From positions 1,612,001 to 1,676,000 of the forward strand of contig JAGUCH010000001.1 in the NCBI GenBank assembly GCA_019096065.1: a DNA stretch of 64,000 bases, read 5' to 3'. The notes beneath the pieces were generated by a model. That model was not told the DNA's origin. It ran no database searches and worked only from the letters and a program-made list of their open reading frames with translations. Below, one piece after another: positions 1-64,000 of the stretch. This DNA comes from Paracyclopina nana (Eukaryota; Arthropoda; Copepoda; Cyclopoida; Cyclopettidae). The first letter of the stretch is position 1; every line of letters starts with the position of its first letter. A program made the translations under genes and the position numbers.

Positions 1-350
1 GTCAGCTGATTACCTTAGCCAGTCAGCTGGTTACCTTAGTCAGTCAGCTGATTACCTTAGTTAGTCAGCTGATTACCTTAGTCAGTCAGCTGATTACCTT
101 AGCCAGTCAGGTGATTACCTTAGTCGGTCAGCTGATTACCTAAGGCTTTCAGCTGATTATCTTAGTCAGTCAACTTTTGGTCTCAGTCAATCAGCAGATA
201 ATCTCATTCAATTAAATGCTCTTATCTATGAGCTGTCTCAATAGCCTAAACTGAGGCTCTCAGCTGATATTATCATTTATGAGCAAAGTGTCTCAGTCAG
301 CTGACTGATCCTTTTGTAGCTAAGTGTCTCAGTCAGCTGATTCTAAGAAC
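1..350. repeat. 21-bp tandem satellite with decaying right flank
   Basis: Units start at 1, 22, 43, 64, 85, 106, 127 and about 148, each 21 bp, with the core GTCAGCTGATTACCTTAGTCA. Each unit contains the 8-bp palindrome TCAGCTGA, which includes an E-box/PvuII site. From about 169 the period breaks down, but related fragments (CTCAGTCAGCTGA) recur near 245-345. The array continues beyond the left edge of the window, so its full length is unknown. No gene overlaps it. Confidence 0.9.
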
Positions 351-3210
351 ATTAAGCTGAGGCTATATGACTGGTAAGATTTTCATTGGCTATCAAGGTT
401 CAGCAGCATGAGTCCCTTTTTTAGCCTCATGAAATGTGAACAAAAAGCACGGCAAGGAAGTATTTGATCAATGTGCTGAATGTCACTGTCATGATCTGGT
501 TATAAAGCGCCATTTCTTCACCAAGCACATAGTTTTTCTCCATCTCAGACAGGAGCAAAGCTGAGCGTTTCCTGCAAACCTCCGGTAATTCGACAGTAAT
601 TACACATTACCATTCTTTTCACAGCTCCTTGCAAATAGATCAAACTCTCATCATCCGGAAAAGCTCGAAACGAAGTGTGAGAACCAAGGAAGTTTTTTCA
701 ATAATTTAGCTTGGGGCGAAAATATTCAACAATTGCTGCCACAGAGCACAATTCACAAAATGGCAACTCTGTGCATTTTTAACAACACAATCAAGCTACA
801 CAAAATGACCCCCACTTGAGCTTGGCCTTGTGATATGCCACAGAACCAATTTTGCTTGACAATGGCCTTTGAAACCATTTTCGCCCACTGTGTGTGTGTG
901 TGCATCGTTTAGGCCACACACCGAAGAAAAATGAATAAGAATGGCTTAATTATAGCCAAATAGTAGGCTTTGAAAAAACTACCTATCAGCAGCTGAAGGG
1001 GATTTTTATAGTTATGAAGGTCCTTTCAGCCCCAAGTCTGCTAGCCACATATGACATAAATGCGTTTCCTCTATGACAAGTTGCCTTGGAATGCATGAAA
1101 AAAACTTTGGGATGAAAGGTTGGTGGGGGGACACTCGGTTGAGGTCTAAGGCCATCTCATAAAATCTGAATCTTGAGACATGATGATGAAAGTAGCTAAA
1201 GTAGCATTTTATGATTTAGAGCATAAATCCTACTGCGACTACATACAAGAGTAGTTAACCCTAAGGTCACCCTTTTGATGCTCATCTGACCTTCACTTGT
1301 TCATTGACCTTAATTTTGAATTGAAACCGACATAATTTCACATTTCATGCACTTTTGTAAGCATTGGCCCAAAACCTGATAGTTTGAAAATCATGACCTA
1401 GAGACTTGAAATTGCTGCGAAAATGACCTCACCACCGATGTGTATAGATGAAAAAGGAGGCAGTTTTCCATCATAATAGAGCTTTATATGCTTTGGTCTT
1501 GCCACTTGGCAAAGTTGCTGCGCACCAGCCAATATTGCAGACCACACCGAATGATTATCAGTTGACCTTAGAAATGTATCATTAATTATCATCCTTACCT
1601 GAAAGGAGAGAAGAAAATAATGGAGTACTACCAAATTTGCAAGGCTTGAAACTAACATGATGCAAAAAGAAAAGTGATTGACATGAGATTATTCCGGATT
1701 GCAATTTCTGCAGGGTCATATTCTTTTTAAAGGATTTGCAACCAACACATTACAGTACTTACTACAGTGACACCCATTGTCAAATATAAGCATTACTAAA
1801 CGGGAATTTTCGGCCGTTTTTGACGCTATCACCACTGATTAACACTAAATCAAGAGGTGTTTACTAGGCGCAAGGTCGGCAAACCCAAAAGGAGAAGTTT
1901 TAGGTGGAGAGAAATGCAATTCATTAGGAGACGCGCGATCATCATCATTCGATGATGTTGTTTGTCCCTGACTTCCGAATATGATTATCATTCTCAACAG
2001 TGAGATTACTGCCAAAGCATTCACGCATACCTAAGTTCAAAATTCCAACATTAATTATGCCTTGCTCATGTATTGAGAAAAATTGTCTTAAGGAAAAGTG
2101 AATCTGTTGCTGAATGCCACTCTACGAGTTCAGCTTGGGGCCGAGCAGCGTTTTTATAGGCAATTTTTGCTATTTTGTCTCATGATTTTCAGCATATTTT
2201 TAACTAGCTTTCATCACGTGTTTCTCTGATAAAAGATGAAATTGAACAATTGATATTGCTGAAAAGGACTAAGATGTGGAGCACTTAATAGCCCAATTTA
2301 GTTTTGTTTACTTTTAAGTTGACTTAAAGTCGATCTGATTTCCTTAGTATCTGCTGGCGCTTGTCATAAGACAATTTTTCTCATTTCCTTGAGGTGTTTT
2401 TGTGCGTTTTCCCTAGGAGTTTGGGGCGTACATGAACAGGACATAAGCCCTTTCGAAAAACAGCCTACCCGAAATCAACCTCATTTTTGATTATATAGAG
2501 TCTGTTATATGTCTTCAATATACTGGAAATTGCTGATATAATAACCTTTATTAGTTTTTAAATCTCGAATTTTAGCATGATGAAAGTTGAAACATTTCCT
2601 TTTACAGCCAAGATTTTGTAGTTGCAATGTCATTTGTTTTTGAAAAACTATGTTGAAGAGGATATAAGTCATTAGGAAACCAGCAAACTGTGAATTGATC
2701 TTCTGGCATGATGATGACAAAACTTGGAAGACATGTGCATAACCATTGTTTCTATTTGATAGCCATTACCAAAATGCAGCATTAGCTTGCACAATGGGGG
2801 AAAATCAAAGCAAAAAGACAACTCCCGTCAAAAATATGCCTTCTATTACATAACGGGAAATCCGAATTATGAACAAAAGAAAAGTGTTTTTGCAAAAACG
2901 GCCGCTGCTGATGAGGTTGCATAAACATATTCAAAGATTTTGCATGAATAATGATTAACGACAAGAAAATGGATGCCAAATGGCTTCTGAAATCTCAAAA
3001 CTGACTTAACTACACATCATCACTGCAATTTAGGCCAGCTCATTTTGACATATGATTTTGGATGATGATACACCAAGCTCCTTTTACTTTCCTTGGTAAA
3101 AATTTCTGTCATGCCCTGCATATAATTTGCATGCGAAAACAAAGCAACTTTAGCAAGGATAGCTTTCAAAGGGATAATAATTGCTTCATTGAAATGGCAT
3201 AGCCCAGTGT
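351..3210. other. Gene-free AT-rich stretch
   Basis: I see no supported gene, RNA gene or clear repeat here. A short TG microsatellite lies near 890-903. The open reading frames are short, AT-rich and lack splice-linked neighbours or recognisable protein motifs. Confidence 0.5.
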
Positions 3211-3715
3211 TCAGTATATTTGGTGGTTTGCATGAATTGTCTGGTCATAGGCGAATTTTGCATAGGTTTTTGCCAGTTCCTTTGCGTGGGCGCGCTTTAA
3301 TTCTTCTTCGACATCTTCTTCAGTATCTTCAATATTCTTGGCTTGGGGCCTTTGAAAATCGGAAATACTATCCTCCCCTATGATTTACTCATCGCGCAAC
3401 TCAGACAAGGCTACACCAGCAGAAAAAAGCAGGGATACAAAAAAAAATATCTCTGTGCAAAGTTTGGGTGTTGCCCCAGATATTATGAGACAACCACAGA
3501 CCACGACTTTTTTCCCAACCAGTTGGTAACAGCTGTAGTAAAATTATGGCTTTATGACCCACTAATGCCAATCCTTCCGGGGAAAGGGATTCCATTTAAA
3601 GAGTCCATGAAAAATCTGACATAATAAGCCCCAAGCGGGTCGCGTCCATGTTGGCTGCAGTGTCAGTATACACCTGTCTGCACTCGGCAAATTCGTTCTT
3701 CAAAAATTCCTCCAT
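3211..3715 (-). pseudogene. Possible decayed small gene (unrecognised)
   Basis: Three minus-strand segments look coding although I recognise no family. The first begins at an ATG in a perfect ACCATGG context (3715-3713) and reads MEEFLKNEFAECRQVY, continuing about 20 more residues before a stop. A second begins after a pyrimidine-rich acceptor near 3412 and reads ALSELRDE. After an in-frame TAA (3387-3385) the same frame continues to a TGA at 3213-3211 as an acidic/basic helical stretch containing EDTEEDVEEELKRAHAKELA. Codon usage differs from the AT-rich surroundings. The intervening TAA suggests a pseudogene, but a true gene with an exon structure I have misread is possible. Confidence 0.3.
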
Positions 3716-5501
3716 GGTCCGTGGCGATTTCTCTTCAGATGCTCAAAATCTATTTTGATACACTAAACCAGATGATGCAAAGTTCATCTACTGCATAAAG
3801 AAAAAAAGCTAAGATTTTGTAAGCTTGACTCAATTCATCTTGAAAAAGGTCAAAATCACAAGGGTCAGATTTCACAGACAAAAAATGTGCTGAAAAAGTG
3901 GCATATAGATGAACTGCTACTATTTATGCATTATATAGGGGATTTTCTTTAATTAATGCAACAAGGCAAGACGCTAATGAAAAGAAAACTTTTTTGATAA
4001 CCTTAGATGCCAGCCAAAAAAAGCAGAAACACTCAAAAAACCAGCTCTAGTGAAGCTATGGAGAAGAAAACACCACTTATTCTTGGGGGGACTGAAAAAA
4101 AACTGCATTCGAATTGTATTCAAAATGTGAAGTACTTCCTTAATCTCCAGGACCTTTTTTTCAATTTGGGAACTTCACGGAATGGCCGCAGAGCAATTTT
4201 TCAAGGAACGATGCTCCTCTTCATTTGCTCATGCATGACATTTATGTGCATGACGATGGATTAATGCAACTATTAGGTCAACATACGCTGCACCTAATAG
4301 ATTTATGATCACGAGGCCAGCCAATAGTTCTATCCTTTTCCTCGATGAGAAAATTCATCAATATTCATAACACAATCTTTGGCGGGTCTCTTGTAATAAT
4401 AATTAAGCTGAGCCCATTTGAAAGGCGCCCACGTGCAATTTCAGCAAGGAGGAATATAAAAAAAGATGACCCAAGAAGAGGGACTCCCACTAACCATAAT
4501 AGTACACACACCAGAATACTTAACCTTGACCGCCAAAATGTGAATAAAAAAGCCCAAGCTTCCGAGCGAGTTTATTTATAGCATTTTTCACCGGTGCCCT
4601 AATTTGGGGTGTCTGCTTCACTAAGTAAACACGCGAAATTGCAAAAGGGCTGACAGATCTGTAATTTTCGCCGAATTCATTCGGAAAGTGCGAGCGGCGT
4701 AAATTGGGCGGAATTTTTGCTGCATGATGTCGTAAGAAGGTTGTTTCCTTCTTTTGAATTTGGGTGGCCTCCTTCATGCTTATGACTTTCACAAATAAAG
4801 CAGCTCAGATTATATTGGTGGCCCCCGAAGAAAAACCCATCAAAAAGATCAATAATGATGGCCAGTCACTAGCGAAAAACCATCATAAATCAGAGCAGCA
4901 GCCATTTTCAAAAAAATAATGCATTACATAAAGAACTTTGGAATTTCCTTAAGAGAGAGAGAGGCAGGAATCGTCGTGATTTGGGGCAAAAAGCAAAGCA
5001 AGGTCAGTGCAGGGCTATAATTTAACATTTTGCAGCATGTGAGATACTAAAAGGTGATGAAGCACTACTGTAAAACTTTTTCCAGAGCACTGCCAAAATT
5101 GAAAATCAAAATGATGACAAACCAGTTGTCATCTTTTTAGAGTCATCACATGCACACAACTTGTGAGCTTGGCTGACAAGGTTGACAAGATAAGACATCA
5201 GAAAATACTACAAGCATATTTCAAAAAAGCCTACCAATCAAAGAGGGCCCATTTTTCCCCATCTACCTAGCATATATTCTAATTAGCATTGAAAAATGAA
5301 TAAAAGTAGGCCAAGGCCAAAAAAGTATGAGCAAGGTAGAAAAAATTCAGAGAAACGTTGGTCTACTTCTGGCTCTTGTTGTAACAAATGATTTTGTGAG
5401 ATGGCCTAAAAATGCGAATTCTCCTTGGGTAGATGACCACCGCATTTGTGAAAAACGATCAATCTTCTTCCAATTTCTCACATATCATATGAACTTTGGA
5501 A
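3716..5501. other. Gene-free stretch
   Basis: No supported gene. A 90-codon minus-strand frame at 4520-4792 is basic and somewhat GC-richer than its surroundings but has no recognisable motif, so I do not call it. Confidence 0.4.
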
Positions 5502-5510
5502 GATTGTTGG

Positions 5511-7265
5511 GGGAAACTTACTAATCACTATTGTACTGACACACTAATCCCGAATTTTTATCACTACTGTACTGACATACCTACAGCTACACTTTATGAA
5601 CAGTCTTACTAAGAACTACTGAACTGACACACTTACCGCTACACTATTTGAACGAGTAGCATTTTGACATACTCACTAGCCACTACACTTTTTGAACATG
5701 TAGATTAGTAACTACTACTCAGACAACATTGTACAATAAATCAAAAAGCAAAAGCAAAAAAAAACAAAAAACTCCCAATTCTGAAAAGTATTACCTGAAA
5801 AGCCTAACCTTTAAAGCCTTCCTTTATAAGCCTAACAAACAAATCATAATTTCAAAAGCCAAACATTCAAAGCCTAGCCTGAATTACCTAACCTTAAATA
5901 TGTCATACTTTAAAAGCTTTAGTGGAAAGGCCTAACCTTAAAAACATAAGCTCACAAGCCAAACCTTAAATGCCTAACCTTAACTACCTAACCTTTAACA
6001 TGTCTTACCTTAAAAGCTTTACTGTAAAAGCCAAACCTTGAAAGTCTAGCCTTAAAAGCTAAATCTTGGAAGCCAAACCTTGAAAGTCTAGCCTTAAAAG
6101 CTAAATCTTGACAGCCTTACCTTGACAGCCTAAGCTTAAAAGCTTTACCTTTAAAATCCCCTAAACTTAAATGCCGGCCTTGAAATTTTAGACCACAATG
6201 TGTCATGAATAATATACCAATGTCTAATCTGCGTACTCTTAATGGGTGCCATTACTAAACACTACTGTTTTTACCTCTACGCATTAGTCACTACTGTTTT
6301 TGAACATATATAATAAGCACTACGCTACTGACACACTAAGAACTACTGTCCATATACTGATGTAGTAACCAATACAGAATTAAATATACTCATTTTGTAC
6401 TGACATACTAAGCACTACACTACCACTGACACTTTAGTCACTACTCCTGTCACATTAGGAGTACTCAGATTACACATTGGTATACTGTTGGTATATATTA
6501 TTTTAAGGCCAGGCTTTCAAGGTTTGGCTTTTACAGTAAAGCTTTTAAGGTAAGACATGTTAAAAGTTAGGTAGTTAAGGTTAGGCATTTAAGGTTTGGC
6601 TTGTGAGTTTATGTTTTTAAAGTTAGGCTTTTCCACTAGAGCTTTTGAAGTATGACATATTTAAGGTTAGGTAATTCAGGCTAGGCTTTCAATGTTTGGC
6701 TTTTGAAATTATGATTTGCAAGTTAGGCTTATAAAGGAAGGCTTTATAGGTTAGGCTTTTCAGGTAATACTTAAGAATTGGGAGTGTCCTTTTTTTATTT
6801 TGCTTTTGCTTTTTGATTTATTGTACAATGTTAATGTCTGACTAGTAGTTACTAATCTACATGTTCAAAAAGTGTAGTGGCTAGTGAGTATGTCAAAATG
6901 CTACTTGTTCAAAGAGTGTAGCGGTAAGTGTGTCAGTTCAGTAGTTCTTAGTAAGACTGTTCATAAAGTGTAGCTGTTGGTATGTCAGTACAGTAGTGAT
7001 AAAAATTCGGGATTAGTGTGTCAGTACAATAGTGATTAGTAAGTTTCCCCCTCTTAATGTTGGAGTAGTGACTAATGTGTCAGTGGTAGTGTAGTGCTTA
7101 GTATGTCAGTACAAAATAAGTATATTTAATTCTGTATTGGTTAGTACATCAGTAGATGGACAGTAGTTCTTAGTGTGTCAGTAGTGTAGTGCTTATAATA
7201 TATGTTCAAAAACAGTAGTGACTAATGCGTAGCGGTAAAAACAGTAGTGTTTAGTAATGGCACCC
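5511..7265. mobile_element. Nested pair of non-autonomous 9-bp-TSD elements (MULE-like)
   Basis: The outer copy runs 5511-6243 plus about 7059-7265 and is flanked by the direct repeat GATTGTTGG (5502-5510 and 7266-7274). Its termini are GGGAAACTTACTAA and, on the other strand, GGGTGCCATTACTAA. The inner copy, 6244-7049, has the same two ends in reverse order and is flanked by CTCTTAAT (6236-6243 and 7051-7058; 9 bp with one mismatch if one more base is counted). Arm 5511-6050 is a near-identical inverted match of 6510-7049, and 6244-6450 of 7068-7265. No coding sequence is present. Nine-bp duplications and GGG ends fit Mutator-like elements (inference), but a foldback-type element is an alternative. 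Confidence 0.85.
5760..6180. repeat. Degenerate AAGCCTAACCTT short repeats inside the element
   Basis: The interior of the outer element is made of diverged 12-16 bp units around AAGCCTAACCTT, with one cleaner 42-bp duplication (6028 and 6070). The inner copy carries the reverse complement (about 6510-6770). The TTAGGC core resembles some telomere repeats, but the units are not a regular hexamer array. Confidence 0.7.
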
Positions 7266-7274
7266 GATTGTTGG

Positions 7275-10200
7275 CCAGAATGGCAACCATTTACTATATA
7301 GTATATCCGAGCTTATAAAGGTCAGGTCAGAACTAATGAAAGTGAGGAATTTTGGGTCGCCACATTGTGATTTTGACGAGAGATGGGGATATACACGTAC
7401 GCGTTAGATAGATGATGGTTTTTTCCAGACAAAAAAAAAACGTTTCTAAATCATGGAAACCAAAAGAAAACTTGTAGTGCTTTTACGTAACCAAGAGGTA
7501 AGGCACAAAAATGACAACAATGCCTGTTGCTTGCTACCAGTGTGGTCCCTAAATTGTGCACACTTACAGAGTGACGCAAGTAAAGCAAGTTTCTATTTTA
7601 TGGCTAACACCATCGATTAACCGTTTATGGCTGCTGCAATAAAACCTGATCTTGACTTTCCCAGATCGTCCCATAAATTTGATTGAGCCACTCAGTACAA
7701 TTTTGGTCACAGTGGAGCAAAATGATGGAGATGTCTGGGATGGGAGTGAAAATGCAGTATGTTGAACATTTTTGGAAGATGTTTAACCACAGTGGATTGA
7801 CATGCCTAGATGCCTGGAAGGTGGAGAGGATCAAGCAAGAAAAGAGCATTATGGAAGATGCTTGACACACTTTCAAAATCGTGCACACAAATATGCAGCC
7901 ATGTTGCAAGAGAGTAATGAGCTAAAAACAATAATTATTTATTTACTTCGTGACATGTACTATGCACTGGTGTTATCTCCTTAAATTTAAAAATTGAATT
8001 TTGCTTCAACATTGTTGAGAAAGTTATTTTAGCATTGCATTTCTTGAGTGGATTCTTTTGGACTTTTCACCAGAAATTCCTGTGTGCCTCAACGTGAAAC
8101 TCATATGGTGTGAGACATGTGTCAGAAAAAACAAGCAGGCATAAATGTGCTAATTTGCATGGAGCAACGCAATTTAACACAATAGGCACTTTGTCTGTAC
8201 AAAAAATACGCATACATATTTAAGATTTGAGCTCAATAGTGTTTGCATCCATTGTTTAATAATAAATGCACAGCGAGTTGGCAGGGCCCTGTCAAAGTAA
8301 CATATCTTGCAAAAAAAATTGCCACACACAAAAAAAGTTGCCTTTCACCAATAGCAAAAAGCCTCTGAATAGAATTCCGTTTTTTTTTTGGCCCTTCAAA
8401 AAATAGCAGATAAATATGCAGTAAAGCGAGTGTTGGTATTTCTAGTTCAAAAGTCAACAATAGGTGGCGCTACTTCTTGTACTCAACTGTAGTATATAGA
8501 GGGCGCTGTGCATCTTGAGGAAAATACTTAAAATCACGAACGAGAAGAGTAGGAAATTAAGCACACGTGCAAACACCCTTTAAAAGCGATAAAATTACAA
8601 ATTAGCCATGACAAAACGCCTTTGGAGACAACAATGTGATAACAAAGTTCACCTTTCAGGAACTGCTTGACTGCAATAAAGGCAATAATTAACTACCACA
8701 TGTCTTTTTTCACGCCACCCAAAAAATTGGATGTTTGTCCCTCTTTTTTCCCACACATCACGGTTATCAAATTATGATCTGGCCTTCATCGTTGGGCGGT
8801 TGTTTATTTGATTGTAAGCTGACCAACTTATTGAATTTCCAATTAGCAGCCTGAGGACTATCATTATTACTTCACGCAAGTTATTAGCAGCCCACAGTAG
8901 TGGGCCGATTTTAGATTGAAACCAGCGAGGACAAAAAAGCCACGTCAGTATCTACCGAGTGAAATTGCCAAAAATATGGCCCTGAGATCGCGGCCTCTGT
9001 CATTTTGCTAGGGAGACCATAGAAAATCAGGATTTTATGAGGCTCGAAAATTCAATTAGAGCTCGAAGCAGGAAGGCCCCTGAGGCCCCGGGACTCTATC
9101 GCCCTTATGCTATTGATAAGAGTATGACTAATGACTTCAGATCACCAAGGTCGCATACTCTAAGCCCGCGGGTTCTAATGAAGACGAGAAATTATGTTTT
9201 TGCTCGGAATTTTGACCGATCATCGCTTTGCCATCTTGACAGAGTCAATAAACACCGAGATTTGATCGAGGTCATCAAAAACTTGCAAGCTTCTTTGCGA
9301 TTTTCTTAACCCAAGTGAAATAAGCAGGAAAAAAGGATTCCTCATATTGATCAGATCAGCTTATTATTTTGGGAAAATTATAGCGTAATACGCCAGTCAA
9401 AAAAGCTCAATGATCATTAAAAGTCTAAAAGTGAAGATTAGTATTTTCCAAAAATGAGAGATGCTCTCCTCAAATATGGATGTCCATTGGCCCTTGTCAA
9501 AGCTGCACGCAAAAAAAGCTGCCTTTTAAAGCAAGATTGATTTTCCTAAAGATTCTCCAATAACTTGAGGCCTTAAAAAACGCATTCCAATCAAATTGGC
9601 CTTAGTTATTTCACCTCAATCTTAAGTCAAGTTCTAGAGGAAGAGGATATAACGAGCAGCAAAATTGACAATGAAAGGCTAAGCTTTAGTGGAAGATGAT
9701 AGCTCAAAACACAAAAGATTCTGTCAACCGCCTTTATATATTGTGTGGCTTTTTTAGGCAAGATGAATCAGGCTAGTTTACGAGTCACCTTTCTAGAGCT
9801 GCCATTTACAATACTTTACAATTGATGGATCTTCCATTTTGGGCGTTTGAAATGCGACTACAAAGCCATATCAAGCTGCTTTTTATTGGTCACACGTGCG
9901 TGCCTCTCTTTGTATAAAATAAAAGAGTTGGGGGAAAACACTCACACACACCTGGAAATTGAGACAATTATCAAGTCGTGATTTTTGCACCATTACGCTC
10001 ATAGTCCAGTTGGCTCAAGTTCCATCAATGTGAGTATTTTTCACTCGTGAATGACTCTCCTCTCGTGAACTCGTGACGGGATCATTGAAACGCAAAACGA
10101 GGCCAAATAATTGGGGGAAAATAAGGTCAAGTTCAAGTCGAATCAAACGCAGACAAGTGTAGCATCTTTTCGTGTTTCAGCCCCGAAGAGACACACACCT

Positions 10201-13200
10201 GTTTCCAGCAAAGTAACACCAGTGGAAATCATCTCGTTTTCAGAGCACAATTTCAAGGGGCAAATTTGCCTATCATTGATACCAAATTATGATAAATTAC
10301 ACTATGTGTTTAAAGATAATGGCGTCGATTTGTAAAGTTTGTAAACAGGTTTAGTAGCGCCAAAGGGATCGAATTTAGCAGATCCCAATTTTCTGCTCAT
10401 TTGTCCATATGTTTAAAAGGGACACATCACTACCGGTTCCAGTGGAACAACATAGCTGTAAAAAAAGGTCTTCCAAAAAAGGCTTTTGCAGCCATCTCCA
10501 AAATTGGGGGAAAAGGCTTGAAAAAAGCTAGCAAGCAGTGCTCAATGTTACTGAATTAGAAAGCAACCAAATAATTAAGCGTGGTTTCGTAAGATGTAAT
10601 TTTTCCAGGCCTGATTATCCACTGTGTACTCAGTGCCAAAGGAATGCAATGCCCCTACACATTCACCTTGAAGAAACACCCACGCAAAGATCCTGAGCGT
10701 CAGTCTGGACAACAACGGCAACAGCAGCACCAAATTCAGGAAACGGGACCAACGATGCATACAAGAGGATGTTAACCCCCAGAAGATAATAGTAATAAAG
10801 GAGCTGATTATATTGTGCACAACACAGGTCTTATATAAATGGAAAAGATGCTGTAATTTACACTGGGCCACACACAAAGCGCGTTGAAATAGTTGTTGAG
10901 GCCAAACCAGATTGTGATGAAGTTGCCCAATTTTGGTGTGTGTCTATTTAGCTTTTTTCAATCAGTAATGCTTGGATGAAGAAACTCTTAAATAAGTTAT
11001 TTCCACACAATTAAGCTTTTAAAAGTTGGGAACAAATGACGCATCTTTAGGGGGATAAATGCAAATTTGTTGCGCGCGAGCACAAGTGAACAAAAAGTCA
11101 TCCATTATCCTAATAAGGTTTCAGCCCTGTGCTTCATTATGCACTTTATTATTGTGGCACAACAACAAAGATGAGCTTGAAAACTAAGCTAAAATGACAC
11201 ATCACTGATTTGCACAGCTGAGCCAAAAAATGGGAAGCTGCTGCATAACAAAACTGAATAAGGCAATGTTAAGTTTATAAGACTAAAAAAATAGATGATT
11301 TTGTATTGCTTCAATTAAAATAAAAACATCTGTTTACTTATTTCAATGATGACAGGATGCCCAAAAACGGATAAAATCAAGCTGTTACCATTATTACTAG
11401 TATTAAGATGAATGATACCACCAATATGGATGGCGACTAGTTAAGCATGAATTTTGAAGGCAAAAATACCAGTCCATTGTTGACTTTGGTCAAAAACAAA
11501 AAAGAGGTGGCTTTTAAGATAAAAATCCGAGCTGCCAACATGTACGAAGATTCGATTAATTCAGCCTGGACAAAGGGTTGAGATCAATCCAATTATTGCG
11601 AGGAGCTCTCAGCTGTTAGAACGCGTGGGCGTTACCAGATGGACTCGAAATGATATAGCCAAAAACACGCTCGTAATCACAGCAAGAGCCTGACATCCCC
11701 GACGAGATACTACATTCGTGAAATGTTTAATCGCAAAAAAATGCAAATTTTGGGATCAAGATAAATGATGTGAGCCCAGTTTATGAAAAAAGGTCAAGTG
11801 GCAAAAATTGAGTTCACCTTCAATCCGCAATAGCAATAATAATAACACGGTTCTTTGTGTACGGTCAGTTATTTGAAACTGGACTATCATTTTTCTTGTA
11901 AGACCATGAACAGTCAAAAGGTTCTAAGGCTTTAAACCTATTAGAAGCAGCTAGTAAATAAGCTGGTAGGTGACGTCGTGTGTCCAAGATTGAAGAGTTT
12001 CTTTTGATGTACCAAGAATTTATGGTTTTTGCTCCGCGTATTAACAAGGTAATAATGGCTTCATTTTCACTGCTTGACTGCAGAAATAATACTCAGGGAC
12101 GTTTTCAGCTGTCATCTCGTTAAAATGGGGTTGCCAAGTATATATAACTGATTTAAATCAACATCATCAAGTACATAATACCTAAAAGTACACCATTTCA
12201 GCAATTTTTACTAGCTGGGCAAAAATGTGTTAAAGAGGGCTTTTTCAATGCTATGCTAAGTTCATGGCGCGTGTTAGCACATGTATACACCTAACTAAAT
12301 CCATTCATCTTGGCAAAAAGTTGCATACCACTGACATTACTCAAGTGCCACTTCTAGATCTAGTTTTCCCACTCAGGGGTTATGAATAAAAAAAGCTCCA
12401 AATTAATTTAAACATTGCAATAATTAATTTTCATCACAACACAGGTTTGGGGAATGAAAAAGAATAAAGGAGCTTGGTGACAAAAAAAAAGGCCTTAACA
12501 ATTTGCATGATGACTTGACATTTAGGGTTTTATTTGAACTAACAAGGAAATCATTAGCACTTGCCAGCAACTCTAATAAAGAGAAATTACTATTAGCCAC
12601 AATGACATCAGAAAAAGGATATCTTCTGGTCCAACTAAGGTTAAGTAACAACACCCTTAGCCAAAAAGTGGTCATTTTTTGTGCTGCAATTGTGAATATT
12701 AAAATGATGCCAATCTCATGGCGAAAAAACAGATAGCATAAAAACGCCTACTATACAAGGAAGTTTAAAAATATTATTGTGTTGCACTTTTCCCATCAGC
12801 AGGCTATAATTTGCATGCCACTACAGGCGGTTCAAATCACATGATGTGACCATAAATAACCATACTTGAATTGATTACCATTCCTACTATTGCACCTTTT
12901 CAACCGAAAAAATTCAATGGAGAAAAAAGTGGACGAGTGATTCATGGTTGAATTATGACATCTGGCAACAGACGCCGAAATTTCTCCTGGTTTTGGGTAA
13001 AATTATTCAAAGCTCCGCAGCATTCATAATGATGCTTTGCACAGTGGGGACTGACTTTTCAGTGATTCATAATGAGAAGAAAACCGAGCCTCGCTCGAGC
13101 ACCAGCTTTGGAAAATTATTAAAAGCACATAATTGGTATTTGGAAAAGGTAGCAAGCAGCATCTATTTTCCCATTTCTCTCCTCGCAATTTTCTGTCCAA

Positions 13201-15169
13201 AATTCCAAGGATTTGTCAAGTCAGAAGCCCAGTTGAGCAGAAAACAATTTCTGGCACCAACCGAGGCCTCCGAATTGACACCAAGAACCATTCGCAGTTT
13301 CGGCTAACCAAATGGAATTATTGCACGATTTTGCCCACTAAAAAGGAAGGTGGCTAGTTTCCGAAAATTCCCTGAATTTCGGTTGTAGCATTTCAGCTTG
13401 CAGAGCAGGGAGAAAATATTGAGATCGATGATAAGGAATATTGCAAATAATATCTAGGCCGGCTGCTTTGCTGATGACTCTGAGTTTACAGCCTCCAGCA
13501 AAAATTGTGGAGAAATTGCACTCAAATATTTGACAACATGAAAACTCACGCAATTACACAACTAAAATCCCTATGCGAAATATTTTAATTACTCTCTATA
13601 TGGTGGAGGTCGGTGGTACTTGAGCTCTTTGCTGTAATACTGGTGGGAAAATTACTTTGACATGCGGACAAGCAAAAAAAATTCTCTGCTATCTCCTCAT
13701 ACTTGCAACTTATTCCATAAAATGCCATTTTTTACTATGGCTTTTTTGTTGCTACCGCATGGAAAAAGTACAATTATTATATGATATAAAGGCTTGAATT
13801 TCCTGACGTGAAAGAGATTGAAAAGATAACTGAATCCGAGTGGTGATGCTCAATCAAAAAGTTTGACCATTCGTATTTTGGCTTCCTTTTGATTAATTGG
13901 TCTTTTTTCATAGAAAGGGTATAAAGACTAAGCAACTCAGACTCCAAAGTTCAACATTCACGGATTGCTGGAAATCATCGATATTTAAAGAGATAACGAG
14001 TCGAAAAGTCATTTCCGAATAATATTTGACTAACTTTGAATGACAGTCAATTATATGAAGAGTTATGCACAACTAGGAGCTCGAATTCTGCAATTTCACA
14101 TTAATATTGAGGACTCAAATTGAATTTCAACAACACCTCAAATTATCTGTCAAAATGTTATTGCATTCCAGGCTTGGTGATTTTTATTTTCACTTTCTAT
14201 CACAATAAACTCTGGCACCGCACAATGCACAGGAAAGAAAATTCTGACCTGCCTAATGAAAAAGGAAATTGTCTTTTGGGTCTTACCTTCCAAATGAAAT
14301 GCAGTTCCTTAATCGAAGCTTTTCAAGTGGGATAATCACTTCACCAACACAAATAGCTAATGTTACACAATTGGTTGTGGCTGATTCAGCTGCGAGATCT
14401 GAACTGCGAATTCTTAGGGCGCTCAAATCTGAGCGGCGCCATTAACTTTGTTGGTTTGAAGTGCATCAAGTAGCCAGGCCATGGCAATAAGCTATACCAC
14501 AAGTGAAATTATTATTAGCTAATGCAAATTGTGTTTGTTGGAAGGCTGCTAAAATTCCCATGGATCATCTGATGATGAGGTTGGTGCATAAGCTGTTACA
14601 GTTCTTGGTCAGGAGCTTGATTGATGCATATCATAATAATCAAGGACATTATTTCAAAAGCTCGTTGTAAATAAGCAATTTTTAAAATGCAAATTGGATT
14701 TTTAAAATCGGCATTCTAGAAGCCATTTGAAATAAAGTGGGTCGGCTAGTGGAAAAGGGATTATGAATAATCACATTTCACCTAGCAAAAAACGAGCATA
14801 ACCTTCGTTTAATGCAAGGTAGTAGTAAGGCACGACATAAAGCCAATAAGTTTGCATTAAAATTCAATTTGAGGGCTTTGCAGGTCAGCAAAATGATGGC
14901 ATTTGATTTAGCATAGAAACAGGGCAGCAAGTGTGACTTGAAATAAACTAGGAAAAGATAGCTAAAAATTCCATTGGGCGTGTCAGCACTGATTTTGCAG
15001 ATTGCTCATTCCATCAAAAGTTATATGGGTACATAATCATATTTTAAAAGTAATATCCCCTACCACTCAAAGGATACGAAATAAAGCGTTTTATGTCCAC
15101 CACTTATTTCTCAACAAGACAATCGCAAAAATGAAGGGTGGTGCCATATTGAAGAATTGATCAGCTTAC
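7275..15169. other. Gene-poor stretch, possibly intron of the RabBD gene
   Basis: No exon could be supported. If the minus-strand RabBD gene continues leftward from its donor at 15169, part or all of this is intron. Two TATA-like boxes are visible on the plus strand: TATAAAAT at 9913-9920, followed about 100 bases later by a donor-like CAAT/GTGAGT, and GGGTATAAAG around 13917-13926. Neither leads to a recognisable coding exon. ORFs at 9037-9309 and 12948-13307 (+) have no motif I recognise. Confidence 0.4.
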
Positions 15170-17941
15170 CTGGCTTTAAGCTGGACTTGCACTTGAAGAA
15201 TCGCATCACGACGTATCACTGACAAGATTTGCGTCCGTTCCTTATCAGTCAGTTCTTGCAATTCTTTCTCTGGTAACAGATGACCTCCGGCGCAGACCTG
15301 AAAAAAATTAGCACTAACAGCTGATCTTTCCTCTTGCAAAAACAACACGTGGTCTGATCACTTCTAAAAACTAGCACTCACTACTTTTCCACAAGAAAAC
15401 AAAAACTACTCTGACTCTCAGATGCAAATTATGGGCTGAGCGAGTTACTGAGGCTGGGCTAAAGTGCTAGTAGCTGAGAAACCAGTTATATCAAGTAGGC
15501 GACCGAATTACCCAAGACCAGCTCATCTTAACGGAATTAGGCAAAAATGATCGCTTTATGGCTCGTAACTGAATCCTAGAAAGGCAAAAATAAAGTTCAA
15601 CTGGTTCAGTGAAAACGAGTGCCTTCTCAAGATGAGATGCAATTGATATTTTACGATTTTATATCTGAAAAACTGCCTTAATTTTTGTAGCTTACTTTAC
15701 TCGCTCAGCCCTAGTCGCAACTGCTAAATGACATCATAACGCAACTCGCAAGTTTCAACCAAGGCGAGTTGACGGAAAAAAACGGAAGACAACAAAATCA
15801 AAATAAGATTAATATTAAAAGTGATGAACGAAATACGAATATCGAAATTCGTCAAATTGACACGTGCAAGTGTGAAGTGGTAACAACAAAGCTCAATTAA
15901 ATCTCTTTTCTTGGGTAAGTTTTTTCAGATTTTTTGACTTTTTTCGAAAGTTTAAATTACGGTTTTAGTTTTTTTTTACTTGTTTAGATTGTCTTGAAGA
16001 TATTTGAGGTGGACTGATGAAATGATGACGTGTCATTGGGCCACAATCTGAGGCTGCTGGTGACGGCAAATCCCTTGCGAAATGCTCCGGAGTCACCGAG
16101 GCCGACCTCGTTCTCCCCGCAGATGAGGTGACCTTTTTCTTGGCACCGAGGTTGATCTGAAGAGGCCTTTTTGCCCTTCTGGAGCTCGGGCTTGCGATGA
16201 CCCTTTGGTGGTAATCATCCTCAAACACCGAGAAATCATCAGGTGAGTCCTTCTCCTCGTCCACTTCATCTGCATCCTCCCTGTCAGCATCGATGGCATC
16301 CTCATAGTTTGAGAACTCACTCTTATAGCTGGTGATTGAACTAGCTCGGCTTGAAACGCTGCTGAAACTGTTTTTTAAAAAGTTAATTTAAAGTTTTTGT
16401 ACATGTTGCATGTATTGACTTGCCTCAGGTTCTTCTTAGGCTTCACTCTCATGGCAACTTCCTCAAGGAGATCAGGTGGAAAACCCACAGACTTTCTTCC
16501 AGCTCCGTTGCTTTCGAGGCTTTCTTTTCTTGAATGGCAATTGATGCTGTCAGAGCTTCCATGCCTACTTGACTCGACGCTGCTCAAGGACTTCTTCTTG
16601 AACAGGCTTTCATTGCTCCCCTTGATGTCCTCAATTGTGTCCACCCTTTCGAGAGTGTTCTCCTGGGCGTCTTCTGTGTTCAATTCGAGGCTGTCATTTT
16701 GATGTCCCTTGGGACTAGGTGCACCTGTATTGAAGTGCTCAGTGATGACGATAGTTGGAGTGGTAGGAGTTTGCGGCAAAGATTTGGCCCTGTCCAAAGT
16801 TAGGTTGAGCTCCAGTTTTTTGCTCGTCGTTGCCTCGATCGTGGTGACAGTGACTCTTCTTTGCTTGCTTCTCCTGAAGCTCAAGTTGAGCCTTGCAGCT
16901 GTGCTGGCGACCGAGGGTGAATCCTCATCGGAAATGATGTCCAATTTCCCTAGCTCTTCCTTTATCATCTCTGTACTCTTCCTCCTTCTTTCCAATATCT
17001 TTTGCGGGCTAAGCGCCATCGGATCTAAGATCTGCTGACTGCGGTGAAAAATCAGTTCCGGATTAGGAATAGAACATTTATTTATTATGAAGGAATTACC
17101 TTTTTTCGATGAGAGCGAGTTTGCTTAATTGGTCCTTTTCATTGTAGGCAACTAGTGGGTTTTTTGTTGCGGCAATATTGGACGAGTCGCACAAACTATT
17201 TTGCTTCCGGAGCTTCGCTTTGCTCCTCTTCAAATCTTGGTCCGATTTCGACCTTTTCAGCTCTGAGAGGCTGAAATCCACCGACAAAGTGGGCCCAAAA
17301 CTGGCTCGTCTGTGCTTGGCTCCTGCTGCATGTGGAGCCTTCAAGAGCTGGCTTGAGCAGCTCTGGTCAACACTTTGTGATCTTTTGCTCAATATTTGCT
17401 TGCTTAATTCCAGAGCATATTCGAGGCTCGGACTCTTCAGCACTTTCCTCCTTTCTCTCTTTGGCAATTCGTCCTCGGGCTTGTAAGTTATGGTCTTTTT
17501 GGCCACGCAATGGCAATGTCTCTTGTCGCAGCATTCCTTCTTCCCAAGTGGTCCATGATCCACACTGTATGACCGTTTCTTCAATGACTTTCTTTGCGTT
17601 TTCAGTTGAAGATCTAAGTTCGGGCTTTTGGGCTTCTTTTTCTTCTCCCGTGTCTGCTCTTCTTCAGCTTTTTGGGGAGCACAATGGCAATGTCTTTTGT
17701 CACAGCAGTCCTTTTTTGCGTGACTACTGGCGCTGGCCAAATTTTGCAATCTCACTCCCCAGTCGTGGAGCAACTTTTGGTCTGAGTTGCTGTGTGCTTC
17801 TGCGATGGCTCCTCGTAGCTCCAAGTCCTTCTTGATGACTGACAAAATTGCCAGTCTTTCCTCAGGTGACAAGTGCTTCAAATCCGGCTCGAGGTCTCTC
17901 GGTGTTGGGCCTTTCAGCAGAACTAGCTGCTTTTGTGCCAT
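15170..17941 (-). CDS. RabBD protein, synaptotagmin-like/bitesize-like (partial)
   Basis: Four coding exons join in frame on the minus strand: 17941-17100, 17038-16424, 16367-15980 and 15297-15170, about 657 codons, with a GTAAGC donor showing that the gene continues left. Residues 24-43 (HLSPEERLAILSVIKKDLELR) match the first helix of the Slp-homology/Rab-binding domain of Slp and bitesize proteins, which tether Rab GTPases on membranes. A second copy, ELTDKERTQILSVIRRDAIL, lies in exon 4 (about 630-650). Between them are two CCDKRHCHC motifs and basic RSxSVD motifs, then Ser-rich low-complexity sequence. No C2 domain is seen in the window. The intron after exon 2 has a GC donor. The ATG at 17941 is the first in frame. 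Another Rab-effector family is possible. Confidence 0.65.
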
Positions 17942-17999
17942 AACTGCTCTACTATTGCTCTGTCATATACTTTCACGGGAAACTGCTTGACAACTACTG

Positions 18000-20900
18000 A
18001 TATATAGAGTCCTTTTTTTGGTTGGCTCTGTTGAAGGAGAGACACACTGAGGAAAACAGATGATAATTTTCATTTCACATAGGCATTTCTTACAGCATTT
18101 AAGTACTCGCATTTGCAAGCCATACAGGTTTGAGATATTTAACCAAGTTACCCCAGTGTGCAAGCCTTTAACCTCTGCTCGGAATGCAGGACATTCCGAG
18201 AAAGCCGATGAATGATGAAACCAAAAATCGAAAAAAGCTAATTTTCTGGTCCAATCCCTCGTTTGCCATGAGGCAATTTCGACCAAATTGCTCTCCCATT
18301 AAAAATAGCAATGTTTTCCTAAAGCTATACGTAAGATTCGATATCATGGCCAGTGCAAAAGTTACGAGACAGCAACAACTTTCAAGGGCATTTATTGCGT
18401 TTTCTGGACTAACACGATTTATGCTTTTCAGATGTCATTATCGTAATGGACATACCAGGTAGAGATGTTCCAGATGCCACAATGGCCTCTTTGGTGGCAT
18501 TAGTTACATCATAATATGGGGTAAGTACGTATGAGAGGCTTCTTCTGCTAATCAAATCTACCATTTATACTAATCATGCTGATGGCGTCTCGCGTGAATC
18601 CGACGACTTTCGTCTCTTGTTGACGTGATTCATCGTGAATAAGTCATCAGAGATTACGTTTACATGAAGTCAATACTTCAACCCTTAATGAACGTACGCA
18701 TGCCTCAACTCTAATCATGCACGAAATGTGCGGCAATTTTATTGATCCATATGCTGCATCAGTGGCACGGATGTCCCTTTTGACATCATCTGTCACTTTC
18801 AGCATAGTTCGACGGAAGCTGAAATATTCCCTCGATACAAGTGTAGATATCTTGAAAAAGTCATGATGAAAGTTTCCAATTAAGAGACTACTACACTATC
18901 CAATATTTTTTTGTGTGTGTGTCGTTGGCATAATGACAGTTGTCAATTTTGGATGACAAGCACAAATTCATTGAATGAGGAAAGAAAATTCCTTTTCTAC
19001 TTGAAATCAAATGATGGCATGAGGATTGCCATTTGCATTTTTTCCTGCCAATTCTGAGAGCTCAATTAATTATGATAGAAATCAGAGGAAGTTGTCCAGA
19101 AAAAGTAAAAAGTATTGCCTACTTGATTGGTTATGGCATTTAAAAAAATTCAGTTTGTTGCGAACTTTAAACAATAATTAAGAAAAAGGTTCCTCTTCTT
19201 AAACGTTTTTTGGATCATAAAAAAATTTAAGCGATAAAACAAATCTTGTCATGCAGTGAGCGGAACACAAAAATTGGAGTAACGCAACCTTGGCTGCATT
19301 TTTATTAGCAATATCAATCAAATTACATCAGAGATTCCAGCCGCGAAAACCACATCCCAAATGATGAACTTACTTAACTCTGCCGTGGCGCAATTATATT
19401 GACAAATGTCCGAAAAGAAGGCGTGAATTCTTTTCGGCTTTGCCTAGTTTTTTTTTACCATTTTTCGAGTTTTGTGGGTCATCTGCTGATAAATGATATT
19501 GGGTCATAATTAATCAGTTTGACACCTAAAAAACATTAACAGTTAGCATCGAAGATGAACAGTTCCAGGAATTGCAGCTTACAGGGCCTCGAGCTTCAAG
19601 ATGTCGATGTCAAGGTTATCTAATAGTGTGCCCCACTATTAAAACTTTGAGTTTGAAAAACCATTTTTTGATAAAAGCAAATTTAGCATACAGTCTCTTA
19701 ATTTTTGTGTGACAGAAAAAGCCAGATATCAACTTGAGAATATTTGAAGAAAAGATGGTTTTTGCACCCTTTTACCCCGCAGTGATGGCAACTTTTTTGT
19801 TAGTGCCCATTGCTGATGACCTACAAATTGTGTCCAAGGTCCAGGAAAAATCACTTATGATCTTTTTTCAGTATTTTTTGACTTGTCCTTTGCTAAGGAG
19901 GCCAGTATTTGCCGCTAACTTTTTTGGCCCAATTCAGGCAATTGCGCATTATATATTTTTTTATAGATGTGCTTCAAACTTTATTTCCGACTAGGTGTTG
20001 TTGCTAAATATTTAAAGTGCTTTTGACAAAAACTGAACCAGCAAAAAGGCACGAATTCCTTTGATGAATTGATGTTTGAGCAAGCTTTTAAAACATCTCT
20101 TTTTGTAGCTGTTGCTCCCAGCTTTTTATTCCTTTTGGATTATTGTGATTTAACTTTTTTACCGTCTGCTATATTTCGGCAGATCTAAACAATTATATTT
20201 GATTGGGTACATTTTATTATATAATATGCTATCAATATTGCTTCTGAAATCAAGAATTTCACTTTCTCTGCATATGACTTTGCCTGCATTTATGATCATT
20301 TCCAGAAGCTTCCCTTTGGGTGAATAGACAAAGAAATGGACGAAATTACAGCAGGAAGCAATACGCCATTATTAAGCGCAAAACGTCACTCATTACATTA
20401 AAGATGTTGCTCTAAAAATAGGCAAATATCGCTCATGTCACATAGCAAATTTGCTATCCGTAGGCAAATAATTTATTCATGATGCCTGTAAAAGAAGATA
20501 AAGGTATTTAGCCATTAAAGGTAGTAATGACACTTTTATTGCTATTTTTACTTTGGAGCAAACGATGGCCCACCATCCATTCTTTTGGAGGGCATAGAAA
20601 ATTACTCCTAACAGAGCTCCTAACTGTGACTTCAAGGTCGATCTCCAGCTACTAATTTTGCATTTGTGTTAGCGAAACAGTATTGACAAACAAGCACTGC
20701 AACCAGATTTGACTAGAATCTCATGTTTTCACACTTGTGCCATGCTTCAACTTTGACGAAAAATTGTCCTAAGGAAATATTGGCTAAGCTCATTGTTGTG
20801 GTAAACAATTGTGTATGCACAATTTTAGCGCCTCGAAAGGAATAAGCATTCATTTCTTAAACATAGATTTCATTTCCACTCTTGTTTTTAGATTTTAATT

Positions 20901-23900
20901 GGTGTCATATTCACAGCTTTAGAAGATAGACATAACAAATGCAAGCTTTAGCTGATCTGCATTTGATAAATTGGGCTTATTTTGCAAGATGATTGAGCAT
21001 CATCATCAATGCATTTATTAGCAAATTTGCTTTAGTGAGCTTGCCAAGCTAAAATTTGTTAATCAGGATGAAGCAATTTATAAAGCAGATTGACCATAAA
21101 TCACATCAGTACTCCAGCTCAGCAGATTGCTTTTCCAACTTGTGGCTTCTTGCAAATCCCATTTTATTGACTGCGCCAAATAGCATTTTTTCCTCAAGTT
21201 TGATTGAATTCGGTCGACATATAAAAATAGCAATCTGCATTGTCTGGTTAATTGAATGCAACTGTCCTGTACGCATTTCAGTTTATTATTAGGGTTGCTT
21301 GCAGAATTGCAATCGATGGAGGAAAAAAGACAATGGCAGTTGATTGCATCATGATGCATTGAGAATTTCTATTCCAAGGGCTAGTTCAATCCGGCTCCTC
21401 CTTCATGGTGCCAAATGAGGAAGTGTATTAACATTCTTGTTTTGCTTTAAGAGTTTTTTATGGGCAGCAAAAAGGAAAGTGTGCGAGGAGGCCTCTCGTA
21501 TTATAAAGATAACCTATTCATCATTTGTCTGCTCCTGCCAAACTTCCGTACACATAGGAAGGCGTAAGTGGAATGCATTTTAAAACCTGATGGCTGAAGA
21601 AAAGCAAGAAGTGGAATATCACGTTTTTTCACTTCTCTCACCCCCATGACCTCAACATTTGTGCTCCTATCATCAGCTGAAATCAGCTGATTTTTGGAAA
21701 TGGCACAATTTATATGGCCAGTGTATTCGAACTGATGTCACCTTGACAAATGCTTGCATAATGGCAATATTCACAATAGATTGAATTTGAAGCTCGTCTT
21801 CCATTAAATGAAACGCGAGAAACTCGTTTGATAAATTACAATGCTTCAATTTATTGGCACGATTTTGTTATTGGCATAGTAGCAATTTTGCTATAGGAGA
21901 TGTAGCCCCGTTTTTGGGATACCTGCAAGCATAACTGTAGTGTAGTAGTTGTGCATTGAAAGTTGTTAAACGGTGTTTTCGCCTAGCTGCAAGATGATGT
22001 TGCACACTGGGAAAAGTCCAGTTTGAGTAAGTCTCTCTCAGACGATTCACACCTGCATTTACCCCACTGTTCTGCTTGGATGAGGTCTTCTATCAAAGGC
22101 TTTTCGTTCAAGATAGGTGATCTCACGAGCTGAAATGGGACAGATGTTTTCTCGCACTGAAAACTGCTTTTATCGAACCGTAAGGTTAACAATAATTTCC
22201 TACTGGCCTACTTACTTAATGGAAGTATGCAACTTTGGCTTTTAAATCAATTAAAAGAAATACCTGCTGAAGAATTCGGAAGCTTGAAAATGGTGCGAAG
22301 CTTTTGACCCTGATCCGAACCATACTTAACTAGTCTGTTTCAAGGCAATCAAAACTTAAAAATGAATGTCCTAAATGCAAGCATCTTAGAAAAGCCTTTT
22401 CCATTTTAATGATGCACTTCTTTAACTTTTCACTATCTTGCACAATTTCTATGCAATCTCGTCATTCATGTTAAACTCCATGACAATGTAGTGTTCATTT
22501 GCCAACATGTTCACTTTTTATTATTCATAGTGTATGTATATGTGTTGGTGGATCGCGCTGTTCTTTTTTCTCTTCTTGGAAGCAAGGCAAGAAATTGGTT
22601 CTAGAATAGATGGCTTTGGAGTGATAAGTGATAAGTTTCCTGGTAGGTTGTAGTAGGTGGCAAATAAAATGTCGTCCCGGATATAGCACACCCTTAATCC
22701 TTAGGAATAAAAAAGAAGGTACCCAACAAATAATTCACAAACAAAGCTAAAAAAGGTTCTTGGAAGTAAAAAGAACCACTCAAGGTTATGCACATCATCA
22801 TTGTGCAATTCCTTATGCGCAAAGCTTGTTTCACTTGGTTTAATTGTGCAATGGACACCAGATGGCAATCACAATCAATAATGAGGATATGGTTGTTGTC
22901 TTCTTGAAGATTCCTGCTTTTCAGAGGGAAAAAATGCTAAGAGCACTTTCAATTACTTCTGTGGAATGCATTTATTTCAGTTGATTTAAAATAAAGTAGA
23001 TTATATAAAAATATGCTCTCCACTTGCTACCCTCAGATGAATTCTAGCTTACACTGGATGAACATTCCCATTTGAAGCTATTGAAGCAATCTAATGCCTA
23101 TGATACCTTGAGAGGCCCCAAGTTGCTATAGGAATCTGAAGCTCTCTAGCTCAATTCCTTTGTGCCCTGCCCAAAGTTGAACTTTTTTAGCCGGCGCAAT
23201 GATTTGAGTTGCATAAGTAAAGCAGGGCTCTTAGTTTTCTAGAAAATAGTGGTCCACTATAGAGCATGGATTTTGCGTCTCAAACCTTCCCTCAGGCTAG
23301 TGTGTGATATCAGGCATCTGTGCACCTTCGATATCAAATCCTAGCTTCGGCGCGATTTGGAACTATTTCTTGACAAAGGAATTTTACTTAGACTCACTAG
23401 AGTTTTTTTTCAGCGCCAGAGTAGAAAAGCTGTTATTCGATTTGGCTAGCAACTGAACTTATACATGGCTCGTCCAACTGGGCTCTTCAAGATCATCTTT
23501 GTTCTTTTTTAAGCATTCCAGATCTTACTAGATGCCCTGCATTAAGATTGCAGATATCTCATTTCACAACCGAGCTTAACTTTCCTAATAGCTTCATTTT
23601 TTTGTGATGCATATCTCAATTGTAAAGTTATTCGCCAAAAAATGGCTGTTTCACTGTTTGAATTTTTATTTTTGTCAAAGTGGTGTAGAAAGTGTGTGGA
23701 GAAGTGGAATGAAGTAAAATAACCCTGCATCACATCTAAGGTAAGCATTTAACGTTATTTTTTTATGTCTTTCAGTTTTCTAGTGACGTTAAAGGTCTGC
23801 TGCCCCTTTTCTCGGCCAAGGTGAAGTGAGAAAATTCCTGTAAAGCTTTGCTGAAAATCCTCAGGGTTGGAATAGGATGTACAAGCGGAACTGGAGTCAG

Positions 23901-26144
23901 CTGATCGAGCCAACTTGGCTGCGGTCCTGCCTTCATGAATCAACGATACCTACGTACGCTATGGCTCACTTTCCAGATGCAATTTTTCTCTAGAAAATGC
24001 TGCCCCCACCATCACTAGGGTTTTACTAGGGTATAATATCCACTGAAGACTCTAGAAAGTTTCATTTATTGAGCCAGTTTTTAGTAGTGAGCGTATGACC
24101 TAGGCTAGGAGCCATCATCGATTCAAAATGAGTTTTACCTGGCCTTGGAAGGATATTTTTAAAAGGCATGATGCATTTTCAAATTTGTTAAAGGCTATTA
24201 AATTGAGGAAAAAGCCTACAGGATAAAGATTTATTTTAGTGGCTCATAGTCTAAGGCTGCAGTAGTTGTAATTTAGTAATGCTTGGAATATGAGCGCGCG
24301 TGACTAATTTATTTAAAGAAACCGGATGCAACAATTACATCTTGAATGGAGCCTAAACAACCACTTGAAATTGTATTTTGCAATATGTGTTGCCTTCTTC
24401 GAACCAAAATGTAGTTTTAACTCATTTTGCCGCTACTGGCTGCAAACAAAGCCGGCCAGCTGCTACAGTTTTTGAATTGACTCGTGACATTTGATAATTA
24501 TGAAATAGCCTAAGGAGCGATTTGAAGCGTTCAAAGCTTCATCCCCTTAATTTTTGGTATGGAGTACTTCACACAAGTAGCAAAACAAAGGCATTTTTCA
24601 GTAACGCAGAACGCACCACTAGCTCATATGGTGAGCTGAGTAGACATTATTTTAAGTGCACCCCTATAGCATTACATCATGAGGGTTGAAATGCCAGCTT
24701 TGTGTAATCCTTTGCTGTTTATATAATTATTATAATCATAATCATTCTGTAATCCAATATATCTTAAGGATTGGCACAAATCATTAAAAAAGAATTCACT
24801 CCTTACGGCCTATTGAAAAGCAGAGGAATTTGCTTTATTGGTAATTAAATACAGTGTAATATGAAACTTTAAGCGGTCGGCTATGAAAAGGAGCTTTGAA
24901 TTGATCGTACTAAGAATCTTAATTCTGCTTCACTAACTAAGGAGAATTCCGTTTTTTGCCACAATTGCCACTGCTGTGCCAAACTGTCAACACTTTCCAA
25001 TAATTAGACAGAGTTGAGGGGCGGAGCGCGGCATTTCTGTAGAAACCTTTTGATACAAATTTCAGCTATTTTCAATATTCCGAAAGTGAAATTTTAGGTG
25101 ATGGCTGCCAACGTTCAAGACTCAAAGCACTAATTTTTGTTTCATCCTACTTTTAGCTTTTTGTTGCTTGATTTGCCGCGTCATTCTCTTAAATAAGCCA
25201 AACGTTGCCTTATTGTGATGCGATAATTCACCGTTTAATTAATATGTACCAAGAGCCACTGTGCAGTGCTGTGCAAAAATAATCCGTTACAGTTACAAAA
25301 TGGCAAGTAAATTCATCATATGGCAAAAACCCTGGAAAGGTGGTGAAGGTTGTTTTCAGCTGACTCTTGCTGCACCAACGAAAAACCAGGAGAAAGGAAG
25401 ATGGCTGCATTATTATGGGTGTCTGAGGTCAGCCGGTCCAATAATCCTTTGTCCATGATAGTTTGATTTAAGCAAAGTTGCGTGGTGCAGCTGCTCGTTT
25501 TCATCCCTCATTTGAGACTAGCAAGGCAAATTACCAAGCATTCAGAAATGCCTTCAATGAATTAAAGGTGGAAACATTGCAGAATAGTTTGTACTGGCTC
25601 GGTTAGCAAAGTGTGAGGTAGGTAGTTCAGAAGCTGAAATCGACCATCGTTGAATGGCGGCTGGCGTGCCATGCTGCGCCTTAACAACTGAGAAATTCCT
25701 GCTTCACTTCAGTACACGTCCAGCTGAGCTCGACTCAACTACAAGTCTCACTTTTCCTGACCCAAATTGCTGAGGGACCGTCTACAGTGTTGGAGTGATT
25801 TCAACGATAGGTGTGCTATCAATTAGAAGGATACACTGAGAAGCAGTGGTGGTTCACTATGGTGTGTTCTGGTAGTGTTCTTCAGTGGCTAGCAACCCTC
25901 GTTTTCCCCTGTTAAGGTGAGTGAGTCTGAAGAAAATGCTAATTTTGTAGGTTGTAGAAAGTGGAACCTTTTTCCCAGCAAATAATCTTGGATTTCACTT
26001 TCATGCCCTTTTTTTGGCTTGCTGATCAGATACAACAGTCATGAGAGGTCAAGAAACTTTAGTAGTAATCCAATTTTCACTTTCAGCTTCTAGCTCTCAC
26101 AGCTGTTGAAATTACCAAATAGCATACATACTCACACACGCACC
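18000..26144. other. Long gene-free interval
   Basis: Between the RabBD gene and the Patched-related gene I see no supported gene. It contains the promoters of the two divergent genes somewhere, but I cannot place them. Open frames here are short, AT-rich and not linked by splice sites. Confidence 0.5.
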
Positions 26145-29100
26145 ATGGCTTGCTGCAAAAGCAAACATTTCGTGGACAAAACCTTGAGAAAATTCTTCTA
26201 CTGGCTGGGCTTCAACATTGGCCTTAGGCCGGGCTATTTTATCTTGGTTCCTATCTTGCTGACTGCCCTTTTGGCCACTGGTTTTCAACAAATGGACTAC
26301 AACTATGACCCAGAATATCTCTTTTCACCTTCCCATGGTATGGCCAAACATGAGCGGGCTACAGTGGAGAAATACTTCCCCACCAATTTCAGTGATTTCA
26401 GGGCATCCAGAATCACCCGTCCTGGCAAATTTGGCAGGGTCATTGTCACTGCCAGAGACGGGGGTTCAATGCTCAGGACTCACCTGTGGGATCAGTTGCT
26501 ATATTTAGACAAGGTAAGTTTAATTGCAGATCCTGGGGAAACCCATTTTGAAACTGATTCTGGGAAACCCAGGCTAATTTTAGCACCATGGTCCTAAAAT
26601 TAATTGTTCACAGGTGATCTACAATGTCACAGTGGAGCATGAAGGTCATCAACTGCACTATGCAGAGTTGTGTGCTCAATGGAACCAATACTGCTATGAC
26701 AATGAAATCCTGAGAATTGCTAGTGTCCTGCCTAGCATTGAGAGTGGGGAAATCAAGATGACCTACCCTTTCTTCTTTGACCCAGTCACATTTGAGTCAT
26801 ATGCTCTGCCCATCTTTTTTGGAGGCACCAAGCTCAATGAAGATCAAGTCACAGTGCAGTCAGTGGAGGCTGTCGGCCTCTCCTATTTTCTTGACGTCTC
26901 AGAAGATTGGCTAGTGAATGTGGGCGACCACTGGGAAAGGCAGTTTCTCATAGACATTGAAGCCAACGAGGAAGAGTTCTATCCTGACCTGATTGTGGGC
27001 ATGTTTGTCAGCAACACTCCTGCCTGGGAAATGGAAAAGTCGAAGTTGAGTGTGACCTTTTTGCTCTGCATCAATGTTGGACTTTTGGTGGTCTTCAGCT
27101 TTGTCTCTACCCTTATGGGAGATGCCGCCAAGTCAAAGCCTCTCGTTGGCTTCTCCGGCCTTTTCAGTGCTTGCTTGGCCACTTTGGCTGGCTTTGGATT
27201 CTGTTGCTACATCCAAGTGGAGTGGATCAGTTTAACCTTGGCTGCACCTTTTCTCCTCTTTGGAATTGGTTTTGATGACACTTTTGTGATGCTATCTGCA
27301 TGGAGAAGAACTCCCAGTCATTTATCAGTTCCAGAGAGAATGGGCAGAACTTATGAGGATGCCGGAGTCTCCATAACCTTCACAAGCTTAACCAACATTT
27401 GCAGGTATAAGAAAATAAAAAGCAACTTAACATTTCACAAGTGTTGAGTAAAAGCTAACTTTAGCTTTTAAATGTTTTGCCAATGGGCGTTTTAAGAGAA
27501 TTGCATTTTCATTTGCAGTTGTTTGGCAGGTGCAATGACACCTTTTCCATGCATCAAGATTTTTTGCATCTACACAGGAGTAGCAATGACTTTTACTTAT
27601 GTCTGGCATATCACAATGTTCGGAGGCTTTTTGGCCTTGGCAGGAAGGGCAGAGGCCAAAAACAAGCATGGCATGTTCGTCTGCCACACAGTCACTCCTA
27701 AGAGCTTGGCCAAGAACCGTTCCTGGTTCTACAGGGCCTTCATGACTGGAGGCCTCAACCCTGACGACCCCTTGAATCCAATTGACAACCAGGAGCATGC
27801 TGGAATGGCCTTTTTTCGAGATTACCTTGGCAACTGGCTCAACATTGGATGGGTTAAGGCTGTCATTTTGACTGTATTTGTCGGCTACCTCATTGCTGGC
27901 ATTTGGGGCGTGACTGAGATCAGGGAAGGCTTGGAGAAACGCAACACTGCCAACTATGACTCATACTCAGTGCTCTACTATGATTTGGACGACAGGTACT
28001 TCAAGGAGTATGCTTTCACCATCGGTGTTGTGATCTCAGGGCCTCATTTGGACTTTTCCAACCCTGACACCCAGAAGGAAATTGAAACCATCACTAAAGC
28101 CCTTGAGGACTCTGTGTACATCAATGCGAATTTCACCCAGAATTGGATGAGAGACTTTTTGGACTACGTGGATCGCAACAAAGGCTACTCTGACGTGCAT
28201 TTGCCAATTGCCTCTGAGGCCGAGTTTGCCAATACACTGAAGAACATATACCTTGCAGATTCGAATAATCCTGCAAGGCTGGATGTTGCATTCAGTGACG
28301 ATGGCTCCCGTGTGGATGCTGCGAGATTCCTTATTCAGGTAGGCCCACGATAAGTACCACTAAGTGCATTCAATTAATGTTTGTTGTGCGTAAAAACAGT
28401 TCCTCAATAGGCAACAATGCTCTTTAGCTGTTGCTGTTGACAAGGCGAAGCAAATGAATTATGGGTAATTGGTGTAGTACACAGTTATCCATGCACCCTT
28501 GTGCTTAATAATGAGCTCCTAAAATTAGGTCCACTTTATTGGTAGAGCTGTTTGACTTTATTTTGGGATTTCGAACCTGCTTATTAGCTATTTGAAATGT
28601 CACGGCACAAATTGTACAGCTAAAGAATCAAGCACCTTGACCTGCGAGCTGCAGCTGATCATTTAAGAGTTCTGCAGCATCTGATGGTAAAAATTGATGG
28701 CTTCAAGGTAGCCATGTTTGTGTGTAGAAAGTTGTATGTTACTAGTGGAACAGCATGAATAGTGTAGGGGCTGAAATTCATTCATTGCTTGTTGACCATA
28801 ATTCTGAAGGTCCTTTCAAGCAGTCTCATGGCTTGCATTTCGAGTCTACTGGGTGTATGTGGATACTAAACATTCAGTCAGACATGTTTTTGCCGCAATG
28901 CACAAATATTAAAAATCAAGATTTGCAGGTGGTCGCAGCCACCCTTTCTTTGCAGTTAAAGTGCTAACGGGTTGGCTGTTAATTGTGTTGTGCTCTGATT
29001 AATCTTGGAGTGGCATTGAGATACTATTTCTACCTGCACAAAACCCCATTTAACCTTGACTGGTAAAAATTGACTGAGAATCAATTCATTTTCTTCTACG

Positions 29101-32095
29101 ACTATTTCTATTGGTCGCCCTTGTACAACATCCTAAGAGTCCAAGTGGACGATTTGTAGTTTATTTTATGCCCTGTGGCAAATGTTGATGGCCAACTTTC
29201 TAGTCTACTGCTGGCTAGCATAAAGATTATGTATTATACTACAGCTATGAAAAGCAGCTTCTATCTTGGGGTATCCAAATAGGCTAATTCTACACCTGTT
29301 TCTAGTGACCACCTGTGCATGAAATTCGAAAAATTTCCTTACTTTGAAGCCTCCATGCAGCGTAACTTTATGAATGTTCAAGGGTCATTTTCATAGTACG
29401 AATTTGCACATCTGGCATTCAATTTACGGTTTACGCTTACGCAACTGAAGCCTTAGATCACAAAATAGCTTGATACGATACATTTGATTATTTCTTGGTG
29501 CTTTTTTTTTTCTTTGCTAAAAGTACAAAAGTTAGTCACCATTGCGTGACCAATGACAATGAGTTAGCCCCTTTTGAAGGTCGAATTTGTTGCATTTCCA
29601 ATGGCAACAAATCTGACCTTTTGTTGAGCCGCAATTTTCTGCGTTGGATTTCTTGGAAGCAAAATTGCATCCTGGTTCCTCAAACATTGACATTGCACAA
29701 TAACCTCATTCGTGTTGCAATCACACGCGCTGCTGAGTGCGACGCGTTAAAAACCGCAAAATTTCACCATCTGCACACACACACGTGCTTTTATGTAAGT
29801 CACAAAAAATAGCTAAATGCACCTTGATGACCTTAGGAAAAGGTGATTTTTTTCGCTCAAGCCTGGCAAAACAATAAAGTAGTCGTTTTTAGCGTTCCAC
29901 CACATATATGCACTGCAAACAATGCAACCACCGCCTTTATTTTTTCCCTTTTTTATGGGAGAAAAGCAGAGCTTGATTCAGTTCTTATTTTTCAGGGCCA
30001 CCACATCAACAACTCGCTGGTTGAACAACTCATGGTTGCTGAATTGCGTGAAATTTGCGCGAGATACAGCACTGACGAGCTGCAAGTCACTGTGTTCCAG
30101 CCATTTTTCATCTACATCGATCAGTACTTGGCCATTTTGCCGCAGACACTGCAAACCATTTTTGTCACTGCTGGCATCATGGTGATCATCTCCCTGCTGC
30201 TGATACCCAACTTCATGTGTGCTCTGTGGGTCTCTTTCTCCATTGTGTCCATTGAAATTGGAGTGGTTGGATACATGGCTTGGTGGGGCATTCGTTTGGA
30301 CGGCGTTGCGCTCATCAATTTGATCATGTGCATTGGCTTCTCGGTGGACTTTTCAGCGCACATTTGCTACCACTATTTGACGGCTGTGTCAGAAGATGAA
30401 GATAGTGTGGTGGTGGAAAATAACATCAGCCTGACAGGGAGACCAGAGGACCGAATCAAGGCCAGCTTGTATGCCCTGGGAATTCCTATACTCCAGGTAC
30501 AGCAAATTGCAATACATTAGCTAATCTATCACATGTCAATGACAATTTCTCCAATTAAATGATCATGTTTCTCGCAGGGAGCTTCCTCCACAATTATTGG
30601 TGTGCTTGGCCTGGCCTTCTCACCTTCCTACTTGTTTGTGACATTTTTCAAGATGATCTTTTTGGTCATCATGCTGGGCACGTTTCATGGCATGGTTTTG
30701 CTCCCTGTGCTGCTGTCCCTGATGGGTCCAGGATCGTGCACGAATTGGTCCAAAATCGACAAGGAGAAAGCCATCAGTAGCAAGTCGACCCGCTCTTCCG
30801 GACTCTCGACTCCCACCTTGAATGCCATTTCTTGCCACAAGAAGGGCAGTAGTATTGACCACGACAATGGCTACACCATCAACTTGGCCTATGTTGCTCG
30901 TGACGAGCCCTCTCAATTTGGACCGTATCAGTATCATCAGCAGAGCAGTTTTCCTTACCAAAGCTACGCAATGCAACGCTCTTTGCCTTGTCATCCCGAA
31001 GTCAACACAAGGTACCAAAAAAATGCATATTTAGCAAGAATTATTTTAAAAAGGCAATATTTATTTTGCAGTCCCGAACAGTCATCGCCTGCCACGTCTA
31101 CCTCGTCTTCAAGTGGCGGCCAGAGGCTGCGAAAAGGCCACATAGTTCAGCAGCAGCAAAGGCAGCCGCACCATCATCGAAAGCATTATCATCATCATCA
31201 TCGGCATCATCACCACCAAGTGCATGTGCATCCTGGTGGCCATGTCAACGGACGTCAAATGGTGGCAGCTTTAAACGTGAATGGCTACAACACTTCCACT
31301 CCGGATCAGCATCGGTTAAAGAAAACGGCGCCAGTAACGAAAACGAGAGCTGCTGCTGCTGAGACGAAGCTGCAATCAGAGCATGACCGGCAATTGGACC
31401 TTCACTTAGCGGCCATATCCAGAATTCAACAAAGGTATGCTACACCAAAGAAAAGTCCAGATTTGTCCCATGCGTAGTAGGAAGCGTTTCGAGTACTTCT
31501 CGAAAAGTTCACGTACGTACTCCAACTTTTGCCAATTTCATGGTAGCTTGCCCACAACAACAGCAGCAGCAACAACATATTAATTTGATAAGTGGCAAAA
31601 GTGGACCCGTTCGGATTTTAGTTCCTTTTTGCAATTTTTTTCGCAATACGCTGCAGTCACTTTCATGACTATTTCAGGGTCACGCAGCTCTATTTGTATA
31701 GTGTATAGGATACATTTTTTGAATATAAATGTAGAAACTTCAGCGAGCCTTGAGTTGGGATCAAGTTGCAAAAGTGTCGATTTATTGATGCGTTGGCCAA
31801 TCATGCGGATCATGAAAGTAATTTCACATTTTGCAGGTCCAGTCAGAAAACGTCATGCAACCACCATAAAAAAGTGGGAAGATCCAGGAGTCACAGGCCA
31901 CGACTGACTAGTGAGGCCGTGGTCTCCACCATCCCTGAAGGCGTCAGGAAGGGGCTGCCTGTCATGTCCCCCTCCAACTTTGCTGAGAAGCCAGCCCTGA
32001 GGAAACACCACAGTTTCCCCTACGAGACATTCAACAACGAAACGAGCTACTCCTCAGATGACTCGATTTCGCAAAATCAACCTCCTCCTCGATAA
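26145..32095 (+). CDS. Ptr: Patched-related transmembrane protein (Ptr/PTCHD-like)
   Basis: Seven exons, all phases consistent: 26145-26513, 26614-27404, 27519-28338, 29996-30496, 30578-31011, 31072-31434, 31837-32095, giving 1178 residues. The ATG sits in a good context (CACCATGG). A transmembrane helix at about 31-47 is followed by a large extracellular loop. A sterol-sensing-like bundle from about 270 contains the RND signature GIGFDDTFVML (341-351), and the second bundle contains GFSVDFSAH. This is the two-fold RND permease plan of Patched-domain proteins, which move sterols or lipids at membranes; length fits Drosophila Ptr. The C-terminal tail after the last helix is long, Ser-rich and has a histidine-rich run in exon 6. 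Intron 3 (28339-29995) is by far the largest. Paralogy within the PTCHD group cannot be settled here. Confidence 0.92.
28339..29995 (+). other. Large intron of the Patched-related gene
   Basis: A 1657-nt GT-AG intron joining phase-0 exons (FLIQ to GHHINNS). It contains no supported coding sequence; a 105-codon frame at 29495-29812 has no motif. Confidence 0.8.
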
Positions 32096-32231
32096 AATCG
32101 GCATTTTTATCCAACCTATAATAAGGCATTTCGTTGATGAAAATGATTCCTTGTTTCCATTGCTGTGTGTAGATGTATTCGATATGTAAAATTGTAGTTA
32201 AGAGCTTTACTCTTATTCGCGTTCGCGCAAT

Positions 32232-32237
32232 AATAAA
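32232..32237 (+). terminator. Polyadenylation signal of the Patched-related gene
   Basis: AATAAA about 140 nt after the stop codon at 32093-32095; it is the first canonical hexamer downstream. Confidence 0.7.
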
Positions 32238-33006
32238 TTCACCTGTGCATTGTGTCTACTAATCACTGTTATGTAAAGCTTCCGATCCTTTGCGACGGGA
32301 AATGACGCATTTGTGTGACGCAATCACGTTCTCATGACTTACGCGCGAGACTTATGTATTTTATGCGTCGAATCTTTTTCCTGCGAATAGTACGATGATG
32401 TAGTGCAATTTTTTTTGGCTGATAATTATCTTGGAACAATGCTGGTCAACAATTGAACATTGGCTCGATCCCAACTTAGCCAGTTTTCACAACAACTGAC
32501 TTGCGTAGTAGCACATATTTGCCAAAAGAGTTTTGGGAAAAAAGTAAATTGGCCTCCTTTATGTACGGCTTCCTGTGTTAATAAGTCTAGGTTTATTATT
32601 GTTCTTTTTTAGGACCAGCACTCATGGCATTAAATTTGAATAAATGGCCACCGTTTTGGCTGGTATCAAAAATTGAGGAAAAGTCGCATAAAATTGGAGG
32701 ATATGTGGAGTAGCACTTCCTTATTTTCAATAAAAATCCGCTTTTTGTGCACTTCTGTCATGATGATGGCTAATCTAATCATACGATGAGCAATTAGCTT
32801 TTTGTGATTCTCATGACTCGAGAACGTACTTAATAAGTGTGTATGTAAAATGAAATTGCGCATGACCTTTGAATTGTAAAGTCATGAATTCATTGAAAGT
32901 CAGTTAAGGGCTAGAATTCGAATTGCAGAAATTACCTTACAATTGCATCGTGAAGTAGGAGAAATAATTAGGCCACCATGACATCAGTCAATTGTTGGGA
33001 CTCACC
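32238..33006. other. Intergenic region upstream of the epimerase gene
   Basis: Separates the poly(A) signal of the Patched-related gene from the epimerase start codon. It should hold the epimerase promoter and 5' UTR, but I cannot identify core promoter elements with confidence. Confidence 0.5.
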
Positions 33007-35157
33007 ATGTCCACAGGCTTTAGCATGGGGGAGAAATGTCCAGGTTGCTCAAGCATGAGCACTTGCCAAAGGCCAAATGGAGGCTGTTGCAATAATAACA
33101 CTTCCAGCTTCTACCAAGTGTTTGGAACGCCTACAGGTAATAATAGCAATTGTCGAGCATGATTCTGCAATTGATTGAGGAATTAGCGCAGTCACCAAAA
33201 TCTACTATTTCGCCCATTTTGGGTCAAAAGCCATCATTACTGCACAATGGACCAATAATATATTAAAAAGTTTTATTTAGCAGCTAAGAGGGAAGTGGAC
33301 AAAATTATCCCTCAGTGTAACGAAAAAAATTAACGGTCCTCAATAATCGAGGATTTCTGGACAGTTATTATTTTGGGGCTTTATTCATTTCAGATCCTCC
33401 TCCTCCATTTAACTCAAGGAGTCCAATAATTCCTTCAGCTCCAACATCTTGCTACCCGTTTAGCAATCCTATTATTGCCACTTGCAGAAGAGCCAATAAC
33501 GAGGATGCAGGCAGACGAAAATTCAAATGTGGCAAATGCGCATGCAACATCAGCCAATTTCTGACCCTTGTTGCCTCCCTTTTCACCATGGTCGTTTTGA
33601 TCATGGTCTACTTTGTCCCATTGTTCAACAATAACAACAATGAGCTTGGCATGGCTCCTCCAAGACTTGATACTGCCTCGTGGCTCCAGCAAATTTCCCT
33701 CAATTCATGGCTGCCAGACTATTTCAACGTATGGTCCAGCCAAAGTCCAGTGATACACATAAATCAGACTAAAATCATCGGTATTGCAAAATTTATTAAG
33801 CAGTCAAAATTGCAATTGAACTGCTTGTATCATTTAGAGCTCCGAAGTTGGACGTCAAATGATAAAAGGTCCTTTAGAAGGTTCAAAATGACCAACAATT
33901 TGGGAATATCTGTGGAGCTTTGCTCTCTTGGAGCCACAGTGACATCATTCATAGTACCTGATAAGCAAGGCAAGTTTAATGATGTTGTGCTCGGCTTTGA
34001 CAATGCTCCTGATTATCTTGATGATGCTAATCCCTACATGGGTGCAACTGTTGGAAGAGTTGGCAACAGGTAAGCATTCATAAATATACATACGCGTATC
34101 ATGTTGCACATCTTGCATCTATTTAATAGAATTGCGCGCGGACAATTCTCCATTGATAATGTCACTTACACTCTGGCACAAAATAATGGCAACAATCATC
34201 TTCACGGTGGGATAGTCGTAAGCAGATCCTCTTTTGTGGTGACATTGCAGCCAACCTTCAATTTTTTCCTCAGGGCTTTGATGCAGTGAATTGGCAAGCG
34301 TTGGTCGATCACGATTCCGGATCCATTACTTTTTCATACCTCAGTTATGATGGAGAGGAAGGCTACCCCGGTGACATGCTGGTTTTTGCCAAATTCACCC
34401 TGAGCCCAATTAGCGGAGCACTAAATATTGAATACTCTGCGACAGTTTCCAAAAAATCTCCCATCAACATAGTCAATCACATGTACTTCAACTTGGCTGG
34501 TCATTCAGCAGGTCTCTCTCAACTTTTTGTATCCTATTTTTCAATTATGATTGAGAGCTTTATTATGCTGCAGGAAAACAGGAAATGCTTCAACACACTA
34601 TTCAGATCAATGCTGAATACTACACACCTGTGGATGCTGAACTCATTCCCACTGGGGAAATTGAATCAGTATCCAATACAGAATTCGACCTCAGAGTTCC
34701 AACTCTTCTCAAAGAGGTTGTAGGCAGTAAGTTCACACTAAGTTCACTCAGCTTAATTTTAGCATTAGAAGTGATCAAATTTCCTGCTTCAGAAACCAGA
34801 GCTGGACAAATGTCAGGTTATGACACCAACTTTGTCGTCTGGCCCACCAATATGGGAAATGCCGGTCAAAATCGGTTCGTAGCCAGATCCGTGCATGAGA
34901 AAAGTGGAAGGACCCTGGAGGTCTACTCAAACCAACCAGGAGTGCAATTTTACACGGGTAATTTTTTGCCTACATGGGAAGAGTCCAGTCTAATAGGGAA
35001 GCATGAAGCCATGTATGAGCAGCATGGGGCATTTTGCCTTGAAACCCAAATGTATCCGGATGCCATCAATCAGCAAGAAAGATTTGGGCTCAAGGCAATT
35101 TTGAGCCCTGGAGAAATTTACTACCACAATGTGATTTATAGTTTTGGTTTGCTCTAA
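33007..35157 (+). CDS. Membrane-anchored aldose 1-epimerase (galactose mutarotase)
   Basis: Seven exons in continuous frame: 33007-33136, 33394-33780, 33838-34069, 34130-34217, 34274-34511, 34574-34726, 34793-35157, giving 530 residues. The C-terminal part from about residue 173 is a full mutarotase, which interconverts alpha and beta anomers of aldoses. Visible landmarks are VVLGFD, GATVGRVGNRIARG, NNHLHGG, NHMYFNLAG (catalytic His), GYDTNF and GAFCLETQ (catalytic Glu). Soluble family members are about 340 residues. The extra 170 residues include a cysteine-rich N-terminus, a likely transmembrane helix at about 99-121 and a linker, predicting a type II membrane protein with the enzyme outside the cytosol (inference). 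Intron 2 (33781-33837) and intron 6 (34727-34792) are multiples of three without stops, so retained forms would stay in frame. Confidence 0.9.
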
Positions 35158-35323
35158 AGACGTCTGACTACAATTATTCAAATTCGCAGAGAGCACCTGT
35201 AAAAATATCACAACTTCTTACTCATAATGTTTATGGGGATTTTGCATTTTTAGTTGAGATTGAGACTCGTAGAAAAATGCTTGTAAAAACAATTCTACAT
35301 TATTCAAAATGTGTTGCTGGATC

Positions 35324-35329
35324 AATAAA
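35324..35329 (+). terminator. Polyadenylation signal of the epimerase gene
   Basis: AATAAA 167 nt after the stop codon. Only about 530 bases separate it from the exportin-7 start codon. Confidence 0.75.
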
Positions 35330-35858
35330 TGTCATTAATTCTAAAAATTGACCATTCAAAGATATTTTCATTGTTGAAAGTGGCGTTAGCCTGTTTGAAT
35401 TTGCCGCCAGCTTTTTTAAAACATCGGAAATACAGTAGCGCGCTCAAGCATACTCGTCACTCAGCAATACTTGTTCTCTTTAACTACAACGCCCCTACAA
35501 GTTAGCACAAATCAATAAAGCGTTGCTATAATTTACATTTCAGACTAGCGTGAAGGCTTTATGGAATTTAATGCCCTTTTACGGAGTAGCTTAAAACGAA
35601 ACAAACTTTTAGGCCTAAATTAAAGGGCGATTCCCTATTTAATTGCAAGGAGATATTGAATTTCTCGACTTTGTCGCTAGCTTAAAGGCTTTTCCTGAGA
35701 TATTTTGGCCTTTAAAGCTTGGAAACATCAACAGCCAAGTTGATATTTTCTTTACGCTGCGCAGAACTGTTAAAAGGAGGACCAAGTTCAGGTCTTCATT
35801 TCCACCAAATTCTCATGAGCCGAGCGTTGACTTTAAAATCTGAGCTGCGTTCTACATC
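35330..35858 (+). promoter_or_regulatory. Compact intergenic region holding the exportin-7 promoter and 5' UTR
   Basis: This short interval lies between the epimerase poly(A) signal and the exportin-7 ATG (35859) and must contain the exportin-7 promoter. No TATA box is obvious. Open frames in it (for example 35643-35843) have no motif. Confidence 0.5.
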
Positions 35859-38800
35859 ATGGCATTAGAGGAAGTCACAATTACGGTAAGCTTCTTTTTC
35901 CCACCTCGAGGAATTTCCCCTCATTTCCGTCGCTTTTCAGGAAGTCCAACGCTTGGAGGTTCTTTGCAAGCAACTGTATGAAAGTCAAGATGCCTCCGCC
36001 AGGACCGAGGCGGAAAAGGCTCTGGTCAGTTTTCAAAACTCGGGCGACAGGTAACTTTTTTTACGGCCATTTCCGAAAGCCTGCTTTAATGACCTCGCTC
36101 GTTTCAGCTTGAACAAGTGTCAAATGCTTTTGGATCGACAAGACTCGCCATACTCACAATTGTTGGCCACGACCACGTTAACCAAGCTGATTTCAAGGAC
36201 TGCTCAAGTTCTGTCGCTTCAGCAACGCATTGATATTCGTGAGTAAACAGAGGACGGGTTTTCCGCCAAATCGCTACTTTCGCCTTGAAGCATTGCCGTT
36301 TGACGAACTTTTTTTCCCGCAGGAAACTACGTCTTGACTTACCTCTACAACCAGCCAAAGTTGGCTCAATTTGTGGTTCAAGGACTTGTCACTCTCTTCG
36401 CAAGGATAACAAACTTGGGTTGGTTTGATTCCAAAGAAGACGAGTTTGTTTTCAGAAATGTCATCGGCGATGTTACAAAGTTCCTCCAAGTAGGACAGCT
36501 TTCTTGTTTCCTATGATTAAGTTGATTTCATAAACTTCTCCTTAGGGATCTGCCGATCATTGCATGATTGGAGTTCAGCTATTATCCCAATTGACGTGTG
36601 AAATGAACCAGGTAACGTTGTTTTATCATTTTGCATTATTTTGAGTTGATGAAATTGGTTCTCGTCTAGATCAGCGAAGTCGATGCCAACAGAAGCTTGA
36701 CCAAGCACCGCAAAATTGCATCTTCCTTCAGGGACACCCAACTTTTCGAGATTTTTCAACTTTCTTGCACTCTCTTGCGAACGGCCTACGAGAATCGAAC
36801 CAGCCTCAACTTCAACGACGAGTCTCAGGTATATAATGAAAGAGACACTTTAATTTTGGGAAGTTAACGTATTCATTCTAGCATGAGCTGTTAAAGCAAC
36901 TGCTTCGGTTGGCCCACAATTGCCTCACTTTCGATTTTATCGGAACTTCCACTGACGAGTCCTCGGACGACCTTTGCACGGTGCAAATCCCAACGAGTTG
37001 GCGTCCAGCCTTCCTGGAGTTCTCCACGCTGCAGCTCTTCTTCGACCTCTACTCGGCCCTTCCCTCAACTCTTAGTCCTTTGAGCTTGTCATGTCTGGTC
37101 CAAATCGCATCTGTGCGTCGTTCCCTCTTCAACAATGCTGAGAGGGGAAAGTTCTTGAACCAACTGGTGGCTGGAGTGCGAAAGATTTTGCAGAATCCTT
37201 CTGGTCTGACTGATCCGGACAACTACCACGAATTTTGTCGTCTTCTGGCAAGACTGAAGTCAAACTACCAATTGGGAGAGCTGGTGATGGTCGATCAGTA
37301 CCCAGAGTCGATCCAACTCATGGCCACCTTCACGGTGGAGTCGTTGCAAATGTGGCAATTTGGGCCCAACTCCATTCACTACTTGTTGAGCCTTTGGCAG
37401 CGAATGGTGGCCTCGGTGCCCTATGTGAAGGCCACAGAGCCTCACTTGCTCGAGACGTACACGCCAGAAGTTACTCAAGCCTACATTCGATCCAGGCTCG
37501 AGTCTGTGGCTGTTGTCATCAGTGATGGCCTTGAGGATCCTTTGGATGATGTTGGCATGGTCACTCAGCAGTTGGACCAAATCTCAGTCATTGGAAGGTA
37601 TGATGACTATACATTTTTATAAATTCAATAGTCATGACGCCAATTTTTGGTCAGGTGTGAGTATGGAAAAACGTGCAGCTTGCTAGTTCAGTTGTTTGAT
37701 CAAGCTGCACAAGCCTACCAAGAGATGATCTCGAACATGAACACCTCGAAGATCGAGGTCACGATCCAGGAAGGCCGCTTGACCTGGCTGGTCTACATTA
37801 TTGGTGCAGCTGTCGGAGGTCGAGTTTCTTTCAACAGCAATGACGAACATGATGCCATGGATGGAGAGCTAGTCTGCCGAGTTTTGCAGCTCATGAATCT
37901 TACTGATACTCGACTCTCTCAAGTAAGACTCAAAATCAGCTCAATGGAATAACTTTCTCATTCGCTGGCCTTTTTTTTGAAGGGCAAAACTTTGTGCCCG
38001 ACCTACGATTGATCAGAAAAAGGTTTTATTTTCATGTATTCGGTTTTGCAGGCTGGCTGTGAAAAGCTCGAATTGGCATTGCTCAGTTTCTTCGAACAGT
38101 TCCGTAAGATTTATGTGGGGGATCAAGTCCAGAAAACGTCCAAAGTCTATCGGAGGCTGTCAGAAGTGCTCGGTCTCAACGATGAATCCATGGTGTTATC
38201 AGTCATCATACGTAAAATGTGAGTGCTTTCCCTTTTGATTTTGTTTCAGCTAGACCTGCTATATGATTATCTTTCCAGAATCACCAATCTTAAGTATTGG
38301 GGCGGATCTGAAACGATCATCTCGAAAACGTTGCAACTACTTAGTGATCTCAGTGTCGGCTACGGCACCGTACGAAAACTGGTTAAACTGGACGAAGTCA
38401 ACTTCCTGCTTTCCCATCACACTGCCGAGCATTATCCCTTCCTTGGAGTTGGCGTGTCAGTGACTGAAATGCGTTGCAGGTCCATGTTCTACACATCACT
38501 CGGCCGCCTGCTGATGGTCGACCTCGGCGAGGACGAGGACAAATTTGATGCATTCATGGTCCCGTTGACCCAGGCGTTTGAGAACCTCGGTGGCGTTTTG
38601 TTGAACTCGCAGAATAGTAACTACAACTCGGAGGATGTGCGGAAAACCGTGATCGGCCTCGCGCGGGACCTCCGTGGCCTTGCTTATGCATTCAACACGA
38701 AAACCTCATACATGATGCTGTTTGACTGGATCTACCCTGCCTACACTCCGGTAAGTTGAAAGTAATCTTTTTCTACAGCTCACTCAGCGCAACACAAGTG

Positions 38801-40749
38801 TGCAAATCTAAATACCTTTTTTACGGCGGGGCGTTTATGCAAATGTTAAGTTAGAATTTCAGGGTTGATTTTGCAAGTTTTGCGTTTGCGCTAACAGCCA
38901 CTCGTAAATTGGTAAAATCTCAAAAATTGGCCTCAGAGCTTTGGTGGTGTTGATTCAACTCGTACCTTTCAAAGGAATATTTTTCGAGAAAAGCTACTAA
39001 ATCAACAAATGTGAACCAAGACCATATCTTTATCATGATTCACATAGGTAATCATGGATTCACATAGACCTTGAATATGAGGAATTTTTCAATGCCAATT
39101 AAAAATTTTTTTGTCTCTACGAGATAATCGGTGGTTAGGCTTAAATGCACTATAATACTATACATACATGCGTAATCACATCCCACTATACATAGGTATA
39201 TGTATATAATTTTAGGTTCTTCAACGAGCTGTCGAAATTTGGTACCAAGATCCTCAAGTGACCACTCCGGTGCTTAAGCTTTTCGCCGAATTGGTGCAAA
39301 ACCGGTCCCAACGATTGCAGTTTGACGTCTCGTCGCCCAATGGAATTTTGCTGTTTCGCGAAGCCTCAAAAATCATTTGCACTTACGGGAGCCGGATACT
39401 GGGAGTCACAGTGGCCAAAGAGCAAATGTATCCTCTGAAGCTCAAGGGCATCAGCATTTGCTTCTCCATGCTCAAGGCTGCCCTTTGCGGCTCCTACGTG
39501 AACTTTGGCGTTTTCAGACTCTATGGAGACGATGCTTTGGACAATGCGCTTAACTCCTTTGTCAAATTGCTGCTTTCCATACCTCAATCGGATCTCTTGG
39601 TGAGCTCCTCCTAATTAATCAACTATGGCCAGCATTGATTTTGATGTTTCAGGACTATCCAAAATTGTCCCAAACTTACTACGTGCTGCTGGAGTGCTTG
39701 GCTCAAGACCACATGAGCTTTTTGGCCACCATGGAGCCCCAGGTGTTCATGTACATCTTGTCATCCATTTCGGAAGGGTTGACGGCCCTAGGTGGGAACC
39801 TCAATTACTTTACAGGTGCTTTACAGAAACTGTGTCAGCCTTGTCAGTTGTTAACCTACAGTAGATGTTACTACCATTTATATTCTTTTTTATTTTTGAG
39901 TGCTGTTCCACATTTTCTGTTTGACCCTGAGAAAAAATGGCCATTTTGCCATGATGCATCATAGCAAAACGGCCATAAAACTTACTCTTCTCGCATGTCG
40001 TTTCTTTTCACTTGCTTTGAAAATCCTCGTTGCTAAACTCGAGCGAAATTTCCTTCTCTTTGTAAAAAAAGATTATTTCTTTTTAGATACCATGGTTTGC
40101 ACGGGCTGCTGTGCCACTTTGGACCACATAGTCACTCATTTATTCAAGCAAATGTCCATGAAAGGTGAGCTTTGATTCGAATGGAATGGTTCAGTGCATT
40201 CATTTCAAACTTGAAGATTTCATAGGTAAAGTGCGACGAGGTCAAACGCTGCCGGAAAATGACGCTTTAGTTCAGGTGATCAAGATGCATCCGGAGATTT
40301 TGCAGCAAATGCTCTCCACTGTGTTAAACATCATTATGTTCGAAGACTGCAGAAACCAATGGTCCATGTCGAGGCCTCTTCTTGGGCTCATATTGCTGAA
40401 CGAGGATTACTTCCAAAGCCTTCGCGACCAAGTGAGCCTTTTCATTTTTACAGTTTGGTCTCTGTCTTAATTTTTAATTTTATTCCAGATAATTCAGTCT
40501 CAACCCGCATCGAAGCAATCCAGTATGGCAACTTGGTTCAAAAATCTAATGGAAGGCGTTGAACGCAACTTGCTGACTAAAAACAGGGATAAGTAAGTTT
40601 TCGTAGGAATCAGTTGAATATTTGTGTAACTTACAATTTTTCCATATAGGTTCACTCAAAATTTGTCCGTTTTCCGTCGTGACATCAACGATTCGTTAAA
40701 AGGTCCCAATGTGACCACGACAACAGTCAATGATATGATGACTTCGTAA
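35859..40749 (+). CDS. Xpo7: Exportin-7 (RanBP16), complete
   Basis: Sixteen exons, all junction phases consistent: 35859-35885, 35941-36050, 36108-36238, 36323-36489, 36546-36611, 36670-36828, 36882-37597, 37655-37922, 38052-38218, 38279-38750, 39216-39599, 39653-39791, 40087-40164, 40226-40431, 40489-40592, 40650-40749. The product is 1097 residues, close to vertebrate XPO7. It aligns throughout with the exportin-7/RanBP16 family, with near-invariant stretches such as [40 protein letters not shown] and [14 protein letters not shown]. The N-terminal part is the importin-beta-type RanGTP-binding region; the rest is HEAT-repeat solenoid. It exports (and in vertebrates also imports) cargo through the nuclear pore under RanGTP control. 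The first exon encodes only nine residues. Confidence 0.97.
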
Positions 40750-40955
40750 TAAGCGAAAATAATCAAGATGGCCAATTATTCAAACGCGAAGAAGAAGATT
40801 TGTTGATCCTTCAATAATGGCTGTGATAATGAACGCCCCGAAAAAAAGCCTGTAGTAGCCGAACAACAAAACTTGCTCTGCTTCGAAAAAAGATCATCCA
40901 GCTTCATCATCGTCAACGTGAACACACTATTTAGTAACTAATTTACCCTTACTAT

Positions 40956-40961
40956 TTTATT
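40956..40961 (-). terminator. Polyadenylation signal of the eight-cysteine repeat gene
   Basis: TTTATT on the plus strand reads AATAAA on the minus strand, about 45 nt past the minus-strand stop at 41006. The exportin-7 gene ends tail-to-tail with it at 40749. Confidence 0.65.
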
Positions 40962-41005
40962 GATGATGCCATCTCTCTGAAAGTGTAAATAAGATGAGAA
41001 AAAGA

Positions 41006-43219
41006 TCAAAAGAACTTGAACTCGTCCTCTACTAAGTGCCCTGATTTCAGCCCCTTTTTCTTGCTGCTGCTCCTTTTGGCCTTTGCACTGCTGCTGCTCT
41101 TCTTCCTTTCAAACTTCTTAGTTTTGATGGTCAATTTTTCGAATTTACGCTCAGCTTTCATCGCGCCTCGAAAATCATCTGAAGCCTTCAAATTTGATTT
41201 TTCTTTATCATTGTCTGAATTTTCCGTGGAGCTTTTAGTCGGATTGTCGTGGTTATCTTGTAAGCTTATCTCTTGTTCTGTAGAAGTGTCAGGTGTTTCA
41301 GTCATGTTCACCTCACTCATAATTTCATCAGCGGTGTAATCTTTGTCTGTGGCAGCTTGGTCAGCTTCTGAGCCTGAAAGAAAGATAGGACTTGATATAA
41401 GATAATTATTGAGAATAGACTTGATTCTCACTGTTCAGTTGGGTGACTTCATCAAAGACCACAGTTTCGTCCTTGAATTTCGGGTGGACAACTACGCCTT
41501 TCACCTGCCCATTGGCATAGTCCTCATCGTATTTCACCTGGATTTCGCCAAACTCCTGGCCCACATCATCTTTGTCGAAATGACACTTGGCACTCAAAGT
41601 GCAAATGCAGTATTGATTTTGGCACTGCGTTTTCGTCTGGCATTGGAAATGGCCAAAGAAATCCTCTCCGCAAGTTCCGGACCTTGCAGGCTCGCAACCT
41701 TTCTCGCAGCTCTTTTCGCTGTCAACTTGATATTTGATCTCGCTCTCCTTCAAGGAATCGGACACCGTAATTGTATTTTTGCTCGCCTCGCCTGTTATTT
41801 CAGCAGGACGCAATTTTGGCACAGTGGCCAGTTTCTTCCTTTGGCAAGTCATGATGAGCGTGCACAGGCATTTTTTGGACTTGCAACTCACACTGACCTG
41901 TGGTTAAATTACATAACAATATTTAATTATGCTCCGGAGTTCCTACTTGGCATTTGAATCCGAATTTGCAGCCATTCTTGAGCATGTCATTGCTGCAGAA
42001 AGAAATGCACTTTTCTTGCGTGGTTCCAAACTTGATTGTGGTTCGGCCTCCGGACGAAATTGTGCTGACCACATTTTGGATCTTTTCCATCGTCTCCGTT
42101 TCATTGGTCGAAGCCTGCATCATATCCTCATCCTCAGGAGCTTCAACATAATCGGCAATAATCTGTTTATCCTGGTTGATTCTGCACTCAAAAGCAACCG
42201 AGCACGCGCAATCCGTTTGATTGCAAGCTCCCGAATGCACCTTCACAATAGGAATTTATCCTCAATATAATAAAATGAGTACCATATACATACTCTGCAA
42301 CCTCCGCCATATTTGCACTTCTTCACTTCCGGATTTGTGTCGCAAAACCTGGTGCAACTTGAAGAATCTTTGGCCCTGAAGGACAGAGCGTACTGACCAC
42401 CAGCATTTATCACTTGCAGTGCACTTTTCGCTCTCCTCCTATCAAACTCTGCGTTTGCCGCAGCCTTAAAATAGCAGTAATAGTCCAGGTCGCATTTGCA
42501 TTTCCCAGTTTCGCAACCGTGACGAGACTGCAGAGAAGCAAAATAGTGAGTTCATTAGGGCAATATTTTTATACATTTAAAAAAATGGAATACTTGGCAT
42601 GCAAATCCGTAAGTGCAAGCATCGTCTGGAATAGCAGAACACCGCAGTGGGCATGACTCTCCAATAAAATCGGTCTCTTTTGAAGTGTTGCCTCCGTGGG
42701 CCATTTTCCTTATGGACTTTTTCAGCGCCATGACTTCCGGGTTGCTGCCAAATACTTCCAAATCAGTAGAATAATCCAAGGACTACGTTCCAAAATGATG
42801 CTCTGTATTAGTGCTTTTCTTGTGCAATTTCAACTCACTTCGGACAAGGCTGTGCTATTTACCGTCGACGATAAAGCGGACGACGATTCGCAGAAAAAGC
42901 TGACTTTGCAGGAGCATATCAGCTTTTCTGAGCAGTCGTGCTTGGCCTTGCATAGCACATCTCGGTTTTTGCAATGTTTCTCCGTCTCCTGAACCATGCG
43001 AGTGTCATGGCATTTTTGCACGCAGTCATTTTTGGTCAGATTGAATTCGGCTTCAATGAAGGCATTGCCCAAGTCGACCGTGCCTATAGAACGCTAAATA
43101 TTGAGCTCTCGCAGATTTCCAGCGCTCCTGTTAATTGATTGTTGCTTACTTTGCGCGGATGTTATTAGAAGGGAGATGAGCGCAAGTTTGGCCAACAACA
43201 GTGAGAAGGCATAAATCAT
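41006..43219 (-). CDS. Secreted protein with five eight-cysteine modules (unrecognised)
   Basis: Seven minus-strand exons join in frame: 43219-43150, 43083-42839, 42782-42594, 42527-42294, 42240-41947, 41897-41432, 41373-41006, giving 621 residues. Residues 1-22 form a typical signal peptide. Five modules (about 44-88, 149-186, 226-265, 324-362, 408-449) share the spacing C-x3-C-x7-12-C-x5-9-C-x5-6-C-x4-5-C-x-C-x5-C, enough for four disulfides each. Linkers before modules 2-4 share a helical stretch and a GG. In modules 2, 3 and 4 a phase-0 intron falls right after the fourth cysteine. The C-terminal 120 residues are acidic then Lys/Ser-rich. I recognise no named family; an extracellular or matrix role is inference from the signal peptide and cysteines only. 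Confidence 0.8.
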
Positions 43220-43375
43220 GATTTGCCAGCAGAGAATCCAAAATATGTTTTTACGACTGTCATGTTGCCTAGGTGATGATTTATTGGGTGTAATTGAGAA
43301 AAATGGCTTTTCCAAACAAGATCGAAGTTATCAGAGTAAAAATTCAACGTAATTTCCTTGAGGGATAGGCAAAAC

Positions 43376-44070
43376 GGGCGCCATCAATAACGACGACACT
43401 ATTGCGAGAGTTGCATTTGCGTCGACACTTTTGCGAGAGATGTTTTAATGTCGACATTTTTTTTACTACATGATGTTTTTACATCGACACTTTTGTGAGA
43501 GTTGCTTTTGTGTCGAAATACCAATGTAATATTAGCATAGACACATCATGCATTAATGTCGACACCTCATGCTTCTATGTCGACAAACCATGCTTTAGCG
43601 TAGACAGAATTTGGAGCTATTTTGGTAAATTGTAAAATCATTTTTCAGATTCTGACTTTGGACTCAGTCTTTTGGTAACAAAATCCATTCTGCTCCATTA
43701 AAAAAGTCTTGTTTTTTCATTATTTCTCTGAGATATTTTTTCCCAAAATATCAGTTATAATAAAAAAGTAAACCTAGCCTAAGATTTTACTTCCTCTATG
43801 AAAAAAATGCTAAAACAGTCAAATATGCAGTAACCTATTATAATGCTGATGTGTGTTGACAAAAAAATATCTTTTGTCGACGCTAAGGCGTCCGGTGTCG
43901 ACATTAAAAGAACATGTTCAAACCTGTCGACTTTATTGTATGCCCGGATGTCGAGATTAAAACAACTATGACAAAAGTGTCGTCTTAAGTGAATGCCCGA
44001 TGTCGACGCTAATGCGACTCACTCATTCGACGTAAAAACAACTCTAAATTCGACGTTATTGTGCTCACCC
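43376..44070. mobile_element. 695-bp non-autonomous element with 9-bp TSD
   Basis: It is flanked by perfect 9-bp direct repeats AGGCAAAAC (43367-43375 and 44071-44079). The left terminus is GGGCGCCATCAATAACG and the right terminus, on the other strand, GGGTGAGCACAATAACG. Subterminal regions carry repeated units of about 33 bp around GTCGACA-TTTTGYGAGAG on the left and inverted relatives (GTCGACATTAAAA, GTCGACGCTAA) on the right. There is no coding capacity. The left terminus matches the GGGTGCCATTACTAA end of the element at 5511-7265, so the two belong to one terminus family. Confidence 0.85.
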
Positions 44071-44710
44071 AGGCAAAACGTGTCAATTTATTAATTCCTG
44101 CATCATGGATATTTTTAATTTTTCTGGCTACATTTTTCCACTATCTTTGCAGCTTGGAAACTCAATCAGCCAACCGCAAATTATGCATGCACTTATCTTA
44201 GCCCAGGAAAAGTCGGGAAGAAAGTGGATGAGAGCCCCATTTTCATGATGAATTACATACCCCACAAAAAAATCTTTCCTTTTTCTAACTCAGGTTCTCA
44301 CCATCAAGCATGAGGGTTTCGTTCAGTTAGAAAAGTGTTGATATCCTGTTGATTTAGTACACGAGATTCTCACAATGTTGACCTGACAAAAATTTGGTTG
44401 TCAGTTTTAGCTTCAGGTTCTCACGAGAATTTTTTGACATTGCAATTTAAGAAAAATGCTGAGAAGAAATAGTATATTCCAAGATTTTCTCATGATGATT
44501 CTTAAATTTTTTTAGGTGACGATTTCAACCAATTATCTGGCATAAACGTGATGAGAACCTCAACCTGACACTGCTTTAAAACATCCCAGATCAAAGCCAA
44601 AAAGTACTAATTTCAGCTATGGAGCTTACTACCAGATGTATGGGGCACGAAAATAGCTATGATTTGATCTGACAAGTGGTTATGACAATAAAGTTCGTTA
44701 TTACATATCG

Positions 44711-44716
44711 TTTATT
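44711..44716 (-). terminator. Polyadenylation signal of the transposase gene
   Basis: TTTATT on the plus strand reads AATAAA on the minus strand, about 140 nt past the transposase stop codon (44856). Confidence 0.6.
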
Positions 44717-44855
44717 GTAGTGACTGAGGCTGCAAACTATATATAGTTTTATACTGATTACGATTCATCGGGCCTTAGTGGCAAAAAAATCAAGGCTTGT
44801 CCTCTTGAGAAAAGGACAAAATCACAATGTTGTCAGGTCACCGCTGTCAAACTTT

Positions 44856-47805
44856 TCAAGTGAAGAATGAGTCAAATGGGACAGCAATCAAATACTTTTC
44901 GTCGACAATGCCTTTGGCAATGCAATCACGTTTTGGAATCACCACTTCTGATTCGTGATCTACACCAACCCATTTGAAAACGCCAATCAATGACCAATTC
45001 AGGTCTGGGGCTTGAGGGGTGGCGAAGCATTCAGTCATGAAGTGCTTTCCAATGTAGTTCTCGCCAGTAACATGCGAGATGCGGAAGAACTGTCGATTCT
45101 TGGTATAAACAATGTCATCGCAGTGACGAGAGATCTCCACAGTGCTGAATGTTACTCGGTTCTCGCATGAGTGAATCTTATTGCTCCTCTTGAAAACCTT
45201 ACGCATAATTTGCTTTGGCACTGACCGTGTTCCAGGTTTTAGGTTTCTCTTGACATGGCTGAGGTCACCTTCGAATCCAAGTGCGCTTATCTGTGGCAGT
45301 CGATGAAGCTGGCGAGCGATGTGGAGGTGGAAAAAGGTGTGGATATTCCACGAGCAATTGACCAGCCCAAAGTTGTCATGAAAAATTTCATAGAAATTGC
45401 ACTGCAGCTCGATGATGCTGCAGCGACTGTCAATCCATTGGAACATGTCATCGTCAAAGAGGCAAGCTCGCACAATGTAGCAAAAGGTATACCAAGTTTC
45501 AACGTAGCCAGTGTACAGTTCTCCTGAGAAAGCTTCGCCAAAAGCTAAGAAGCCGCACACAACAATAGACATGATCTCTTGCGTCTTGTACTGGACAAAG
45601 TTGTCATTCATTGTTCTCGTTCTCCTATTGAACTCGCGAGGAAGAGCAATGTCTTGCCATCTTGCATCGAACTTGTGTAGCAAGCCCATTTGGACGATAG
45701 TGTGCTTTTTCGACTTATACTTTTCAGAGAATCCCATCATTGAACGAATGAGCTGCTTAGCACAACCACTGATATTGTGCATTGGTTCCAAGCACAAGTC
45801 TTTGATGACGCTGAAACCATCAAGGAGCACCAATGGAGTGGCTGCTTTCATCCCAAAAAGCTCATCTGGTGAGAAGCTGGCGATATCGTCACGCTGAATC
45901 CTCTTGGCCATTTCTTTGTACCAGAAATCAGTTCTGAGTCTGGCTGCCTTAGTCTCGGGCCCGAAAACCTGTCGATGCTGATAATTTTGCCCTTTGGCAA
46001 CACAAAAGAGGCAGGAGTACATTCCAGAGTGACTTTTAATCCCTGCTAGCTCAGCTCGAACGGGCGCATCACCAACAACTCGCCCAATTTTGAAGTCGTT
46101 CTCGCCAAAACTTTGAATGATCATTTCTACAATCGTATTAATATCGAGGCAGCTCTCCTTTGCATAAATGTGCATGCCCATTGTGAAGACCTCATTGCAA
46201 GGTGGAATCTTAATCGAAATGACATCAAGCTTGTAAGATCCAGACTTCGACCACGGCAGTCCATCAACAAACATGATGATGCTACGTGAGAGTTTCGTTC
46301 CAGCTTCATGGTTGGCCTTAGCATGCTCATAGATGTCGGCAATGGTGCAGTAGGCGTACTCACTAATTCTCTTAAAGTTCTTGCGAGGATAAGCTTTTTG
46401 AGGGAACTTTTTTTCACCTTTCAATTTGATGACTTCTCCAGTTGTCATGTTCTTGATTGCGTAGTCCATCAGTACTTTTGGTGCTTTCTCATCAGCCTCT
46501 CGTTTGTACTTATCGATGTGAGGCATATCACGAGAACTCATCTCATTTTGGGCTCTGGTCAGATCATAGAACAGCTGCACAGCCTTGTCTGAAGTACATG
46601 TACGAATGGCAATTGAATCAAATAAGTCAAACAATATTTTGTTCCTTTCAGGAATGGAGAGATGAGAAGTGCGACGAGAAATAGCCCTAAAAGTCTTGTA
46701 GTTAAGTCGCAAAGCTCCAGTAGCATCTAAGCTCCCATCCACTTCCAGTTCCTCAGGTGGTAGAGCTTCACCAGGTCCAACGTCATCATTTGGTTCTTGC
46801 CAGTTCCTGTTGCGAACAATGGCAACGTCATCATCACTGTCCTCATTGTCAGCCAGCATTCCTTGAGTTTCAGGTCTGTCCCCATTGGGCCCAGCCATAG
46901 TCATTTGGTTGACAGCGACAGCTTCCATCTGAGTGTCCTCTTCATCAGACAACTCCTCTTCATCCAAAGGTTCGAGGTATGTTTCATCTGCTGAGTCCAC
47001 TTCAGATGACGGCAAGTTATAGTCATAACCAGGAGGATCTCCTGACGAGAACTCTTCGTCATCATCAATGACAGTTTTGACACGGTCATTGTCAGGAAGC
47101 AACAACTTGCCATCAAATGTGATTCCTTCAGTGTCAGGAATCACAGCAACTGAAGCCTCAAGGACTCTCTTGGCTGACCGTTCAGCACGCCTTTTTGCTG
47201 CCAGAGGCAAACGACGTACAGGATCTTGCGATGACCCGATGACAACTTGGCGACTCTCGTGCTCCTTGCGTACATCCTTGAGATGCTCCTAATGGCGTTA
47301 ATTGCATTCCAGCTCCTTGACTGGTGCTTGGCTGTGGCTCAGCAGCCTCGTCAGAATCAGATGCGAGGATTGCGCGAGATGAAGCCTCGGTAATTCGGCT
47401 TCGACGAAGTGAAGCGGGGACAGGAGCTGTCACATCAACATCACTCTCGCTGCTGGAGTCAGTCAGCATGAATGTTTGCAGGGCATTCGTAATTTCAGTC
47501 TGCATCGCATGTATCTCGCCTTCTTGTCGAAACAAATTGACGACTGGTTCATCGTGATCACTGCAAATGACAACAAACGCGCTTGAGTAGGAGGCAAGTT
47601 AGAGCCAATGAATGTGCAATAGTTACCCTTTGTCATTATCACGCAAGATTTGATCCACACGTCTGGCCTCTACATGGATCGTTGATTTCACAGAATCCAA
47701 TGAATTGTTGATCCGATGGAGCATTCGAGTTGTTCTCCTGTACACAACCTTGCTGAATTGTGATCGCGTCTTCGGTTGCTTGCTCTTCTTGCGTTTTGAA
47801 GTCAT
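44856..47805 (-). CDS. tnp2-type (CACTA/EnSpm-like) DDE transposase, frame broken near 47290
   Basis: Exon 1 (47805-47627) starts at ATG in MTSKRKKSKQPKTRS; exon 2 begins at 47560 and joins in frame. The main 800-codon frame occupies 47289-44856. It carries landmarks of the tnp2/Transposase_21 family: MFVDGLPWSKSG (first Asp), GDAPVRAELAGIKSHSG (second Asp) followed by a CxxC, LEPMHNISG, and GFEGDLSHVKRNLKPG (candidate catalytic Glu). The N-terminal 160 residues are very acidic. It would cut and paste the surrounding element by binding its ends. Exon 2 and the main frame are offset at about 47290; no credible intron bridges them, so a one-base change is likely. Without that, a start inside the main frame is the fallback. 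Confidence 0.82.
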
Positions 47806-48221
47806 GATGCGGCCAATAAGTTCTTGGAATTTCAAATCTCCTTCAAACCGTTCCGATTGCGTTGATGGCAACTTTTTTATTGAGGCCGGAAGTTACTTTC
47901 TGCTCAGTAATCCACTTAAGCCTCATCGATGTTTAATCTGCAAATTGAGCGTGAGGTTCTCATGAGGTCAATAACAAAGACATGACGCTATTCTGACGTT
48001 CAATCGTTCTCAGTTTTACGCGTTTTGATGAGCTTCCTGTTAGTTGCAGCGTCATTGTTGTTGTTTACATTTTCACCAGGTTTACGTGAGATCATTGCCA
48101 AAAATCTGACAAAGATTGTCCTTATTAAATTAAATTAGAAGCGCTCAATTTTTTCCGCCAACTCGCCACTCGTTAAAGAAATTTCTCAACGGTGAATCAG
48201 CAAAAATTACGAGAGCTTGAA
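47806..48221. promoter_or_regulatory. Divergent promoter region of the transposon
   Basis: About 415 bases separate the two divergent start codons. It contains GTGAGGTTCTCATGAGG at 47951-47967, the same motif found near the element ends, and a partial copy near 48006. Shared binding of a transposon protein at ends and promoter, giving autoregulation, is an inference. Confidence 0.5.
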
Positions 48222-51200
48222 ATGGCTAGCAAAAGTGTCAAAACGAAGCAAATTTATGACCGTGGAGTAATCGCCTGCCTTGAGGAAGAGCCAGTCTTCT
48301 CCTATGTTCCGTTTGACATGGAGTTGGACGACAACATCACCTTTTCTCAAGCGATGGCGACGAAATTGAACGTCAAGAAGAAGATCGAGAAGCGATGGAC
48401 TACTCCCGTCAATTTGAAGAGGAATGGCGAAACCAAGACGGTTTACTACTTCGCCCGAGTCGAAGATGGTAAAAGTCACAATAACCTGATTAAAAACTTG
48501 ACGATGCTAATGATTCCATTCGATTCGCAGAGTTCCCTTTTTTCCGGCTGGAGGCAGCATTGCGATTGCTCAACGATGAGATCAACAAGTGGCCATATGA
48601 GGAGCGAGAGGAAATCTATCGGACCCACATGGTTGATAACTTCTTTGAGAAGATGACGAGCGAATTTCATTACGAAAAGAAGAATCCAGAGACTCATGAG
48701 TACGACTTTACTCCCTGGGACAAGGTTTCGACCAGGTTTGGCAAGAAGCCAGAGCAACCATCATTGACTGATGATAATCCTGCAAGCGACATGGAGATCG
48801 GGATCGCTCAAAAGTCATTGCGCCCACGGACCAAGAAGGGAATTGAAGCTGCTGCAGAGTCCTCGCGAGAGGCTGCCGCTATTATTGCTGCGGATTTGGA
48901 TAAAAAATTAGCTGATATTAAGGCCGCAAAAGAAAAGGCTGAACAAATGCGTATTGCTAAAGAGGAGGCCGCCAAAGAGGCTGCTGAGGCTCTTGAGTAT
49001 GCAGCTAAGCTTGCGAGAGAGGCCGATCAGGCTGAAGCTGCCCACATTGCTAATGCTGTAGAAGCATTGGCTTCAGCTGTGTCAGTTCAAGACCTGACAT
49101 TTGGCACTCAAGCTGCCCCTGGTGAGTCAGTCTCGGGATCATCTCAAGAGACCTCGACCGTAAACGTTTTTGACAAGGCTTTCATGACGCAAACTAGCAT
49201 CATTGACACCACTGCCGCTCAACAAGAAGAAGCACAACATGTGCCATCGACCAGTGCTGATCCGTCTGCCACCTTTGTTGCGCCATCGGCCTCCTCCTCG
49301 TCAAGTAATGACAAGAACAATAACTCGCCACCGGAGACATCAGCAGCTGGTGTGTACATGAGTGACCACGATGCAATGAACTACACTTTCATGGCCCCTG
49401 CTGACGTTGGCACCCAGCCCACCTTGGGCTCCGACGATGTACTTTTTGTGAGTATCTCATGATTTGTGTTCAAATGAGTATTTCAACATTATCTGCTTCT
49501 TCTCCAGAGTGTCGGCTCACATGACAACTTCATAACTCAGAACTTCTTGAAGGCTGAGCTGACGAAATTCTTCAGCCAGCTACAGGATTTGATCAGGAGC
49601 GAAAGTCAAAGCGTTAAGGACGAGTTCGATGACAAGTACAAGAAGTTGGACAAGAAAATAGACAACAAATTCGCCAACGTTCTCGTAAGTTTATTGCCAT
49701 AACATTGAATTGCTCATTGCTTATTATATGCTTTCACTTACCTTGACAGGAGATGAAGAAAGACATCAAGGGCATGAGCACTAAGCTGGTCGGTGTGACG
49801 GAGCAAGTTGCTAGGAACTCGCCAAAGAAGTCATTGTCTTACCAGATCCAGACGAGTAGCAGGGGGCGCTACATCTTGTTGAGGCTCATCCCATTTAACA
49901 TGATGGGAAAAGCATGCGATGTTTTCTTCGCCAGCCCTTTTGTACAGGAGCAGCTTTGTGCCTTTCTAACCCCGCATCTGCATAAAATGCAGTTTGCCGG
50001 AATTAATTTTGCTCTGGCGAAAACTTGCATTATCACCTTTTTCACGCCAGAAGCAAGAGCTCACCTGATCTATGGCAAGATAGAGAAGTAAGTGTTTTGC
50101 ACAATTATTTCGTGAGATATTGAATGTTAATGCTACTATCATCATTTCAGCTCTGTGAAGAACCTTTTGTTCTACAAGAGGGCTCTCCCTGACGGACTCC
50201 ACAATATGGTGGACAAATTTTTGGTCCTTGTCATCGAGAAATGCTAAGTCTTGTCCAAACGTCCATCGAGATCATATTACGGACATGAGAGGATGTTGCA
50301 CTCGACCTTCTGGACAGGGCCAGGTTTTTGCAATTGGCTGTCGACAGCTTTGCCACAGTTGCCGAAGCTGCACATGCGGTCGCTGAAGAGGACTTCAAAT
50401 ATTACGAGGCTAACAAGCACTGCCTCAAGAAGAGCGGCAAGGCCAAGACCAACATCGCGTCATTTAATGAGCATGTGCAGTACCTTCTCAATCGACAGCA
50501 ATTCAAGGAGGCCAAAAAGCAGCAAGATGATGGCAATTTCAAGCAGTCACACTTCCCCGAGAATCCTGAGAATGTCTTTGATGACCTCAGGAGATCTTGC
50601 GTCATGGAAGAAATGGATGTAAAGGAGGTCCTCCGCCGGATTTGCGCTGCAGCTTATTGCTTCAACTTGGACTACACTCAATTGGAGTTTGACAACGTAC
50701 CCAATGTCCCTGAGGTAAGTTTCTCGTCATAAACTTGCAAAATAATTGACGACTACAATGCTGCTCCATTTTCATTTTCGCATAGTTGCCAAGGCTTTAT
50801 CAGGAAGTTGTCCAGGAGATCAACGGCAACATTAATGACCTTTTGGCAAAGTACTCATCAGAAGGAGCCGCTTATCAGCCAAACGTTTTTGTTGGTAACA
50901 TTTCATCGAGTCCAACAAAGAGGCCTGGCCAAGGAAAGTCTGCCAGCGCCAGTACTAGTGCTGCATCCTCTGAGTCTGGCAAGACCCTGGCAGCGAATGT
51001 GTCAAGATCGCTCAGCAATCAAATGTTGGCCGACAGCGAGAATGAAGATGATAACACCAAAGTATGTAAACAGTAGTGCCAATGTAATTCTTTTCTTGAC
51101 ATCATGTTCTCTTATAGGGATCGTCCGTATCTACCAAGAGGAAGAGGCCAATCAAAGAAGCATATGATAGATACAATGCTCCCCCCTCAAAGAGAAGAAG

Positions 51201-51396
51201 CCCAATTTCTCCTACTATCTTGCCCCCAGTAAGTCCACATTCTCATGACATCCTTGACCATATTTTACCTGTACTTACTTTTTAGGAATTGCAAGCAGGA
51301 ACATCGGGCGCTTCTCCCGCTCCCTCCATTGCCCCCTCTGCAGGCACGGGCAAAGAGTACCTCACGTCCTCATCAGAAGAAGGTGCATCCAAATGA
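48222..51396 (+). CDS. Transposon companion protein with coiled coil, probably broken
   Basis: Exons 48222-48468, 48531-49447, 49508-49684, 49750-50087 and 50151 onward join in frame from ATG (MASKSVKTKQIYDRG). An N-terminal domain is followed by an Ala/Glu/Lys coiled coil (about 48840-49070), a Ser-rich linker, a second Lys-rich helical region, and a conserved-looking domain (TSSRGRYILLRLIPFNMMGK). The frame stops at 50247-50249. It resumes in another frame with helical sequence (ALDLLDRARFLQLAVDSFA) to 50714, then exons 50786-51061, 51118-51228 and 51286-51396. A TGA also sits just upstream of the resumed frame. I recognise no family; position opposite the transposase suggests a TnpA-like accessory role (inference). 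An unrecognised intron at 50210-50290 could rescue it. Confidence 0.65.
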
Positions 51397-51458
51397 ACTG
51401 ACTGACATTTTATGACCAGAACAAGCATTCATTTATTGAAAATTTCAATGCCATTACA

Positions 51459-51464
51459 AATAAA
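51459..51464 (+). terminator. Polyadenylation signal of the transposon companion gene
   Basis: AATAAA 63 nt after the stop codon at 51394-51396, still inside the transposon. Confidence 0.7.
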
Positions 51465-51882
51465 TCTCAAATATTTATTAATTCACGAACAATTTCCATT
51501 ACATTTATATGCATGCTGTCATAAAAAAGGCTGCAAGGCCTAAAAAGACTATTTTTTCCAGTGTCAGGTTTTCATTTTTCGCTGCAGTCTTTTTCGTCAT
51601 TTGTAGCTCCAAGATCTCATTCAAGCAGCTCAGATTCTCGTAATACCAATGTTTTTGTTGCAATGCACCTGAAGTGCATTCTCACGAGACGTGGTCCTTG
51701 ATCTCAAGAAAACCTGCAAAGATAAATGGCGTAAATCTGATGATCAATCGTCAGGTCATCTTAAATTTCTACGTCAGGGTTGGCACATATATGGCGAAAA
51801 CGGATGAGAAATAGTATGAAAATCCTCGCGAGATTTAGGACAGGTTTTCGGCAAACCGGCCAAAAAAAATTTTTGTGGGGTA

Positions 51883-53462
51883 GCCATGCAAAGTGAACAA
51901 CAAATAGTGCGCGCGCAAGTGGCGGCTCTTTCAACATGCCCCAAAGTGCTGACTTGAGCTGACAGCCCACCCCAGTTTCTCTCCCCTAACTGATCAAGAC
52001 TTTGGTGCCAAAGGAACATGCGTCTCATTTCCATATATGCTACATGTGACATGCATTAGAGCATCGAGATTAGTATAATGGGAGACTAAAAGCGCATGGA
52101 ATAATTAAAGCTGCGAACAATCGCACAATTTTTCATTCTTATTTTTTCCCCCGCAACTCAATGAGTGATTGTGAACAGGAGGCCCTGAGCAAGGGCAAAG
52201 GTACGACAAAATTAGCTGCAAACGCATTTTCATGCATGTCCTCCTGCTCGTCCAAGCATGCTAAAAAGAGCTTAGTGTACACTTATAGCTCCTCAGCCAT
52301 AGCAGCCATGCTTAAATTGCTGGAAAAAATCTGTTATAAATTCATCATTTACTGAATCATGCGCACTCGCAAACATGATATTTGCATTGGTAGGAAAAGG
52401 ATGCAATCTAATTTATGAAAATGTGGAATTTCATGCTGAATTTTATCCCGATGAATCGATTGTGGAAAAACAGGTTGTGCGAAAGAGGAGAGACATCTCC
52501 CAACCGGTCCACTAATGTGGAAAAATTGTAAGATATTACTCATCACGCATCGGGGACGAAGTTTGAAAATGGCGCCCTTTTCCGATAGCACCTTTATATT
52601 CAGTGGGAATCGGAGTGAAATTGCCCCGCGGCGGGTTAAAGGTAGAATGCGGGCGCGGCTTCATCTCCGTGATTCAGTGTGACCAGAGCCAAAAAAATCC
52701 TGAGTTGGGCGCTTTTTAAGAGTAACAATGACGTTATGCTGTCATTCATTAGATTGCAGATGAAATGGTTCAAATTAATGCTGAATTGAAACTAAAATTC
52801 GATGCATAGTGTCACTCGGAAACTTGTGATAATGTAATTGAAAAGTGGCGTTTTTTCAGAATTTCATTCTGGTCACCCTGTAAAAAGGCAGGCACGCAAG
52901 GGCGGCCACGGCCGGCCGTTGTTCCCACGCTAGTAAGTCAGCTAACGTCGTCGTCGTTGAAGGAAATCTTCGACTTTTTGTTTCAAATCACTCAACTTCT
53001 TCGATTATTTTGCTTCAACAACTTAGTTCTCCTTTTGTGCGGCCATTGTTGTTGTTGCTGTTGTTGCGTGAGGTGAGTGTTTGTTTACATTCGGGCTTTT
53101 CCGCGAAATGGGGAGTGCGTAGTGGCAAAGCTCCCGTTTCGCGGATTATTCACTTGCCCAGAAATTCTTGGAATGCTCCTTATCAAGACATCCTATTAAG
53201 ATGGCCGACGTCTTCTTACCTTGAAGCTTTTGTTTTAGCTAAAATCTATCAAAATTTCACTTGAGCCATTCGCATTTTTGGAATTCGCTAATATTTTAGT
53301 GCTCTGCTTTTTATGGCACTTTTATCGCACTTAAAAAGTCTTGTTGAAGAATCGATCTTAATTAATCATCAGTGATTATTGTCTTATCATGCCATAAACA
53401 ATCATCGTGTCAACTTATATTTCTTGCGTTCCAGGCTTATTACTTTTTTCCGTCAAACTGTC
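51883..53462 (+). promoter_or_regulatory. Upstream region and 5' UTR of the Slik gene
   Basis: No separate gene is supported. A GC-rich patch near 52900-52920 (GGCGGCCACGGCCGGCC) stands out from the AT-rich background. A donor-like GTTGCGTGAG/GTGAGT near 53070 and an acceptor TTGCGTTCCAG ending at 53434 suggest a 5' UTR intron of about 360 nt. Confidence 0.45.
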
Positions 53463-53501
53463 ATGGTGAAAAAATGTGAGTGGAGCCGATGCGAACCATG
53501 A
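53463..53501 (+). promoter_or_regulatory. Upstream open reading frame in the Slik leader
   Basis: ATG at 53463 opens a 12-codon frame (MVKKCEWSRCEP) ending in TGA 48 nt before the main ATG. If the 5' UTR is as inferred, ribosomes would meet it first, which could damp translation. Confidence 0.45.
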
Positions 53502-53549
53502 GGAAAAATGCGGTGTTTAGTGTGATAAAGAAAATGTGAAAGCAGTGCT

Positions 53550-63043
<9,494 letters not shown>

Positions 63044-63199
63044 AAATTGATGCGTGATGATATATAACTTGACCATGTCCATCCAGATTCGAAATAATGT
63101 TAGTGATCGATGATTGTTATACTTAAAACCAAAATACAATAATGATACTATTTACCACAGAATTTACTGCTGAATTCTGTCCCCCACGAACCGAAGAAG

Positions 63200-63205
63200 A
63201 ATAAA
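63200..63205 (+). terminator. Polyadenylation signal of Slik
   Basis: AATAAA 157 nt after the stop codon of the last Slik exon. Confidence 0.75.
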
Positions 63206-64000
63206 AAGGCTCTAGCAATTATTTTTATGTGTCAAGGCAAAATCGCTCTTTATTTTCACCCACTCGGTAATCTGGTGCCTAGTTGGGCAATTACGACTAA
63301 TTGACAGATGCTGCACTAAACATCTAATTGCATACCCACATAGTTTGAGTTATGTCCTTTGCCTAGTCAATGTTGAGCTTAGTTAAAAAACTGCTCTTGG
63401 AAGTGCAATATTGCAGATTTGGCAGCGTTTACTTTACAAAATGCTCCCAATATGCAATATAATCCCTCAGACATAAAATCAATCGAGTATGATAGAAAGA
63501 CGGATCGGGAATATATGATAAAAAAACCCAAGAGCACACGAAAACAACACGATAAACATGGTCTCTTATTGTGCGTTATTTTTGGTTAGGTTTGCCTTGT
63601 AAGAGCGAGAAATCTGAAGCCATCAACTTGCTCAATTGCTTCAATTTGCTCCGCGTGATATTGACACGGTATAGCAGATTTGCTTCGTTCCCTCGTTATC
63701 TCGTTCCAGTTTCCAGTAACGATGGCTTTGTGCGCAAAAAGTCGGATCTCCTGGCTAAAAAAGTCAAAATTCATCTTTAATATTGAATAGACTACATACC
63801 CGAAAAATTACTTATCACCTAAAAGGAAGAGGTTCTTTGCGGTTATTAGTAATAATTCGCTCTTTTTTATTTTGAACATCTGAAATCAAAACTAACGCAT
63901 GAATTATCTACCTTAAGTTCAAGCTCAACTTTCATGCTTATTATAGATAGTAGAATTGGTTTCTTTAACGGTTTTCTATTCAGCGGGCTCAGGTAGCCTT
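63206..64000. other. Gene-free right edge
   Basis: No supported feature. A 69-codon frame at 63571-63780 (+) has no recognisable motif. Confidence 0.5.

Follow-up and report, generated by a model that had tools for sequence, protein, structure and literature searches.

Introduction

For secreted cysteine-rich repeat proteins (SCREPs), about sixty thousand candidates have been mined, and in the account given in PMC6262176 98.4% of the refined set matched an InterPro feature. A second system to be considered is the CS-alpha-beta superfamily, in which, according to the description in PMC5116183, the cysteines C3, C4, C8 and C9 of the array form the cysteine-stabilised-helix (CSH) motif.

The gene described here, which probably belongs to an animal, was found in a 64-kb stretch of DNA, referred to as the window. 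With SCREPs as characterized in PMC6262176 it shares tandem cysteine-rich domains defined by one cysteine pattern, here five modules, and a chain that is probably secreted. In contrast to what is reported there, no Pfam family above cut-off was obtained for the modules or the whole protein, and NCBIfam listed none for the five modules at E up to 1. Our best overall reading, to which we assign a probability of about 45%, is a secreted, multivalent protein of cysteine-rich repeats whose module is uncatalogued and whose array has grown by exon duplication.

Gene structure and genomic context

The spliced gene model lies on the minus strand from 43219 to 41006 and comprises seven exons coding for 621 residues through to the stop. 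All six introns showed GT-AG borders and lengths of 49-66 nt, with a joint GC of 0.33 compared to a GC3 of 0.535 for the coding sequence. In the translated model, exon 1 (43150..43219) contains the start codon and a hydrophobic segment resembling a signal peptide. The first 22 residues are hydrophobic and residues 2-25 were modelled as a helix; judged from this signal-like start, the protein is probably secreted. Exon 2 (42839..43083) carries all of module 1 (C1-C8 at 43024-42890) without an internal intron. Since two in-frame donors occur, placing the exon end at 42839 or 42863, the presence of eight residues between modules 1 and 2 is uncertain, and one of the seven N-x-S/T sites of the protein falls into them.

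Exon 3 (42594..42782) consists of a GG-bearing linker and C1-C4 of module 2, and is followed by intron 3 (42528..42593). Exons 4 (42294..42527) and 5 (41947..42240) each contain a GG-bearing linker, flanked by the latter half of module 2 and the initial half of module 3 in the first case and by the corresponding halves of modules 3 and 4 in the second; they are followed by introns 4 (42241..42293) and 5 (41898..41946), respectively. Exon 6 (41432..41897) comprises the latter half of module 4, a linker lacking GG, the undivided module 5 (C1-C8 at 41708-41583) and a hairpin predicted with low confidence in the whole-protein model. Exon 7 (41006..41373) encodes an acidic stretch, a basic tail rich in Lys and Ser (last 51 residues with a pI of 10.4) and the stop. 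A bare match to the hexamer AATAAA, resembling a poly(A) signal, is located on the same strand about 45 nt 3' of the coding end (40956..40961). Altogether, as far as the sequence model allows, the gene appears complete and ordinary.

Several neighbouring features were observed in the window. On the plus strand, exons of a Patched/sterol-sensing gene, an aldose 1-epimerase gene and an exportin-7-like gene follow in this order at 26094-40750, with Pfam matches to some of the exons only and outer limits set by eye. The gene described here is apparently convergent with the exportin-7-like gene, of which one exon was recognized by Pfam and the remainder by eye. Directly upstream of the gene, at 43384-44025, an imperfect foldback element is present, whose inverted 44-nt arms show 70-80% complementarity and whose shorter arms reach up to 93%. 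It contains many TGTCGACA palindromes, and 12 of the 16 matches to GTCGACA in the window fall within 43421-44007; after shuffling, the entire window contained 3.8 on average. An open frame of 810 residues from stop to stop at 44859-47288 on the minus strand, which may be transposase-like, gave no Pfam match at E <= 0.01. Further away, protein-kinase exons lie at 53529-57815 on the plus strand; the Pfam Pkinase match (E 1.8e-12) covers 53529-54203, while the remaining exons and the Ste20-like label were assigned by eye.

Cysteine modules

All 40 cysteines of the protein fall into the five modules, eight in each. The gaps between successive cysteines are 3,12,6,5,5,1,5 in module 1, 3,7,5,5,4,1,5 in module 2, 3,8,5,6,4,1,5 in module 3, 3,8,5,5,4,1,5 in module 4 and 3,7,9,5,4,1,5 in module 5. 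Thus, the first (3), sixth (1) and seventh (5) gaps are constant throughout, while the second varies from 7 to 12, the third from 5 to 9, the fourth from 5 to 6 and the fifth from 4 to 5. These values match exactly the ranges of the spacing C-x3-C-x7-12-C-x5-9-C-x5-6-C-x4-5-C-x-C-x5-C, which an earlier note on this DNA had proposed for the five modules. Residues 24-460 contain five matches to a loosened form of the pattern. When this region was shuffled 20,000 times, one copy occurred in 16 of the shuffles, two copies in one and more in none. In a six-frame translation of the window, the half pattern C-x3..6-C-x-C-x5-C gave five matches, all of them inside the gene. The cysteine-free stretches between C8 of one module and C1 of the next comprise 39-60 residues for modules 2-5, and no cysteine precedes module 1.

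With the cysteines held fixed, the module cores of the pairs M2-M4 (z 3.0), M3-M4 (z 3.1) and M4-M5 (z 3.0) were clearly alike, and M2-M3 weakly so (z 2.0). For the other six of the ten pairs, resemblance outside the cysteines was not clear (z -0.9 to 1.2); these are the four pairs involving module 1 (-0.4 to 1.2), M2-M5 (0.9) and M3-M5 (-0.9). Module 1 is accordingly tied to the others by its cysteine spacing.

Shared introns and probable exon duplication

The earlier note had assigned phase-0 introns immediately after the fourth cysteine to modules 2, 3 and 4. The presence of these introns in the three modules, their phase and their absence from modules 1 and 5 were confirmed, while the exact position had to be corrected by one codon: in all three cases one further codon separates the fourth cysteine from the intron (Cys-Gln|, Cys-Arg| and Cys-Gln|; offset +3 nt). 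From this position it follows that exons 4 and 5 each consist of a half-module, a linker and a half-module. When six introns were placed at random, three modules shared one offset in 4 of 200,000 simulations. One place and one phase in three modules are therefore improbable by chance, which suggests that the exons were copied.

A comparison of the exons, again with fixed cysteines, showed exons 4 and 5 to be alike (z 3.1, equally good in 5 of 1000 shuffles), with values of z 2.4 for exons 3-4, 2.8 for 3-5, 1.7 for 4-6 and 0.4 for 5-6. Among the ten pairs of linkers, only those preceding modules 3 and 4 were clearly similar (z 4.7, 0 of 400 shuffles), and the remaining nine (z -1.0 to 1.9) were not clearly above shuffling. 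The linker features described earlier as shared therefore hold in part, with GG confined to the linkers before modules 2, 3 and 4 and similarity clear for a single pair. Nevertheless, the resemblance of exons 4 and 5 together with that of the linkers preceding modules 3 and 4 supports a tandem duplication of the exon, and in combination with the coincidence of the introns it backs the exon duplication that had been proposed.

It is quite conceivable, with the odds somewhat against it, that the introns were instead gained, either inserted independently or once in an ancestor of modules 2-4, without any loss in modules 1 and 5. Independent insertion would have to hit the same place and phase, which the simulations make improbable. 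The usual proto-splice form is MAG|R, and the codons flanking the introns (CAA, AGA and CAA) differ from it. Neither of these observations counts against a single gain. Similarity between cores is highest in the pairs M2-M4, M3-M4 and M4-M5 and lowest for M1, so that a single gain in the lineage of modules 2-4 is about as simple as a loss. Modules 1 and 5 may accordingly never have had the intron, with the later loss suggested in the earlier note as the alternative.

Predicted fold

An AlphaFold (AF2) model of module 4, calculated with the five modules as alignment rows, reached a mean pLDDT of 78.6. It comprises helices at residues 2-14, 30-37 and 40-45 and strands at 21-28, 50-59 and 62-71, with C1 and C2 placed in the helix 30-37 and C6, C7 and C8 in the last strand. 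In this model, C4 is residue 52 and the intron cuts inside the second predicted strand (50-59). A single-sequence model of the whole protein showed the order strand-helix-strand-strand in four of the five modules (1, 3, 4 and 5) at low confidence; its mean pLDDT was 45.7, and much of modules 3 and 5 remained below 50. For module 2, this order of elements was absent from the whole-protein model.

The module is thus predicted to carry the signature of the cysteine-stabilised helix, with C-x3-C located in a helix and C-x-C in the final strand. By spacing alone, this signature was found in all five modules. Most likely, two bonds would join the helix cysteines to those of C-x-C, and the remaining four would supply two more. 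Since all five late cysteines could share one face, judging by the strand register, other pairings would fit too.

Compared to the CS-alpha-beta superfamily as described in PMC5116183, the module shows the standard C-x3-C and C-x-C spacings, the predicted succession of a strand, a helix and two strands, and a last cysteine in the place of array C10. Unlike the array given there, it has no cysteine ahead of C-x3-C, i.e. no equivalent of array C2, which is bonded to C6 in that description. The third bond completing the CS-alpha-beta (defensin) fold can therefore not form. Further differences are the three middle cysteines and the occurrence of five copies of the module in a single chain of 621 residues.

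Relation to known families

The earlier statement that no named domain has this spacing held for Pfam, NCBIfam and the PDB sequences as searched, apart from a sub-threshold match of EB (PF01683) in one of the five modules. PHROGs gave no match for the five modules, module 4 alone matched no PDB sequence, and the whole protein gave a single PDB match at E 0.62. The profile built from the five modules, by which the earlier note had intended its claim to be checked, returned five matches against the PDB, headed by the CCCH zinc finger 6nzl at E 0.00023, whose two stretches taken alone gave E 0.56 and 0.59; further matches included tristetraprolin (E 0.025) and two others up to 0.11.

Although the first of these values is low, the CCCH zinc finger was rejected as the family of the module. 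The pattern of this finger is C-x8-C-x5-C-x3-H. The spacing C-x8-C-x5-C is indeed present at C2-C4 of modules 3 and 4, and module 2 reads C-x7-C-x5-C-x3-H, which would suit a C-x7 form. However, the match spans three of the eight cysteines, none of the five modules fits the pattern exactly, modules 3-5 lack His after C4-x3, module 1 has this His but gaps of 12 and 6, and the protein begins with a signal-like segment. The tandem CCCH model of Pfam reached E 2.3 at best, on module 2.

A further explanation would be that the module belongs to a known small disulfide family, such as EB, EGF/knottin or CS-alpha-beta, and has diverged past recognition by sequence profiles. We regard this as possible, with the odds clearly against it. 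EB, which is likewise cysteine-rich, matched residues 20-49 of the 57 of module 2 at E 0.068, and elsewhere in the same genome eleven EB matches were found at E <= 1, four of them above the Pfam cut-off. The helix C-x3-C and the last-strand C-x-C would moreover correspond to the four cysteines of the CSH motif as presented in PMC5116183. On the other hand, the EB match amounts to 13.7 bits compared to a cut-off of 24.3 and is partial, and Pfam listed EB neither for the other four modules nor for the whole protein. CS-alpha-beta families were absent from the listing at a maximum E of 10, although beyond roughly 0.1 most matches are removed by the filters of HMMER. A structure comparison gave no clear fold relative.

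If the module is not such a relative, a joint reading would be a new type of disulfide fold, a cysteine-stabilised helix without the strand-one cysteine of defensins, that has spread via circularly permuted exons. Other bonds may then replace the missing one, and the copied exon may never have been equal to the domain. As a whole, this reading is speculative and rather unlikely.

Proposed role

Judged from its architecture, the protein is likely a secreted multivalent scaffold or binder whose tail serves as a matrix anchor. Helical or flexible linkers would join five small disulfide-linked modules, which are succeeded by the charged tail. Each module would run from a strand through the helix with C-x3-C into a hairpin, the last strand bearing C-x-C-x5-C; as in the CSH motif, the helix cysteines would pair with those of C-x-C, and two further bonds would come from the other four. 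The repeats could bind or hold extracellular partners at high avidity, while the basic Lys/Ser tail could anchor the protein to a polyanionic matrix. The charge of the tail and the seven N-x-S/T sites would agree with this reading. The array would have grown as phase 0-0 exons containing a half-module, a linker and a half-module were duplicated in tandem.

Less probably, the protein could be a structural secretion, for example of eggshell, cuticle, cement or matrix, that is cross-linked via its cysteines and does not act as a binding protein. The five cysteine-rich repeats, the low-complexity Lys/Ser tail and the lack of a known binding domain would agree with such a product. Yet each module contains an even set of eight cysteines at near-fixed spacing, which suggests internal bonds. 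Structural genes of this kind are often clustered, whereas four protein queries revealed no second locus in the gene's own 92-Mb genome at the thresholds used, at which distant paralogues may escape. Very unlikely is a precursor cleaved between the modules into separate defensin-like peptides. The CSH-like cysteine signature and the basic pairs following modules 1, 2 and 4 would suit it, but the linker before module 4 contains no basic pair, GG is kept in the linkers preceding modules 2-4, and modules 2 and 5 with their own linkers are acidic (pI 5.2 and 5.3).

Significance

Since SCREPs have already been described as a large class in the account of PMC6262176, the gene itself is ordinary, and no large open question is changed by it. 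If anything about it is new, it would be the module and the permuted exon unit. Should the module really be uncatalogued, a new domain family could be seeded from it, and the intron in the second predicted strand would allow the spread of repeats to be tested cleanly, on a small scale, in a case where exon borders cut the folded unit rather than separate units.
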